Of a stretch of DNA of 64,000 nucleotides, positions 1 through 64,000 are shown piece after piece. The first letter of the stretch is position 1. Every line of letters begins with the position of its first letter. The notes below the pieces were generated by a model, which saw only the letters and a program-made list of their open reading frames with translations, was not told where the DNA came from and did not search any database. The position numbers and the translations under genes were made by a program. Origin of the DNA: Sedimentisphaerales bacterium (GTDB taxonomy: Bacteria > Planctomycetota > Phycisphaerae > Sedimentisphaerales > SM23-30); contig JANQJS010000022.1 of NCBI GenBank assembly GCA_028281535.1, positions 124,001 to 188,000 of the forward strand, read 5' to 3'.

Positions 1-8
1 TTAAAGAA

Positions 9-1907
9 ATGAATAATAAACACCAATATTTCAATCTTATTAACCGAAGTCTTATTCTTGCGATAGGTATATTGCTTTCACACCCCCTAGAGGATGCCTT
101 AGGGCAAAATTATCGCACAGATAGTCACTCAACATATACACATGTTATTTCATTGTATGATTCTGACGGGCTACTTATAGATTATAAAGATAAATTCAGT
201 GCAGAACCTTATTCACCTACTATGACCTGTGGAAAATGCCACGACACTGAAAAAATACATCATGGCTGGCATTTCAATGCACTCTATGGCAATCACTCAG
301 GTAGAGAGGGCGAGCCATGGATATGGACTGATCCAAAAACTTTTACGCAAATCCCTATCACATATCGCGACTGGATCGGAAGCTTTAAGCCTTCTAATTT
401 TGGATTATCCCAATGGCAAATGATGCAACAATTCGGAAGACACATGCCAGGACAAATCGCACAAAAAAGCGATTTAAACTCACCAGAACCTGGCATTAAT
501 CGTACGCATATCACAGGTAATCTGGAAGTGGATTGCATGATGTGTCATAGTCATTCCAATCGATACAATCCAGACGAATGGGCCAAACAAGTTGCCAATG
601 AAAATTTCAAATGGGCACCAACTGCGGCTTTAGGGCTTGCAACCATTTTGGGGGAAACGAAAGATGCCCCTATAGATTATGATCCAGAATTTGATGAATT
701 TGGTGACTCTGGTGTATCCATGCCAACGACCAAATATGACCAAAATAAATTTGAAGCTAACGGACGCGTGTTTTTTGATGTCGTCCGCATGCCTAAAAAC
801 GAAAGCTGCTATCAATGCCATACGAATCACAGCGTTGATGAAAAATCTCCTGAGCGTTATCATCGCGACTTAGATGTTCACATTCAGGCAGGAATGAACT
901 GCAGTGATTGCCATCGACACGGATTAGACCACCAAGTCAGTCGAAATTATGTGGGAGAATCACAAAACCATCCAAACTTGAAAAATGACACCCTAACTTG
1001 CCAACAATGCCACATTGGAGATCAATCAGGTTCACCATCTGAACTAGCAGGAAGGCTTGGAGCTCCTATCGCAAAGCACAAAGGAATTCCACCCATTCAT
1101 TTTGATCGACTTACCTGTACGGCATGTCATAGTGGGCCTTGGCCCGAACAATCCCAGTTTAAAGTCCAAACATCCATGGCACACTCTCTGGGATTAGCTA
1201 AAGAAGATCGCAGCCCTGACGATTTACCTCATATCATCGAGCCTGTTTTTGTAGAAAATAAAGATGGTCAAATTGAACCTAGACGCATGTTTTGGCCATC
1301 CTACTGGGCAGTGATTGAAGCTGATTCCATTAAACCGCTACCTATTGACAAAATGGATTCACTTGCAAAATGGCTCAAACCAATTGTTGCAGACGAAGAA
1401 GGATCTTCTTCTCACAAAACGTTTCATAAAATGACTGAAGCTCAATTAAAAACGGGGCTTGCAAAACTCCAGAACACTTTATCTGATTCACAAAAAGCAG
1501 CATATGTTGACGGTGTCACCATTCATCAATTGAATAATGATGTACTTGAATCAAAAAAAGATTCATCCTTGAATACATACAGTTGGGCACTAGCACATGA
1601 TGTACGCCCAGCAGGTCAGTCACTAGGTGTAAGAGGATGTGTTGATTGCCATTCTGTTGACGCACCTTTCTTTTTCTCAGATGTAAAGAATCAATCACTT
1701 TATGAAAACAGTGAAATTATTAGTACACCAATGACACAACTTCAGAACATCGACCATACACAAACAATTAATTTTGCAAAATCGTTCACATTTAGAAGTT
1801 TGTTTAAAGCATTATTGATTGGATGTACAATCCTGCTAAGTTTGCTCGTCATAATTTATTTCAGCAAATGGCTATTCAAACTAACACAGGCATTACATAA
1901 TGAATAA
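9..1907 (+). CDS. Membrane-anchored heptahaem c-type cytochrome
   Basis: Exported electron-transfer protein of 632 residues. Seven CxxCH haem-binding motifs are visible, with first Cys near residues 74, 176, 267, 298, 331, 370 and 544, so it should carry seven covalent c-haems in the periplasm. An N-terminal hydrophobic stretch (about 13-25) acts as signal or anchor, and a second membrane helix lies at about 600-622 followed by a short cytoplasmic tail. The gene overlaps the next one, a small cytochrome-b-like membrane protein, by 8 bp, which suggests a quinone-linked c/b module. No catalytic haem motif such as CxxCK is seen, so the substrate is unknown. The start lies only 8 bp inside the window, so the upstream context is missing and an earlier start cannot be excluded. 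Confidence 0.85.
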   Translation: MNNKHQYFNLINRSLILAIGILLSHPLEDALGQNYRTDSHSTYTHVISLYDSDGLLIDYKDKFSAEPYSPTMTCGKCHDTEKIHHGWHFNALYGNHSGREGEPWIWTDPKTFTQIPITYRDWIGSFKPSNFGLSQWQMMQQFGRHMPGQIAQKSDLNSPEPGINRTHITGNLEVDCMMCHSHSNRYNPDEWAKQVANENFKWAPTAALGLATILGETKDAPIDYDPEFDEFGDSGVSMPTTKYDQNKFEANGRVFFDVVRMPKNESCYQCHTNHSVDEKSPERYHRDLDVHIQAGMNCSDCHRHGLDHQVSRNYVGESQNHPNLKNDTLTCQQCHIGDQSGSPSELAGRLGAPIAKHKGIPPIHFDRLTCTACHSGPWPEQSQFKVQTSMAHSLGLAKEDRSPDDLPHIIEPVFVENKDGQIEPRRMFWPSYWAVIEADSIKPLPIDKMDSLAKWLKPIVADEEGSSSHKTFHKMTEAQLKTGLAKLQNTLSDSQKAAYVDGVTIHQLNNDVLESKKDSSLNTYSWALAHDVRPAGQSLGVRGCVDCHSVDAPFFFSDVKNQSLYENSEIISTPMTQLQNIDHTQTINFAKSFTFRSLFKALLIGCTILLSLLVIIYFSKWLFKLTQALHNE

Positions 1908-2307
1908 GCTACTATCTATCATAACATTTATATCCATCGCAATTTTAGCGATATCAGGCCTACAAGCTGTCTGGTTTACTGATAAACCATTGACGGGTAT
2001 TCCATTAACAATCCATTGTGTCGTTGCACCTGTCGCTGCAATTGCATTTGTCTTTTGGAGTATTATCCACGTTGGTCGTCATAGCCAACGCATTGGCCCT
2101 AGCTCCAAAGAACGATTAAATCGTTTCTCGTTCTGGGGCATGTTAACCCTGGCCATCCCCATGATCTTAACCATTGTATTATGCATGTTTCCAATTTTTA
2201 ATCCTGCACAGCAAAAGTCTTTGATCCATTGGCATTACTATACGTCACTTGGATTAACGATACTTGCCGTGATTTTTATCCTAACACGGACAAAATCACC
2301 AGCTTGA
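1900..2307 (+). CDS. Small four-helix cytochrome b-like membrane protein
   Basis: A 135-residue integral membrane protein with about four hydrophobic segments (roughly 5-25, 38-58, 78-98, 110-130). Histidines fall inside or next to helices (in the TIHC, IIHVGRH and IHWHY segments), as expected for a cytochrome b561/DUF4405-like haem-b subunit. It starts 8 bp before the stop of the heptahaem cytochrome gene, so the two are probably translationally coupled and form one complex in which this subunit passes electrons between the quinone pool and the periplasmic cytochrome. The family call rests on topology and histidines only. The haem ligands are not proven. Confidence 0.6.
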   Translation: MNKLLSIITFISIAILAISGLQAVWFTDKPLTGIPLTIHCVVAPVAAIAFVFWSIIHVGRHSQRIGPSSKERLNRFSFWGMLTLAIPMILTIVLCMFPIFNPAQQKSLIHWHYYTSLGLTILAVIFILTRTKSPA

Positions 2308-2331
2308 CAATTTCTGCCAGTCTGGTATGAT
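2304..2331 (+). promoter_or_regulatory. Sigma-70 promoter for the lipoprotein/Agl23 pair
   Basis: TTGACA at 2304-2309, a 16-bp spacer, and TATGAT at 2326-2331. It overlaps the stop codon of the cytochrome b-like gene and lies about 50 bp upstream of the lipoprotein start, so the lipoprotein gene can be transcribed independently of the cytochromes. Confidence 0.6.
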
Positions 2332-2390
2332 AAATATGTAAATATATAACCTCAATTATAATAAAGAGATATCGGAGATTTGAAAATAAA

Positions 2391-3323
2391 ATGAGCCATA
2401 CAGCCAAAGTTAACACCATTATAATTCTGTTTATTTCAGCCTGTTTGCTGATTCCTTCTTGTGGCAAATCAACAGATACTAAAAATGAAAAGCCTAGCAC
2501 GCCAACAACAGTCAAAATAGATGATCCCAAGGAAAAAATAAAGACTGTTCCGACCCCAACAAACAAAGCCGACAAGGAAACCACCACTATTATTGATGAT
2601 GCAGGCAAAGCTGTTGAAAAAACAACTGAGGCTGTCGGTGATGCCATTGAAACAACGGGCAAAGTGGCAACTGACGTTGTTGAAACCGTCATTGAAGTAG
2701 CTGACACGACCGCAAAAACAGTCGCTGGCCAAAAACCGATAAAGATTGATCTACCTAAACCATTATTTATTGGCACGCCTACAGAGATGGATATCGAAAA
2801 TCTTGAGCCTCCCCTAGGCTCTGCTCGCCCTGCCTTTTTAGCACCAGCTGGAACCGTTAATATTTCATTGGGAAAAACTGTTACGAGTTCGGACCCAGAA
2901 CCATTTATCGGTGAAGCGGAATTTTTAACAGACGGCGATAAAGAAGGCAGTGACGGAAGTTTTGTTGAATTTGCCCCCGGCTTACAGAATGTCGTTGTTG
3001 ATTTGGAATCCCCACACGAAATTTACGCAATTCTTATCTGGCGTTACCACATGCAACCTTATGTTTTCAAAGATGTCATAGTCCAAATTTCTGATGACCC
3101 GGACTTTATCACAAATGTTACAACGATTTTCAATAACGACATTGACAATTCAGCAGGTATGGGCATCGGTACAGACATGCACTACATTGAAACATCTGAA
3201 GGCAAACTCATCGATGCAAAAGGAGCTAAAGGACAGTATATCCGTTGCTACAGTAATGGTAATTTTGCCAATGACATTAACTACTATATAGAAATTGAAG
3301 TTCACGGAAAACCAGCTGCATAA
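2391..3323 (+). CDS. Lipoprotein with Thr/Lys-rich stalk and discoidin-like C-terminal domain
   Basis: A 310-residue exported protein. The N-terminal hydrophobic segment carries two possible lipobox cysteines (C18 in ISAC, C24 in IPSC). Residues about 28-120 form a low-complexity Lys/Thr/Pro stalk that runs into an amphipathic, helix-prone repeat-like stretch (DAGKAVEKTTEAVGDAIETT). The C-terminal 180 residues look like a galactose-binding/F5-8 type C fold, with a conserved-looking core around the VDLESPHEIYAILIWR region. It is probably a surface binding protein; the ligand is unknown. A good promoter lies directly upstream. The 3' end overlaps the next gene by 29 bp. Confidence 0.6.
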   Translation: MSHTAKVNTIIILFISACLLIPSCGKSTDTKNEKPSTPTTVKIDDPKEKIKTVPTPTNKADKETTTIIDDAGKAVEKTTEAVGDAIETTGKVATDVVETVIEVADTTAKTVAGQKPIKIDLPKPLFIGTPTEMDIENLEPPLGSARPAFLAPAGTVNISLGKTVTSSDPEPFIGEAEFLTDGDKEGSDGSFVEFAPGLQNVVVDLESPHEIYAILIWRYHMQPYVFKDVIVQISDDPDFITNVTTIFNNDIDNSAGMGIGTDMHYIETSEGKLIDAKGAKGQYIRCYSNGNFANDINYYIEIEVHGKPAA

Positions 3324-4908
3324 CAAGTATCTGTTCTGGGGACTCGTCATTGTTTGCCTGGCAATTTCCCTATGGCTAAGGGTCTATCAACTGGACCAAC
3401 GTGTCATGCATGGTGACGAAGCTGTACATGCCATTAAATTTGGATATCTTCTCGAAAACGACTATTATGAATATGATCCAGAAGAATATCACGGCCCAAC
3501 TTTAAATTATTTAACACTAATCTCAACATGGTTGCAGTCTAAATTTTCACTAGAACATTTAGACGAATTTGACCTTAGAATTATCCCTGCAATTTCTGGA
3601 TTTTTGTGTCTGCTGATTCTCTGTGGTTTCATGAGATTTTTGGGTAAAACAGTAACATTATTTGCATTGGCCCTATGCACATTATCACCAGCCATGGTGT
3701 TCTTCAGTCGGTACTATATCCAAGAAATGCTGCTTGTATTATTTACAATGGCAGCTTTCATTTCTTTCGCATTTTATACTAAACATAAGAATTACTCGTG
3801 GGCATTTCTTTCGGGTGTCTGTATTGGACTTATGCATGCCACTAAAGAAACCTGCATAATCGCTTACGGCGCATTTTTTATCACAGGGCTCTCTCTCTTT
3901 TTTCTAAATAAAAACAAGTTAAGCCAAATTGAAAAAACTAGCTCAACAATATTCGCTTGCCATGGGTTGGTCTCAATCATCACAGCTTTATTGATCTCAG
4001 CCCTCTTTTTTTCATCTTTTTTCAGTCATTCAACTGGCGTCATTGATTCTTTTGCCACATTTGAAACATACTTCCTGCGAGCACAAGATGTCAGCATGCA
4101 TCAACAACCATGGTATTATTATTTAGAGATCTTGTTTTTTACTAACATTACCGGATTCGATCTTGTCAATGGCATCACGCATCTGATTCTATTTCTCATT
4201 GGTTTATATGCAAGCCTTACCAATCGAATTCCCAAAAACGCATATCAATTCATTTTTAAAGCAATTTCCATATATACATTGCTTATACTAATAATTTATT
4301 CATTACTACCCTATAAAACCCCATGGTGCATGCTCAACTTTTATATAGGTATACTAATTATAGCCGCATTAGGGTGCTGGGTGCTTTTTCAGATTAGATC
4401 TTTGATGTTAAAATCACTTTTTCTTTGCCTATCAATCGTTTTTCTTTCGAGTATCGCCTGGCAGTCATGGCAGTATAATTTCCTTTTAAGCAATAATCCT
4501 GACAACCCCTTTGTTTATGCTCACCCAACCCCGGATGTTTTAACACTCTGTAATAAAGTTGAACAATATGCCAAGGCAGACCCGAAACAAAATAATATTG
4601 CCATACAGATTATCTGTAAAGATAGCGACTATTGGCCAATGCCCTGGTATCTAAGAACTTTTCCTAATATTGGCTATTGGCCTAAGATTGAATCGTATAC
4701 GACACCAACCCCTATTGTGATTTTTTCACCGGAATACAAATCAGAAATTATTAATCAATTTTATAATAACCGATCACCGGGAGAAAAAGACCTCTACGTA
4801 CCTCTGGTAAATGAAACACTTGAATTGCGTCCAGGCATTGGAATTGATGGTATGATTACGATGGATTTAAAAAACAATTACATTCAATTAAAGTCACTTT
4901 CACCTTAA
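3295..4908 (+). CDS. Agl23/TIGR03663-like membrane glycosyltransferase
   Basis: A 537-residue polytopic membrane protein resembling the flippase-activity-associated Agl23 group of the GT39/ArnT-type (GT-C) transferases. The N-terminal helix is followed by a large loop with the catalytic-type acidic motif MHGDEAVHAIKFG near residue 40 and a DPEEYHGP segment. About 10-12 further helices and a C-terminal soluble part follow. Such enzymes use polyprenyl-phosphate sugars on the outer face of the membrane. The start is a TTG that overlaps the lipoprotein gene by 29 bp with only a weak ribosome site, so the exact start is uncertain. It converges on a GT2 gene, overlapping by 9 bp. That GT2 could make the lipid-linked sugar donor, which is inference from adjacency. 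Confidence 0.75.
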   Translation: MKFTENQLHNKYLFWGLVIVCLAISLWLRVYQLDQRVMHGDEAVHAIKFGYLLENDYYEYDPEEYHGPTLNYLTLISTWLQSKFSLEHLDEFDLRIIPAISGFLCLLILCGFMRFLGKTVTLFALALCTLSPAMVFFSRYYIQEMLLVLFTMAAFISFAFYTKHKNYSWAFLSGVCIGLMHATKETCIIAYGAFFITGLSLFFLNKNKLSQIEKTSSTIFACHGLVSIITALLISALFFSSFFSHSTGVIDSFATFETYFLRAQDVSMHQQPWYYYLEILFFTNITGFDLVNGITHLILFLIGLYASLTNRIPKNAYQFIFKAISIYTLLILIIYSLLPYKTPWCMLNFYIGILIIAALGCWVLFQIRSLMLKSLFLCLSIVFLSSIAWQSWQYNFLLSNNPDNPFVYAHPTPDVLTLCNKVEQYAKADPKQNNIAIQIICKDSDYWPMPWYLRTFPNIGYWPKIESYTTPTPIVIFSPEYKSEIINQFYNNRSPGEKDLYVPLVNETLELRPGIGIDGMITMDLKNNYIQLKSLSP

Positions 4909-5598
4909 TTGATCAATCTCGCTTAACGTGCGTTTAAGACATTGATTCATTTTCAATCGGCTATCAGGATCACATGTCCAGGTAACAGGCAACTCTTTTA
5001 TTTGATAGTTTTTAGTTATAGCCATCAATAGAACCTCAATATCAAACATAAACCCATCTACATGGCTATTGGCATATAACTGACGTGCTACATCACCATC
5101 ATATATTTTAAATCCACACTGCGTATCCGTAAAAGGTCGTAATTGAGGAAATTTTCTTTTGATATAACTATTAAATATTTTTGATGTCAGTCGTCGTGAA
5201 AGTTTTTGATTTTTAATGATATTCGATTCTCTGTGCCTTCTCGTGCCATGAACTATATGGCAACCATCTGAATTGATCCAATCAATGGCTTGCAAAGCTT
5301 CCTTCAGGGGAACACAGCTTCCACTATCCACAAACATTACGACCTTACCAGCACTGGCTAAGACACCTTGCCGTACGGCAAAACCTTTTCCTTTATGTGA
5401 ATCCTGCTCAAGTATCTTTAATTCATTTGAAGAATCGATTGTTTTTACAATACTAATGGTGTTATCATTGCTACCATCATCAGAGATAATTATTTCTCCA
5501 GACATCTTATATTGATCTAAAAAATCATTGACCAATCTAATGTCAGATTCTATTTTTCTGGCTTCATTAAAAACAGGTATAACAATTGATAAATCCAT
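4900..5598 (-). CDS. GT2 glycosyltransferase, dolichyl/polyprenyl-phosphate sugar synthase-like
   Basis: A 232-residue cytoplasmic GT-A glycosyltransferase. The N-terminus (LSIVIPVFNEARKIE), the SDDGSND nucleotide-binding loop and the later MFVDSGS acidic metal site match the DPG/DPM synthase branch of GT2, including the HGTRR segment after the acceptor site. No membrane helix follows the catalytic domain. I chose the ATG at 5598 over the GTG at 5607 because the family begins right at this motif; neither has a clear ribosome site. It is the last gene of the long minus-strand operon and probably charges a polyprenyl phosphate with a sugar, possibly for the convergent Agl23-like enzyme. Confidence 0.8.
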   Translation of the reverse strand: MDLSIVIPVFNEARKIESDIRLVNDFLDQYKMSGEIIISDDGSNDNTISIVKTIDSSNELKILEQDSHKGKGFAVRQGVLASAGKVVMFVDSGSCVPLKEALQAIDWINSDGCHIVHGTRRHRESNIIKNQKLSRRLTSKIFNSYIKRKFPQLRPFTDTQCGFKIYDGDVARQLYANSHVDGFMFDIEVLLMAITKNYQIKELPVTWTCDPDSRLKMNQCLKRTLSEIDQLR

Positions 5599-5628
5599 GT
5601 TGTTCACAACTAATAAGTAACGACTGGC

Positions 5629-8600
5629 TTATTCATTTCTAATTGAATCTAACAACGGCCCTTTAATCGCCCATCGACTGGCTAAAGCAACCCAGAATAA
5701 ACCAGAAAGAAAGATGATCACAAACGTTATAAGAATTGAGATATAAGGTACATCAGTATTATTAGAGACTAAAGAAGGTAATACGGCAACAACCGCTGAA
5801 ATTACACCAAACAGAATGCCCATTACCAGCAAAAACCAATGTTCATATAATACCAGTTTATATAGATCGCTTATCGTATATCCAAAAGCTCGCATAATGC
5901 CAAATTCACTTCGTCGCTCTAATACATTTCTCATTACCACCACAGCTAAACCAGCACTACCTAACAATAAACCAAAACCTCCGAGTATTTGGAATATCGA
6001 CAAATATGTATTCTCGACAGCATTAAATGCGGTTAATCGTGTGACACTTTTTTGAACATCCATCCCGATATCTTGCAAGTCCCAGGCCAGTTGTTTTTCC
6101 AATTCACTAAGTTTGTCGAATGGCGCATCGATAAGAAATTGTTGATAGCCACTTGCTGAAGGGAATTTCCTTATAAAATCATCTTCTGAGATAACTAATT
6201 GCCCCTGAAGTATTGAATTTCCAATCATGCCCACAATCAAGATATCAAATGTTCGCCCTTTTTCATCGGTATACTGTAATCGAGCATCAACCGATTTTCC
6301 TAAAGACCACCGAATCGTATTCATATCGCCGATTGCTGGAACAACATTATCGCCATAATCTTGACTTAGTAAATTCCATCCCAATGCAGGATCAGATTTT
6401 TCAGTTGTTTTCAGAAACTTAAATGAATGTCGTTGAGCTAATTGATCAGGGTTAACTCCCATTAATTTTGGCACCTGGGCTCTATTTAAATTCAGGCAAC
6501 TGGCATCATCACCTTGCTTCGTTCGCCCCTGAACATAGGATACATTTTGATACATTTCAGTGTTCATACCTGAATCTTCTTGCCGATCAGGGTCGTTTAG
6601 ATCATGAAATAACGGTAGCGCACTCTGTGCATAAAAAGCAAATCCACCTGTTCCACTATTACGTTGAAAAGCCCCTTCAACCAAATCGTGTCGATTGGCC
6701 GCAACAGCCAATACGATAAAACTACCACAAGCTAACAATATAATCACTGCCATGCTACGTCCTTGCCGCCGGGTGGTATTTCGAATCGAAAACCCTGAAA
6801 AAGTTATTAGTGTCTTTGATGCTTTCGTCAACTGTGCTTTCAAATAGGCTTGACCAAAGCACAAGCAAGCAAGTAACATTATTCCACCAACACCAAAGAA
6901 CACTCCAGCGTTTTTATGGTCGACTTGAAATCCATTCATACCTAGTAAGACCAAAGCGAGCAAAATGCAAATAACCCCGATGATTTTACTTACATAGTTA
7001 CTTTTGTTAGTTAGTAATTTCATCGCATCATTATTTCCTATCAGGGATCCAGCCGTCTGCTTAAGTTGTTTTCGCACAACAAGCCATATAGAAAATAAAA
7101 TAATCAATATACTCGATACAATGCCAATTATCATGGATCTTGGTTCCATGTAAAATTGAATCGGAGCTTTGGCGATCGCATCAGACCAAACTGTCGTCAA
7201 ACCATATATTAATCCCTTTGTATAGAACACTCCGATAAAACTTCCTGCAATTGACCCAATAATGCCAAGCATGAAACCTTCCACCAGATAGATATATTTA
7301 ATCGTTTTATCCCCCAGCCCGATTGATAGAAAAAGACCAGTTTGTGATTGTCTCTGCTCGATACCTAATGCAAATAACAGAGCAAGAAGTATTACAGAAG
7401 AAACAATGATAAAGAAACTAAAACCAATAAATAATTGGCCAAAATCCATACCTTGCGTCGTGGCATTAAAAGCCTGGTCTCTAACTGGTTGAAAATGAAA
7501 CCCCAAATCTTTTGGTTGAATCTTGGCTAATATTTCTTTTTCCAGTTGTTCTTTTGATATTTGACTGACATCATAGCGAATCGCCGTCATACCACCAAAT
7601 CGATTACCCCATATCTCTTGAGCAGATTCAAAAGAAATAACCGCTTTGGGTGTCCCCCGGTAGTCATCCCAATACACTTCATCTTTATCACGAATATCCT
7701 CTAAGTTAATAGGAATTCCTGGATCCCAGTCACGACAATTTTCACTATCTGAGATTCCAGGAAAATCGGGCATTAATGTTCGATCGGAAAAAACGTCCTG
7801 GTCGTCATAAATTGCAGATACCGTAAATTGTCGTTCTTTTTCGATCAGTTTTCTCATCATATCCATAACGAAATACTTGATAACAATAGGATCGCCAATC
7901 GTAGCTCCTAGATCTTCTGCTAACCATTGACTGATGTGAATTTCGTTATTTTTGATATTTTTATCATGATACAACGTGTTATCGTTCGAATCTACAGAAG
8001 CTACTATTGAATAAGGCGTTTTCTTATCTTTGTGATTTAAATTATTAACAAAATATGAAAATATGGGCGTTGCACTTGACACTTTCTTTGCCGGTTCAGA
8101 AAGTCCAGGTTCAATAAATATACGTTTACTTCGTAGCTCCAAGCGACTATTCTTCTTGTCCTCTCGAATTTCAATTTTTGCATCATCTAAGGAAAAATGT
8201 TTTCTGAAAACGGCATCATAATCGTTAGGGATGTTTTTTTGCGACTGCCCTATTAAAAGCAAATTCGATCGATCAACTTGCTCGATCTGTTTACCCAGCC
8301 AACTAAGATTAACAAAGGCATTCATGGGCACGACTTGATTGGCTTGTAAATTAAAGTTAGCTAAATCATCAGGTTTGATAACATCTTGGACGACTAAACG
8401 AATCGCCAGAATGATTTCCTGATCTTCAGAGAGGGGTGCATCTCGAGGCAAATCATCGGGTTTTTCAATACGCAATAATAACTCATCTCCCTTATTAATC
8501 GCTAAATAATTTGCCAGAGACTGATTAATAACCACATGATTTTCATCTGCTAAAACATATGAAGCTTTTTTATTACTAAATTGCCAAAAAGACTTATCAA

Positions 8601-8931
8601 CACCCAGCACCTGAATATTGTTGGCGCGGAGTGATTGGTTAGGATTTATTCCCACACCACCAATACGTAATACAGAAGCAACATTACTCCCGACATCTTT
8701 TGATATTTCTTGTGCTAGCGTAGATCGTATAAAACGATTTTCGCTATTCATGATCGTATGAATCCCGCCTAATCGTTCAAGAGCTGATTGCTTCAAACTG
8801 AATCGAACAGAATCACCGACACTTAAAGCCCCAACGATTATAGCACAACTAACCATCGCACCAGCTAAAACCGCGAGATGGGATCGCCAATAATATTTTA
8901 GATTATTCAGGATGAGCTGCCACTGCGTCAT
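5629..8931 (-). CDS. Large FtsX/MacB-type ABC transporter permease
   Basis: A membrane protein of about 1100 residues. After an N-terminal helix (about 18-40 from the chosen start) comes a very long extracytoplasmic region of roughly 470 residues, then a first FtsX-like block of three to four helices (about 510-640), further helices, a second extracytoplasmic domain, and a terminal FtsX block (about 975-1095). This is the double-FtsX layout of LolCE/MacB-like exporters that move lipids or lipoproteins out of the inner membrane rather than importing solutes. The start is taken at the ATG at 8931 because AGGAG sits 7 bp upstream; the longer track ORF uses an unsupported start. It begins 1 bp after the stop of the GT4-ATPase fusion, which supplies its ATPase. 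Confidence 0.85.
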   Translation of the reverse strand: MTQWQLILNNLKYYWRSHLAVLAGAMVSCAIIVGALSVGDSVRFSLKQSALERLGGIHTIMNSENRFIRSTLAQEISKDVGSNVASVLRIGGVGINPNQSLRANNIQVLGVDKSFWQFSNKKASYVLADENHVVINQSLANYLAINKGDELLLRIEKPDDLPRDAPLSEDQEIILAIRLVVQDVIKPDDLANFNLQANQVVPMNAFVNLSWLGKQIEQVDRSNLLLIGQSQKNIPNDYDAVFRKHFSLDDAKIEIREDKKNSRLELRSKRIFIEPGLSEPAKKVSSATPIFSYFVNNLNHKDKKTPYSIVASVDSNDNTLYHDKNIKNNEIHISQWLAEDLGATIGDPIVIKYFVMDMMRKLIEKERQFTVSAIYDDQDVFSDRTLMPDFPGISDSENCRDWDPGIPINLEDIRDKDEVYWDDYRGTPKAVISFESAQEIWGNRFGGMTAIRYDVSQISKEQLEKEILAKIQPKDLGFHFQPVRDQAFNATTQGMDFGQLFIGFSFFIIVSSVILLALLFALGIEQRQSQTGLFLSIGLGDKTIKYIYLVEGFMLGIIGSIAGSFIGVFYTKGLIYGLTTVWSDAIAKAPIQFYMEPRSMIIGIVSSILIILFSIWLVVRKQLKQTAGSLIGNNDAMKLLTNKSNYVSKIIGVICILLALVLLGMNGFQVDHKNAGVFFGVGGIMLLACLCFGQAYLKAQLTKASKTLITFSGFSIRNTTRRQGRSMAVIILLACGSFIVLAVAANRHDLVEGAFQRNSGTGGFAFYAQSALPLFHDLNDPDRQEDSGMNTEMYQNVSYVQGRTKQGDDASCLNLNRAQVPKLMGVNPDQLAQRHSFKFLKTTEKSDPALGWNLLSQDYGDNVVPAIGDMNTIRWSLGKSVDARLQYTDEKGRTFDILIVGMIGNSILQGQLVISEDDFIRKFPSASGYQQFLIDAPFDKLSELEKQLAWDLQDIGMDVQKSVTRLTAFNAVENTYLSIFQILGGFGLLLGSAGLAVVVMRNVLERRSEFGIMRAFGYTISDLYKLVLYEHWFLLVMGILFGVISAVVAVLPSLVSNNTDVPYISILITFVIIFLSGLFWVALASRWAIKGPLLDSIRNE

Positions 8932-8932
8932 G

Positions 8933-10933
8933 CTACTTCTCCTGATGCAATTGCCCATGTTCCAAACGATAGACTTTGTCTAATTTATGGGCAAGTTCAT
9001 TTGAATGAGTTACGATGATCATTGCAATGTGCTGTTCTTTGTTTAATTCCATTAAGAGTTGTATTAAACTTTCAGAGGTTGCTTCGTCTAACGATCCAGT
9101 GGGCTCATCTGCCAAGAGCAATTTTGGCTGATTGATCAATGCTCTAACAAAGGCAACACGTTGTCGTTCTCCCCCCGAAAGCTCACCTGGCCTATGATCC
9201 AATCGATGCGAAAGTCCCACTCGTTCTAATAATTCATTAGCTCGTTGTTGACATTCTGGACGTGACTGTTGATTGACCAGCGTTGGTAATAACACATTTT
9301 CCATGACCGTACATTGTGGAAGCAAATGATGCATTTGGAAAACAAAACCGATATCTGAATTTCGAATTGAGGCTTGATTTTTTTGGTCTAACATCCCCAT
9401 ATCTTGACCATCAAATTGGATCTGACCTGATGTTGGATGATCAAGTGCGCCTAATATATTTAATAACGTACTTTTGCCACTGCCGCTTGGCCCAATAATA
9501 GCGAGACTTTCACCTTTCTGAACCGTCAGATTAACATTAGTCAGGACTTGAGGGTTTTCTCCTGCACCTGGTGCTTCATATTGCTTTGAAATTTGTGACA
9601 AGTGAATTAACGCATTATTATGAGCCATAGTGGAATCCTTATGTGACGAGATAACTTGCTGATAAATCTGTTCTAGCTGTTTTCCCATCGTTTGTAAATC
9701 ATAATATTCTTTAATCGCCTTTTGCCCATTTGTGCTCAGTGTCTCGGCTTTAGATTTATCACTTAATACAGATTTCAAAGCATCATGAAGTGAATCAGTA
9801 TTATTGGTTTCAAAAAGCAAGCCTCCTTTTGTCAATTGAATCATTTCAGGAAAAACACCATTATCAGGTTGTACAATCGGAACACCCTGTGCCATGGCTT
9901 CCAGAGCATATAAACCATACGATTCGCCAGTTGTTTCAGGAACAGATAAAACCGTAATGGAATTAAGGAATGCCTGTCTGGATTCTGTACTAAAATCTAC
10001 GATATACTCGACATCATTTTCAACGGCAGCCTCTTTCAATCGTTGTTTATACGATTTATTGTAATTGGCGGCTTGCAGAAATCGATCGCCACAGACTTTT
10101 AATTTCAACGCTTTGAATTGAGGTTCTTTTTTAAGTCTCAAGAAAGCATCTATTAATAAATCAAATCCTTTATAATAGCAGGCCCTTGACAAAAACCCTA
10201 TGGTCAAATCATCTTGATTTTTTGATGCGTTTTGATGTTCCATAGTAGGTAAACCTGGACGGATGGTATGAAGCTGGTTTTCTGCTAACTCTAATCGTTG
10301 CCGCATCACATCTGTGTAATAGTGACTGAAAGCGATAAATCCATTTACGCTCCTGGCTTTATTGACTGCAACCTGCCATGTTTGACTTTTATAAGGTTCA
10401 GGGAAAGCATCAAGATAATCATGCTCATCCTGAAGCATGCAAATGACAGGAATATTTAATGCACTTCGAATTTTGGGTGCCAATCCAACCAAGATGGCAT
10501 TTGAAATGGTCACGAGATCGGCATCATGATGTTGACTTAGCCAGTCTACTAAACGATTTAATTCTTTTACTTGCTGACCCTGCTCTCCCTTAAGTGTTGA
10601 CAACGCAAGTTGAGCAAGATCTTTGGCACGGGTTCGACTTTCAAAACGGGTAATCCATCGCAACAATTTGGGCGAGTCTAACATTTTATCAACCCAGCGA
10701 GGTGTTTTTCGGAAAAATGAATACTTTTGTTGTAAGTAGGTATTCAAGCCCCCATAAAATATTTCATTCTGTTGTTGATTGATGGCCCCCTCTAACTTTG
10801 TTGGCATATATAATGGCACAATAATGACATCATGCCCCAATTCACGCAATACCTGAACGACATGATTATCACGAACACAATTTTCGCAATAATAATTTTC
10901 GACATAACCCGGCATGATATGAATAATACGCAC
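8933..10933 (-). CDS. GT4 glycosyltransferase fused to LolD/MacB-type ABC ATPase
   Basis: One uninterrupted 666-codon frame with two complete enzymes. Residues 1-435 are a GT-B (GT4 family) glycosyltransferase with the donor-site E-x7-E region (PETTGESYGLYALEAMAQG). Residues 436-666 are a complete ABC ATPase of about 231 residues: Walker A GPSGSGKST at 481-489, signature LSGGE at 585-589, Walker B LLLADEP near 605-611, H-loop His643. The GTG start has AGGAGG 4 bp upstream. Inside the frame, Met436 is preceded by AAGGA with 7-bp spacing, so the ATPase may also be made alone. The permease gene follows by 1 bp. Glycosylation and export of one envelope molecule is the obvious inference, not shown. 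Confidence 0.85.
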   Translation of the reverse strand: MRIIHIMPGYVENYYCENCVRDNHVVQVLRELGHDVIIVPLYMPTKLEGAINQQQNEIFYGGLNTYLQQKYSFFRKTPRWVDKMLDSPKLLRWITRFESRTRAKDLAQLALSTLKGEQGQQVKELNRLVDWLSQHHDADLVTISNAILVGLAPKIRSALNIPVICMLQDEHDYLDAFPEPYKSQTWQVAVNKARSVNGFIAFSHYYTDVMRQRLELAENQLHTIRPGLPTMEHQNASKNQDDLTIGFLSRACYYKGFDLLIDAFLRLKKEPQFKALKLKVCGDRFLQAANYNKSYKQRLKEAAVENDVEYIVDFSTESRQAFLNSITVLSVPETTGESYGLYALEAMAQGVPIVQPDNGVFPEMIQLTKGGLLFETNNTDSLHDALKSVLSDKSKAETLSTNGQKAIKEYYDLQTMGKQLEQIYQQVISSHKDSTMAHNNALIHLSQISKQYEAPGAGENPQVLTNVNLTVQKGESLAIIGPSGSGKSTLLNILGALDHPTSGQIQFDGQDMGMLDQKNQASIRNSDIGFVFQMHHLLPQCTVMENVLLPTLVNQQSRPECQQRANELLERVGLSHRLDHRPGELSGGERQRVAFVRALINQPKLLLADEPTGSLDEATSESLIQLLMELNKEQHIAMIIVTHSNELAHKLDKVYRLEHGQLHQEK

Positions 10934-10953
10934 ATGACCTCCTCTAAGTCATT

Positions 10954-12150
10954 TTAACTTTTTGGGCCAAAGGCATAGATGAACCCATCTTCACTTCCAA
11001 TGATAACCACACCTTGCGAAATGGCTGGCGAGGCTTTGATAGGTTGTCCAATTTCATAGGACCATAATAATTCACCACTAACCAGGTCAAGCATGTATAA
11101 ACGACCATCATCAGACCCAACCACGACTTTATCATCACAAATAATGGGTGAACTATCAATTTTACCACGCGTTTTATATTTCCATAGCTCACTACCGTCC
11201 AGTCGATTCAGGCAATAAACAATTCTGTCACGAGCACCAAACACGACACGTTCTCCATCAATTGCAGGCGAGGCGTAAACATCATGCTTTAATTTAAATG
11301 TCCAGACAATCTCCTGGGATTCGATATTAGCACAAATAAATTCTTTTCCATAGTGACCAATATATAGCAAGTCACCCAAAAAAGCTCCGGACCCAGCTAT
11401 GTAACTTCCTACGTCAATTCGTTGGATGGATTTGCCATCTTTGGCAGAAACGACATGGATAAATGAATCACAACCACCAAATACAATTCTCCCACGAGAG
11501 ATCGCAGGTGTACCATTAATAAAATTATCTGTTTGATAGATCCATTTCATCTCACCGGTATCAGATGCGAGACAATGTAATCGGCTATCGTAACTACCAA
11601 TAAGTAAATCTTTGGATTTTCCATCCTCATTTAAAATCCAATTGGCTGCTCCAAGAATTTTATCATCCGTTGAATATTTCCAAACAACCGCACCATCATC
11701 TTTATTAAAGGCATATAAATTTCCATCACTACAACCAACATAGACCTTATCGTCTAACACTAATGGCGTTGATTCAATTTCATCTTCTGTTGTATATAGC
11801 CATTTCTGCTGGCCTGAAACTAAATCTAACGCAACCACATTTCCATTAATACCACCAACATAAACAACCCCATCTGCTATAACTGCTGATGATAAAACCA
11901 AATCACCTATTTCGTACTTCCATTTTAACGTAAGCTGCTGATCTAATTTACCATCCGCTTTGCCTAACAAAGATGGATTGCCACGAAACATAGGCCAATC
12001 ATAATACTTTGGTTTTGGTGGTTCGGTAACAACCTGGGCGGCAGGTTCGGTCTTTTCTTGAGTTGCAGGATCTGTTTTCTTATGACAGCCATAAAAAAAC
12101 AAACACAACGTTAACAAAAGAATAGAAATTATGTTAGATTTCTTTATCAA
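10954..12150 (-). CDS. PQQ-like beta-propeller lipoprotein
   Basis: A 398-residue exported protein. The N-terminal signal ends in a lipobox (FYGC, Cys about 22), then a short Pro/Glu-rich linker, then seven or so repeats of the PQQ-like/BamB-like propeller type (VYVGGINGNVVALDL, VYVGCSDGNLYAF, VVVGSDDGRLYML and others), each with the G-x-L-YALD-G-x-W pattern. It is more likely a binding scaffold than a PQQ enzyme, because no catalytic-domain features are visible. The start is TTG with AGGTGG 7 bp upstream, and the gene overlaps the upstream ligase gene by 17 bp. It lies inside the 22-kb operon just before the GT4-ABC fusion, which hints at an envelope role. Confidence 0.85.
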   Translation of the reverse strand: MIKKSNIISILLLTLCLFFYGCHKKTDPATQEKTEPAAQVVTEPPKPKYYDWPMFRGNPSLLGKADGKLDQQLTLKWKYEIGDLVLSSAVIADGVVYVGGINGNVVALDLVSGQQKWLYTTEDEIESTPLVLDDKVYVGCSDGNLYAFNKDDGAVVWKYSTDDKILGAANWILNEDGKSKDLLIGSYDSRLHCLASDTGEMKWIYQTDNFINGTPAISRGRIVFGGCDSFIHVVSAKDGKSIQRIDVGSYIAGSGAFLGDLLYIGHYGKEFICANIESQEIVWTFKLKHDVYASPAIDGERVVFGARDRIVYCLNRLDGSELWKYKTRGKIDSSPIICDDKVVVGSDDGRLYMLDLVSGELLWSYEIGQPIKASPAISQGVVIIGSEDGFIYAFGPKS

Positions 12151-13432
12151 TTTTAATCCACCTTTTCGCTTTCATTTCGTATCGCGGCAAACTTCCTGAC
12201 GAAACTAATTGAACAGGTATTCTCAATAAAAACGTTTTTTGCAACTTCGCGGCTAACTCATCCACAATCTGTTCAGGTCGATCATGATTCTGATCAATTT
12301 CAACTGAAATTAGTAGTTCAGACATATTTCTATTCTGCTGAAGCTCAACCTGATATTCAACAATGTCTTTGAACTGTCTGACGACAGATTCAATCGCTGC
12401 AGGATATAAATTCACACCACGAACAAAAACCATATCATCTGTTCGGCCAATAATTCCACCTTCAAAGCCCATACGATGCGTTTTGCAACCCAAAGATTGA
12501 TTATCAACCAGTTTGACAATATCTCCAGTTCGATAACGAAAAAGAGGTGATCCTAGACGACCTAATGTCGTTAATACTAATTCACCAGTTTCTCCTACTT
12601 CTACGTTTCTAAGAGATTCTGGTTCAATGACTTCAGCCAAATATTCTGGCTCAATAACTCGTAATACCCCCCTGTTTTCTGGGCACTCGTATGTTACAGG
12701 ACCGACTTCTGTCATGCCATGATGATCATAGACCGTTGCCTGCCAAGCAGTCTCAATTTTTTCACGTGTTGCTGGAATGCTTGCCCCTGGTTCTCCAGCA
12801 ACAATTAATTTCTGGATGGACGTTTTACCAGGATCGATCCCTTCCTGTTGAGCCAGTTCAGCTAAACGCAGGGCATATGTAGGCGTGCAACAAAGTACCG
12901 TTGCTTGATGATCTTGGATCAATTTAAGTCGAGCTGAACTAGTAATGCCACCACCAGTCAAACACAAACACCCCATCTGCATTGCAGATTCAAATGCCAG
13001 CCAAAAACCTATAAACGGCCCAAATGAGAATGGAAATAGTATTCGATCTTTATACGACACGCCACTGGCAATATAGACTTCTTTCCAACAATCAACCATC
13101 CATTGCCAACTTTGTGGCGTATCCAACCATCGCAAGGGTTCCCCCGTTGAACCACTGGTTTGGCAAAAACGACAGTATGCATCTAAATCAAGAAAAGAGG
13201 TTGTACCATAGGGAGGATTCAAAGTCTGATCTTGAATCAAATCCTGCTTGGTTGTAAAAGGCATCTTTGACTTAAACTCATCAAGACTTGCAATTGAAGA
13301 ATCAAGCCCGGCTTGCTTGAGTTTATCGGTGTAAAACCCAGGATGTTCCAGACAAAAGCCGATGAGCTCTCTTAGCTTTTTTAACTGTTGAGCTTCAATC
13401 GCATCTCTTGGGATATCATGGAATGCGGACAT
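12134..13432 (-). CDS. PaaK-like AMP-forming CoA ligase
   Basis: A 432-residue member of the phenylacetate-CoA ligase branch of the ANL superfamily. The phosphate loop TSGSTGEPLRW lies near residue 90, the adenine-binding YDHHGMTEVGP near 235, the YRTGD hinge Asp near 307, and the C-terminal lid domain is present, so the length is normal for the family. It should activate a carboxylic acid, probably aromatic, as acyl-AMP and load CoA. The gene lies 6 bp downstream of the small membrane protein gene and overlaps the propeller lipoprotein gene by 17 bp. It is the second ANL ligase in this operon, so two different acids or two activation steps are likely. The substrate cannot be read from sequence. 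Confidence 0.85.
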   Translation of the reverse strand: MSAFHDIPRDAIEAQQLKKLRELIGFCLEHPGFYTDKLKQAGLDSSIASLDEFKSKMPFTTKQDLIQDQTLNPPYGTTSFLDLDAYCRFCQTSGSTGEPLRWLDTPQSWQWMVDCWKEVYIASGVSYKDRILFPFSFGPFIGFWLAFESAMQMGCLCLTGGGITSSARLKLIQDHQATVLCCTPTYALRLAELAQQEGIDPGKTSIQKLIVAGEPGASIPATREKIETAWQATVYDHHGMTEVGPVTYECPENRGVLRVIEPEYLAEVIEPESLRNVEVGETGELVLTTLGRLGSPLFRYRTGDIVKLVDNQSLGCKTHRMGFEGGIIGRTDDMVFVRGVNLYPAAIESVVRQFKDIVEYQVELQQNRNMSELLISVEIDQNHDRPEQIVDELAAKLQKTFLLRIPVQLVSSGSLPRYEMKAKRWIKIDKEI

Positions 13433-13438
13433 GTCGGA

Positions 13439-13960
13439 CTATTTTTCCTGTTGAATAGTTGCTTCCACAGCGGGTTTTGCTGGCGGTCCACCAGGGCCTG
13501 GTTTAAATTTACTTACCAGGAATCCTCCTGTTGCCGCCATCATAATCCCTAAAATAAATTGCCATTTTAAACTTCCAAATCCACCTTGAGGAGGATGTAA
13601 TGCTAAAGAAACAACGGCATTCACAACAGGTGCACCGGCAAAAATGATACTCATAACTACTGCAGGACTTCCTTTAGCACCAAATGCTAACAACACACCA
13701 AAAGCACCAATCGCACCGACGATTCCAGCCACTAATGACCAGAACATACCACCCCCTGTAAAACCACTCAGGGTTCCATTTTTCATAAGAATAGCTAATG
13801 GAGCAAGAACAGCTGTAATAAAGTAAGCAATTCCAACAAAGAGAAATGCTTTATAGCGACCATCTGGATCCCCCATCTGGACCTGGCCTTTATGAAGAAA
13901 AATACCATAAAGCCCCCATGAGGCTACTGTCAACAGTGCAAATACTAACCATAACGGCAT
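13439..13960 (-). CDS. Small EamA/DMT-like membrane protein
   Basis: A 173-residue protein with about five hydrophobic helices, resembling one half of a drug/metabolite transporter (EamA repeat), followed by a Pro/Gly-rich cytoplasmic tail. The start is the ATG at 13960, because AGGAG lies 5 bp upstream; the longer track ORF begins at an unsupported upstream ATG. Single-repeat members usually act as dimers to export small metabolites. It lies between the thioesterase and PaaK-like genes, so export of the operon product is plausible but unproven. Confidence 0.6.
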   Translation of the reverse strand: MPLWLVFALLTVASWGLYGIFLHKGQVQMGDPDGRYKAFLFVGIAYFITAVLAPLAILMKNGTLSGFTGGGMFWSLVAGIVGAIGAFGVLLAFGAKGSPAVVMSIIFAGAPVVNAVVSLALHPPQGGFGSLKWQFILGIMMAATGGFLVSKFKPGPGGPPAKPAVEATIQQEK

Positions 13961-14008
13961 GATTGCTCCTTTTTGCATTAATTAATAATCCTTAATGTTA
14001 GTTCATAA

Positions 14009-14440
14009 TTAAGCAACATCAATTTTATCCAAGATGTCATCAGGGATTTGAGCTGCCTTAAATTGGCCGTCGGCCTTATTATACGTGACATAAACTAATG
14101 TCAGCAAGCCTTTTGCTACATCTTTTTGTTCATCTTCATCATTCAATTTTGTAAAATGATATTCACACGAAATGGATTTTGAACGAATCTCTTTGATTTG
14201 CATGTGGATTTCAAATTCTTCTTCAAATTTTAATGGAGAAAAATAATCACATTCCGCATGCACTCTGGGCCAACCTGCCGATTGCTTGCCATCATCAACA
14301 TGTACGGACAGTCCAATCGATCGAAAGAATTCATGCTCACAACTTTCCATATATTGGAAAAATTTGGAGAAATGAACAATCCCAGCCATATCTGTATCTG
14401 CAAATTCTACTCGCCGTTTGACGCGATATTCACAGGCCAT
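14009..14440 (-). CDS. Hot-dog acyl-CoA thioesterase, YbgC/4-hydroxybenzoyl-CoA thioesterase family
   Basis: A 143-residue single hot-dog domain. The diagnostic segment DTDMAGIVHFSKFFQYMES carries the catalytic Asp expected at the start of the long helix in the YbgC/4HBT family. GGAG lies 7 bp upstream of the ATG. The enzyme should hydrolyse an acyl-CoA or acyl-carrier thioester in the cytoplasm. Its position between an FAD-dependent halogenase/reductase-like gene and a CoA ligase gene suggests it acts on an intermediate or corrects mis-loading in the same pathway. Membership of the 4-hydroxybenzoyl-CoA thioesterase family does not prove an aromatic substrate. Confidence 0.8.
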   Translation of the reverse strand: MACEYRVKRRVEFADTDMAGIVHFSKFFQYMESCEHEFFRSIGLSVHVDDGKQSAGWPRVHAECDYFSPLKFEEEFEIHMQIKEIRSKSISCEYHFTKLNDEDEQKDVAKGLLTLVYVTYNKADGQFKAAQIPDDILDKIDVA

Positions 14441-14468
14441 AGATTGTCTCCATTTTTATGTAAATTCA

Positions 14469-15740
14469 TTACGGTTGACTTGCAGTATTCGATAACGATT
14501 TGCTGATAGGATAAGGTTCTGGCAACTGGGCAAATTCCCCAATCGCTCCAAACAGCTTATCAAAATCCCGATAAACATCACCAATCAGACAATGGGTAAC
14601 ATCAGATCGTAAATCAGGGTATTTGTCAAATAATTTACGCCAGTTGAAGGTCTCATCATAAAATGAAAATACCAGATTTCTCATGGCACCAATACCGCGA
14701 CAAATCGTCTCGCCATAAGCTTCAAAGTTTTCGCCACGAACATCCTTTTTCTCCAGTGCCATGTGGGCTGCATCTCCAGCCATTTCGCCCCCTTTCAATG
14801 CAAGAAAGACACCCGACGAAAAAACGGGATCTAAAAAGGCAAAGGCATCCCCAGTCAGTATCAAACCATCTGTAGCACAGTACTTAGAGCGGTAAGAAAA
14901 ATCGCCCGTCACTTTAAATTCTTCAATTCTTTCACCAGTGCTTAAATGGTCTTTAATCCATACATTTTTTTCAACTTCTCGTTCGAAAATCGCTTGAAGA
15001 TCTCGTTGCTCGTCTGAATAAAGATAATTTCGATCAGCAACAATACCTACACTTATAATATCATTAGGAAGTGGTATGTACCAGAACCATCCCTTTTCAG
15101 GAACATATGCAACCGTTGTTGCACCTTCATCATACCCTTCATCACGTTTGGCTCCTTTAAAATAGGACCAAATAGCGACTTTATCTAAACGTTTATCACG
15201 AATTCGCCAGTCTTTCTTACAAGCGGTAAAGCCAGTTCGACCACTGGCATCGATTGTAATAGGTGCATGAAATTCGTATTGTCCGCCATGATTATCCGTC
15301 GCTTTTACGCCAGCGATCGCATCATCCTGATTAACAATAAAATCTTCTGCTGTTATTTTCTCAAATATCTGAGCGCCCTTTTCTTCGCTATGACCCAATA
15401 GCATTGAATCAAATTCGCTACGAACCACTTGCCAAGTCATTGAAGCTTCATGTTCAAAATGCTTAAAGAAATAAAACGGCGCAGAGACTTTCCCGTTCAT
15501 ACTAACAAATTGAACAGAATATTTCTTAGTAAAACTGGAGGCTTTCATCTTCTCAATAAAGCCGATACGTTCTAAAGGAAAGTAGCAGAAAGGCAATAAT
15601 GATTCACCGATCGAATAACGAGGAAATGGTTGTTTTTCCAAGACAACAACATCTCTGCCATGATCGGCTAAAACACTTGCGGCCATAGCCCCTGCAGGGC
15701 CACCACCTATAACAACGACATCACTTTGATAAATTTTCAT
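14469..15740 (-). CDS. FAD-dependent oxidoreductase of the halogenase/geranylgeranyl-reductase group
   Basis: A 423-residue flavoprotein. The N-terminal dinucleotide fold reads VVIGGGPAGAMAASVLADHGRDVVVLE, followed by the GESLLP signature near residue 48 and, near 225, GWFWYIPL, which fits the WxWxIP motif of flavin-dependent halogenases. GDAFAFLDPVFSSG near 300 is the second FAD-contact motif. Proteins with this pattern include true halogenases but also hydroxylases and reductases from pigment pathways, so halogenation is only a possibility. The start is the ATG at 15740, which has GAGGTG about 5 bp upstream; the track ORF uses an upstream TTG. It follows the chorismate-lyase-like gene by 8 bp. 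Confidence 0.8.
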   Translation of the reverse strand: MKIYQSDVVVIGGGPAGAMAASVLADHGRDVVVLEKQPFPRYSIGESLLPFCYFPLERIGFIEKMKASSFTKKYSVQFVSMNGKVSAPFYFFKHFEHEASMTWQVVRSEFDSMLLGHSEEKGAQIFEKITAEDFIVNQDDAIAGVKATDNHGGQYEFHAPITIDASGRTGFTACKKDWRIRDKRLDKVAIWSYFKGAKRDEGYDEGATTVAYVPEKGWFWYIPLPNDIISVGIVADRNYLYSDEQRDLQAIFEREVEKNVWIKDHLSTGERIEEFKVTGDFSYRSKYCATDGLILTGDAFAFLDPVFSSGVFLALKGGEMAGDAAHMALEKKDVRGENFEAYGETICRGIGAMRNLVFSFYDETFNWRKLFDKYPDLRSDVTHCLIGDVYRDFDKLFGAIGEFAQLPEPYPISKSLSNTASQP

Positions 15741-15748
15741 AGCACACC

Positions 15749-16336
15749 TCAATGTTCATCTTGCAAATTTGGTAAAATTTCGATGATTTGTGCCAACGGT
15801 TTATTATCCATAGGATCTAATAAAACATTCTGCCTGCCATACAACCAAGAGCCTTCAGGCACTTTCAACAATCCACTTATTTCATGAACTGCTTTGATCC
15901 TGAAAAAGGTTTGTGGCTGACTAACAAATGAAATATTAAATTTCCGGAGAATCGCTCCAAGCGGCACTTTACTATCAAGAATATATGCCTGTGCCTCTTC
16001 AGTAAATTTATCTAAAAATATATGTATCGCACCATACTCCGTAACAACATTTGATTTTTCACCTATCAATAATACGGAACGCGTCAATATTTGGTTTTCT
16101 ATTTTTTTGTCAAGTAACTGCAATTTCAATTCATCAGAAAAATACTTTTCTAATGTTGATGTCATATCATTATCATGAACCAATAACCCCGCATAGGGTT
16201 CTGGTACATTCTCTGGAACAAGTGCTTCAATGTCCAAAACATCAAAAAGGTGTTTAAAATCGTTTAAAAATTCTAAAACAGTTTCTTTGTTCATATTGCG
16301 GTTATGTTTAAATGGTATACTAGGCATATCGTACAT
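15749..16336 (-). CDS. Chorismate lyase-like (DUF98-type) protein
   Basis: A 195-residue cytoplasmic protein. The central part (LLVHDNDMTSTLEKYF, then an ILTRSVLLIG strand, then EYGAIHIFLDKF and KVPLGAILR) matches the order of conserved blocks in the DUF98/chorismate lyase-like family, which shares its fold with UbiC and UTRA domains. If it is an active lyase it would split chorismate into 4-hydroxybenzoate and pyruvate, giving an aromatic acid to the two ligases in the operon. The first ATG overlaps the radical SAM gene by 17 bp, and internal ATGs at 16327 and 16294 are possible starts. Recognition is by pattern only, so activity needs proof. Confidence 0.6.
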   Translation of the reverse strand: MYDMPSIPFKHNRNMNKETVLEFLNDFKHLFDVLDIEALVPENVPEPYAGLLVHDNDMTSTLEKYFSDELKLQLLDKKIENQILTRSVLLIGEKSNVVTEYGAIHIFLDKFTEEAQAYILDSKVPLGAILRKFNISFVSQPQTFFRIKAVHEISGLLKVPEGSWLYGRQNVLLDPMDNKPLAQIIEILPNLQDEH

Positions 16337-17654
16337 TCTTATGCTCGGGCAGGAAAAACGCAGTTAACAACCGATCAACCTGCAATAATCCCAATCGGCT
16401 AAATTGTATTTCTCCATCCTGAATCGACAGGTAGCCATCCTGCTGATATTGCTCAAATATCTCACCAAAACGCTGGATCAGGTTTTGGCCAAATTTTTTC
16501 TCAAAGTATTCAACCGCAACATGGCCTAATTTACACTGCAATACAAATTCACGTATAAACCGCTCATCATCGGTTGGGGTCAATGCACGATAGACAGGCA
16601 ATTCACCTTTCGTCACTCTGGTTAAATAGGTATCTAAATCATGTTCATTTTGAAAATGTGTGCCATTAACATGTGAAAACGAAGCAACACCCAAAGAAAC
16701 AAGATCTGCACCTTCCCAAAGTCGATCACGATATAAAAATTTCACTTTATCAGGATCTTTAACGACCGTGTAAGCACTATTTACAGCATACCCATTCTCT
16801 TGAAATTTATTAAACGCATAATCAACCCAGTCACGCTTGGTTTGCCAATCAGCAACCGGGGCAATATCCTCATGCTTTTCTTTCATTTCCTTGTAGATAG
16901 TTGTATTGTAGGGAATTTCCATCTGATAGACGGTTAAAGCATCCGGCTGCATTTCTAGTGCTTTATCCACACATTCTTTCCAATTTGTTTCTGTTTCACC
17001 CATCATACCAGCAATTAGATCGATATTGATATGATCGAAACCTAATTTTCTCGCAAAATCATAGGCTTTAAAAACCTCTTTAGAACGATGCGCCCGGCCA
17101 TTATATTCTAAAATCTCATCTTTAAAATTTTCCACCCCTAAACTTAGTCGAGTTACACCAATTTCTTTTATAACTTCCAGCTTACTTTCTGTTAACGTCC
17201 CCGGCTCACACTCAAAAGCGACTTCTTTAGCTTGATCCCAAGGCAAATATTCTTTCAAGCGATCTGTTAAAGATTTCAACTGGGTTGTTGACAGGAACGA
17301 AGGCGTGCCGCCCCCAAAATAGATAAACTCAGGCCTTCGCCCATTTACAAAAGGTTTATCAGCATACATCTTCATTTCATTAACCACGCCATCAAGTGTG
17401 GTATTGACTTGCGAAGAATTGACGCCTGTATAAACCCTGAAATAACAAAAATGACAGCGTTTACGACAAAATGGAATATGCACATAGAGTCCCAGTGGCG
17501 TCTGTGGATCACCCTGATGCTCTAAGGCTCGCTGAACATCCACAACGTTATCAGGCGACCAGAAAGAAAAAGGAGGATAATTGGATATAAAATAATTTCC
17601 TACCTGAGTTTTTTCTTGTACAGCCTGGTTATCTGTCTTTGGTATATCAGACAT
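16320..17654 (-). CDS. HemN/HemW-like radical SAM protein
   Basis: A 444-residue radical SAM enzyme of the coproporphyrinogen III oxidase-like group. The cluster motif CRKRCHFCYF (CxxxCxxC) lies near residue 62, FGGGTPS near 115, and the HemN C-terminal domain covers roughly the last 100 residues. It binds a 4Fe-4S cluster and S-adenosylmethionine. Family members include oxygen-independent coproporphyrinogen dehydrogenase, the haem chaperone HemW, cyclopropanases and methyltransferases. Placement in a biosynthetic-looking operon argues for a tailoring role rather than housekeeping haem synthesis. It overlaps the iron alcohol dehydrogenase gene by 8 bp and the next gene by 17 bp, so translational coupling is likely. 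Confidence 0.8.
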   Translation of the reverse strand: MSDIPKTDNQAVQEKTQVGNYFISNYPPFSFWSPDNVVDVQRALEHQGDPQTPLGLYVHIPFCRKRCHFCYFRVYTGVNSSQVNTTLDGVVNEMKMYADKPFVNGRRPEFIYFGGGTPSFLSTTQLKSLTDRLKEYLPWDQAKEVAFECEPGTLTESKLEVIKEIGVTRLSLGVENFKDEILEYNGRAHRSKEVFKAYDFARKLGFDHINIDLIAGMMGETETNWKECVDKALEMQPDALTVYQMEIPYNTTIYKEMKEKHEDIAPVADWQTKRDWVDYAFNKFQENGYAVNSAYTVVKDPDKVKFLYRDRLWEGADLVSLGVASFSHVNGTHFQNEHDLDTYLTRVTKGELPVYRALTPTDDERFIREFVLQCKLGHVAVEYFEKKFGQNLIQRFGEIFEQYQQDGYLSIQDGEIQFSRLGLLQVDRLLTAFFLPEHKNVRYA

Positions 17655-18867
17655 TCGTTTTACTCTTTACACTTTTATTTTCTATTGTTTTTTCGTCACA
17701 AAAAGAAAATGCACTTTTATACATTAATTCAAAATCAATTGTTGAAACGTCTATTGGATTATGTGTTCCGGTCCATTGCTTTGAAGCATCTTCTGCTAAT
17801 ACAGATACATTATCACGTTTGGCACCATATTCTTCCAGACACCTGGGCAACTCACAGATTTCAAGTATGGTCTCAAAAAAGGTAATTAATTTCTCTAAAG
17901 CCTTATCATCAGAATCTGAAGAGCTTGCCAAACCAGCATAGCGAGTCAACGATGCATACTCTTTCAATAATTGCGAATCTTTCGCATTATACTGAATCAC
18001 TAAAGGTAGCATTAACCCTACGGCCTGGCCATGAACAACATCATAATGAGCGGTTAGCGGATTTGCCATAGCATGAGCGGCACCTAGCATACTATTCTCG
18101 ATCGCAATTCCGGCATATGCAGCACCCAATTGCATCTTAGCTCTTGCCTCCAAGTTATTGGGGTCTTTTAATACTTTTATAAAATGATTGGCTGTTAAAC
18201 AAAAGGACTCTCTGGAAAACATACAAGAAAGGTGATTTCTTGTTTTTGTGACCGCAGCCTCCACAGCATGCGTCATCGCATCGATTCCGGTTGAAATCGT
18301 CACAAGCCTTGGCTGGGTTAATGTTAATTCAGGTTCCAATATAGCAACTTTTGCCGCAGCTTTCAGATCACCACACGCCATTTTTTGATGTGTTTTTTCA
18401 TCTGATATTAATGCATACTTCTGGCATTCACTACCTGTACCCGCAGTCGTTGGAATAGCGACTAAAGGAAGCATTGGCTTAGAGGCTTTACCGACCCCCC
18501 AATAATCTTGCATTTGACCGCCATTGGTATAAATAAAATTACATCCCTTTGCAGCATCTAAACTGCTGCCACCACCTAAACCAATAATTAAATCGATATT
18601 CTCAGATTGTGCTAATTTTACACATTCATCGACAATACCTGTTGTAGGATTTTCTTTCACTTGATCAAAAATGGCATAGGTCAATCCAGCCGTCTTGAGT
18701 AAATCGGTCACCCGGTCGACATGGCCTGCCTGAACTACGCCCTGATCTGTAACGATAAGGATATGATTGCCGCCAAGCTCCTTACAAATGTCACCCACCT
18801 GAAGGAGACTTCCTTGCCCAAACAAAAGGCGCGTTTTTGGTTGATAATCTATTTGATCGGGTAGCAT
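17647..18867 (-). CDS. Iron-containing (group III) alcohol dehydrogenase
   Basis: A 406-residue cytoplasmic dehydrogenase. The NAD(P) site GGGSSLDAAKG lies near residue 100, PTTAGTGSE near 140, and the metal-binding histidines sit in GAAHAMANPLTAHYDVVHG near 260-280. AAGGA is 6 bp upstream of the ATG. It should interconvert an aldehyde and a primary alcohol. Directly upstream are an aldehyde dehydrogenase-like gene and an ANL ligase gene, so the three could reduce an activated acid to aldehyde and then to alcohol. Direction and substrate are inferred from gene order alone. Confidence 0.9.
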   Translation of the reverse strand: MLPDQIDYQPKTRLLFGQGSLLQVGDICKELGGNHILIVTDQGVVQAGHVDRVTDLLKTAGLTYAIFDQVKENPTTGIVDECVKLAQSENIDLIIGLGGGSSLDAAKGCNFIYTNGGQMQDYWGVGKASKPMLPLVAIPTTAGTGSECQKYALISDEKTHQKMACGDLKAAAKVAILEPELTLTQPRLVTISTGIDAMTHAVEAAVTKTRNHLSCMFSRESFCLTANHFIKVLKDPNNLEARAKMQLGAAYAGIAIENSMLGAAHAMANPLTAHYDVVHGQAVGLMLPLVIQYNAKDSQLLKEYASLTRYAGLASSSDSDDKALEKLITFFETILEICELPRCLEEYGAKRDNVSVLAEDASKQWTGTHNPIDVSTIDFELMYKSAFSFCDEKTIENKSVKSKTNV

Positions 18868-18892
18868 AGGTTTTCCTTGCGTGGATAAGCCG

Positions 18893-20350
18893 TTATGATT
18901 GACTGCGTTGAATGGAACGACGTCGATATAAAAATTCGAAAAGATTACCTTCGTGGGGCTGATCCCATTCTACATGATTCGTCGGAACAGGCCCAAGATT
19001 CAATCGGTCTATATGACTACATGATAGTAAATCACGAATAAATTTTTCATCATGCGTAATCGCACTAACAACGAGAGAGTCACCAATTTTATCAAGTACA
19101 TCAGATTGAGGCACCTCGGCCACAGTCACAAATGGAAATAGAAATTCTTTATTAAAAAGCGGATGCTCTACTGAATCACAATAGACGATTGTCGGGAGCA
19201 TCAAACTGCGTCCATCAACTTCTACGCGACGCTGGCAATCTCGATAATTTGCTGATAACTCTTGAGCACCTGCCGTTTCTAAACCATCATCAATCATGGC
19301 ATCAATGTAATCTGCCATTTTAGGATTTGCAAATGCACTCAATGTCGCATTTGGATCATCTTCACTGGTTGCTTTTATATCGGCAAACTTCTTTGCCACC
19401 GCTTCCGATATTTCCTTAGCATATTTTGGCACAACCACAGCGGATGCATTTATACAGCTGCGCCCCCCATTAGCCACGACACTTTCCACAATAATGTCGA
19501 TATATTTTTCCCAATTTTCAATTTCATCATCACCGATGATCACCTTGCTCCATCCAGGACCATGGACCTGCACACCAGGATTACCTGCATATTTTTCTAC
19601 CGTCGATACATCACCAAAAATTAAGGCACGATCACAAATATCCATGATCGTCCCACTGCCTTCATGACTGGTTGGATAGAAAGAAAAAGCTTCAGGAGGA
19701 AATCCAGCTTTAATAAATGAATGAATAATTCGCAATGGCGTCCATGGCTCTTCACGACCTGGTTTTAAGATCACAGGCACTTTAAGAACCAATGAAGGCA
19801 TCCAAAGAGAATTCACCCCCGGCGAATTACTTGGAAGCACAACACCTAACGCTTGGGTGACAGGAAAGAAACTAACATTGACACCACCTTGCTGTCCATA
19901 GCCATTATCAATAATACTCAAATCCATCCCACGCGTTAAACCAGCAAGGATCTGCTCCATCTCGGTAAAGACCTGATAGATTTTGGCCATATTACGTTTG
20001 ATCAAAGCATAAGGCAAACCACTCGTAGCAGAGAGCGAGTCCATATAATCCTGAGGACCTTGAGGCTTGCCACCTTCAAACATTGACACTTCACCATTCA
20101 TAAATATTTCACCGGCTTCTTTACTCATCTTAAGTAAATCCGCCGATGGAATTTCCTGAAGTACCGAATAAGCCTTATGTATTTTTCGAAAATCGCGTCG
20201 AATCAATCCCGCATTAGCCTGACTGATTTCTACCAGTTTTTCTTCGCTACCCAAACGGGTAATCTCTGTTTTTTCTAAACTGGTATAGGCCTTCCCTTGT
20301 CGTAAGACTGGGATATGTGGCAGTTCAACCTGTACACTTGAGTCTGACAT
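18893..20350 (-). CDS. Aldehyde dehydrogenase family protein (acyl-reductase-like)
   Basis: A 485-residue ALDH-fold protein. The cofactor region reads LKPGREEPWTPLRI near residue 200, and the catalytic Cys is in NGGRSCINAS near 300. The C-terminal part departs from standard ALDHs, ending in GNLFEFLYRRRS where a typical ALDH has other oligomerisation motifs. The start is the ATG at 20350 with AAGGA 8 bp upstream; the adjacent upstream GTG is less likely. The gene is 15 bp downstream of a short ANL ligase gene. That ligase-plus-ALDH pair resembles the EhpF/EhpG arrangement proposed to reduce griseoluteic acid, and the LuxE/LuxC logic, so acyl reduction to aldehyde is a reasonable inference. Confidence 0.85.
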   Translation of the reverse strand: MSDSSVQVELPHIPVLRQGKAYTSLEKTEITRLGSEEKLVEISQANAGLIRRDFRKIHKAYSVLQEIPSADLLKMSKEAGEIFMNGEVSMFEGGKPQGPQDYMDSLSATSGLPYALIKRNMAKIYQVFTEMEQILAGLTRGMDLSIIDNGYGQQGGVNVSFFPVTQALGVVLPSNSPGVNSLWMPSLVLKVPVILKPGREEPWTPLRIIHSFIKAGFPPEAFSFYPTSHEGSGTIMDICDRALIFGDVSTVEKYAGNPGVQVHGPGWSKVIIGDDEIENWEKYIDIIVESVVANGGRSCINASAVVVPKYAKEISEAVAKKFADIKATSEDDPNATLSAFANPKMADYIDAMIDDGLETAGAQELSANYRDCQRRVEVDGRSLMLPTIVYCDSVEHPLFNKEFLFPFVTVAEVPQSDVLDKIGDSLVVSAITHDEKFIRDLLSCSHIDRLNLGPVPTNHVEWDQPHEGNLFEFLYRRRSIQRSQS

Positions 20351-20368
20351 CACTTTGTTCCTTTACGA

Positions 20369-21457
20369 TTAATAGACACCTTCTACGATTTTCTTTTCGC
20401 TCGCACCAAACGGCCGAACATCTCCCACTCCATCCCAGGGATAAAGCCTACAAGGTTTACGTCTGACAGCCTCATCCCGTTCAAGAAATCGAGGCATAAA
20501 TAGTTCTTTTGTTAGTGTTGTTAACTCTACACGTCCTATTTCGCCATATTCAACCACATTCTCGGTATGCTTTGGATCAACCACACGGGTAAATGCCCTT
20601 GGCTGAGGTGGATAATAGGAAATAGAGAAATTATCTTCAGGCTCTAAAGGCTTACTACTGGCAAGTCCCATAAGTGTATTACCATAGATAGGCACAAATG
20701 AGATTTCATTTTCCAAAAGCTCTTCAATCATAAATCGAACATCCTGAGGCGACATCGATGTGCCGGCACAAAAGACCGCTTTGATATCGGTGTCATCTAT
20801 AATAGAAACACGTTCGCATAATGCTTCGAGTAATTTAGGTGTGGTAAAAAGAGCATCAACTTTACGATGCTTTAAAATCGTTTCCGTTTGGTCAATGACA
20901 TGCTCCATATAAGCTTTCGCTTGATCGAACTGTTTGCGTTCAATCAGTTTTTTCACCCAACGAGCATCCATATCAATAAAGTAGCAGCTGCACTTGCGTT
21001 GATGTGCAAGATACTCGATAGATAAACGCAAACGACGTGGACCTGTTGGCCCCATCATCAGCCAGTAACCACCTGGAGGAAATGCTTTGTCGTCAAGCGT
21101 CTTAGCATAATCATAGTAATCTGTTTCGTAGTCTTCCCAACCGATGCGCTGCTTAGGCATCCCGGTGGTTCCACCTGTTTCAAAAACAGTGAAAGGTTTA
21201 CCTTCATAGGCCTTAGGCACCCAACGTTCAGGTTGTTCAAAACGCAACCAATCATCTTGAAAATGATCAAATTTCAAAAGATCACTTGCTGATTGAACAT
21301 CTTTGAGTGGATCAAAATTAGCCTTGCTGGCCCAATCCAACCAGAAAGGGGTTCCCGTTTCGGGAGAAAAATGCCACTGGATGATTTCACGAACCCTCGC
21401 ATCCAGCGCGTCACTCGCTGCCTGTAAGGCAGTTTCTTCAACTAAATCAGTACTCAT
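20369..21457 (-). CDS. Short ANL-superfamily ligase, EhpF/PaaK-like
   Basis: A 362-residue adenylating enzyme. The phosphate loop ETGGTTGMPKQR lies near residue 92, and an ERDEAVRRKPC/GDVRPFG hinge-like region near the end replaces the classical YRTGD. It is about 70 residues shorter than PaaK because the C-terminal lid domain is missing or much reduced, as in EhpF-like proteins of phenazine pathways. AAAGGA is 6 bp upstream of the ATG. It should form an acyl-adenylate that the ALDH encoded 15 bp downstream could reduce. The lost lid fits a role that needs only the adenylation half-reaction, which is inference. Confidence 0.75.
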   Translation of the reverse strand: MSTDLVEETALQAASDALDARVREIIQWHFSPETGTPFWLDWASKANFDPLKDVQSASDLLKFDHFQDDWLRFEQPERWVPKAYEGKPFTVFETGGTTGMPKQRIGWEDYETDYYDYAKTLDDKAFPPGGYWLMMGPTGPRRLRLSIEYLAHQRKCSCYFIDMDARWVKKLIERKQFDQAKAYMEHVIDQTETILKHRKVDALFTTPKLLEALCERVSIIDDTDIKAVFCAGTSMSPQDVRFMIEELLENEISFVPIYGNTLMGLASSKPLEPEDNFSISYYPPQPRAFTRVVDPKHTENVVEYGEIGRVELTTLTKELFMPRFLERDEAVRRKPCRLYPWDGVGDVRPFGASEKKIVEGVY

Positions 21458-21475
21458 GATTGTCCTTTACTTTGT

Positions 21476-22981
21476 TTATTTTGATGCTGGAAAAAACTTT
21501 TTAATAACGTCATCCGGCATTGGTTTAGTCATCAACGAAATCACCACCAATGAAATCGCAGACACGGCGAAAATAAAAGTTACTGGCATCATTTCAGCGA
21601 CTAAACCTTCACTTTTGCCATAACCACTTCTTTGAAAAAAGTAAAACCAGGCAATGATCGTTAAAATCACACTGCCTATCGCGCCAGCTGTTGTTACACG
21701 CTTCCAATAAACCGAGGCTAACACCAATGGAAACAAACTGGCAAAACCACTAAAACACCATACACCTAAATCAAATACTTTACGAGGTTCTAAGAGCGAC
21801 AATAAATATGTGATCAATACGATAAAAACGATAAACCCACGACCGATCCACACCTTCTGCTGATCACTAAATTTGTCTTCACCATAGGCATGCAGAACAA
21901 TATCATTTGTGAACATACTACCAATGCAAACGAATTGGGAATCAAGTGAAGACATAATGGCTGCTAATATACCAGCGGTAACTAATCCAACTAAATAGGG
22001 ATTTGAAACAAGTTTTTTTACCATAACAGCCAAAACGGCATTGGGAGGAGATTTGATCTCCGCACCAACAGCCCAAATACCAATCAATATGCAGGGCACC
22101 CAAACAATCATAATAAATATAGGATGGGCAATCACCGTTAATCGAAATGTTTTAGCGCTTTTTGCGGTAAGCCAATGCTGGAACAAGTGAGGAAACATGC
22201 CTACAGATAATGGAACAAAAAAGTAAGTCAAAAACTCTCGTTTATGAATCATACCTTCACGCATCAAGTGCTTTGGCGACACTTCAGCAACTTTTTGAGA
22301 CGCTGCTTCCAACCCACCCAATGCTTTTGCAATTAATACAAAAATAATCACACCTGTCGTCATAAAAACCAACGTCTGAAAGGTATTAGCCCATGCTGCT
22401 CCACGTACACCACCATAAAAAACATAGTATAGTACAACGGAACAAATGACCAAACCAGTTAACCATTTTGGTACAGCACCCGCTGTGTCGGTGAACGTTT
22501 CAGGAAACATACCTTTGGTAACTCCACCAATGACCGAACCAGCGCCCAGTAATCCAATGAGCAAATAAGGAATTACCAATCCAACAAGAATCGGAAAAAG
22601 CAAATATCCTAGAAAGTTTGATTGAAATCGATCACGGAAATATTGGATCTGAGTAACATAACCGTAACGCTTACCCATCGCCCAAAGTTTGATTCCTACT
22701 AAAAAGAAAATCGCTGAGTGCACCAACCCAGACGACGAAGCCATCAATCCATAAACACCAATGCCCTTCTGGAATGCTTTTCCGGTACTACCAACCAAAG
22801 CGAAAGCCGTCATTGTCGTACCGAACACGCTCATCAATAATAAAAAGGGGCCAATCGATCGACTGGCGACAAAATAATCCTGGCTGGTGCCTCGAAATAA
22901 ACGAGAACTCAAAACACCTAAACCAAGCAACAAGCACATATACCCAATGATTACATAAAGTGGTATATAACTGACTTCCAT
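21476..22981 (-). CDS. Sodium:solute symporter (SSS family)
   Basis: A 501-residue polytopic inner-membrane protein with about 13 helices. It has the SSS pattern: an N-terminal outside helix, the RSIGPFLLLMSVFGTTMTAFALVG core of the first inverted repeat, and MSSLDSQFVCIGSMFTND in the helix carrying sodium-site Ser/Asp residues. It should import a small organic solute with sodium. Its start codon shares one base with the stop of the preceding 76-residue gene (TAATG), a classic coupling arrangement for DUF3311-SSS pairs. The imported compound could feed the ligase/reductase enzymes encoded just downstream. Confidence 0.9.
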   Translation of the reverse strand: MEVSYIPLYVIIGYMCLLLGLGVLSSRLFRGTSQDYFVASRSIGPFLLLMSVFGTTMTAFALVGSTGKAFQKGIGVYGLMASSSGLVHSAIFFLVGIKLWAMGKRYGYVTQIQYFRDRFQSNFLGYLLFPILVGLVIPYLLIGLLGAGSVIGGVTKGMFPETFTDTAGAVPKWLTGLVICSVVLYYVFYGGVRGAAWANTFQTLVFMTTGVIIFVLIAKALGGLEAASQKVAEVSPKHLMREGMIHKREFLTYFFVPLSVGMFPHLFQHWLTAKSAKTFRLTVIAHPIFIMIVWVPCILIGIWAVGAEIKSPPNAVLAVMVKKLVSNPYLVGLVTAGILAAIMSSLDSQFVCIGSMFTNDIVLHAYGEDKFSDQQKVWIGRGFIVFIVLITYLLSLLEPRKVFDLGVWCFSGFASLFPLVLASVYWKRVTTAGAIGSVILTIIAWFYFFQRSGYGKSEGLVAEMMPVTFIFAVSAISLVVISLMTKPMPDDVIKKFFPASK

Positions 22982-23211
22982 TAGCTCTTCTCACTTTCTT
23001 CGACTTCGTCGGCCCATTTTTCTAATTCATGTGGCCAGGCAAATTTTAGAGCACAAGCCCACAAGCATGCCGCGGCGATCGAGAAAGTGGCGTGATAAGC
23101 TAATCCTTTCGGCATAAAACCAAATACCAGCCCTGGGTCATCCCAGAGCCAAACATCCTGATGAAGGACGAATAACACAATACAACCTATCCAGATAATT
23201 TTTTTACCCAT
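22981..23211 (-). CDS. DUF3311-like small membrane partner of the SSS symporter
   Basis: A 76-residue protein with two hydrophobic helices (about 5-20 and 40-60) and an acidic C-terminal tail rich in Glu. Size, topology and the position immediately before an SSS symporter gene fit the DUF3311 family, whose members accompany symporters such as panF-like transporters. The stop and the symporter start overlap by one base, so translation is probably coupled. Its exact role is not established; it may assist assembly or gating of the symporter. Confidence 0.7.
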   Translation of the reverse strand: MGKKIIWIGCIVLFVLHQDVWLWDDPGLVFGFMPKGLAYHATFSIAAACLWACALKFAWPHELEKWADEVEESEKS

Positions 23212-23223
23212 GAGGGCGATCCC

Positions 23224-24762
23224 TTACTTCTTCTTATCAGGTTTGCCAATCGCATACAAATGCGTTTGGGTGGTAATATATAAAACATCATTAGCCACAA
23301 CCGCACTGGAATAAACCGGTGCTCCCATATCCATCTTTTTGATTTCTTTCATTTTCTTGTCGGCTGCCAAAACAACGATTTCGCCATCTTCATTACCGAT
23401 GATTACTTTACCATCCGCAACTAATGTCGAAGCCCAGATAGAACTTTGTGTATCATAGACCCAATATTTTTTACCCGTTTCAGCATCTACGCAATGAACA
23501 CGGCCGGTATAATCAGCCGCAAAAACCAATCCGTTATAAATCGAAACAGTAGAAATGGTTCTTTCAATATCTTTGTATAGCCAAACAGCTCCCGTTTTTG
23601 AAATATCTCCATCCTTAGTAGCATCGATGCAACTTAAAACTCCAACGCCTTCACCGTGCTCAGGGTCCTGGCCCGTTGCAACATAAATGCGATTTTTGTA
23701 AAAAACAGGCGTTGCGATAATTTCACTGGGTCCTTTACGCTTTGGATACTTAATCTTTTTACCATTCTTCATGAGATACTCTGGTGGATTACAGTTAAAT
23801 CGCCAGATTTCTTTGAGGATATCATAGCCATCTTCTTTAACGGGTTTTGGATCAAATCCATAGCAATAGCCATCACCGCCACCAAAGAAAAGCATCTCCT
23901 GGCCATTGACCACACCAAATGCGGGTGAAGACCAATTGCAATGATATAGTCGAGTACTAATACCTGAAGCTTCTTCACCAACAAGTTTACCTGTTTTTGC
24001 ATCCAGACAAATTAATGTGGGAGCACGAGGACTTGGGATATTTACGTGAGACCAATCTTGACCATTTGAGGTCGTTACATAAATCTTACCATCGTAAGCT
24101 AAAATAGAACTACTTGCGATATTGTGCGGAAAAACACCTAACTCTTTACGCATATCGTAGGTCCAAATGATATCAGCATCTTTATCGCCGACTTCAAGTT
24201 TTGGTTTACCTTCACCAACAACATATTGCCCTTCATCTTTAAACGGCCCATCATTACCATTGGCCATCCCTTTAACGTCCATACAAACCACTTCACATCG
24301 ATTCGTTACCACATAAACGCGGTCACCTAAAACCGTTGGAGAGCTGCAAATCCCTAGATATTCCCAGTCGCTGACTTTTCCCGCACCAAGCTTAGGAACA
24401 ATCAACTGCCATTTGAAGGAACCATCTTTTTCATCAAAACACATGACCACACCTCGGTCGCCTTTATGTTTTGGATCGCGAGGAGATTCATTGTTCGTAC
24501 CAACATAAACCTGGCCATCAGCAACGGTGACATTGCCGTAAGATTGCGAGCCCATTTTGGCGATCCACTTAATATTCTTTGTGGTTTTCATGTCCACTTC
24601 TTCAGTGTCATAATCCATCTCACCCACATTAAAACTATCAACGATTTTTTCCGTCGATGAAGCCATGTTTTTTGAATAGTCACGCCCCCACTGCGGCCAG
24701 TCTTCAGCTTGCAAACTAGCAGTAAAAGCTAACATTATTATTGCGATGATTCGTTGTTTCAT
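23224..24762 (-). CDS. Exported PQQ-like beta-propeller protein
   Basis: A 512-residue secreted protein with a cleavable signal peptide (hydrophobic about 6-17, ending near LQA-ED) and then PQQ-like propeller blades with motifs such as VYVTTSNGQDW, VYVGTNNES and VHCVDAETGKKYWVYD. The mature N-terminus (DWPQWGRD) is the usual opening of this PVC protein group (DWPxWRG). The start is the ATG at 24762, with AGAGGA about 10 bp upstream; the ATG at 24771 sits too close to that site. Blade-like repeats are clear, but nothing identifies a bound PQQ or a reaction. It is the second gene of the large operon, 38 bp after the first, and precedes the symporter pair. Confidence 0.85.
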   Translation of the reverse strand: MKQRIIAIIMLAFTASLQAEDWPQWGRDYSKNMASSTEKIVDSFNVGEMDYDTEEVDMKTTKNIKWIAKMGSQSYGNVTVADGQVYVGTNNESPRDPKHKGDRGVVMCFDEKDGSFKWQLIVPKLGAGKVSDWEYLGICSSPTVLGDRVYVVTNRCEVVCMDVKGMANGNDGPFKDEGQYVVGEGKPKLEVGDKDADIIWTYDMRKELGVFPHNIASSSILAYDGKIYVTTSNGQDWSHVNIPSPRAPTLICLDAKTGKLVGEEASGISTRLYHCNWSSPAFGVVNGQEMLFFGGGDGYCYGFDPKPVKEDGYDILKEIWRFNCNPPEYLMKNGKKIKYPKRKGPSEIIATPVFYKNRIYVATGQDPEHGEGVGVLSCIDATKDGDISKTGAVWLYKDIERTISTVSIYNGLVFAADYTGRVHCVDAETGKKYWVYDTQSSIWASTLVADGKVIIGNEDGEIVVLAADKKMKEIKKMDMGAPVYSSAVVANDVLYITTQTHLYAIGKPDKKK

Positions 24763-24800
24763 AGTATTCATTCCTCTTTATTTTTAGCTTATATGCGGGG

Positions 24801-27086
24801 TTACTTACTTTTAGTGACAGAAACATTATCAACAAACACTTTAAATTGACTTTGCGGTGAAAAACCAATCAAGCCTGGCGCCCCCACTTTATGGGCAATC
24901 TTATGGGGAACTTCAATCGTCCACTCTTTGGGCTCTGGATCACTACGTTTCCATGCCTTGGCACGAACCACACCACTACCATCGTCATTTAAATCAACGC
25001 GTGTCTTAATTCGATACCACACATTTTCACGCCATGAGAAGGGAACAGAGACTTTGATTCGATCATGATTACTGCTGACTTCCAGTTGCTGCCAATTACC
25101 AATCAAGGCTACAATATAACGCTGATTAATCACACCAACATTTGACATCATACGACGGTTGCCGTCAGTCATGACATCTGCTTCGACGGTATAGCCAGTT
25201 GAATCCGGATGCCCGATGAATGTCAAAGCACGTTGAAATAAAACACGATCCAGTGTTTTAGCTAAGACCTTGTTACCTTCAAGCTCACGAATTTCCCATT
25301 TGAGCCGTCCACCAATCCAAGATAATGGAGGATAAGAAAATTTTCCGCCATCACTTTTAGCGGTCACATTCAAATCAAATGATTCAAAATCTTCAGAAAA
25401 TGGCATTTCGGGAACAACACGTCCGCGAATCACACCCGTTAAATTATCCGCAGTTGCTTTAAACGCTCCTGCAGATGGATCATTACCAGAATCAATGACC
25501 AAGGTTCCTTTATCATTGAAATCACCTTTTAGTTTTGATTTCACTTTAGCTGTCGCAGGAATGAATTTTTCCCAAGAGGCATCATCACTAGCCATAGTAT
25601 CTGCAAGGAATCCGTTGCTGTCTAGAACATTGATTTTGAAATCTTGTTTTGTGTTAGGTGTTAAAAGAACTTCATTTGGAACTATTTGTAATCGAGCGGG
25701 CTTACCAGCTTTATCATATCGTTTTTCTGTGGAACCTTTAACAAGACCAGGGTTATCGCCTGCTTTACCAAAGCAATAAAGTTTTTCAGTTGAATGCACA
25801 TAGACTTTACCATTCCAAGCACTTGGGGAGCCAAGACCATTACCTTCTAATTGAATTTTCGTTAATACCTCAATACCAGTATCACCAGGTTTAACAATAT
25901 AGAACAAGCCGTTTTTCATTGGAATGTAAAGCTTGCCATCAGCGTATAATGGCGAAGCATGCAACTGAGCATTTGACAGTTTTTCTTTCCAGACAACTTT
26001 GCCGCTATTGACATCAATGCAATACAAATCTCCTGTCTGCACAACTTGATATACTTTATCGCCAACCAGGACAGGGGAACTCGTAAACATACACAATGGC
26101 AAACGCCATAATTCAGAATTAACATCCAATACTTTCTGCTTTTTACCATCTAAATCTTCTGTGCCATTTAAAGACAACGCAATCATACGACCGATCTCAG
26201 AGTTATCTAAATTTTCTCTGCCATGAATAACAATTAACTTATCGTCATGTTTTACGATTGAAGAATTGACGCCACCGTACGAATAATGATATCGCCACAA
26301 TGGTTCACCAGTGCGAGCATTGACGCAAACAACATTACCGCAACCCGTTCCAGCATAAAAAACGCGTTTGCCGCCATACCATGCCATGATAGGTGTGGAA
26401 AAAGAACTATCTTTGGGAGCCGTTCCAGGTGTACTACGCCAAACCAACTCACCCGTGATTTTATCAAAAGCATAAAAGCGATCTCGCGCGGGCCCTTCTT
26501 TACCCCAGTTGGCGGTAATGCCACGAACAATGACTAAATCATCATCGATAATCACCGCACCTGTTCGACCATTGGGAAATGTCAATCGACCAAATTTTTC
26601 CATCATGGATATGGTCCACAACTGTTTTCCATCTGGATTAAAACAAGCAAATTCACCGCAGGTTGTTGATACGTAAATATTTCCCGTTTCACGATCAACA
26701 GTTGGACTACCGATAGCGTATCGCAGATAAATGATATCACTTAAATAATCGTTGAACCCAAACTCCCAAATCGTTTTACCCGTTTCAGCATCTGCACAAA
26801 GTAAGATCTCTTGAAGATCGGGTCCTTCACCTCGATAGCCCATCGTGTATAATCGACCATTAGCAATCACCGGCGTGCCGCGACCTGAAAGGTCGACCGA
26901 CCATAAGTGATTCTTACCATCAATTTCAACTTCACTGACAAGCCCTGTTTCACGTGAAACACCTGTTTGTTCAGGACCTCGCCAATTAAGCCAGCCATCG
27001 ATACTTGCCAGGGCTGTTTGAGCTGTCAGGGTTAATAGTAAACCAAACGATATAAAAAATGATTTATTCCGCATGATGGGCTTCAC
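24801..27086 (-). CDS. Exported PQQ-like propeller with C-terminal concanavalin-like domain
   Basis: A 761-residue secreted protein. The signal peptide ends near LAS-ID; residues about 30-440 are a PQQ-like propeller (WLNWRGPEQTGVSRET opening, blades such as IYVSTTCGEFACFNPDGKQLW). Residues about 460-560 form an Ig-like spacer, and about 565-761 a jelly-roll domain of the DUF1080/LamG type (EDFESFDLN through FVDNVSV), a fold often used for carbohydrate binding. The start is taken as GTG at 27086 with GAGAGGAT upstream; an ATG at 27074 is an alternative. It is the first gene of the 22-kb operon, with a strong promoter about 170 bp upstream. Confidence 0.8.
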   Translation of the reverse strand: MKPIMRNKSFFISFGLLLTLTAQTALASIDGWLNWRGPEQTGVSRETGLVSEVEIDGKNHLWSVDLSGRGTPVIANGRLYTMGYRGEGPDLQEILLCADAETGKTIWEFGFNDYLSDIIYLRYAIGSPTVDRETGNIYVSTTCGEFACFNPDGKQLWTISMMEKFGRLTFPNGRTGAVIIDDDLVIVRGITANWGKEGPARDRFYAFDKITGELVWRSTPGTAPKDSSFSTPIMAWYGGKRVFYAGTGCGNVVCVNARTGEPLWRYHYSYGGVNSSIVKHDDKLIVIHGRENLDNSEIGRMIALSLNGTEDLDGKKQKVLDVNSELWRLPLCMFTSSPVLVGDKVYQVVQTGDLYCIDVNSGKVVWKEKLSNAQLHASPLYADGKLYIPMKNGLFYIVKPGDTGIEVLTKIQLEGNGLGSPSAWNGKVYVHSTEKLYCFGKAGDNPGLVKGSTEKRYDKAGKPARLQIVPNEVLLTPNTKQDFKINVLDSNGFLADTMASDDASWEKFIPATAKVKSKLKGDFNDKGTLVIDSGNDPSAGAFKATADNLTGVIRGRVVPEMPFSEDFESFDLNVTAKSDGGKFSYPPLSWIGGRLKWEIRELEGNKVLAKTLDRVLFQRALTFIGHPDSTGYTVEADVMTDGNRRMMSNVGVINQRYIVALIGNWQQLEVSSNHDRIKVSVPFSWRENVWYRIKTRVDLNDDGSGVVRAKAWKRSDPEPKEWTIEVPHKIAHKVGAPGLIGFSPQSQFKVFVDNVSVTKSK

Positions 27087-27257
27087 AATAGCATCCTCTC
27101 TATATTGATTTATCCTAAATAAATCCCAGTTAAAAACTTGCAGTAGACTATCATAACATTTCCGCTATAATCGCTTGTCGTCATGTCAATATGTCAGTGA
27201 CGCATAATCTTGAAATCAATGAGTTTGTGAAAATATCGACTGTAACTCATTAATAAT

Positions 27258-27286
27258 ATAATATGTATACGTACGTTTTTTGTCAA
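27258..27286 (-). promoter_or_regulatory. Promoter with putative operator, head of the 22-kb operon
   Basis: Read on the minus strand: TTGACA at 27286-27281, a 17-bp spacer, TATTAT at 27263-27258. The spacer holds the palindrome-rich sequence ACGTACGTATACA. Nearly the same promoter and spacer core recurs at 29301-29329. It lies between the first operon gene and the divergent MarR gene, the usual place for an autoregulated MarR operator. A MarR bound between -35 and -10 would repress the operon. The leader would be about 165 nt. Confidence 0.65.
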
Positions 27287-27338
27287 TAGTTTTAATTTTT
27301 TTTTAGTTTTTTTATAATTTCATACGGGAATATGACTT

Positions 27339-27818
27339 ATGAGCAATGATGGCGCTACAGATATCGCAGAACTCTTTATCGAACGACGAATTCCACCCCT
27401 ATTACGGAGAGCTTGGTACAGCTTAAACCAGGAATTTCGCCGCCGTCTAGCCCACTTGCAGATTACCCCAAACCAATTTACCATCCTCAGGTGGCTGATT
27501 GAAAAGGATAACCAAGGCCTAACCCAACGCGAAATTGCATACCTCATGGCCAGCGACCCAAATACAATCACCTCAATCTTGAATCGACTGGAAGATAAAG
27601 AATATATCGAACGCACTCCGCATGAATCAGACAAGCGAGCCCATCGGATCCGAGTCAAAGAAGGTGGACGGGAAATCTACAATCAAGCAAAACCCATTGC
27701 CATGGATCTGCAAGATGAAATCAGCCATTGTATTGCCCCCGACAAAGTGGATGAATTTATAACGCAGTTGTCGACTCTCGCCGACAACTGCAATAAGATT
27801 TTAAATAAAAATAAATAA
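27339..27818 (+). CDS. MarR family transcriptional regulator
   Basis: A 159-residue winged-helix protein. The recognition region is LTQREIAYLMASDPNTITSILNRLEDKEYIER and the wing is the SDKRAHRIRVKEGG segment, flanked by the dimerisation helices of the MarR fold. Members often repress nearby genes until an aromatic acid, its CoA ester or another phenolic ligand binds. It is transcribed divergently from the 22-kb operon; the 250-bp gap contains the operon promoter with a palindromic spacer. A clear terminator follows at 27857. The regulatory target is inferred from position and from the repeated operator-like motif. Confidence 0.9.
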   Translation: MSNDGATDIAELFIERRIPPLLRRAWYSLNQEFRRRLAHLQITPNQFTILRWLIEKDNQGLTQREIAYLMASDPNTITSILNRLEDKEYIERTPHESDKRAHRIRVKEGGREIYNQAKPIAMDLQDEISHCIAPDKVDEFITQLSTLADNCNKILNKNK

Positions 27819-27856
27819 ACAATTTGTATTTAGAAATGGATATCTTTAAGCACAAC

Positions 27857-27882
27857 AATGCTGAAGAGCATTATTTCTTTTT
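27857..27882 (+). terminator. Intrinsic terminator of the MarR gene
   Basis: Perfect 6-bp stem AATGCT/AGCATT with a GAAG tetraloop (27857-27872), followed by ATTTCTTTTT. It lies 39 bp after the MarR stop and overlaps the stop codon of the convergent propeller gene. Confidence 0.7.
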
Positions 27883-29151
27883 CATATCAATACAAATCAT
27901 CTCTTCTTGGTCTCGCAAAATAAGCATTCCATTACTCAAAGCTAATGGCGCCCAGATTTCTTCTTCCCCATTGAGCACTTTCACCTTTGCGAGTTGTTTG
28001 TATTTCTCACCAGTGGCTTCAGCTAAAATTAATTCGCCTGTCTCACCTGCTAAGGCAATTACCATATTATCAGCAATGATGAGATTACCTTTGTCCACAT
28101 CTGGAGCCTTCTGCGTTTTCCATAACGTATTACCTTTCAAGTCCAGGCATACTAACCCTTCATGCTGGTTCCTGTCCATATTTTCGTTGGTATTAAAATT
28201 TGCAAAGAGTAGATCATTATGCAAAATAGCAGGATGAATTTGTGAGCCCCGCTCCTTGAAACGGAAAATTTCTTTGAATTGGTAGCCCGTTCCTTTTTTA
28301 AGAACTTCCAACATCACAGAGCCAGAGTCATACCCCCCCGTAATAAATAACTTGTTCTCGCTAATCTTTGTAGGGTATGGAATGGGTATATTATTTTTAT
28401 ACCCTTCATAATCCCATATCGTTTTGCCTGTATCGGGATCAATAAACAGCACATGACCTTCAATGATATACAAAAACCCTTTCACCCCTGCTATGGTTTG
28501 TAAAGATACAGGCATGTATGATCCATATTTCAGCTCACCAAACGATGGAGTCGTCCAAATGGTTTTACCCGTATTTTTATCAATAGCCGCCAAACCGGCT
28601 TTCTTACCCATTGGGGTTATAATCAACTTATCTTTATAAACGACAGGCGCATGAGAGTAACCCCAGGTGGGTGGCTCTTCAACATCAAACGTTTTCATCA
28701 TATCGATAATTTTAACGAATTTCTTTTTATTACGATCACAAATATAGATCTGACCGAATGGGCCGCTGGCATAGACTCTATCTTTCGTCACAGTTGGCAC
28801 ACACCTGGAGCCATTGAAATCGATACGGCCTGGCACTTTATTGACGCACTGCCATTTCAGCTTGCCTGTTTTTAAATCCAGACATTTGAGCATATCTTGC
28901 GTACCCACTTCACGATCCATAATGAATATTTCATCACCATCGATCGCAGCTCCACCAAAACCCGGCTCAACGTCTATCCGCCATAATATCTTCGGACCAC
29001 TTTCTGGAAAACTTCGCACAAGGCCAGTCTCAGGGCTATAACCCGTTCCTTCAGGGCCTTGAAAATGTGGCCAGCTAGCCAACAAAAACGACTGACTCAA
29101 TAACATCATTAATACTACTACACAACTTTTCCGAACCATATCATACTCCAA
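27871..29151 (-). CDS. Exported PQQ-like beta-propeller protein
   Basis: A 426-residue secreted protein. The signal peptide has a hydrophobic core at about 8-24 ending near LAS-WP. The mature protein opens with WPHFQGPEGTGYSPETG, the group's typical first strand, and has seven or so PQQ-like blades (VYASGPFGQIYICDR, KLIITPMGKKAGLAAIDKNTG and others). It is a likely periplasmic or surface protein; no ligand can be named. It is driven by a promoter at 29301-29329 that copies the one at the head of the 22-kb operon, so it may belong to the same regulon. Its leader contains the 3' stub of another propeller gene. Confidence 0.85.
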   Translation of the reverse strand: MEYDMVRKSCVVVLMMLLSQSFLLASWPHFQGPEGTGYSPETGLVRSFPESGPKILWRIDVEPGFGGAAIDGDEIFIMDREVGTQDMLKCLDLKTGKLKWQCVNKVPGRIDFNGSRCVPTVTKDRVYASGPFGQIYICDRNKKKFVKIIDMMKTFDVEEPPTWGYSHAPVVYKDKLIITPMGKKAGLAAIDKNTGKTIWTTPSFGELKYGSYMPVSLQTIAGVKGFLYIIEGHVLFIDPDTGKTIWDYEGYKNNIPIPYPTKISENKLFITGGYDSGSVMLEVLKKGTGYQFKEIFRFKERGSQIHPAILHNDLLFANFNTNENMDRNQHEGLVCLDLKGNTLWKTQKAPDVDKGNLIIADNMVIALAGETGELILAEATGEKYKQLAKVKVLNGEEEIWAPLALSNGMLILRDQEEMICIDMKKK

Positions 29152-29165
29152 ATTTATATTTTATT

Positions 29166-29252
29166 TTAGATACCAACCCAGACGAGATTATCGTCGGTAT
29201 TGCGAGCACATAAATAACCGACTGGTAAAGATGAAACCGTCAAACAACGTTC
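29166..29252 (-). pseudogene. 3' remnant of a PQQ-like propeller gene
   Basis: Translating the minus strand just before the 426-residue propeller gene gives ERCLTVSSLPVGYLCARN and then TDDNLVWVGI followed by a stop. The last residues of the neighbouring 410-residue propeller protein read GRCWTVPTLSNGHLFARN and then ADGTLVCVDI. About half of the positions agree, in register and at the same distance from the stop codon. Nothing upstream of this piece in the same frame looks like a propeller; it runs straight into the promoter at 29301. The natural reading is that almost all of a tandem propeller gene was deleted, leaving its promoter and its final 28 codons. Confidence 0.6.
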
Positions 29253-29300
29253 CATACACACAAGCATCGTGTAATATGCCTTACGAATTCCTACACATAT

Positions 29301-29329
29301 ATAATATGTGTACGTATAGTAATTGTCAA
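29301..29329 (-). promoter_or_regulatory. Promoter with putative operator, copy of the 22-kb operon promoter
   Basis: Minus-strand TTGACA at 29329-29324, a 17-bp spacer, TATTAT at 29306-29301. On the plus strand the -10 side reads TATAATATGTGTACGTA, against TATAATATGTATACGTA at 27257, with the shared part at the same register inside the spacer. Both -35 elements lie in CCATTGACA or CTATTGACA. It would drive the 426-residue propeller gene with a leader of about 140 nt. Confidence 0.65.
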
Positions 29330-29448
29330 TGGTTCTTGTTTTTTTGGTGATTTTATAATCGCCTATTTTAAAATTACTTGTGGTGACATTCCTCGCCATC
29401 GACTACATAAACCTGTTTATATTAAGATTAGCCCTTCACCATAACAAC

Positions 29449-29492
29449 GGGCCTAGAATAGCTAAACAAGGACGTTTACTATCACCAGGCCC
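29449..29492 (-). terminator. Hairpin terminator after the 410-residue propeller gene
   Basis: Outer arms GGGCCT (29449-29454) and AGGCCC (29487-29492) enclose a second stem ATAG(C)TAAAC / GTTTACTAT. It lies about 40 bp after the minus-strand stop at 29533. A T-run flanks it on the plus strand (ACTTTTTATT) and a weaker GTTGTTAT on the minus strand, so it could work in both directions. Confidence 0.45.
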
Positions 29493-29532
29493 ACTTTTTA
29501 TTACAAACTGATTTACTGACTTCAAATTATAA

Positions 29533-30765
29533 TTATTTACTGATATCTACACAAACAAGAGTACCATCAGCATTCCTAGCAAACAGATGACCATTTGATA
29601 ACGTCGGCACAGTCCAACAACGCCCACTCAATAACTTCATGCGAGAAACTTCATTGTAACCTGAAGGACTCGCCTTAACAGATACGAGTTCACCACCATC
29701 ATTTAATATGACTAAGGTCCCATCAACCAAGAACAGACTACCAACAGTAAAACCTTTTTGTTGCCATTTAACTTTTCCCGTTTCAAACTCCATGCAAATC
29801 AAAGGAGCATCATCTTCTTCATTACCACTCGTACCATACAAATGCCCTTGCCACAAAACACTGCTGGCAAATTGATTTTTCATGTCCTCTTTGCCCCATA
29901 TTTGCTTAGGGCCTCCAGCTCCGATATTCAACAAGGCACATCCACGATCATAGCCAGAAGAGATAAACATTTTATCGCCTTGAATAATTGGATCTGCAGC
30001 GTTTACATTCCAAGCCGTCTTCCATCTGTGACGCCAGAGTTTTTTGCCAGTCTTGGCTTCCACTGCGGAAATATACTTACCACTAAACATCGCAACTTTC
30101 TCTTGCCCATCAAGCGCATAGGGGACAGGACTGGAATAACCCGCCGTTCCATTTTCACCCTTCCATATGAGTTCACCTGACGCTTTATTAAATGCTAATC
30201 CCGTTAACCCTGCATTAACAATCAGCATATCACCATGAATGAGTGGCGAACCTGATAATCCCCACATCGGAATTTTAATGTTATATTCTTTACGTATATT
30301 CTTTTCCCAAACTTTGGAACCATCACTTGTTTTCCAACAAATTAAATCTCCATGCTTGCCTTGTGTATAGACAAGATTACCACCAATCGTTGGCGTTGCA
30401 TTAGGTCCCCCTTCATACATATTGGCCTTCAGCTTACTTTTATATTTACTTTCCCAAACCTTTTTACCTGTTTTGATATCTATACAGACCAAGATATCTT
30501 CATCATCCACATTTCCCATCGTAAAGGCTTTTCCTTGACTAGTGACAATCGAAGAAAATCCCGTCCCAACATGCGTTTTCCATAGTCGCTTAGGTGGATG
30601 TTTTTTCCAATCAAACTGAATATTTGTTTCTTTAGAAATACCATTATGATCTGGCCCTCGCCAATTTGGCCAATCCCCTGCAGAGACAGTAGTTGCTAGA
30701 AGGAATAATAAGGAAACCGCGACGAGGCATTGAATAGACTTTTTAGCGATAGACGTATCGATCAT
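29533..30765 (-). CDS. Exported PQQ-like beta-propeller protein
   Basis: A 410-residue secreted protein. The signal peptide (about 12-28) ends near VSA-GD. The mature start GDWPNWRGPDHNGISKET is the standard opening of this PVC propeller group, followed by about seven PQQ-like blades (LVYTQGKHGDLICWKTSDGSKVW is representative). AAAGGAG lies 6 bp upstream of the ATG. It has its own promoter at 30843-30871, which lacks the TACGTA spacer of the MarR-linked promoters and carries TAACGTTA instead. Its C-terminus is the closest match to the decayed fragment at 29166-29252, so the lost gene was probably a tandem duplicate of this one. Confidence 0.85.
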   Translation of the reverse strand: MIDTSIAKKSIQCLVAVSLLFLLATTVSAGDWPNWRGPDHNGISKETNIQFDWKKHPPKRLWKTHVGTGFSSIVTSQGKAFTMGNVDDEDILVCIDIKTGKKVWESKYKSKLKANMYEGGPNATPTIGGNLVYTQGKHGDLICWKTSDGSKVWEKNIRKEYNIKIPMWGLSGSPLIHGDMLIVNAGLTGLAFNKASGELIWKGENGTAGYSSPVPYALDGQEKVAMFSGKYISAVEAKTGKKLWRHRWKTAWNVNAADPIIQGDKMFISSGYDRGCALLNIGAGGPKQIWGKEDMKNQFASSVLWQGHLYGTSGNEEDDAPLICMEFETGKVKWQQKGFTVGSLFLVDGTLVILNDGGELVSVKASPSGYNEVSRMKLLSGRCWTVPTLSNGHLFARNADGTLVCVDISK

Positions 30766-30842
30766 TTATATCTCCTTTACAAAATAAACTTCAAAATTAT
30801 CTAAAGCTGGCATCCAGCCAACTAGCTAGATTTCATGTAGGT

Positions 30843-30871
30843 AATATAACGTTAAATATATCATCCAACAA
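30843..30871 (-). promoter_or_regulatory. Sigma-70 promoter of the 410-residue propeller gene
   Basis: Minus-strand TTGTTG at 30871-30866, a 17-bp spacer, TATATT at 30848-30843. The spacer ends with the 8-bp palindrome TAACGTTA overlapping its -10 side. The leader would be about 70 nt. Confidence 0.5.
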
Positions 30872-31054
30872 TGAGAAACACTTAACATCGACAAGATACG
30901 TTCCGAAGAGCACTTTGACCTAAATGTTTGCAATCTATTCAACAGAAACCATTTAGAAAAATCATGATTTACAAATAGCTAAGTAAAAGCTACACAATAA
31001 CCTACATCAATAAATTATACGACTAATGATGATGAGGGTTTGATGAATATCGAC

Positions 31055-32920
31055 TTATTTTTCAAAGTATCCCGGTAGCAATCGAAGTGACTCATCAAAC
31101 GAAGAAGCCAAACCACGATTTTCTTGGTAAATATCTAACCTATTTTGGACATCAGATTCATATTTTTTGAATAAATCATTAGATTGCACAATACCTAAAG
31201 CCTTCTGCTGATTTTCGACAGCCACATCATACTTCTCAACAGCCGCATTCAAGACAGCAAGCGATTCATATGCCATTAATTTTTCAGAATCGGTTTGAGC
31301 TTGTTTCAGTGCACTGTCGGCAATATTAAACATCCCTTCAACCCGTTTTTCACTGGTGACTTTTGTATAATTTAATGAGATCGCCCACACCATCATTAAT
31401 TTAGTTTTCAGGTGTTGCTTATCCTTATGATAAGCCAGTTGTAAATTTTGAATCATTGCAGACAACTGCTTATTCTCATAATTTTTTCTAGCCTCCAAAT
31501 ACAACTCTTCAGACTGGATATCTTTAAACCCAATATTAGGTTGCACATTCAATGCCTTCTCTAAGGTAACAAATAGATAATCTGCTTTGGGAGGAACCCC
31601 ATCTAAGACTTGACCGGGCAAGATAATTTTAGGCACCCCCTTTTTACCAATAATCTTATAGATCGCTATGCCATGATTAATATATTGCTTATACTGAGAA
31701 TCTGACATCGCTTGATCATAATCATTTCCAAGAAGTTTCTTAACATATTTAGTAACCTGTTGAAATTTAGGAAATGGTTTATTATTTGCCGCATACTTAT
31801 CATATTTTACAAATTGCTCTGGGGCATGGTTCCAAATTGAAATAGCATATTGTGCTAGATCGCATGCATCTTCATGTTTGGCTGATGTTTTCTTGACTAA
31901 TGGATTACAATCTTGATCTAAAGGAAAAGGAAAAAGTGCAAAAGCGATTTGACCTCGATAACGCCTTTCAATATCTAAAACATATGCATGCATCATTCTG
32001 CATTTGTAACAGGTGTAATCGAATAGTAAGCCAAGTATATATGTAGAATCAGGTTCACCTAACAAAATAACATCATCTGGTGTAAATCGAATTCGACCAC
32101 CATACAAATTAATAATCCGCGGCTTCTTAGTCTCCTCTATAGGTTTTACGATGGGTTTATCTTCTGATTTAACTTCGGTTTCATTCAAATGTTTATTGTC
32201 CAGCTCTATAACATTTTCATTGACGGGTTGCTTAACATCAGGATCATCTGGTTTTGTTTCAATAGATTTTTCAGAAGGTGGATTGTTACTCTTTTCATCC
32301 GAAGTTAAATCAATTGACCCGGTAGTTTTATTTTCATCAAATGCAATCTCATTTATATGTTGAACAGGTGGTTTTACTAAAATTTGTCCACCAATAAGAA
32401 CGGCAAGGCCGATCACAGCAGGGATCAATGGTTTAATCATAGACACTTTTAGTTGGTCGCCATGATCTCTACGGATTAAATCTGATGCTAACAAAATTAA
32501 TAGCAGCAAGACACCGCAACAATGGACGCCCAGACAATAGAGGCAATACCCATCCAACTTCAATGCTTGTAATCCAAGAAACCATAGCCCTGCTCCCACG
32601 GCCAAATAAATCGCCATGGCATACAAACTAAATGCCATCTTCCGCAACTTTAATGAGATGATTGGCCGCATCATTAAGAGTGATATAAATATCAGTCCAT
32701 AATTCACTATGCCAAATGCGCTCACTGGAATATTTATCCATTTGGACCAACGACTCGCAAGAATCTCATCACAGTCAAAACTGGAGGTTTCATCACACCC
32801 CGCTAGTGAGGCGCCTGCCAATGTAGCTAATAATAAATAAATAGAAAGGCCAACAGCGATCAATGTAACAAGGCAAAGAATAACAAAGAGAGGATTCCGG
32901 GTTAATCGGTCCAAAAGCAT
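31055..32920 (-). CDS. VKOR-DsbA-TPR fusion, disulfide-forming membrane protein
   Basis: A 621-residue protein joining three parts. Residues about 10-180 are a VKOR domain of five helices with the loop cysteines C42 and C50 and the active-site pair CLYC at 126-129. Residues about 190-270 are a Lys/Glu/Pro/Asn-rich linker. Residues about 278-460 are a thioredoxin-fold DsbA-like domain with CYKC at 304-307 and a cis-Pro region in KGVPKIILPG. The last 150 residues look like TPR helices. VKOR re-oxidises the fused thioredoxin domain with quinone, so the protein should make disulfides in exported proteins. A TPR tail is not standard in VKOR fusions and may recruit clients. Confidence 0.85.
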   Translation of the reverse strand: MLLDRLTRNPLFVILCLVTLIAVGLSIYLLLATLAGASLAGCDETSSFDCDEILASRWSKWINIPVSAFGIVNYGLIFISLLMMRPIISLKLRKMAFSLYAMAIYLAVGAGLWFLGLQALKLDGYCLYCLGVHCCGVLLLLILLASDLIRRDHGDQLKVSMIKPLIPAVIGLAVLIGGQILVKPPVQHINEIAFDENKTTGSIDLTSDEKSNNPPSEKSIETKPDDPDVKQPVNENVIELDNKHLNETEVKSEDKPIVKPIEETKKPRIINLYGGRIRFTPDDVILLGEPDSTYILGLLFDYTCYKCRMMHAYVLDIERRYRGQIAFALFPFPLDQDCNPLVKKTSAKHEDACDLAQYAISIWNHAPEQFVKYDKYAANNKPFPKFQQVTKYVKKLLGNDYDQAMSDSQYKQYINHGIAIYKIIGKKGVPKIILPGQVLDGVPPKADYLFVTLEKALNVQPNIGFKDIQSEELYLEARKNYENKQLSAMIQNLQLAYHKDKQHLKTKLMMVWAISLNYTKVTSEKRVEGMFNIADSALKQAQTDSEKLMAYESLAVLNAAVEKYDVAVENQQKALGIVQSNDLFKKYESDVQNRLDIYQENRGLASSFDESLRLLPGYFEK

Positions 32921-32962
32921 AAAAAGATGTCCTATTTTTAATAAGAATATGATTTAATGATT

Positions 32963-32990
32963 ATTATAACATTTTTGAGTCGTTTTTCAA
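32963..32990 (-). promoter_or_regulatory. Sigma-70 promoter of the VKOR fusion gene
   Basis: Minus-strand TTGAAA at 32990-32985, a 16-bp spacer ending in TGT, and TATAAT at 32968-32963 (an extended -10, TGTTATAAT). The leader would be about 35 nt. Confidence 0.65.
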
Positions 32991-33151
32991 ATACTAAGAA
33001 ATTTACAGTACGATTCAATTTCACTCATGAAACTTTACTATAATGTCGTAAAAAAGAGTGGACGATCCATAACAAATTGTTCGCTATATTAAAATCTTTG
33101 GATATAATGCAATGGTCAAGGATTTCATAACTCAATTACATTAAAAATCGC

Positions 33152-34414
33152 ATGAAAATAAAACTTAATTATGGTCAAAATGGCTTAGAGGTAGATCTAC
33201 CAAGTGACAATGTCACTTTGATCATGAATGAACCTCTCAAGGGCCTCGAAAATGAGCAGGCATCCTTTGTTCAATCGCTGGATTCACCTATCCAGTCCAA
33301 ACCGCTCAAAGAATTAATATCCCCCACTGATAAAATTGCGATCGTGATACCAGATATAACACGACCTTTTCCTTTTGAGAAAATTTTGACCTGGCTTTTT
33401 GACTATCTCAGTGAAATTCCCAGCCAGAATTTTGTCATTATTAATGGCACTGGCACCCATCGAGCCAATACCGACCAGGAATTGATCCAAATGGTTGGAA
33501 AAAAAATATTCAACCAATATCGAATCATCAACCACCTGTGCCAGGATGATTCGACCATGAGTCTGGTTGGCAAAGCCCCCGAAGGCCATGATGTTTATTT
33601 TAACAGTGACTATGTCAATGCAGACAAGCGACTGGTACTGGGATTTATTGAACCACATATTGTCGCTGGCTTTTCAGGAGGCTACAAAGGTGTTTTTCCA
33701 GGTATTGCCGATTTAAATTCCATTGGCCAATACCATCGTCCTGTGATTCTTGCTGATCCGAATAGCAAATATGGGGAAATGACTCATAATCCCACACAAA
33801 ACATTTTACAACATAATGGTGCATTAGTTCCTGTGACTTTTTTAATTAACCTAACCCTAAATCATAATAGAGAAATCACTAACTACTTTTGTGGCGATTG
33901 TCTAACAGCTCATTTACAAGGCTGTGATTTTGTCAAAAACCATTGCATGTTTAAATGTGAGCATTCTTTTCCCATTGTCATTACGACGAATAATGGCTAC
34001 CCGCTCGATCAAAATCTTTACCAATGTGCTAAAGGGCTTTATGCAGCGAAAATGATTGTTAAGCAAAATGGCCTCATCATCACCGCGGCTCAGTGCAACG
34101 ATGGCTTTGGCAACAATACCTTTAAAGAATTGCTTTTTAGCCATGATAGCCCTGAATCATTGATGAAAACACTCTATGAACGCGAAAAAATTGAATGTGG
34201 GCAATGGGTCGGCCAGCACTTTGGTATTGTCCACGAAAAAGCCAGAGTCGCCCTCTATTCAGACATTGATGCCCAGCAAGCCTCCAAAGCCTATTTTGAG
34301 CCAATCAGTGATATCGCTCAGCGCGTTCAACAGGAACTTGAACACGTCGGCAAAGATAGCCCTATTGCTGTGCTTCCTGAAGGTTTTATGACCATTCCTT
34401 ATATCGCAAATTAG
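33152..34414 (+). CDS. LarA-family nickel-pincer racemase/epimerase
   Basis: A 420-residue enzyme of the lactate racemase (LarA, DUF2088) family. Counterparts of the known LarA active site are in order: Arg71 in DITRPFP, His103 in GTGTHR, His169 in EPHIVAGFSGG, Lys179 in GGYKGVFPG (the residue that holds the cofactor), and His195. All expected positions are filled, so an active 2-hydroxyacid racemase or epimerase is likely. The substrate may differ from lactate because the family is diverse. The cofactor makers LarB, LarC and LarE are not encoded in this window. There is no strong Shine-Dalgarno site; a TATAAT box lies at 33103-33108 without a convincing -35. Confidence 0.8.
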   Translation: MKIKLNYGQNGLEVDLPSDNVTLIMNEPLKGLENEQASFVQSLDSPIQSKPLKELISPTDKIAIVIPDITRPFPFEKILTWLFDYLSEIPSQNFVIINGTGTHRANTDQELIQMVGKKIFNQYRIINHLCQDDSTMSLVGKAPEGHDVYFNSDYVNADKRLVLGFIEPHIVAGFSGGYKGVFPGIADLNSIGQYHRPVILADPNSKYGEMTHNPTQNILQHNGALVPVTFLINLTLNHNREITNYFCGDCLTAHLQGCDFVKNHCMFKCEHSFPIVITTNNGYPLDQNLYQCAKGLYAAKMIVKQNGLIITAAQCNDGFGNNTFKELLFSHDSPESLMKTLYEREKIECGQWVGQHFGIVHEKARVALYSDIDAQQASKAYFEPISDIAQRVQQELEHVGKDSPIAVLPEGFMTIPYIAN

Positions 34415-34513
34415 AAATTTTCACTGGATTTTTGCGATAAATCTCCTAATATCAGTCTTGCGAAATGCTTTTATTTCTATGTATGGATGCATGATATTAG
34501 GTAGGAGCCTAGA

Positions 34514-36136
34514 TTGACACGTCACTGTCCCATTCTATTTTTATTGACGATTGTTCTATGCCAACAGCTTGTTCGTGGCCAGGAGAATCACTCAGATTAT
34601 TTAACCAATAAAATCAAACCAACGATAGCAACGGTCATCGCATTAGATTCAAACAATGAGCCCATTAACCGATGTTATGGTTTTTTTATTAACTCACAGG
34701 GATATCTGGTCACAAACTACCAGAGCATAAAAAATGCTCATGCATTATCCATCGTCACAAGCAACGGAATTTATCCTACAATCAGCATCTTGAATGACTA
34801 CAAAGCCGCCGACATGGCGCTTTTACTCGTCGATATCCCAGAAGAAGAGTGCAATTATCTTGCGATAAACAACGACACCGTCCGCCCAAATACGACCTAC
34901 TATTATTACAACAGTCTGAACAATACATTACAAAAAGGCGTACTGGGAAAAATACATTTACAAGATGACTATGTCAGCAAATTTCATATTTTGCAGACAT
35001 GGGATAAGAATGTTACAGGATTGCCAGTACTTAATATCATCGGTCAGGTGATTGGAGTAATAAACCAAAGTAATGTTGAAACCATCAATCATTCGTATGC
35101 TGTAACAGCTAACCAGATTCCACAAGACATATCTGAGGAAGGCGTTAAAACATTGTATGAATGGAATCTAAATGGGTTCACTCAGATAGCTCCGCCCCCA
35201 AAACCAGACACGTCATTTGATGACGGGCTTAATGCAGTCATGAGTCAGGATTACAAAAAAGCCATCGAACACTTTGAGCAAGTCGTTCACGACAATAAAG
35301 ATCACGCAGAAGGATGGTACTATCTGGGCTACTGCTACAAACAAATGCTTGAAGTGAATGAATTGATGGAAGCAGGTATGGCAGATAGCTTTTCTATGTT
35401 GGCTCTGGCAAAGCCCAAAAAACGTAAAACTGCGATGGCTCAAACATTTCAACAACACATCTACCAACAGGCAATCATGGCATTAGAAAAGGCGATAGCC
35501 CTCAAGCCAAATTATATTGATGCATTAAAACTCTCGGCTGAAATTTATATCCAAATGGATTTGCCTCAGCAGGCCTATGAAAACTACCAGGATGTACTCT
35601 ATTTTGACAAGAAGGATATGCAAGCCCGAAGATTCATCGAGCAAATGGAAGATCGTCCAAAATCAGGCCTTTCACAACCAGCGGTAAACCAGCTTCAATC
35701 CAGCCAGAACTTTCTTGCTATGGGATTATCTGAAAAAGCATTAAAAAACTATGACTCGTTGATTCGAAAAGATTCTAAGAATACCACAGCCATATACAAT
35801 TACGGAGCGATGCATTTCAATATGGGGCGATATCAGTATTCCGTAAAAGCATTCGAGGAACTCTTAAAAATTGATCCGCACCATGTAAAAGCAAATTACT
35901 ATCTAGGGCTTTCCTACTATTGTCATGGCGAATTCGGTAAAGCAACCCAAGCATTCAAAAACACCCTGAAACTACAATCAAACCATCATCATGCCAGATA
36001 TTATTTAGGCTTGAGCTACCTCATCCTCAATGATTATCATGCCTCGATTGCGGAGTACAAACAACTCTACAAACTCAATGAAGAACTGGGTATTGAACTA
36101 TTTAACTTCATCATCCAATATGAATCAAAAAGTTGA
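34514..36136 (+). CDS. Degenerate trypsin-fold (HtrA-like) protein with TPR repeats
   Basis: A 540-residue exported protein with a signal peptide (hydrophobic about 6-20). Residues about 30-210 follow the strand order of an HtrA-type serine protease, but the triad is broken: His is replaced by Gln70 in GYLVTNYQ, Asp100 is kept in AADMALL, and the nucleophile motif GNSGGP has become NVTGLP with Thr168. It should therefore not be an ordinary serine protease. Residues about 225-530 hold about seven TPR units, for example AEGWYYLGYCYKQM and VKANYYLGLSYYCHGEFGKA. The start is TTG with GTAGGAG 6 bp upstream. A protein-binding scaffold in the periplasm is the likely role. Confidence 0.75.
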   Translation: MTRHCPILFLLTIVLCQQLVRGQENHSDYLTNKIKPTIATVIALDSNNEPINRCYGFFINSQGYLVTNYQSIKNAHALSIVTSNGIYPTISILNDYKAADMALLLVDIPEEECNYLAINNDTVRPNTTYYYYNSLNNTLQKGVLGKIHLQDDYVSKFHILQTWDKNVTGLPVLNIIGQVIGVINQSNVETINHSYAVTANQIPQDISEEGVKTLYEWNLNGFTQIAPPPKPDTSFDDGLNAVMSQDYKKAIEHFEQVVHDNKDHAEGWYYLGYCYKQMLEVNELMEAGMADSFSMLALAKPKKRKTAMAQTFQQHIYQQAIMALEKAIALKPNYIDALKLSAEIYIQMDLPQQAYENYQDVLYFDKKDMQARRFIEQMEDRPKSGLSQPAVNQLQSSQNFLAMGLSEKALKNYDSLIRKDSKNTTAIYNYGAMHFNMGRYQYSVKAFEELLKIDPHHVKANYYLGLSYYCHGEFGKATQAFKNTLKLQSNHHHARYYLGLSYLILNDYHASIAEYKQLYKLNEELGIELFNFIIQYESKS

Positions 36137-36164
36137 CCTGTTCTTAATGATCGAATCGAACAGG
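36137..36164 (-). terminator. Hairpin terminator of arfB
   Basis: Perfect 7-bp arms CCTGTTC (36137-36143) and GAACAGG (36158-36164). On the minus strand the hairpin is followed by TCAACTTTTTG. It overlaps the last codons and stop of arfB and sits in the 7-bp gap between the convergent genes. Confidence 0.5.
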
Positions 36165-36566
36165 CTTGCGATTGGATTTGAGTTTACTGCGATGGATTTT
36201 ATCATCTTTACGTTTTTGCTTTGAGGCTTTGGAAGGCTTTGTCGCAATACGAGCTTTTGGCTTAATGAGCGACTTTCTAACCATAAGTTTAAGTCGATTG
36301 AGAACTTCGTCTCGATTACGAATTTGCTGGCGATGGCGGTCCGATTCAAGAATCAACTTTCCCTCCTGAGTCATTCGTGTACCAGCCAGTACAATCAAAC
36401 GCTTTTTAGCAACCGCAGGAATATCGTAGCAACTGATTAAATCAAAGGTTAATTGCGCACGAGTATTGACCTTATTCACATTCTGGCCACCCGGACCACG
36501 GGATCGAACAAATCGAATCTGAATCAGCGAATCAGGGATAGAAATTTTCTCATTTACGACCAACAT
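36144..36566 (-). CDS. arfB: Alternative ribosome-rescue factor ArfB / GGQ peptidyl-tRNA hydrolase
   Basis: A 140-residue class-I release-factor-like protein with the catalytic GGQ (residues 26-28) in RSRGPGGQNVNKV, no codon-recognition domain, and a strongly basic C-terminal tail (about 105-137) that in ArfB inserts into the empty mRNA channel. It frees ribosomes stalled without a stop codon. It is a single gene that converges on the pseudoprotease gene with only 7 bp between stops. The length matches ArfB (about 140 residues) exactly. Confidence 0.9.
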   Translation of the reverse strand: MLVVNEKISIPDSLIQIRFVRSRGPGGQNVNKVNTRAQLTFDLISCYDIPAVAKKRLIVLAGTRMTQEGKLILESDRHRQQIRNRDEVLNRLKLMVRKSLIKPKARIATKPSKASKQKRKDDKIHRSKLKSNRKPVRFDH

Positions 36567-36672
36567 ACAGGGGTTATAACGGAAAATCTCAAAAAATCAA
36601 GCATCCTTTACCCCACTCAGCATCAATCAATGGTATGTCACAGCATGCCTGAACTGCAAAACCAATGTATGA

Positions 36673-37485
36673 TTAAGCTACAATGGGTTTGAGCTTTTGT
36701 TCGATGTAGACGCCATCTTGCATAGTGATGCCATCAGGATCGGGAATCGCGGCGTCGCATTCATCTTCGACGATGATCCAGCCGGAATAATCAGTGTCTG
36801 CTAAAAATTGGGTGATACCAATAAAATCAATAGAACCTTCTCCCATTGCAGCCCACGTACCATCGGTGTTCATGTCTTTGTAATGCACATGATTGATGAG
36901 ATCACGAAATTCTTTCATCATGCCCAAAGGATCCATACCTCCTTTGGCTATATGACCCACATCAGGGATCCAGCCAAGTTCTGGACCCAAACCATTTAAG
37001 AGCACCCCATAATCTTCTGCTGTGCGAAAAATAGAACTGGCAGGAGAATTGGGATGATAACCACATTTGAGTCCCTGATCTGTTGCACGTTTAGCAATCT
37101 CGTTGGCACAACTGAGCAGGTTATCCTGTTTTTGCTCAAGATGATCTCGACTTTCGCCAGGCATCTGACAGAGAGCCAACATCGTTTCAGGGAATTCTTT
37201 TAGAAACTCAATGGTCTTATCTGCATTGGCTTTTTCCTGTTCGGTTTCTTGAGGATTTAGCCAATCTTCCACCAAACAAACGGCGGCGAATTCAATATCA
37301 TTATTGTTCAGTTCTGCGGCCATGACTTGTGGATCGTAAAGCTCACCCAAAAACTGAACTTCTGGTTCAACGCCCGCAAAGCCAGCTTTATTGGCAATAC
37401 CCATAATGTGAGGTAATTTTCCAATATATTTTTCGCCTGACATTTGCCAGGTATAAGTTTGACAGCCAATTTGAATCTGAGCCAT
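36673..37485 (-). CDS. Sugar phosphate isomerase/epimerase (AP endonuclease 2-like TIM barrel)
   Basis: A 270-residue cytoplasmic TIM-barrel protein of the xylose-isomerase-like family (IolE/IolI group). Metal-binding residues expected in this fold are visible in VEDWLN, GYHPNSPAS, WIPDVGH, HVHYKDMN and the final WIIVEDECD. AAGGAGG lies 6 bp upstream of the ATG. It is the last gene of a five-gene minus-strand operon with an MFS transporter, two related TIM-barrel enzymes and a hydrolase. Dehydration or epimerisation of an inositol or sugar derivative is typical for the family; the exact substrate is not readable. Confidence 0.85.
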   Translation of the reverse strand: MAQIQIGCQTYTWQMSGEKYIGKLPHIMGIANKAGFAGVEPEVQFLGELYDPQVMAAELNNNDIEFAAVCLVEDWLNPQETEQEKANADKTIEFLKEFPETMLALCQMPGESRDHLEQKQDNLLSCANEIAKRATDQGLKCGYHPNSPASSIFRTAEDYGVLLNGLGPELGWIPDVGHIAKGGMDPLGMMKEFRDLINHVHYKDMNTDGTWAAMGEGSIDFIGITQFLADTDYSGWIIVEDECDAAIPDPDGITMQDGVYIEQKLKPIVA

Positions 37486-37505
37486 GGTTTCCTCCTTATT
37501 GCCGC

Positions 37506-38306
37506 CTAGTGTTTTTGCATAAAGGCGGATGTTTTACTATTAAAGGTCATTAAATCTTCCCAATGATGGGCATGCCCGCAGCCTTCCAGGACCAGCATTT
37601 CAGAACCGGTAATATTATCGTGAAGGTACTGAGAAAAATTAAATGGTGTAAAGATATCCTTATCGCCAATGGTAATCAGCGTGGGTACTTTGATTTCACT
37701 CAAACGAGCGGTGGTATCATGACCGATGCACGCATCGCATTGAGCAGAAAATGAATGGTCCGGCATCATATCCGCGGCGTTCGCCTGACCTTCTTCCTGG
37801 CCTTCAGCTAAATCATCATAATGTTTTTCATAATGATCCGCGGCAAAGATCCATAACTGAATCAATTTCAGAAAATCACGCATCTCTACTTTGGGACGCA
37901 CATCACGAAAATGATCAAACACAATCTGTGCATATTTATCACACTTAGCCCAGGTACTCACCAACACCAAGCTGCGTACTTTTTCTGGATGATTAAGAGC
38001 CAGCATCTGACCAATTGCTCCGCCCATCGATATACCATTAATATGAGCTTTCTCGATATTCAACGCATCCATCAAACCAGCAACATCATTGGCCATCATT
38101 TCAGTGGTATAAGGACCATCAGGTTTATCGGATTGTCCGGCACCGCGATTATCCATAAGAATACAGCGAAAATGTTTTTCATAGGCTTTGACATGATCTT
38201 CCCAAAGAGAACCATCTGCCCCCAGCCCCATGATTAAAATCAACGGATCGCCCTGCCCTCGCTCTTCATAATGAATTTTTATTCCATTGGCCGTTACATC
38301 AGGCAT
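37506..38306 (-). CDS. Alpha/beta hydrolase
   Basis: A 266-residue cytoplasmic alpha/beta-hydrolase fold protein. The oxyanion segment is MGLGADGSLW, the nucleophile elbow GISMGG carries Ser about 93, and the acid and His are supplied by the GDKDIFTP and GCGHAHHWED segments. The family includes 3-oxoadipate enol-lactonases and related lactonases. Flanked by isomerase/epimerase genes in the same operon (2 bp and 20 bp gaps), it most likely opens a lactone or ester formed during sugar or polyol breakdown. That role is inference from context. Confidence 0.85.
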   Translation of the reverse strand: MPDVTANGIKIHYEERGQGDPLILIMGLGADGSLWEDHVKAYEKHFRCILMDNRGAGQSDKPDGPYTTEMMANDVAGLMDALNIEKAHINGISMGGAIGQMLALNHPEKVRSLVLVSTWAKCDKYAQIVFDHFRDVRPKVEMRDFLKLIQLWIFAADHYEKHYDDLAEGQEEGQANAADMMPDHSFSAQCDACIGHDTTARLSEIKVPTLITIGDKDIFTPFNFSQYLHDNITGSEMLVLEGCGHAHHWEDLMTFNSKTSAFMQKH

Positions 38307-38308
38307 GA

Positions 38309-39214
38309 TTAACCTCCAGCTTTTTCACTTAAAATATTTTTGATAAAAGGCACAGCATGTTTGGCATCTTTATCGGTGGTTGGACAGAAACAAAAATCAA
38401 CCGTCCACCATTCGAGCCCTTCAAGATGAGGCTGCAAGGCGGACAAGACTTCTTTGAAATCAATATGACCTGTACCAAACGGTGCATGCGTACTTGTTTC
38501 ATCATCATGTAATGTGCCATCTGAATCAATTAGATGAAAGTGGCCAATTTGACCTTTGAGTAAATCGGCTAATGCAATCACACCGCCATCCAATAATTCT
38601 TTATCTTTCGTTTGGCGAGCACCTATGACGGCCACCATATAGGCGTGGCTGGTATCAAAGAGTGCAGTAAAATTTGAATGATTGGTTTCATCTATCGCAC
38701 GCTTAATTTCACTGGGACTATTGAGCCAAAAACCTGGTTCAAATTCCCAAACGAGTTTTACGCCAGATTTTTGACAAACATCTGCTGCAGCTCTCCAATT
38801 ATCTGTTAGCAGCTGCAAACGTTTTTCATATTCATCAGGTGCATGTTTGTCTGGCGGACTAATCGTATCGACTCGCAAAATGGAAATATCCATATTATTG
38901 CAAAACTTCAGGCACTTATCTACTTCAGCTAGAAACTTTGCCTGATCGACTTCAGCTGGCGGCACATCACGAAAATCAGGTGCATAGCCAGAAATACCAA
39001 GCCCGAGATCAGCAATTTCTTTTTTCAATTCATTGCACTTTTCAGGTGTATCATAATCCTCAGGATGAGGGTGCGGCTTAAAGCCATTGATTTCTACGCC
39101 ATCATAACCCGCATCGGCGGTGTATTTAATGAGCTTGGAAAAGGACCAGGGATCGCTTTCGAATGGACCAAACGAAAAGGCCCAGCTTCCCAAAGATATT
39201 TTAGGATCTGCCAT
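38309..39214 (-). CDS. Sugar phosphate isomerase/epimerase (second copy in operon)
   Basis: A 301-residue xylose-isomerase-like TIM barrel. Metal-site acids and histidines are visible in VWEFEPGFW, ALFDTSHAY, IGHFHLIDSDG and the C-terminal WWTVDFCF segment, where the last strand has Asp in place of the usual Glu. It lies 2 bp upstream of the hydrolase gene and 33 bp downstream of the third isomerase gene. The three paralogues differ strongly in sequence, so they probably catalyse successive steps rather than being redundant copies. Confidence 0.85.
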   Translation of the reverse strand: MADPKISLGSWAFSFGPFESDPWSFSKLIKYTADAGYDGVEINGFKPHPHPEDYDTPEKCNELKKEIADLGLGISGYAPDFRDVPPAEVDQAKFLAEVDKCLKFCNNMDISILRVDTISPPDKHAPDEYEKRLQLLTDNWRAAADVCQKSGVKLVWEFEPGFWLNSPSEIKRAIDETNHSNFTALFDTSHAYMVAVIGARQTKDKELLDGGVIALADLLKGQIGHFHLIDSDGTLHDDETSTHAPFGTGHIDFKEVLSALQPHLEGLEWWTVDFCFCPTTDKDAKHAVPFIKNILSEKAGG

Positions 39215-39247
39215 GAGAGTATTTCCTTTTGTTGAATGAAAAACGGT

Positions 39248-40090
39248 TTAGGAGTTCGCCCACATCTTTTTAATGAAAGCCAATCCTTCAGTTAATACTT
39301 CATCGGGTGGTGAAGGTTCGCGCCAAACGCTAATTGCTGAGGCAAATTCTGGAATAGCCAGTGAAAAAGCTTCCAACGTCAACCAACCATCATAGCCAAT
39401 CGATTTTATCGCAGAAAAACTTTCCTGCCAATTGACCTGGCCAAGCCCTGGGGTGCCCCGATCGCTTTCACTAATGTGAACATGAGCAATTTCATTCGCA
39501 CATTTTTTTACAGTGTCTGTAATATTTTTTTCTTCAATATGGCTGTGATGCGTATCATACATCATCTTGCAATTGGGATGATCGACCGCTTTGACCAAAG
39601 CCTGAGCATCAGCTGCCGTTGAAAGAAAATAACTTTCAAATCGATTGAGGAATTCAGGAGTTAAAGTGACCCCCACGGTTTGAGCATGCTCTGCCACTTG
39701 ATTCAATGTATCTGCACACCATTTTCGCTCATCCGCTGTTGGAGGTGCCCCAGTAAATGAACCGTACGCCGAGTGAATTGGTCCACCTAAAATCTGGCTA
39801 CCTAATGTCGCTGTAATATCGACAATGGATTTCAAATGATCGACTGCTGCATTGCGAATAGCCGCATCTGGGCTCACAGGATTGGCTTCTGGTGGCGGTG
39901 AAGTAATACAAGTACAATCGAGTCCAAGTTGCTGAATTTCCTTTGCGATAGGTTCGTAATGCGCCAGATCACCTTGTCCTAAAGGAAATTCAATACCATC
40001 ATATCCAATATCTTTAATTTGTTTCAGCAAACCATAATGGTCTGCTGAAACAAAGTCTGTCCATAATAATAAATTAATACCAATTTTCAT
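39248..40090 (-). CDS. Sugar phosphate isomerase/epimerase (third copy in operon)
   Basis: A 280-residue TIM barrel of the D-psicose/tagatose 3-epimerase-like branch. Metal ligands expected in this family appear in LTPEFLNRFE (Glu), MMYDTHHSH (Asp, His), IAHVHISESDRG (His) and the closing GWLTLEAF (Glu), so all four positions are filled. It follows the MFS transporter gene by 17 bp. Likely action is epimerisation of a ketose or keto-inositol imported by that transporter, which is inference. Confidence 0.85.
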   Translation of the reverse strand: MKIGINLLLWTDFVSADHYGLLKQIKDIGYDGIEFPLGQGDLAHYEPIAKEIQQLGLDCTCITSPPPEANPVSPDAAIRNAAVDHLKSIVDITATLGSQILGGPIHSAYGSFTGAPPTADERKWCADTLNQVAEHAQTVGVTLTPEFLNRFESYFLSTAADAQALVKAVDHPNCKMMYDTHHSHIEEKNITDTVKKCANEIAHVHISESDRGTPGLGQVNWQESFSAIKSIGYDGWLTLEAFSLAIPEFASAISVWREPSPPDEVLTEGLAFIKKMWANS

Positions 40091-40107
40091 AAATAAATTC
40101 CACGGTA

Positions 40108-41691
40108 TTAGTGGCCAGCACTACCGATATCTACCGGCTTATAGCCACCTCGAGATTTAAAGTAAAGAATCATCAAAATATAACCAACCAACATAACAAT
40201 CGGGAAGATCGCTACCTGGTATAATGCGTTTTTCTTTGCACCATCCTGAACACCTTTGATAACAGCTTTATCATCATCGCTTGCTGCAGCCAGCTTATCG
40301 TTATCAATCGGTTGGTATTTACCAAAGACACTTAATTTCTCTTCACCAATCACCTGCGCATGGATGGCTGGGTTTGCCTTGAGTAATTCCTTATCGATGG
40401 TTTTGTCTTGCAAATTACCCAGCAATGGACCACCCACAATTCCAGCTCCAAGCATACCTACACCGGCAATGGCATTCAATGTTAAGGCTCCACCCTTTGG
40501 AAATTGCTCAGAAACAACCCCCAGCATCGTCGGCCAGAAAAAGGTCTTACCGATACCATAAAGTGTCGCTGCAATAAGAATGGCCATACCTGCTGCTTTT
40601 GACAAGAAGACCAGGCCGACAGCTGCTAATATACTACAAACAACTAATAAACCTAATGGCGATAACTTATGGACAATGGGACCGGCATAGAACCTCAATA
40701 CCATCATAATGAATGAGGTGTAGACCAATACCCAACCGGCTTGTAGGCCTAGTTTCTTCATTTCAGGTTCCATCAAAGCGGTAATCCAACTATCCACACC
40801 TAATTCTGTCGTCGCCAGTGGAATCATAATCAATAGCAATAGAATAAACATGGGACGGCCTAAAGATTTTACATACAGCCCATATCCAACAACCAACACA
40901 GCTCCAATAATTATCTGGGCAGTGTTTGACCAAGCAAAGACACGGCCAATTTCTCGTACAACTAAGAAGACAACAATTAAAGCACCAATGGCACCAGCTT
41001 CTTTTAACATATCTAGGTAAGAAACCCCAGCTGCTACACGCTCATTAACAGGAAACTTACATTTTAGCATCATAAGCCCATAAGCAATCGCAGGAATGAA
41101 AATCAAAGCAACTTTATACTGCCAGTGAACTTCAGCGCCTAAAAAGAGTGCTAAAATACCTGCTAATACCAAACCACCAGGCCAACCGGCATGGAGTATA
41201 TTGAGCCATTTTGTTTTGTCTTTGGAAAATAAGGTTGCAACGACAGGGTTAATCACAGCCTCAACCGTTCCATTTCCTAACGCAAAAATAAAGTTTCCGA
41301 AATAAAGCATCCAGTAGCCTTTACTTTGCCCCGCAGCAACAGCTTCAGCACTCGCCCCTTCAGGTGCAAGTACCATCGGAGCACATATCGTAATAATGGC
41401 ATAAGCTATGTGACTAAAAAAAGCAAAAACCATAGCGCGACCATATCCAACTTTATCAATCACCAAGCTGAATAAAATAATACTGATCGCAAACGGCCAT
41501 AAGCCAACACCAAAAATCTCACCCTTTTGTGTTTCATTCAAATTAAACTGAATCGCCCACTCATCGATCACCTGTATCCTAACAATAAATCCGAATGCCG
41601 TTGCGATCAGTGAAATAAAACAGGCCCAAAACAAAAATTTATTTTGAGCAGACCCATTGTCAGTTGCCGCTTGATTTGCATCAGTACTCAT
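40108..41691 (-). CDS. MFS transporter with a late cytoplasmic insert
   Basis: A 527-residue major facilitator protein with about 12 helices. Between the last two helices there is a soluble insert of roughly 65 residues (from LQDKTIDKELL to KGVQDGAKK) rich in Lys, Asp and Ala, which makes it longer than a standard MFS sugar importer (about 400-450 residues). It heads the isomerase/hydrolase operon, so a sugar or polyol substrate is likely. A strong promoter lies 120 bp upstream and a 7-bp inverted repeat sits in the leader. AGGAG lies about 10 bp before the ATG. Confidence 0.85.
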   Translation of the reverse strand: MSTDANQAATDNGSAQNKFLFWACFISLIATAFGFIVRIQVIDEWAIQFNLNETQKGEIFGVGLWPFAISIILFSLVIDKVGYGRAMVFAFFSHIAYAIITICAPMVLAPEGASAEAVAAGQSKGYWMLYFGNFIFALGNGTVEAVINPVVATLFSKDKTKWLNILHAGWPGGLVLAGILALFLGAEVHWQYKVALIFIPAIAYGLMMLKCKFPVNERVAAGVSYLDMLKEAGAIGALIVVFLVVREIGRVFAWSNTAQIIIGAVLVVGYGLYVKSLGRPMFILLLLIMIPLATTELGVDSWITALMEPEMKKLGLQAGWVLVYTSFIMMVLRFYAGPIVHKLSPLGLLVVCSILAAVGLVFLSKAAGMAILIAATLYGIGKTFFWPTMLGVVSEQFPKGGALTLNAIAGVGMLGAGIVGGPLLGNLQDKTIDKELLKANPAIHAQVIGEEKLSVFGKYQPIDNDKLAAASDDDKAVIKGVQDGAKKNALYQVAIFPIVMLVGYILMILYFKSRGGYKPVDIGSAGH

Positions 41692-41759
41692 AACCTTACT
41701 ACTCCTGCATGTTAAAGATATGTAACCAGAATCCCATAATACAATTATGAATTGTGGTC

Positions 41760-41785
41760 GTAGCTTAACCCTTCTATCAAGCTAC
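41760..41785. promoter_or_regulatory. 7-bp inverted repeat in the leader of the MFS/isomerase operon
   Basis: GTAGCTT (41760-41766) and AAGCTAC (41779-41785) are perfect inverted arms around a 12-base centre. It lies about 20-45 bp downstream of the expected transcription start, a common place for a repressor site. It could equally be a weak RNA hairpin. Confidence 0.4.
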
Positions 41786-41811
41786 CAGTTAACACAATAA
41801 AAATTTCACAA

Positions 41812-41839
41812 ATTATAGTTGGATTAGCGTTTATGTCAA
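41812..41839 (-). promoter_or_regulatory. Sigma-70 promoter of the MFS/isomerase operon
   Basis: Minus-strand consensus TTGACA at 41839-41834, a 16-bp spacer, consensus TATAAT at 41817-41812. Both hexamers are perfect, so tight repression is expected. Confidence 0.75.
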
Positions 41840-41878
41840 GAAATCATATAAAACGATTATCGGGCCTACTTTCTATAC

Positions 41879-44800
41879 TTAATTGTCAGGAATATGATGA
41901 ATGGTTAAACAAATTGACTCATTATATTCGGTTCCATCTATTCCTTTCAGGTTCGACAGATCTATTTGCATTTGCTGGACAGGCTGAATCTCTGGAATTT
42001 TGATAAATAATGTTTTCCGATCATCTTTGAGCAAAACAGATTCCACGTAAACTTGATCATGACCCTCTCGATCAGGGTCGCTGATTTTCATCTCAGGTGA
42101 GCCATACTCAGGCGTCCGTTGATATTGCCATTGCTCTATGGAATAGCTCTCAATATTTTCAGCCGATTCTTTATCAAGTTCAAAACTAAAAATTAACTCA
42201 ATCCCACCAGCGACGACATTGGTCTGCAGCACGTTATAAAATGGTTTTCCGGTGTAACGAACTCGCTGGAGACATCCTTCTTTTTTTGCATTGCCATGAT
42301 CCCAACCAGTCAGTCCAACCACATAGACTTGACCATCATATGGATTTTGTCGAACCCGCATAAGTCCTGAATCAAAATCCAATGGCAACTGAATTAATGA
42401 AGCTTGCGTAACTCCTGCAACATCTTGCATCATTAAATAATACATTCGCCTTTGTGTAAATACGGTATGAAGCACATGATGATTCAATGGCCCCCATCTC
42501 TCATCATCAATCCAGAGCTGGCTGGCACTGGACATATCCCAACTATAAGGAATCCATAGCATCGGTTGTTGATATGACGTTGGCATAGACAAACTTTCAA
42601 CATCTAGCTTACCCCCATCCGGTGCCCAATCGTCACTTTCAGTGCTGTACCAAAAACCATAATAGGCATCTTTTTTCAGAACACTGATTTTAGACGATGG
42701 CACCCATTGGCCCTGGTTATCTGTAATGAAAATTTTCCCAGGCGCCGACCCCATACCATTAGGCGTTCTCAAACCCGTTGCCCACACAACCCCTTCTTTG
42801 CCATCAGGTGAAATCCGCATAACTGAGCCAGGCAACTTATAATCAGTATACATCCCTGATTTAGAATAATACAAATACCCTTCTTCATCTGTCACCAAAT
42901 CGAAACAATAAGCATGAAAATAAGTCGACACATCTGGATCGGCAAAGAAACTTTCATAAAAATCGGCCTCACCATCTTGATTGTAATCATGTAAACGTAC
43001 AATGCGATCTCGACAGGTAACATAAATTTGATCATTAATCACTTTAAGCCCCATCGGCTCAAACAACCCCGCAGCAAAACGTTTCCACACCACTTTCTCA
43101 AGTTTGTCATCAATACCAGAGACAATCCAGACATCACCACCATAAGTACTCACGGCACATCGACCATCAGAAAAGAAATCCAAGGCACTGGTTCGCATCC
43201 ATGCCCCATAGGGGTTTTGCTCGGGTAACTCAATTGTATCAACAACGTAAGGTTGATGACTCTGGCTTACTTGCCCTTTCGTGAAAACAACTTCTGGCCA
43301 TCTAAGCGGACCACCTTGAGTCATTGCTTGCAAGCTGGACATACTTTTTATCTGAAGATTATGAAATTGTTCACTAGCATATTTTGCAAAAGTATCCAGA
43401 GCATTACTGCCCAAGCCAGCTGTTTGATAGAGAAAAATGGATATTCTATTCTTCGTCGCCGGAATATGTAGTAGCAAACGATGCTGATCATCGATTTCCA
43501 ATGTTGCACTAGGACGAGCACCAACTAACGCGGCAGTCACAAACTGCTGTATCATACCGGTCGACATATCCAACCCAGCAGATACCACCATATTATTGTA
43601 ATCGTATCCATTATTTGCGAGCGCTGAACCATCCTGTACAATCATAGGACCATAATAGTCAGGAGCAACCCCCTCGAGCTTAGCAACACAAAGGGTTAGT
43701 GGCTGATCGCCGGCTTCAATTTCCATACGATGAGAAAGAATGTAATGCCCATCGACTTGAGATACAGAAGGTGTTGCTAATACATTTCTTCCCAGCACAT
43801 CATAATTAAGAATCAATCGATCACTATTTACATGGTAACCATGATAATCCAGCCATTCTTTTTTTAAAGGGGATCTGGGAGGAAGATCTTGTTTAATGTC
43901 ATCATAGGTTTCTGAATAAATCCAATGCCAATGATTCATTCCTTTCAGAATAATACCATCAGGACTTGGCGTCCCCTCGCCTCGCAATTTGTAATGCTGC
44001 GTCTCAAAGAGATTCAAAAAGCCCCCATACCACATATCTGCAATTTCCATACGATGCAGATCATAACAAATAGTAACATCATCATTTAATTTTACAGTTA
44101 ATGCGCTGCTGACACGATTTTCCAATTGGCTGGCCAGAGCCAGCCCAAAATCACGCTTAATTTCTCTCTCTTTAATTTGCCCTTTTCTAATATTTACTTT
44201 GGGCAGAGAATCAAGATATTCCTGATCTACTTTCGTATATTGTGAAGGATTAGATTCCTTAAAAAACTCCTCCCGCATAAAATGTATAATATCATACCGC
44301 TGAGAATCATCGAGAAAAAGCTGCGGTGCCATATTGTTGAAACCATCTGTTAAGGTCCGAAATAAACGATATGGATCTGAACCATTTTTTAAGATATCTT
44401 TGCGAAATGTTTTAGCAGCCAGGTTTGTTGCTTTATATCCTGTTACACCATGACAACGAGCACAATTTTTTTGATAAAGCGTATTCCCGCGACGCAAAGA
44501 TTCTGCATTCCATCTTGAAATAATTCCAGCATGATCGACTGAATTTAATATGACTTTTTGATCTTCTGGTAAAAATAATTCTTTGACAAATTCGATTCCC
44601 TCAGGATTATTTTCACAAAATGGCTTACTTTGATCAATGGCCTCTTTCACAATCGACTCCATAGATCGAATCGTTTCTATTAGCGCGTATTCCAAATAAT
44701 AGTCCAATGGCTCTTGAATTGCCATTAAAGCAAATTCAGCATTTTCCAGTGAAGGCATATCACTCAAAGCAACAATCATTTCAAGACGAACACGCGGATG

Positions 44801-46504
44801 TGGATCTGTCATCAACAGCCAAAACCACTTTTGAGGTTTAATCATTTGCGGCATCCAGTCTCGCAACACACGCACACCTGCAGCACGGACGTGATAATTC
44901 TTCGCTTTCAAGACTTTATCAAGCAGCCCTTGATTATACGTATGATGCTGCTGAAAAATCCAAAGTGCTTCCAATAAATATTTTTCATACTGGTCATGCT
45001 TTTGATCTAAACGTGATACCCATGCATGCAACGCTTCAATAACCTGATTTGAATTATGACTACGAAGTTCCCGACGTACAAGATAGCGTGTTCGATCTTC
45101 ATAAACTTTCAATAACTCCAGAAGAGTTTCGATAGATTGCCCAGCAATATCAGGTTTCTTAAGTAGTGGTTTATGCTTATAAGTGACACGCCAGACACGA
45201 CCATGAGAATGATCCCGACGAGGATCACGCAATGAATATTGCATATGACCAATGATTGGATTATACCAATCCAAAATGTACAATGCCCCATCAGGACCAA
45301 ACTTAACATCCACTGGCCGAAAATTCTCATCTGTTGAATACACCAGTGGCTCAAGTTCCTCTGAAGTGTAACCTGATCCTTCTTCAATACGTCGATGTTG
45401 TTTAACCCCATGAAAATCAATAGAATTTGTAATAAGGAAATCCCCTTGAGCTTCGTCTGGAAAATGGCGACTGCTCACAATTTCGCAACCACCTGTTGGA
45501 CGCACATAAGAAGTAAAACTTTCAATGGGTAGATGCTGCCTGGGAAACGGTAAACGACCTGCCATAGGTGCAGCAAAATAATTGGCACCATCAGAAGCAT
45601 CCGCAATAAAATTCTGCCCCCACTGATCAAACACATGCCCCCAAGGGTTGTGAAAATGATACGAAATATAGACCTTTAATTTATGACTGATAGGATCATA
45701 CCGATATACCGCACCATCTTTAGCTCGAACATTGCCATAGGGTGTTTCCACTTGAGTACGAAGGAAACGACCTTCCTGCATATAAAGTCCACCACCAGGC
45801 CCCCAGGTAAATGCCGAAATGGCATGATGACTATCCTCAGTACCAAATCCATGCAATAGGTATTCACGCTGATCCGCTTTGTCATCACCATCAGTATCTT
45901 TTAAAAATACAAGATTAGGTTGTTGCGCGACATAAACGCCTCCATCCCCTAATTCAAATCCTGTCGGCAAATGTAAATCATCTGCAAAGACAATATGATG
46001 ATCTGCCTGACCATCCAGATTCTTATCTTCCAGAATAACGATCTTGTCTTTAAAAGGCTCACCTGGTTTATTTTGCGGATAGGAGGGCATGGTCGAAACC
46101 CAAAGCCGACCTTGTGCATCAAACGTCATGGCACAAGGATTACCAATGCCCATTTCCTCAGATGCATATAAATTAATTTCGTACCCGTCGGCCAATTTAA
46201 AAAACGTTAATGCCTCTTTTGGATCATGGGTTAAAGTACTAATGACCAATTCATCATCGGGACCATCGTATTCATCGTCTTCAATATCCTCATCCCTGAA
46301 TCCTTCGCCATCATATTCTTGAACATCATCATCTTCTTCGTCTTCGTCGTCATCCCCTTCATCCTCATAATCCATATCATCCTCATGTTCTTGTGCAATC
46401 AACATGTAATTTTGCCATACTGCTAATGGATTGAGATTAAAACCAATAAAAAGAAAGGAGAACAAGATCAACCAAACAATAATACGCTTACTCATATAAT
46501 GCAT
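41879..46504 (-). CDS. PVC-type membrane-bound dehydrogenase with HEAT, cytochrome c and second propeller
   Basis: A giant 1541-residue exported protein. An N-terminal hydrophobic segment (about 5-25) is followed by an extreme Asp/Glu tract (about 38-85), then a six-bladed propeller of the PVC dehydrogenase type (TIGR02604-like, about 95-430, with calcium-like DTDGDDKAD and DKNLDGQAD loops), HEAT-like helices (about 450-640), and a cytochrome c domain with CARCH at 681-685. The second half adds another set of propeller blades (about 1130-1440) and a C-terminal beta domain. It probably oxidises a sugar or alcohol outside the membrane and passes electrons to the fused haem. It follows the SGNH gene by 33 bp. 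Confidence 0.8.
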   Translation of the reverse strand: MHYMSKRIIVWLILFSFLFIGFNLNPLAVWQNYMLIAQEHEDDMDYEDEGDDDEDEEDDDVQEYDGEGFRDEDIEDDEYDGPDDELVISTLTHDPKEALTFFKLADGYEINLYASEEMGIGNPCAMTFDAQGRLWVSTMPSYPQNKPGEPFKDKIVILEDKNLDGQADHHIVFADDLHLPTGFELGDGGVYVAQQPNLVFLKDTDGDDKADQREYLLHGFGTEDSHHAISAFTWGPGGGLYMQEGRFLRTQVETPYGNVRAKDGAVYRYDPISHKLKVYISYHFHNPWGHVFDQWGQNFIADASDGANYFAAPMAGRLPFPRQHLPIESFTSYVRPTGGCEIVSSRHFPDEAQGDFLITNSIDFHGVKQHRRIEEGSGYTSEELEPLVYSTDENFRPVDVKFGPDGALYILDWYNPIIGHMQYSLRDPRRDHSHGRVWRVTYKHKPLLKKPDIAGQSIETLLELLKVYEDRTRYLVRRELRSHNSNQVIEALHAWVSRLDQKHDQYEKYLLEALWIFQQHHTYNQGLLDKVLKAKNYHVRAAGVRVLRDWMPQMIKPQKWFWLLMTDPHPRVRLEMIVALSDMPSLENAEFALMAIQEPLDYYLEYALIETIRSMESIVKEAIDQSKPFCENNPEGIEFVKELFLPEDQKVILNSVDHAGIISRWNAESLRRGNTLYQKNCARCHGVTGYKATNLAAKTFRKDILKNGSDPYRLFRTLTDGFNNMAPQLFLDDSQRYDIIHFMREEFFKESNPSQYTKVDQEYLDSLPKVNIRKGQIKEREIKRDFGLALASQLENRVSSALTVKLNDDVTICYDLHRMEIADMWYGGFLNLFETQHYKLRGEGTPSPDGIILKGMNHWHWIYSETYDDIKQDLPPRSPLKKEWLDYHGYHVNSDRLILNYDVLGRNVLATPSVSQVDGHYILSHRMEIEAGDQPLTLCVAKLEGVAPDYYGPMIVQDGSALANNGYDYNNMVVSAGLDMSTGMIQQFVTAALVGARPSATLEIDDQHRLLLHIPATKNRISIFLYQTAGLGSNALDTFAKYASEQFHNLQIKSMSSLQAMTQGGPLRWPEVVFTKGQVSQSHQPYVVDTIELPEQNPYGAWMRTSALDFFSDGRCAVSTYGGDVWIVSGIDDKLEKVVWKRFAAGLFEPMGLKVINDQIYVTCRDRIVRLHDYNQDGEADFYESFFADPDVSTYFHAYCFDLVTDEEGYLYYSKSGMYTDYKLPGSVMRISPDGKEGVVWATGLRTPNGMGSAPGKIFITDNQGQWVPSSKISVLKKDAYYGFWYSTESDDWAPDGGKLDVESLSMPTSYQQPMLWIPYSWDMSSASQLWIDDERWGPLNHHVLHTVFTQRRMYYLMMQDVAGVTQASLIQLPLDFDSGLMRVRQNPYDGQVYVVGLTGWDHGNAKKEGCLQRVRYTGKPFYNVLQTNVVAGGIELIFSFELDKESAENIESYSIEQWQYQRTPEYGSPEMKISDPDREGHDQVYVESVLLKDDRKTLFIKIPEIQPVQQMQIDLSNLKGIDGTEYNESICLTIHHIPDN

Positions 46505-46537
46505 CTCATATAGATATAAATCATGTCACAAAGATAT

Positions 46538-47497
46538 TTATTTTCCATTTTTTAATAATTGCCATATTTCTTGATCATAACGAGTGACCATCTGATCATA
46601 TGCTTTCATTTCAGATGGAAATGTAATAACGCCATAAGGTTTTTTCCGGCGACCATATATATACTCACCATTAACGGCACGCCAGCGAAGAAAAAAGGTC
46701 TCATTTTTTTTCAGAATGCGTTGGTAAGATTGTTTTTCTTTAATGACCATTTTGTCAGTCAACGCTACCTTACTACTGCCATGGCCTAATGATTCCATCA
46801 TCCATTGAGCCGCTAAATATGCGCCAGCATCGTTAAGATGAATACCATTTATGGTAGCTTTGTCTCCAGACGACTGTAACATATAATTCTTAGATGGATG
46901 ATAAAGATCAATAAACCTAATCTTCATATTCTTTGCTACACGTCGCATTTCTTCTGTGATGTCAAGTAATTGAAGATTATGAAGTTTATTGATAGATGTT
47001 TCTTGGCCTAGGGTTTCATGAAAGATAGGGGATATTAAAACAATCTTTGGTATATTATTATCACTAGATTGTAATATTGTCTTGATCGATTGAAGATACG
47101 ACGTCAAGTTTTCCCCAAACATTTTCACATCATACCCTTTAGACAAATCATAAGAATCACTCATACCAAAACAAGCAAAGATAACATCGGGCTGAACCCA
47201 CTCCAATTGCTGGTTCCTTGATCCAAAACGAAATGGTCGCAGTTGAGTTCCCAAAGTATCTCCACTCCAACCCATATGCCGAATTGACAAATTTAAGTCT
47301 TGGAATTTTGAACAAAGCATCCATTCAAAATAAGGGGAATACTGCAAACGCTCAGCAAAAGTATTGCCAATAAAGAGTATGCGATCATCTTTCTCAAACA
47401 GTGGTTGTTTACTATCTGCAGAGACTGGACCCCATTGAGTGAAAATAATTAATAAAAATCCAAATACAAGCCTATTTTGAACATGACGTAAATACAT
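46538..47497 (-). CDS. Exported SGNH/GDSL-like protein with altered catalytic blocks
   Basis: A 319-residue secreted SGNH-fold protein with a signal peptide (hydrophobic about 10-25). The block I Ser motif (GDS) reads GNT in ILFIGNTFAERL, block II is GWSGDTLG, block III FGMSDSYD, and block V reads NGIHLN where DxxH is expected, so Ser and Asp are replaced by Thr and Asn while His is kept. Such SGNH proteins often accompany the PVC dehydrogenases. The start is the ATG at 47497 with GGAGG about 11 bp upstream; the first ATG of the track ORF lies inside that ribosome site. Catalysis is doubtful; binding of a carbohydrate is an alternative. Confidence 0.75.
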   Translation of the reverse strand: MYLRHVQNRLVFGFLLIIFTQWGPVSADSKQPLFEKDDRILFIGNTFAERLQYSPYFEWMLCSKFQDLNLSIRHMGWSGDTLGTQLRPFRFGSRNQQLEWVQPDVIFACFGMSDSYDLSKGYDVKMFGENLTSYLQSIKTILQSSDNNIPKIVLISPIFHETLGQETSINKLHNLQLLDITEEMRRVAKNMKIRFIDLYHPSKNYMLQSSGDKATINGIHLNDAGAYLAAQWMMESLGHGSSKVALTDKMVIKEKQSYQRILKKNETFFLRWRAVNGEYIYGRRKKPYGVITFPSEMKAYDQMVTRYDQEIWQLLKNGK

Positions 47498-47573
47498 CGC
47501 AAAAGAAACCTCCATACGTTGATGAATCTAATGTCAATGTGGATTTTGGGGTTGGCAAATAGTTCAACAGTGC

Positions 47574-47601
47574 ATTATAGGCACGTTTACAACTTTGTCA
47601 A
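47574..47601 (-). promoter_or_regulatory. Sigma-70 promoter of the SGNH/PVC dehydrogenase pair
   Basis: Minus-strand TTGACA at 47601-47596, a 16-bp spacer, TATAAT at 47579-47574, both consensus. The leader is about 70 nt. Confidence 0.75.
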
Positions 47602-47634
47602 TCATTAAGAAAAATACATCTACGGATATATTAT

Positions 47635-49092
47635 TTATTCATTGACTGTTGTAACAGGTACGTAAAGTTGTATTTTTGTCCCTTGCCCTATCACGGAATG
47701 AATCGATATCTTTCCGCCAATATAGGTCAATCTCTCACGAATGTTAAATAGGCCATAACCACTATTGGTATAATCTGATTTAATTGAATCGCTATCAAAC
47801 CCAACACCATAATCTTCAACGGTTAATTTAAGTTGATCATCAACAGTCTGGATCGTCACGTTTACTTTTTTAGATTTTGCATGCTTAACAATGTTAAATA
47901 ACAGCTCACGCGTGGACTGAAATAATAACACTGCAACATCATCTTCGAGAACATGTTCTAGGTGCCCATCCTCATAAGTATAATCCAAACCATAGTCCGC
48001 TTTATTTTTGTTGAGCAACCATTGAATAGCTGCCTCTAAACCCAACTCATAAAGAACAGGAGGGCTAATTTCAAGCGTCAGTGAACGAGTAAATTCTATA
48101 GCACCATCTAAATGCTCACGTATTTCCTGTAATTTTTCTCGATCAAATGCACGACTATCTTTTTGTAATTCATTAAGTTTGATATTTGCAGAGACCAACA
48201 AGGCCCCCAACTCATCATGCAAACCCGACGCAATATTTCGACGCTGTCGTTCTTCAGCCAATGATAATTCAGAGGTCAACTGACGCAATTTCATTTGCTG
48301 CTGTTTGATTTCATTTTCCGCTTTACTGCGTTCAAATACTTCCAACGTTAAATTTTCAAAGGTACCCTGCAATACAGCCATCATCGAATTTACTTGTTGC
48401 TGTAATACAGATAATTCATCCTGCGAACGAATAGGTGAAATCATAACAGTATAATCGTTCTTTTCGATACGCTCGAGTGCCGTTTTTGTTTTGGCAATTC
48501 GATTAATCACTAAAAATCTAAAGACATAAATCAGCATAAGCGTTGTTAATAATATAGCCGCCAGGGACCCCAATACAAAAAGTTGAACAATTTGTTGTTT
48601 ATCAGTAGCAGCTTGATCCGTATTGACTCGCACATAAATATATTCAACAGGGGTAACACCATCCCATGACAATTTGGGAACCACACTAAGTAGTTGCTTT
48701 TCTTTGGAATCAGCCATTTCAACCATGAATATTTCATTGGAACTATGGCTAAACCACTCAGGATTAATATTATTAAGCTCTTTAATGTGTTTACCTTGAT
48801 TGGCAGGATTGAGAGCTGTTAATATATTTAAATTTCTATCTAGTACAAACGCATCAACCAGATCCTGACCAATCAACGTACTGATCATCCTTCGATCTGT
48901 TAACGCATCACGCTCAAGAATACCGCTGGAAATCAGTTTACCAGGAATTTCAGCATTCACCCGCAACTTAGAGTCAATTTCCTGATGAAACCTTTTGATA
49001 TAAAATAAACCGATGCCACATAAAATAGCAATTTCAACCGCAAGAATTGTTGCACTAATTTTAAATGTTAAGCTTGTAAATAATTTTTTCAC
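47635..49092 (-). CDS. Membrane sensor histidine kinase (HisKA_3 type)
   Basis: A 485-residue kinase. TM1 at about 11-33, a periplasmic sensing domain (about 35-168), TM2 at about 170-193, HAMP (about 194-246), a coiled coil (about 247-285), the HisKA_3 motif with phospho-acceptor His292 in SGLHDELGALL, then a HATPase domain with N-box-like NIVKHAKSK and G-box DYGVGFDS and GYGLFNIRERL. NarX/LytS-like kinases of this class normally pair with LuxR-type regulators, but none is encoded nearby. The start is GTG. It is the third gene after two solute-binding protein genes (16-bp gap), so the bound sugar or peptide is the probable signal. Confidence 0.9.
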   Translation of the reverse strand: MKKLFTSLTFKISATILAVEIAILCGIGLFYIKRFHQEIDSKLRVNAEIPGKLISSGILERDALTDRRMISTLIGQDLVDAFVLDRNLNILTALNPANQGKHIKELNNINPEWFSHSSNEIFMVEMADSKEKQLLSVVPKLSWDGVTPVEYIYVRVNTDQAATDKQQIVQLFVLGSLAAILLTTLMLIYVFRFLVINRIAKTKTALERIEKNDYTVMISPIRSQDELSVLQQQVNSMMAVLQGTFENLTLEVFERSKAENEIKQQQMKLRQLTSELSLAEERQRRNIASGLHDELGALLVSANIKLNELQKDSRAFDREKLQEIREHLDGAIEFTRSLTLEISPPVLYELGLEAAIQWLLNKNKADYGLDYTYEDGHLEHVLEDDVAVLLFQSTRELLFNIVKHAKSKKVNVTIQTVDDQLKLTVEDYGVGFDSDSIKSDYTNSGYGLFNIRERLTYIGGKISIHSVIGQGTKIQLYVPVTTVNE

Positions 49093-49108
49093 AATAAGTC
49101 CCAGGATA

Positions 49109-50602
49109 TTAAGGATAAAGCCCGTAAGGCTTCAACCATTCATCTACATAAATCCGCCAATATTTCAACTGATTTTCTCTGCCATATATATTTGTAATGG
49201 CCTCAAATTCTTCCACCATTTTTTCCAGAGCCTCTTCATTGGACAATTCTCCATGCCAAGCCATACTGATCCAATGCTCCATCGCATCCTGATATTCTCC
49301 CACATCCAGAATCTGTGTATCAGGGTACCCTTGTGTAGCAGAGTCCAATATAGTATCAATGTATCTTTGTTTTAGATGAGGTTGATTATCACATATTCCA
49401 CTTAAATTGTTAGGGTCAAAATGACTTTCCAGCCAAGGGTCTAACCAACCTTGCTTATCACTGATCAAAAAACGCGAAACATCTAGCTGACTAAAATAAA
49501 CTAATACTTTGTAAGCCAACTCTTTATAAGGAGTCGTTTTTCGTACAACTATGGAACGTCCACTTAACAAACTACGACGCTCTATCTCATGTTGATCATT
49601 CAATCGTCCGGGGATCATTGCAACATCAATTTTTCCTGCTAATGCTGAAGTATCTGGGTTGTTACCAATGCGCCAAGCATCAGGCCAAAAAGGCACCATA
49701 AAAACCCTTTGCTTGCCCCAAAGCTCATCAAATACGTCATCACCCACAAAATCTTTCGCACCGGGTGGCGATAAATCAGATACCGTTTTCTTTCCATGCT
49801 TTAAAGCTCTCATCGCCAATTCCCGATCAGGAAAAGGCGTTAAATCGTCATAACTAAATAAATGACCACCCATCCCCAAATAACGATCCATAAAAGAACA
49901 ATATGAATAATATGTTGCTAATTCAGCCGTACCGTAAAAGCCTTGATCAGGTCGAGTAAAAAATTCAGCAACATCTAAATATCTCTCCCAGGTTAATTGA
50001 TCCATATCCAGTGCATAGCCATACCGTTGATAAAAAGCGGTTTGTTCTTTTGGGTCATTCGCCAGATCGTAACGATAATTCAATAATTTTATATCGCCAT
50101 CCACGATCGCGCCATAAATGACATTATTATATTGGCCTACAGATTTATACTTCGGCAAAATCTGATCATATTGTAAATCCTTTTCAACTTGCGAGCGACC
50201 TCCAGATGCAACTGTTGATAAATCTAATAAATAAGGCGACAAATCACATAAATGACACGGCGCAGAAATATACAAATCATATTGACTTGATGAACTTACG
50301 AGATCCAGAAAGATAATTCTAAACTTGTCTTTAAATGGAACAGGGCATATTTCAAGTTGAATCGATAATTTTTTTTCGATATCAGGGACAAAACGCTCGA
50401 GTTTTTTTGGCAACCTGCCATCTTCCAGAAGAAGTCTTAATCTCGGTATAGTCTGACTGTCGTCATCCGATGAAGATCGATTGCTAGATATATCTCGTCT
50501 TGGTAAGTCAGGTGGATCTGATTGTTTTTTTTGAAATAATTTTGCACATATGATTCCCACCACACAGATCATCATTATGAACAATAGATAATTCTTATTC
50601 AT
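49109..50602 (-). CDS. Membrane-anchored extracellular solute-binding protein, copy 1
   Basis: A 497-residue family-1-type binding protein, probably for a sugar. An N-terminal hydrophobic helix (about 4-21) without a clear cleavage site or lipobox suggests it stays anchored in the inner membrane. The two-lobe body includes the WGKQRVFMVPFWPDAWRIGNN segment, a binding-protein hinge region. It is a close tandem paralogue of the next gene (about half of residues shared by eye, e.g. YGYALDMDQLTWERYLDVAEFFTRP against YGYPLEMDHLTWETYLDVAEFFTRP). No permease or ATPase gene is adjacent, so sensing with the downstream kinase is likelier than transport. Confidence 0.75.
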   Translation of the reverse strand: MNKNYLLFIMMICVVGIICAKLFQKKQSDPPDLPRRDISSNRSSSDDDSQTIPRLRLLLEDGRLPKKLERFVPDIEKKLSIQLEICPVPFKDKFRIIFLDLVSSSSQYDLYISAPCHLCDLSPYLLDLSTVASGGRSQVEKDLQYDQILPKYKSVGQYNNVIYGAIVDGDIKLLNYRYDLANDPKEQTAFYQRYGYALDMDQLTWERYLDVAEFFTRPDQGFYGTAELATYYSYCSFMDRYLGMGGHLFSYDDLTPFPDRELAMRALKHGKKTVSDLSPPGAKDFVGDDVFDELWGKQRVFMVPFWPDAWRIGNNPDTSALAGKIDVAMIPGRLNDQHEIERRSLLSGRSIVVRKTTPYKELAYKVLVYFSQLDVSRFLISDKQGWLDPWLESHFDPNNLSGICDNQPHLKQRYIDTILDSATQGYPDTQILDVGEYQDAMEHWISMAWHGELSNEEALEKMVEEFEAITNIYGRENQLKYWRIYVDEWLKPYGLYP

Positions 50603-50639
50603 CTATTACACCAATCCCATACTATAGCGACAATAAGAA

Positions 50640-52115
50640 TTATGGATATACATTTAAAGGCCGAAGAACATGATCAACAAAGTATCGCCATTCTTTTAAT
50701 TGCTGCTCATACCCTCTTTCCTGAATGGTAATATTTAATTCATTAATAATACCATCAACCGCTTCTTCGGCGGTTAGCTCACCTTGCCATGCTTTGCTGG
50801 TCCATTTTTCAATATCATCATGATAGTCACTAATTCCTGGTATTTGTATTGCTGGATAGCCATGGTCAATAGAGGTCTTGATAACCTCAACATATTTCTG
50901 TCGCAAATATGGTTTTTGCGGACACAAATAATTATATTTTATTTCGTTTAATTGTGACTTACGCCACGGATCCAACCAGCTATTTTTGTTATTGACCAGA
51001 AAATCAGCTATATCATCCTCAGCAAAAAAGGCCAATACTTTATAAGCAGCAATCTTATGCGAACTATTCTTATTAATCACCAAGGTGCGACAGCCATCGA
51101 GATTACTACGGAATATATCACCACCATTTTTCATTCCCCTAGGAATTGGGGCGACTGAAATTTGACAATCGAGGTTAGACGTTTTGGGGTTATTCGCAAT
51201 TCGCCAGGCATCAGGCCAAAACACCATCATAAAGACGGACTTTTCTATCCATAACTGTTCATAGATATCTTCAACGACAAATGATTTTGCTCCAGGCGGT
51301 GAATATTTATCAAACGTATCTTTGCCATGCTGCATCGCTTTGATCGCCAGCTCTTTATCAGGAAATGGCGTCATATCTTCATAACTGAACAAATGCCCTC
51401 CCATACCAAGATACCGATCCATAAAATAAAAATAAGAAAAAAAGGTTGCCAATTCCACTGTTCCATAGAACCCTTGTTCCGGACGCGTAAAAAATTCAGC
51501 AACATCCAAATAAGTCTCCCAGGTTAAATGGTCCATTTCAAGAGGATAACCATATCGTTTGAAAAACGCGGCTTTCTCTCTAGGATCATTTGCCAGATCA
51601 TATCGATAATTCAAAAGTTTTACATCGCCATCTATCAACGTTCCATAAATATTACCTCGATATTGCATCCCCCATAAATATGAAGGATGGATATCATCAT
51701 AATTCAGATCGACTTTAACTTGCTCAATCCCACCCGGTGCCACTTCTGCTAAATCCAATAAGTATGGCTGAAAATCTGCGATATAACAAGGCCAAGTCAA
51801 ATAGAGATCAAAATCATTGTCCTTTTCCATATCGTTTACCTGGACATACAATTTTTCTTTAAATGGCACGGTATCAATGTGTAGCTCAATATTCAAATCC
51901 ATCCGAATTTGTGGCACAAATCGCTCCAGAGTTTGAGAAACACTCCCCTCTTCAACTAACAAACTCAGAAATGTTAACTCTTCCATGGGTTGATATACCC
52001 AATCATCATCAGCTATATCAGGAATAATGGGAGTTGACCTTGAGCCCCCTTTGTATAATAGCAGAGCGACCACAAGACAACATAATAAAATGATGATCAC
52101 ATTTGATTTAGACAT
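50640..52115 (-). CDS. Membrane-anchored extracellular solute-binding protein, copy 2
   Basis: A 491-residue tandem paralogue of the preceding entry with the same layout: an N-terminal anchor helix (about 4-22, ending near GGSRST), then a two-lobe solute-binding body. The central block KLLNYRYDLANDP and the RYLGMGGHLFSYEDMTPFPDKELA stretch are nearly identical in both copies, whereas the N-terminal 100 residues differ, so the two may bind different ligands or form a heterodimer. It is the first gene of the three-gene operon. A perfect 10-bp inverted repeat lies about 60-85 bp upstream. Confidence 0.75.
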   Translation of the reverse strand: MSKSNVIIILLCCLVVALLLYKGGSRSTPIIPDIADDDWVYQPMEELTFLSLLVEEGSVSQTLERFVPQIRMDLNIELHIDTVPFKEKLYVQVNDMEKDNDFDLYLTWPCYIADFQPYLLDLAEVAPGGIEQVKVDLNYDDIHPSYLWGMQYRGNIYGTLIDGDVKLLNYRYDLANDPREKAAFFKRYGYPLEMDHLTWETYLDVAEFFTRPEQGFYGTVELATFFSYFYFMDRYLGMGGHLFSYEDMTPFPDKELAIKAMQHGKDTFDKYSPPGAKSFVVEDIYEQLWIEKSVFMMVFWPDAWRIANNPKTSNLDCQISVAPIPRGMKNGGDIFRSNLDGCRTLVINKNSSHKIAAYKVLAFFAEDDIADFLVNNKNSWLDPWRKSQLNEIKYNYLCPQKPYLRQKYVEVIKTSIDHGYPAIQIPGISDYHDDIEKWTSKAWQGELTAEEAVDGIINELNITIQERGYEQQLKEWRYFVDHVLRPLNVYP

Positions 52116-52531
52116 TATTTATTGCCAACAAGAATTCAGAAGACTCAATACCTTCCCAATAGGGTCTTTCGTAATAGTTAGCAACAATTGCTGTTGCTAA
52201 CAAACTGTAATTCGAGGGGCTAAAAATACAAAAAGATCAGGAAGCCTTATCGAAAGATACTACACAGCATTACATACACACTTTATATCTTATTTTATCA
52301 TTTCGATACAGTCACTTTAATATAATCTAACCCCTTATGATTGTCTATATATATTCAAAGATTTACCCAGAAATTGATACCAAATAACCCTATGATAGGT
52401 TTTCAGTTAGATTCATCATGGAACGAACTTGACATTCATTACCCCTTAAGTAGAATTGTATTTATCTCATGTGTCGAGAAAGTGGGAAAAGATTGTCATG
52501 ACTACTTAACATACATAAATTGTGGTAAAAA
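52116..52531. other. 416-bp divergent intergenic region
   Basis: It separates the binding-protein/kinase operon (minus) from dprA (plus). It holds the 10-bp inverted repeat at 52177-52201 and a TATAAT box at 52321-52326 without a convincing -35, which may serve dprA. A 64-codon ORF ends in an ATGA overlap with dprA but shows no recognisable protein. Confidence 0.5.
52177..52201. promoter_or_regulatory. Perfect 10-bp inverted repeat upstream of the binding-protein/kinase operon
   Basis: GTTAGCAACA (52177-52186) and TGTTGCTAAC (52192-52201) are exact inverted arms with a 5-base centre ATTGC. There is no T-run on either side, so a terminator is unlikely. Its place in front of the operon fits an operator for an unseen regulator. 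Confidence 0.5.
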
Positions 52532-53710
52532 ATGAATACAACAACGGCCTCAGATCAAGTAAAAGATTGGCTACATTTACACCTCACAGACCAAGTTGGC
52601 TCTACGACTTTTCAAAAATTAATTGAAGCTTTTGGTGATGCCAAATCAGCTCTCTCAGCCAATGCCGGCCAACTTGCCAACGTTAAAGGCATAGGCCCCA
52701 AAAAAGCAGAGAAAATCGCCATGAGCAGAGATAAGGTCGACGTCGAAAAAGAAATCAACCTCGCCAAAAAACTTGGCATAACAATTATTACAAGAAAATG
52801 CGAATCTTATCCAGCTGCTCTCAATAAAATTTACGATCCACCATCGGTTATTTATATTAAAGGCAATTTTATCCCTTCAGATAACCTCGCGGTTGCCATC
52901 GTTGGTTCGCGACAATGTAGTCAATATGGCCAAGAACAAGCGTCTCGATTTGCACACATGCTCGCAGCGAGCGGCTTTACAATCGTATCTGGCTTAGCCA
53001 GGGGCATAGACACAGCAGCCCACCGTGGCAGTATTTCAGCAAAAGGAAGAACACTGGCCATACAAGGCTGTGGCCTAGCAACGATTTACCCACCAGAAAA
53101 TGAACCCCTTGCAAAGCAAATTACAAATGGTAATGGTGCCATCATAAGTGAACTCCCTCTCACATTCGAGCCATTATCCAGCATGTTCCCCGGACGAAAT
53201 AGAATCATATCGGGCTTATCAATCGGTACCCTCGTTGTAGAAGCACGCCCTCGAAGCGGTGCACTGATTACAGCTAAAATTGCCATCGAGCAAGATCGGG
53301 AAGTTATGGCCATACCAGGACGTATAGACGCCCCAGCCAGCAAAGGCACGCACCAACTCATCAAAGAAGGTGCACAACTTGTCGAATCCATAGAAGATGT
53401 TCTAGATGCACTTGGACAAATTGGAGACATCCTAAGAACTCATAGCAAGCAGAAAACACAAGAGAAAGAAAAGCAAAAACAGCAATCACTCTTCCAAAAA
53501 CAATCGGCACCAGAAACGATCAAATTAAGTGAATCAGAATCATCTATTATAGAAATAATGGATTTGGATCCTATACACATCGATTCGATTGCAGCCAAAA
53601 CGGGAATGAATACAGGAAACGTCAATGCAAATATCACGGTCCTGCAATTAAAAGGATTGGTCAAGCAACTGCCTGGCAGCTACTATCAAAAACGAAAAAA
53701 AGAATCGTAG
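52532..53710 (+). CDS. dprA: DNA-processing protein DprA
   Basis: A 392-residue cytoplasmic protein that loads RecA on incoming single-stranded DNA in natural transformation. The N-terminal helix-hairpin-helix (VKGIGPKKAEKIA, about 50-62) is followed by the Rossmann-like DprA core with IVGSRQCSQYG, SGLARGIDTAAH and FPGRNRIISGLS, then a Gln/Lys-rich linker (about 310-335) and a C-terminal winged helix (about 340-388). All hallmark motifs are intact. The ATG overlaps a doubtful 64-codon ORF. It converges with the PilZ gene, 4 bp apart. Confidence 0.95.
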   Translation: MNTTTASDQVKDWLHLHLTDQVGSTTFQKLIEAFGDAKSALSANAGQLANVKGIGPKKAEKIAMSRDKVDVEKEINLAKKLGITIITRKCESYPAALNKIYDPPSVIYIKGNFIPSDNLAVAIVGSRQCSQYGQEQASRFAHMLAASGFTIVSGLARGIDTAAHRGSISAKGRTLAIQGCGLATIYPPENEPLAKQITNGNGAIISELPLTFEPLSSMFPGRNRIISGLSIGTLVVEARPRSGALITAKIAIEQDREVMAIPGRIDAPASKGTHQLIKEGAQLVESIEDVLDALGQIGDILRTHSKQKTQEKEKQKQQSLFQKQSAPETIKLSESESSIIEIMDLDPIHIDSIAAKTGMNTGNVNANITVLQLKGLVKQLPGSYYQKRKKES

Positions 53711-53714
53711 CAGA

Positions 53715-54071
53715 TTAAACCAGTTCTAATTCTGGTTCTGTATACATTTGTTCGGCGCCGTAGAATTCTAATCCGACTTCAATTACGGCACTCTCAACAG
53801 ATTGCTTACGATCTATCCGCACAACACGAGCGGTCTTAATGCGAGCAAAACCACCTTTATCTTGTGCCAATGTTTCGGTACGAGGAAAATTGATTTCAAT
53901 ATCCTGTCCCTCACAAATAGGAGCCTGGAGGGGTAAGGTAATTAACGCCCCATCACTGGACACATTCACGCTACGACCATTAAAAAATCGCGTCGCTTTA
54001 GGATTCCAGATACTTACTGGCCAGGATACATCAGTTCTAACGGAACTTCGTTGCTCAAATGCACAAACCAT
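53715..54071 (-). CDS. PilZ domain protein
   Basis: A single-domain protein of about 118 residues. The c-di-GMP-binding pattern is present: EQRSSVRTDV (RxxxR) near the N-terminus and VNVSSDGALI (in place of D/NxSxxG) about 30 residues later, so c-di-GMP binding is plausible. The start is the ATG at 54071 with GAGG 6 bp upstream; the track ORF begins at an upstream GTG without a site. It is a stand-alone gene between dprA and leuS. Single PilZ proteins usually act by binding a partner enzyme or motor, and none is identifiable here. Confidence 0.85.
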   Translation of the reverse strand: MVCAFEQRSSVRTDVSWPVSIWNPKATRFFNGRSVNVSSDGALITLPLQAPICEGQDIEINFPRTETLAQDKGGFARIKTARVVRIDRKQSVESAVIEVGLEFYGAEQMYTEPELELV

Positions 54072-54301
54072 AGTCTGCCTCACATTTTGATTTTATTACA
54101 GCACCACTACACTGATGCTACTCTCTATAGTATATCGACTTGGCATAAATGTTAATATAGTTAATTTAGGAATAATAGTTAATATTTTTAGTTTTATAAA
54201 ACTTGGCGATATTTTGTTGCTTTTTGGCGATAAAGACGTTATTTTCAGCCGTTTATAAGCGGACAAGATCATTTTACCCCCAATGGAAAGAACAAAGCCC
54301 C

Positions 54302-56827
54302 ATGGCAGAAAACGATGTAAGTAGCTACAATTTCACAGATATCGAAAAAAAATGGCAAAACTTCTGGGAAGAAAACAAAACCTTCAAAGCTCCCGACAAG
54401 TCCGATAAGCCCAAGTTTTACGCCCTGGACATGTTCCCCTATCCTTCAGGAGCCGGCCTTCATGTGGGTCACCCGGAAGGCTATACCGCCAGCGACATCG
54501 TTTCCAGATACAAACGCATGCAAGGATTCAACGTACTTCACCCGATGGGATATGATGCCTTTGGCTTACCTGCTGAACAATATGCCATCAAAACGGGAAC
54601 CCACCCAAGTATTACCACCGAAAAAAATATCAGCAACATTCGTCGCCAGATTAAATCACTCGGATTCAGTTACGATTGGGATCGCGAAATCGATACCACC
54701 GATGAAAAATACTATAAGTGGACGCAATGGATTTTCCTGCACCTCTATAATAGCTATTTTGATCATCAGGCTCAAAAGGCCAAACCTATTGATGAATTGC
54801 CCATCCCAGATGGACTCGATGAAAAAGAAAAACAACAGTACATCGATGATCACCGCTTGGCCTATGAAGCAGAAGTAGCAGTCAACTGGTGTCCTGAATT
54901 AGGCACTGTACTTGCTAACGAAGAAGTCATCGGCGGCGTCAGCGAACGCGGTGGCCACCCTGTCATTCGCAAACCCATGCGTCAATGGATGCTTCGAATT
55001 ACCCACTATGCAGAACGCTTAATTGATGGCCTCAAAGACCTTGACTGGTCAGACAGTATCAAAAAATTACAAATCGACTGGATCGGAAAAAGCATCGGTG
55101 CAGAAGTTGATTTCAAATGTGCGGATCACGACGCCATCATTCGCGTCTTTACCACACGCCCCGACACATTATTTGGTGCCACCTATATGGTGCTATCGCC
55201 AGAACACCCACTCGTCAAAAAAATCACAACCGAGGATCAAAAAGCAGCCATCACGGCCTATCAGAATGAAGCCTCAAAGAAAAGTGATCTGCAACGTACT
55301 GAACTCGCTAAAGACAAAACGGGTGTCTTCACAGGCGCATATGCGATCAATCCAGTGAACGACACCAAAATTCCTATCTGGATTAGCGATTACGTATTAA
55401 TCAGCTACGGTACCGGTGCAATCATGGCAGTCCCGGCTCATGATGAACGCGATTATGAATTTGCTCAACAATTTGAACTACCAATTATCGAAGTCGTCAA
55501 ACCCAAAGGTGAAAAACCTGATGGTTGCTTCTCTGGGAATGGTGTTGCTATTAATTCCGGCGAATTTGATGGCTTAGAAACTCCAGATTTCAAAGAAAAG
55601 ATCTCCGCCTGGCTGGAAGAAAAAGGGCTTGGCAAAAAAGCAATCAATTACAAATTACGTGACTGGCTCTTTAGCCGCCAACGTTATTGGGGAGAACCAT
55701 TCCCCATATTACACAGAGAAGATGGTACCATCATTGCTGTCGATGCAAAAGACTTGCCAGTGACTTTACCTGAAGTAGAAAGCTATCACCCCAGCGGTAC
55801 GGGCGAATCACCCCTGGCAAATATTAGTGATTGGCTCAACGTCGAAATCGATGGCGTTAAATACAAACGTGAAACCAATACCATGCCGCAATGGGCTGGA
55901 AGCTGTTGGTATTATCTTCGCTACATTGACCCTGACAATGAACAGGCTCCTTTCGACAAAGAAAAAGAAAATTATTGGATGCCTGTCGACTTATATATTG
56001 GTGGCGCCGAACATGCCGTATTACACCTACTCTATTCACGCTTTTGGCATAAAGTCCTCTACGATGTCGGCTGGGTAAGTTGCGATGAACCTTATACTAA
56101 ACTTGTTAACCAGGGAATGATCCTGGGTAGCGACAATCGTAAGATGAGTAAAAGCTTTGGCAACGTCGTCAATCCAGACGAAGTCATCAAAGACTACGGC
56201 TCGGATTCCATGCGACTGTATGAAATGTTCATGGGGCCGCTTGATGCGACCAAACCCTGGAACATGCAAGGGGTCGAAGGCGTCCACCGATTCCTACAAA
56301 AAGCATGGCGAATGGTCGTCAGCCAGCAGCGAACCCTGCATGAATCAATTACAGATGAACCAGCCAAAGATGACGACCTACGACTACTGCATAAGACAAT
56401 CAAGAAAGTCACACATGACATCGAGAACATGGCATTTAATACCGCCATCTCACAAATGATGATCTTTACCAATGCCTTTACGACATTAAAGTCACGCAAC
56501 AAAAAAGCCATAGAAGATTTTGTCTTGCTCTTGGCCCCTTTTGCACCTCACATAGCAGAAGAGCTCTGGGAAATCCTGGGCAACAAAGAAACACTCGCCT
56601 ATGCCCCATGGCCAAAATATGAAGAAAGCCTAACCCAAGACAGCGAAGTTGAACTGGCCATCCAGGTCAACGGCAAGATCAAAGGAAAGGTTACCTTCCC
56701 AGCAGACGCTGACGAAGAGACCATCCAACAAAAAGCGATGGACGCCATCAAAGACCAACTGGATGGCAAAGAAATCAAAAAAGTCATCGTCGTCAAAGGA
56801 CGCCTGGTCAACATCGTCGCCAAGTGA
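54302..56827 (+). CDS. leuS: Leucyl-tRNA synthetase
   Basis: An 841-residue class-I aminoacyl-tRNA synthetase, the expected length. The HIGH-type motif is in [17 protein letters not shown] (residues about 43-59), the CP1 editing domain carries [11 protein letters not shown] near 290 and the [19 protein letters not shown] block, the catalytic KMSKSFGN loop lies near 617, and the anticodon-binding and C-terminal domains follow. The start is the ATG at 54302; the ORF track extends 33 codons upstream through sequence that is not LeuRS-like. It charges tRNA-Leu and is a single-copy housekeeping gene. Confidence 0.97.
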
Positions 56828-57035
56828 CGTCACATTAAGAACACCGCGACCATTGTTACAGGAACCCGCTCTCGTTGCTCGCTGCTTGGAATACGAGACA
56901 TGTTTTATGTAGGCCGCCGGCCAAGCCTCTGGCTGGCAAAATCTATGATAAAAACGACCATCATCACACATTATCAAGAACTTAATCATACAAATAGCTG
57001 AGTAGCTACCTCAAGTAAAGCTTGGGAGATGTATA

Positions 57036-57085
57036 AGAGGGACATTGGGCCCATTTTTCAAATAAATTGCGTGCAATGTCCTCTC
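57036..57085. repeat. Imperfect inverted repeat, possible REP/MITE-like element
   Basis: AGAGGGACATTG (57036-57047) pairs with CAATGTCCTCT (57074-57084), 11 pairs with one bulged G, around a 26-base centre that itself contains the palindrome GGGCCC. There is no T-run, so a terminator is unlikely. It could be a small non-autonomous element or REP unit, but only one copy is visible here. Confidence 0.4.
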
Positions 57086-57144
57086 TGTATTTCCAATGAA
57101 TATTTTACGCAAGTATTGACATGATTTTACTTATTCTTACCCCC

Positions 57145-57173
57145 TTGTGTTTGTGGAATATCTGTTATATAAT
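57145..57173 (+). promoter_or_regulatory. Sigma-70 promoter of the 209-residue PEP-CTERM gene
   Basis: TTGTGT at 57145-57150, a 17-bp spacer, TATAAT at 57168-57173. The leader is about 40 nt. Confidence 0.6.
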
Positions 57174-57220
57174 ATGTTTATTCGAGATCACTTAAATTGA
57201 GATAAATGAGAGGAATTATC

Positions 57221-57850
57221 ATGGGATTTTATAGTAAAAAAGTAATGATTGTCTTGGCGTTTTTTTGTTTAGTGCTATCGCAAAAACTTTGTGCAAATTC
57301 ATCTTTGATCGCCGGTAGTTCGAATGTCAGTCCACCACCGTTCTGGCTGGATTCTTTCTGGGGTATTACCAGTAGTATTGACCGTGCATTTCCATTTACG
57401 TTAAATACTTCCGGACAATTCAGTTTGGATCATCTTGAGATTGCGGCATATCATTATAACGGTCTGGCAGGATCGACAGCCACCTTCTCCATTGCACAAG
57501 ACAATAATGGTTTGCCGGGAACGATCATTGATACATTTTTCTTCAATAATATCACAACAGATCAACAGGTTGTTTCGACGCTATCAACGAATAACACAAT
57601 CCTGGATTCCGTGAATACTTATTGGGTCATTGGAGAGACAACACAAGGGCAAGTCAACTGGAATCTGGGTGATAATACGTTTGGCCCATATGCATTTCGA
57701 GTTAATGATGGTGCGTGGGAATTTCATCAGGATGGAAATGTCAGTGGATTTGCTTTGCATGGCAACCCTATCCCAGAACCAACAGCCATCACACTGATAA
57801 CCCTTGGCAGTTTGGGATTGTTACAACGTAAACGATCAAGATCAAAATGA
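57221..57850 (+). CDS. PEP-CTERM sorted exported protein, choice-of-anchor type
   Basis: A 209-residue secreted protein. The signal peptide (about 6-22) ends near CANS. The body is beta-rich with an anchor-domain look (WGITSSIDRAFPFTLNTSGQ). The C-terminus is a PEP-CTERM signal: IPEPTAITLITLGSLGLLQRKRSRSK, i.e. PEP, hydrophobic helix and basic tail, for processing by an exosortase and surface attachment. The start is the ATG at 57221 with AGAGGA 6 bp upstream. It converges with the next PEP-CTERM gene, 1 bp apart. No exosortase gene lies in this window. Confidence 0.8.
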   Translation: MGFYSKKVMIVLAFFCLVLSQKLCANSSLIAGSSNVSPPPFWLDSFWGITSSIDRAFPFTLNTSGQFSLDHLEIAAYHYNGLAGSTATFSIAQDNNGLPGTIIDTFFFNNITTDQQVVSTLSTNNTILDSVNTYWVIGETTQGQVNWNLGDNTFGPYAFRVNDGAWEFHQDGNVSGFALHGNPIPEPTAITLITLGSLGLLQRKRSRSK

Positions 57851-57851
57851 A

Positions 57852-58610
57852 TTAAATAAGATTCCTTTTTCTGCGTAACATAGACAGCCCACCCAATACA
57901 AGTAAAGATAAACTTGCAGGTTCAGGTGCTACTAAGACAAGACTTGCTCCAGGAGAAGTTGTTCTTAATTCTTCAACATCAATGATAGTTCCATCTAATA
58001 ATCTTCCCGAAAATGTTGATGCTATAATATTTGAATATTCTCCATATTCAACTTGAGTGCCATTGATATTAAAATTACTTCCCGTAATCCTAAGGGTTGA
58101 ATTATCACTTAAGACAATCGAATTCCTAACGTCTCCACCTGTTAATTCGATAACCCCAAAATCCATAGGCGACAAACCACTTACTGAGCCACCAGACATA
58201 TTCAATATACTTGAACCACGTGAAGATATAAGACCTAAAAATATTCCTGAGCTCACATTTAAAGTCGCATTATCAGAAGTATGTACGCTTTTGATATCCC
58301 CCCCTGTTATATTGATGGTGCTATTATCATACCCCCAAAAAATACCACTATCGACGTCGCCTCCGGAAACGTTAATGATACTTGTATCTTGAACATAAAG
58401 AGAGTGCTGATCGGGAAAAAATGCATCTTCAATAATATTCAACGTTGTTGGATTTGGTGGACTAGTAGGAGAATCTTGTACGTATAATGTATCATTTTGA
58501 TATGATTCTATCGCATTGATTAAACCATTATTTAAAAACTCAACCGCTTGCAAATGACTATTTAAAATAAAGACTAGTAAAAAACATAGGGAGACGATGG
58601 GCCTTTTCAT
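57852..58610 (-). CDS. PEP-CTERM protein with short beta-helix-like repeats
   Basis: A 252-residue exported protein with a signal peptide (about 5-22). Residues about 60-190 consist of short repeats rich in Ser, Gly, Asn and Asp (INVSGGDVDSGIF, INITGGDIKSV, LNVSSGIFLG, LNMSGGSVSG), which look like rungs of a right-handed beta helix. It ends in the PEP-CTERM signal APEPASLSLLVLGGLSMLRRKRNLI. AGGAG lies 6 bp upstream of the ATG. It is likely a surface or matrix protein; the binding target is unknown. Confidence 0.8.
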   Translation of the reverse strand: MKRPIVSLCFLLVFILNSHLQAVEFLNNGLINAIESYQNDTLYVQDSPTSPPNPTTLNIIEDAFFPDQHSLYVQDTSIINVSGGDVDSGIFWGYDNSTINITGGDIKSVHTSDNATLNVSSGIFLGLISSRGSSILNMSGGSVSGLSPMDFGVIELTGGDVRNSIVLSDNSTLRITGSNFNINGTQVEYGEYSNIIASTFSGRLLDGTIIDVEELRTTSPGASLVLVAPEPASLSLLVLGGLSMLRRKRNLI

Positions 58611-58690
58611 AAACTTCTCCTATAAATGATTTAATTAAGTACATAAAAAAACCAACTAGACGAGGAGCCTAACTCTCTCTTCTCTCTCTA

Positions 58691-58716
58691 ACGGGAATTT
58701 AGTGATTTATTCCCGT
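58691..58716. repeat. 8-bp perfect inverted repeat in front of the beta-helix PEP-CTERM gene
   Basis: ACGGGAAT (58691-58698) and ATTCCCGT (58709-58716) around TTAGTGATTT. A CT-rich tract (TCTCTCTTCTCTCTCT) borders it. It lies about 80-105 bp upstream of the minus-strand gene and may be a leader hairpin or the end of the upstream transcript; there is no T-run. Confidence 0.4.
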
Positions 58717-58869
58717 AAAATTATCTCTCAAAGACAAGTATAGCCATATGTCAAGGTGAATCAAGAGGAATTTTATAAAAACAGGACCAACAGGTTACCA
58801 CAGAATCAGGAGGACTGAATGATAGATATTATCGAATAACGAATCGCCACATTAGTATTATTTAGGCAA

Positions 58870-59997
58870 TTACCTTAGTGAATTTCTTTTTCTTCTCATA
58901 ATAGCAACACCGCCTAAGGCAAGTAAACTCATCGTCATAGGTTCTGGGATTGGGGTCATTAGGAATGCGTGGTGTTGGCCGCCAATGATGCCGGTGCCAA
59001 CGATTTGGCCTGATGCATTCATGTCGGAGGCACTCGTTAGTGTCCAGCCGCTGCCTGCTGGGAGGAAATCGTTTAAGTCTCTCATGCCATTGATGTCATC
59101 ATAGATAAAGGCGTGTTGTGTAATCGATCCAGTAATTTCACTTACTCCAAACACATGTCCGCTTTCACTGATGCCATTGGCAAAAGAAACGGAGCCTCCC
59201 AGTGTGCCCAGGTCGATCATGCCATTGGTGTTGTCATACAAAAAGGCACGGAACAGATTGCCAGGGGCTTGACTATTTCCGACGACTTGGCCATTGTTAT
59301 TGATATCTCTTGCTTCAGAATAGGATAATGATCCGCCTAAGTGTCCTAGGTCTGTCATGCCGTTGACACTATCGTATATAAAGGCGTGGCTCGTCGCGTC
59401 ACCTGTGGTTGAGCTCCGACCGACGACTTGTCCATTGTCGTTTAGGGCATAACCCAAAGATGTGCTTCCACCTAAGGTGCCAATGTCTACCATGCCATTG
59501 ACGCTGTCGTATATAAAGGCATGGGTGGCGCTGTTGCCGGTAATTTGACTATATCCTGCGACTTGGCCGCTGCTATTGATACTATAGGCTTGAGATTCTT
59601 CGCCTCCCAGTGTGCCTATGCTGGTCATGCCATTGACGGAGTCGTATATAAAGGCGTGTATGCGAGTGTCTCTTCTGCCAAATTTAATTTCACTAAAGCC
59701 AGCGACTTGTCCGTTGGCATTGACGCTCCATGCATGAGAAAACATTCCGTCTGTGAGTGTGCCTAGATCAACCATGCCATTAACAGTGTCATATAAAAAG
59801 GCATGAAAGTCGAAAGGAGCGATGCTTTGGCCAGCAACTTGTCCGTTATCGTTTATGTCGAATGCATTCGAGGTGAACCCGCCTAAGGTTCCCAGGTCTG
59901 TGATACTATATTCTTGTAACGTTGCCTGGACGAGCGACGTCCATGATAAAAAGACCATGATGGCCAGTAACGTATATGTAATTCGTTGCAATTTCAT
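58870..59997 (-). CDS. PEP-CTERM protein built of HAF repeats
   Basis: A 375-residue exported protein. The signal peptide (about 7-25) ends near VQA-TL. The body has six full repeats of about 45 residues and one partial repeat. Each repeat contains GTLGG, then an Asn/Gly turn with GQVAG, then HAFIYDSVNGM, matching the extracellular HAF-repeat family. The protein ends in PIPEPMTMSLLALGGVAIMRRKRN, a clear PEP-CTERM sorting signal. The start is the ATG at 59997, preceded by AAGGA about 10 bp away; the track ORF adds 42 residues of leader translation with no signal-peptide logic. It is probably a surface-displayed structural or adhesive protein. Confidence 0.8.
   Translation of the reverse strand: MKLQRITYTLLAIMVFLSWTSLVQATLQEYSITDLGTLGGFTSNAFDINDNGQVAGQSIAPFDFHAFLYDTVNGMVDLGTLTDGMFSHAWSVNANGQVAGFSEIKFGRRDTRIHAFIYDSVNGMTSIGTLGGEESQAYSINSSGQVAGYSQITGNSATHAFIYDSVNGMVDIGTLGGSTSLGYALNDNGQVVGRSSTTGDATSHAFIYDSVNGMTDLGHLGGSLSYSEARDINNNGQVVGNSQAPGNLFRAFLYDNTNGMIDLGTLGGSVSFANGISESGHVFGVSEITGSITQHAFIYDDINGMRDLNDFLPAGSGWTLTSASDMNASGQIVGTGIIGGQHHAFLMTPIPEPMTMSLLALGGVAIMRRKRNSLR
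59035..59915 (-). repeat. Tandem HAF coding repeats
   Basis: About seven units of roughly 135-145 bp within the HAF protein gene, each encoding GTLGG...GQVxG...HAFxYDxxNGM. At DNA level the segment encoding YDSVNGM recurs almost unchanged (plus-strand CATGCCATTGAC, ATATAAAGGC), making slippage or recombination in the gene likely. Confidence 0.7.
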
Positions 59998-60076
59998 CTT
60001 ATTTGGGTCCTTTATAATTGCGTGTTTGGCTGGGCGTTTACCCCATTGAAGTCGTTTGTCTTTTTTATGAACACAT

Positions 60077-60147
60077 AAAAAAAACGCAGAGAAAGAACAA
60101 AGATTATGCACCAAAAGGCTCATAACGCTTGTTTCTCTCTCTGCGTT
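60077..60147 (-). terminator. Intrinsic terminator after rhlE
   Basis: Arms 60128-60147 and 60083-60102 pair at 17 of 20 positions (AACGCAGAGA...), with a 25-base loop. On the minus strand the second arm runs into a string of eight T (60084-60077). It lies about 105 bp downstream of the rhlE stop and upstream of the HAF gene. Confidence 0.65.
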
Positions 60148-60252
60148 AAATAGCTAAACTCTTTTATGTCAAGGCTTCGCAAAAAATTGCCAACCTTATA
60201 ATTCCACTATAGCTTAATAAACAGGAATTGTCCAGTGAATACTCAAGAAGTA

Positions 60253-61731
60253 CTAATCATCACTTAAAGGTCGACGCTTTTTATTGGGACGACGTTTCTT
60301 GTGGGGACGTTTTTTCTTTTTACCACCCGGGCCTTGATCGTTTCTTTTATTTCCTTGCGAGTTGGCTTTCTTTTTACCACCTTGGGAATTGGATCGTTTT
60401 TTGCCACCCCCCTCTGAGTTAGAGCGAGTTGTTGGCCTTTTCTTTTTGGACTGACGTTCGTCAGACCAATTGGAGGTTTCAGCGTTGGACTTGCGGCGTT
60501 TTTTAGCCTTTTCAGACCGAGAGCGTGTTTTGTGATTGGACTCTTTTTCTTCATGGCCACTGTTATCTTCTTTGGTTTTATCGATCTTACGATGATCAAA
60601 ACCTAAGTAACGTTTAGGCTTCATCTTTAGCCCTGTGAACTCTTCGATCTTTTTGAGATACTTATGCTCTTCACTTGATACCAGTGTAATGGCATCACCA
60701 GTCTGCATAGCACGTCCTGTTCGGCCAATGCGATGAACATAATCTTCGGCATAGGTCGGCACATCATAATTAATCACATGCGACAACCCTTCCACGTCGA
60801 TCCCACGTGCGGCAATATCTGTTGCAACCATGACCTGATACTTACCTTGCTTGAATCCATCAAGCGCCTGCTGACGCTGCGCCTGAGTTCGATTCGAATG
60901 GATGGCGACGGATTTGATTCCCGCTTTGGAAAGACGCCGACTAATTTTATCAGCACCATAACGCGTACGTGAAAAAATAAGCGTACTATACATTTGTTCT
61001 TCTTTGAGCATGTGCATGAGTAGATCCATCTTAAATTCTCGCTGCATACGATAGATATGCTGTGTCACAGTCTCAATCGGATTGTGTTGTTTACCAATCT
61101 GGATTTTGATCGGTTTATTTTGTATCCCTTCAGTCAACTTACGAACTGCTTCGGGCATCGTAGCAGAAAAAAGTAGTGTCTGACGTTTTTCAGGTAAAAC
61201 ACTGACAATCTTTTTCACATCATTAACAAAACCCATATCAAACATACGATCCGCTTCATCAATCACAAAGACTTTCAATCGAGATAGATTAATCGTTTCA
61301 CGATCCATATGATCCATCAAGCGACCCGGCGTTGCGACAACAATATCGACGCCTCGGCGTAATTTGTCAATTTGGCGTTGAATATTCACGCCGCCATAAA
61401 TACTTAATGCCTTCAAATGCAGAAAACGACCATACTCAGCAATCGCCTCTTCAATTTGGACGGCCAGTTCGCGCGTTGGTGTCAGAATTAATGCCTGAAC
61501 AAACCGTTTACGTTTGGATTTCGATTTAGCTTTTTCATCGGTTAAACGATTGAGGATTGGTAAAACAAACGCCGCAGTCTTACCTGTTCCTGTCTGAGCA
61601 CAACCAATAATGTCATGGCCTTGAATGGCATGAGGTATCACTTCAGATTGAATTTCTGTTGGCGCAGTATAACCTGTTGCCAGAATGCCCTGCACTAATT
61701 CATCTGATAATCCAATTTTCTTAAACGGCAT
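60253..61731 (-). CDS. rhlE: DEAD-box RNA helicase RhlE
   Basis: A 492-residue ATP-dependent RNA helicase. It has the full DEAD-box motif series: Q motif region at the N-terminus, AQTGTGKTAAF (I), PTRELAVQIE (Ia), DEADRMFDMGF (II), SAT (III), ATDIAARGIDV (V) and HRIGRTGRA (VI). The last 110 residues are a very basic Lys/Arg/Ser/Gly tail with GGKKKRS-like repeats that bind RNA without sequence preference. CGGAG lies 6 bp upstream of the ATG. It is the third gene after the yciH-like gene (46-bp gap). Likely roles are ribosome assembly and mRNA decay. Confidence 0.95.
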   Translation of the reverse strand: MPFKKIGLSDELVQGILATGYTAPTEIQSEVIPHAIQGHDIIGCAQTGTGKTAAFVLPILNRLTDEKAKSKSKRKRFVQALILTPTRELAVQIEEAIAEYGRFLHLKALSIYGGVNIQRQIDKLRRGVDIVVATPGRLMDHMDRETINLSRLKVFVIDEADRMFDMGFVNDVKKIVSVLPEKRQTLLFSATMPEAVRKLTEGIQNKPIKIQIGKQHNPIETVTQHIYRMQREFKMDLLMHMLKEEQMYSTLIFSRTRYGADKISRRLSKAGIKSVAIHSNRTQAQRQQALDGFKQGKYQVMVATDIAARGIDVEGLSHVINYDVPTYAEDYVHRIGRTGRAMQTGDAITLVSSEEHKYLKKIEEFTGLKMKPKRYLGFDHRKIDKTKEDNSGHEEKESNHKTRSRSEKAKKRRKSNAETSNWSDERQSKKKRPTTRSNSEGGGKKRSNSQGGKKKANSQGNKRNDQGPGGKKKKRPHKKRRPNKKRRPLSDD

Positions 61732-61777
61732 TTATTGCTCCGTATCGTTTTTCTATACATCATAGAATGGGGACGGT

Positions 61778-62143
61778 TTATCCCCCGGCTTTTTTGACGG
61801 TCCAACCTTTACTTTGGAGAACCTCTAACAATTTATCACGATGGTCACCTTGAATTTCAATCACACCATCTTTTAGCGTTCCGCCGCTGCCACATTTTTG
61901 TTTGAGCTCAGTCGCTAATTTTTTCAGTTCATCCCCTGCTAACGGAATACCATTAATCAGTGTAACACCTTTGCCTTTTCTCCCCTTAGTTTCCCGCATA
62001 ATTCGAACAACGCCATCACCTTTAGGCACACTGCTTTTCTTTTGCTTACAAATGCACTTAGCTTTTGGCTTACCACAATCACCACAAAACCTACCTTGTG
62101 AAGTACAATAAACAAGTCCATCCTGTCGAGCCGCTGTCATCAT
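61778..62143 (-). CDS. yciH: SUI1/YciH-family translation factor with Cys-rich N-terminus
   Basis: A 121-residue homologue of eIF1. The SUI1 core is clear in KGDGVVRIMRETKGRKGKGV and the C-terminal GGTLKDGVIEIQGDHRDKLLEVLQSKG. An N-terminal extension holds CGDCGKPKAKCICK, a CxxC...CxC arrangement that may bind zinc and that E. coli YciH lacks. Bacterial members can act in start-codon selection, though the physiological role is unsettled. It starts with two adjacent ATG codons that overlap the upstream gene's stop by 4 bp, so translation is coupled. Confidence 0.9.
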   Translation of the reverse strand: MMTAARQDGLVYCTSQGRFCGDCGKPKAKCICKQKKSSVPKGDGVVRIMRETKGRKGKGVTLINGIPLAGDELKKLATELKQKCGSGGTLKDGVIEIQGDHRDKLLEVLQSKGWTVKKAGG

Positions 62144-62598
62144 ATTTGAATCTTTACAACAACCTTGCGGACTTTTTCAGATTGCCCAATGCTTATCCCA
62201 GGCTTATGACCATCGGTCGGACCATAGACCACAAACATCCCAGGTTTTAAGACCAGAGAGCTGACATCACACCTCGTATCAAAAAAAGCCAAGTCTGTTT
62301 CTTCATCATATTCCTGAGTTTCGATCAGATCTTCGCGATCCATCAGAACCACATCATGACGCTCAGCCCCTTCTAGAACCATCTGTACATCAAGATACTT
62401 CTCATGGCACTCAAAATCCTTCTCCTTGGCATCCGCGGTATCAATGGTCTGAAAGATGGCATGCATCTGCCCACCTTCAAATTCATATTTTCCATCTGGC
62501 TGATCCAAATCGAAATCGAGTACAAACTGGACTGCCATGTAGATATTATCTTCCGGATCACAGTAAGAGTCGAGATTTTCCACACTATCATAAATCAT
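62140..62598 (-). CDS. YhcH/YjgK/YiaL family cupin-like protein
   Basis: A 152-residue cytoplasmic protein of the DUF386 family. The segments HEKYLDVQMVLEGAERHDVV and FVVYGPTDGHKPGISIG hold the His and Glu residues of the cupin-like metal site. Members are linked to sialic acid or sugar-acid metabolism and act on sugar anomers or lactones. The start is the ATG at 62598 with AAGGA 6 bp upstream; the track ORF begins a few codons earlier. It overlaps the yciH-like gene by 4 bp and so heads a yhcH-yciH-rhlE transcript, an odd mix of sugar metabolism and translation genes. Confidence 0.85.
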   Translation of the reverse strand: MIYDSVENLDSYCDPEDNIYMAVQFVLDFDLDQPDGKYEFEGGQMHAIFQTIDTADAKEKDFECHEKYLDVQMVLEGAERHDVVLMDREDLIETQEYDEETDLAFFDTRCDVSSLVLKPGMFVVYGPTDGHKPGISIGQSEKVRKVVVKIQI

Positions 62599-62924
62599 TG
62601 TAAATCCTTGCAAAATAGTAAGTGCCAGAGCATACAGGATTTACTCACAATCTACAAGGCGCACTTGCTACCTAGAGTGAAAATAAGTCACAATTTCCCC
62701 ACAATTCGCCTCAAAGTCAATAAAAGCAGCCTATTTTAAGCCAAAAAGCATAGAATCATACCCCATTTACCCCGTAAAATGACATCCAACTTGATAATTC
62801 TTTACCAGATCAAATTTGCTTAAAATTAAGTATGCCAAGGAGATTATTTACTCACAAGCTTTAATCGTTTACATTCTTGGAGTATCAGGCTAGCCATCCT
62901 CACAACATAAGAGCCATATGTCTA
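62599..62924. other. 326-bp region without a gene
   Basis: I see no gene, hairpin or convincing promoter here. The 12-mer ATTTACTCACAA occurs twice (about 62639 and 62847) in direct orientation, of unknown meaning. The promoter for the yhcH-like gene must lie here but does not match the sigma-70 consensus well. Confidence 0.4.
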
Positions 62925-63302
62925 TTACTTACGCAATAGTTTATTCAGACACGTTTCACAAAATATAAGTATACTTAGCAAACCAGAAACTAAATTTTGG
63001 ACTATCCCACGGTTCTTTGGTCCATATCCAGTCTTATCATCTGGTTCAGGACATATAATTTCACCAAGCATAATTAACGGCTCAGATGTAGGATCGTCAT
63101 TTTTAGTAACCGCAACAGCCACGCACTCTTTCATTTGAGAATGCATGATAAGCTCCTCATCCGTGCTGCAAAAATAAACATTCTTTTTACAACGATGACA
63201 AAAGTGAATAGAGGAATCGTCTGTTTCGGATAACTCATCCCATTGTCGCCGACAGTGAAAAGAAAAACAGAGCTTAACATACTTGGATCTTTCTTCGCTC
63301 AT
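62925..63302 (-). CDS. Small Cys-rich protein with C-terminal membrane helix
   Basis: A 125-residue protein of unknown function. The N-terminal half has a zinc-ribbon-like set of cysteines: C12 and C17 in CFSFHC, CHRC about 18 residues later, and C and H further on (YFCSTDEELIMHSQMKECV), around a W-x-L-SETDD segment. This matches a small family seen in PVC and some Myxococcota (C..W..L..TDD...FC..C...VY.C) known only as hypothetical. Residues about 100-120 form a membrane helix, so the metal-binding part would be cytoplasmic or periplasmic depending on orientation. AGGA lies 8 bp upstream of the ATG. Confidence 0.6.
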   Translation of the reverse strand: MSEERSKYVKLCFSFHCRRQWDELSETDDSSIHFCHRCKKNVYFCSTDEELIMHSQMKECVAVAVTKNDDPTSEPLIMLGEIICPEPDDKTGYGPKNRGIVQNLVSGLLSILIFCETCLNKLLRK

Positions 63303-63687
63303 ACATCATTTCCTACTGATCTTTTCTTCATAACGTCTTGTAGTTATAATTAGATTATGCACGTATTTAAACACCATTAAAACATACCCTCAAAACCGAA
63401 CTCTGTGCGGAATTTGTAATCTATCAGACCCAATTAGCTCCTCATATAAATCTTAGGTCATCTTTGTCTATAAAGTCAACCAAAGCAGATTATTTCCTCT
63501 AAACAATCCAGCTATTGTAAGCCAGAATCCCCATACTCATAATCACAGCGATCTTCATAAAAATGATCTATCATCTACTATTCAACGACAAAACTCACTT
63601 TCGATATTAAATTTACAATCACATCAAGTTTTGTTAGAATTTTTGGAAAGTATACTTTTAAAAATTATATTCAGGATAGAAACAATA
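63303..63687. other. 385-bp divergent region without a gene
   Basis: It separates the Cys-rich gene (minus) from the dehydrogenase start (plus). It is AT-rich. A TATACT box at 63651-63656 could serve the plus-strand gene, but the -35 is poor. No repeats or hairpins stand out. Confidence 0.4.
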
Positions 63688-64000
63688 ATGGAACAAATCA
63701 TGAAAGCTGTCGGCTACCAAGAAAGCCTTCCCATTGAAGATGAAAACGCTCTTGAGGATATTGAACTTGAAACCCCAACCGCGCATGGTCACGACCTACT
63801 CATCGAGGTGAAAGCGATCTCAGTGAATCCGGTCGATACCAAAATTCGTCAACGTGTTAAACCAGAAAATGACCAGTGGCAAATTCTCGGCTGGGATGCT
63901 GCCGGGATCGTCAAATCCGTAGGCAACGAAGTTACATTATTCCAACCTGACGACAAAGTCTGGTATGCTGGAGATCTAACTCGTCCCGGTAGTAATGCAG
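63688..64000 (+). CDS. Zinc-type alcohol dehydrogenase / NADPH:quinone oxidoreductase-like, 5' part
   Basis: An open frame runs off the window end and is absent from the ORF track. It encodes MEQIMKAVGYQESLPIEDEN at the start, then a GroES-like N-terminal domain with LLIEVKAISVNPVDTKIRQR and LGWDAAGIVKSVGNEVTLF, the standard opening of the quinone-reductase branch of the medium-chain dehydrogenases (TIGR02817-like). Members of this branch lack the catalytic zinc ligand cysteine, as here (NPVDTK in place of C-x-TD). It would reduce quinones or enones with NADPH. The start could be the ATG at 63688 or 63700; AGGAT at 63673 fits the first loosely. Confidence 0.8.
   Translation, partial: MEQIMKAVGYQESLPIEDENALEDIELETPTAHGHDLLIEVKAISVNPVDTKIRQRVKPENDQWQILGWDAAGIVKSVGNEVTLFQPDDKVWYAGDLTRPGSNA

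Follow-up and report, generated by a model that had tools for sequence, protein, structure and literature searches.

Is the short open frame that lies between two propeller genes of a Sedimentisphaerales bacterium the remnant of a lost gene, and did that loss hand a regulated promoter to the gene that follows? The first-pass annotation of this DNA (a stretch of 64,000 nucleotides, called the window below) had answered yes to both parts. Judging from sequence comparison, we consider it likely that the frame descends from the 3' end of a second A-type propeller gene, called A' here, and has decayed since; A' would have been deleted from a tandem array between the intact genes A410 and B426. Promoter capture by that deletion is no more than possible. 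The features concerned are collected in Table 1.

Table 1. Features around the relic, with positions counted from the first letter of the window.
Feature	Position	Strand	Basis
3' relic of second A-type propeller gene (likely), 28 codons and stop	29166..29252	minus	A410 match
A410, intact A-type PQQ_2/BamB-like propeller gene, nearest relative of the relic	29533..30765	minus	ORF
B426, propeller gene of a different subfamily	27871..29139	minus	GGAG ribosome site
Strong hairpin 3' of A410, candidate terminator separating A410 from B426, T-tract weak	29449..29492	minus	
Promoter TTGACA-N17-TATTAT, with MarR-type operator overlapping spacer and -10	29301..29329	minus	11/12 sigma-70 match
Promoter block homologous to that of C761, 63 bp	29297..29359	minus	local alignment
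Partner promoter/operator upstream of C761, divergent from marR	27258..27286	minus	
MarR-family regulator, convergent with B426, divergent from C761	27339..27818	plus	PF01047, E 7.6e-15
C761 propeller gene, first of the conserved C761-D515-transporter cluster	24801..27086	minus	

The frame, its stop, its position and the residues quoted for it are all as had been described: the minus strand is open from 29252 to the stop at 29166 and translates as ERCLTVSSLPVGYLCARNTDDNLVWVGI. The claimed in-register alignment with the C-terminus of the 410-residue neighbour is also confirmed, because the last 27 residues match A410 residues 382-408 at 15 of 27 positions without a gap, against 9/27 at the next-best non-self site anywhere in the six frames of the window. 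The Smith-Waterman score of this pair was 64, compared with a mean of 24.2 and a maximum of 45 in 5000 shuffles (Gumbel p ~1e-6). The scores against B426, C761 and D515 were 28, 24 and 23, so that the relic matches the kind of A410 and not propellers generally. Identities were fewer with the A-type paralogue on contig C37 (10/27) and with 26 other A-type proteins (at most 12/27). A blastx search of the 393-bp intergenic region against A410 gave E = 2e-4. At the DNA level, 54 of 81 nucleotides are identical, and the local alignment of about 104 bp ends slightly past the stop; a weak upstream extension (13/24 nt) may carry the homology to about 29276. A410 itself matches PF13360 (E 1.3e-32) and thus belongs to the PQQ_2/BamB-like propeller family, while none of the Pfam models matched the relic itself. 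No further piece of A' was recovered from the 393-bp intergenic region.

It is evident that the fragment has decayed. Seven columns of the A-type C-terminus are conserved in 25 or more of 26 A-type relatives, and the relic has lost four of them (W, P, G and C), whereas intact members lose at most one each; such a loss makes the fragment look like a decayed relic. Only about 27 of 410 codons are left. Identities with A410 by first, second and third codon position are 19, 21 and 14 of 27, that is, 14/27 at third positions against 40/54 at the first two together (two-sided Fisher p 0.08), a pattern that weakly favours divergence as a coding sequence before decay.

With regard to the flanking genes, B426 has its ATG at 29139 and encodes 422 amino acids from there, while the list of open reading frames starts it at a TTG at 29151. 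The stop of the relic lies 26 nt before the ATG, which is an operon-like distance. Paralogues of B426 in its own genome stand at 66%, 45% and 44-50%; a contig scan with B426 as the sole query found no relatives. The hairpin behind A410 (MFE -35 kcal/mol over 133 nt, z -3.6) may be the end of the A410 transcript; a consensus terminator scan did not pick it up. A search of the literature on PQQ-like propellers of Planctomycetes returned nothing.

Tandem propeller genes are common in relatives of this genome. All of the comparison genomes lie outside its genus, and the close A-type relatives come from Sedimentisphaerales, other Phycisphaerae and several Verrucomicrobiota. Intact pairs of A-type genes in tandem, with 48-93 nt between the matched stretches, were found in L100, L116/L180, L122 and L148, and L116/L180 belongs to the same bacterial family as the genome of the window. 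The order in L100 is B-type, A, A and another propeller. Moreover, such genes recur near C761-D515: L210 and L214 each have a pair of adjacent A-type genes there, L203 has one B-type and one A-type gene, and in L107, L212, L213 and L215 an A-type gene lies on the far side of marR. Since arrays are normal at this place, the relic is most simply read as what is left after one member was lost. Two further arrangements were seen among the relatives. In L050, L055 and L058-L062, an A-type propeller and a second propeller are fused into a single protein of about 800-860 residues. The two tandem A-type genes of L180 (2991-5581) have identical last 25 residues but differ overall, with 44% and 39% identity to A410, a pattern that points to gene conversion between these copies.

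The C761-D515 pair has relatives in 51 of the 392 Planctomycetota genomes searched (E <= 1e-120) and on the Pedosphaera contig L107, and marR is adjacent to C761 in seven other genomes. The cluster, which occupies 18893-27818 of the window and 8024-16978 of L107 and is present also in L207, L209, L211-L213 and L215, is common to Planctomycetota and Verrucomicrobiota, with marR divergent from C761-D515 and a conserved operator between them. A transporter (SSS or MFS) follows C761-D515 in several genomes, and the clusters of the window and L107 add an AMP-ligase-like gene and a LuxC/aldehyde-dehydrogenase-like gene. Among the genomes searched, the other members of the order yielded no C761, and this distribution suggests that the cluster was acquired by transfer. 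Downstream of the cluster and in the same direction lies a gene (14469-15752, minus strand) that resembles FADH2-dependent halogenases and geranylgeranyl reductases; it scored 208 bits with the NCBIfam CmlS model, under the cut-off of the model.

The copied promoter that had been reported between A410 and the fragment is real. The 63-bp block and the C761 promoter gave a local alignment score of 54 against a shuffle maximum of 30, and wider regions gave 72 against 52; in a whole-genome DNA search, the value for the block was 78%. At up to three mismatches, the 4.4 Mb genome has TTGACA-N17-TATTAT together with the shared string TACGTAYACATATTAT at exactly two places, one before C761 and the other before the relic. 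An operator matrix of 20 bases, built only from the marR-C761 intergenic regions of seven other genomes, was scored at all positions of the window, and the relic-side and C761-side sites ranked second and third (15.6 and 15.0). The operator is therefore common to both promoters, and the match to its consensus supports, but does not prove, control of both by MarR, whose binding is putative; the sigma-70 match likewise is no proof of promoter activity. With the shared block and the conservation of the operator in seven other genomes, B426 probably belongs to the MarR regulon and would be co-regulated with the C761 operon. The top match of the matrix in the window (15040-15059, minus strand) lies within the FAD-monooxygenase-like gene 14469-15752, and this match at 15059 is probably due to chance.

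The origin of this promoter copy is a separate matter. The stretch from A410 to the relic has no similarity to the DNA upstream of A410 or of the C37 paralogue, and copying of the promoter together with A410 is thereby ruled out. In L107, L212, L213 and L215, no second operator was found upstream of the A-type gene near marR. The promoter copy before the relic thus looks special to this lineage, and nothing in those four genomes ties the promoter to the deleted gene. The copy may have come in the same event as the deletion or separately; had it arrived at that time or later, A' would never have had this promoter. Thus, of what the first-pass annotation had said about the promoter, the copying holds, the block being shared with C761 and carrying a MarR-type operator, whereas the capture by deletion and the assignment of the promoter to the deleted gene do not follow from it. 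The 26-nt spacing suggests that B426 was probably in the same operon already, which makes capture unneeded.

We propose the following history. A' would once have been a member of a tandem propeller array, placed between A410 and B426, with B426 probably already the next gene after it in one operon. The body of A' would then have been lost, so that about 27-35 codons remained immediately behind a promoter that is a copy of the C761 promoter with the same MarR-type operator. Transcription is predicted to start near 29294 and to run through the relic, now probably a non-coding leader, and B426 would be translated from its own ribosome site. If A' and B426 formed one operon, the deletion removed the first gene and gave B426 no new promoter; it would have shortened a leader rather than made a new pairing of promoter and gene.

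Two other origins of the fragment have to be weighed against this history. One is a short partial duplication, in which only the tail of A410 was copied and then decayed and no full second gene ever existed. The closeness to A410, with which the relic shares the uncommon L13, D19 and I27, would fit such a copy, as would the lack of further parts of A' in the intergenic region and the possible continuation of DNA similarity beyond the stop (post-stop p 0.07). However, full A-A tandems recur in relatives, some of them beside the same conserved genes; the sequences diverge more at third codon positions than at the first two, as expected of a former coding gene; and the distance to B426 is operon-like. 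We regard a copied tail as rather unlikely. The other is that an AT-rich leader happens to resemble the C-terminus of a propeller. A profile of other A-type C-termini gave the relic only 8.3 bits (E 0.14, below significance), and several of 20,000 residue shuffles outscored it, so that homology to an intact gene is found by pairwise comparison and not by the profile alone. The weak profile score is explained by the conserved residues being among those changed. Against chance stand the pairwise match, which none of the 5000 shuffles approached in score, and the agreement of position and register with the tandem neighbour, and we hardly give this reading any credence.

A different objection concerns the present role of the frame, which might be a working leader peptide of 33 codons, MLVCMERCLTVSSLPVGYLCARNTDDNLVWVGI, in the B426 messenger. 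It is open from an ATG at 29264 to the stop and lies entirely inside the predicted leader. On the other hand, its ribosome site is poor (AAGG, 11 nt from the ATG), the invariant residues of the source family are gone, and the predicted fold of the leader is no more stable than those of shuffled sequences (z 0.5), so we think a peptide of this kind very unlikely. It is just as improbable, in our estimate, that the relic has been retained as a leader ORF which is itself translated and tunes translation of B426 on MarR-controlled transcripts; if this were true, the tail of a dead gene would have been turned regulatory. Thus, the loss of a tandem A-type gene, to which the A410-specific match, the decay at invariant positions and the A-A tandems of relatives all point, stays likely.

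Deletion relics and promoter rearrangement are already known, and the relic is ordinary genome decay in a known type of array, which establishes no new principle. Promoter capture by deletion was described in experimental evolution with the PFLU4306 and PFLU4308 fusions, from a known ancestor and with a measured rise in transcription (Lind et al. 2015, PMC4395868). Our case is similar in that a deletion would have brought a gene nearer to the promoter upstream of it; it differs in that B426 was probably already in the operon and in that the relic is known from sequence alone. Similarly, deletion-born fusion ORFs arise when a deletion joins distant fragments (preprint, PMC12803068), but the relic follows a promoter instead of a 5' gene fragment, and no start of a fused ORF was seen. 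The arrangement at C761, with marR divergent from its target and a palindromic site between, is like that of other MarR-family regulators with a divergent target promoter. It departs from the usual layout by the second copy of the site beyond marR, upstream of another propeller gene, with MarR binding putative, and this suggests that one gene of the array came under a MarR site conserved across two phyla. The closest likeness is to pseudogene relics in tandem paralogue arrays shaped by bacterial deletional bias, where a short decayed end lies between intact paralogues. The present relic differs from these in no principle, with about 27 codons remaining in a predicted leader, and clearly records turnover in tandem arrays of propeller genes, which are common in Sedimentisphaerales and other Planctomycetota.
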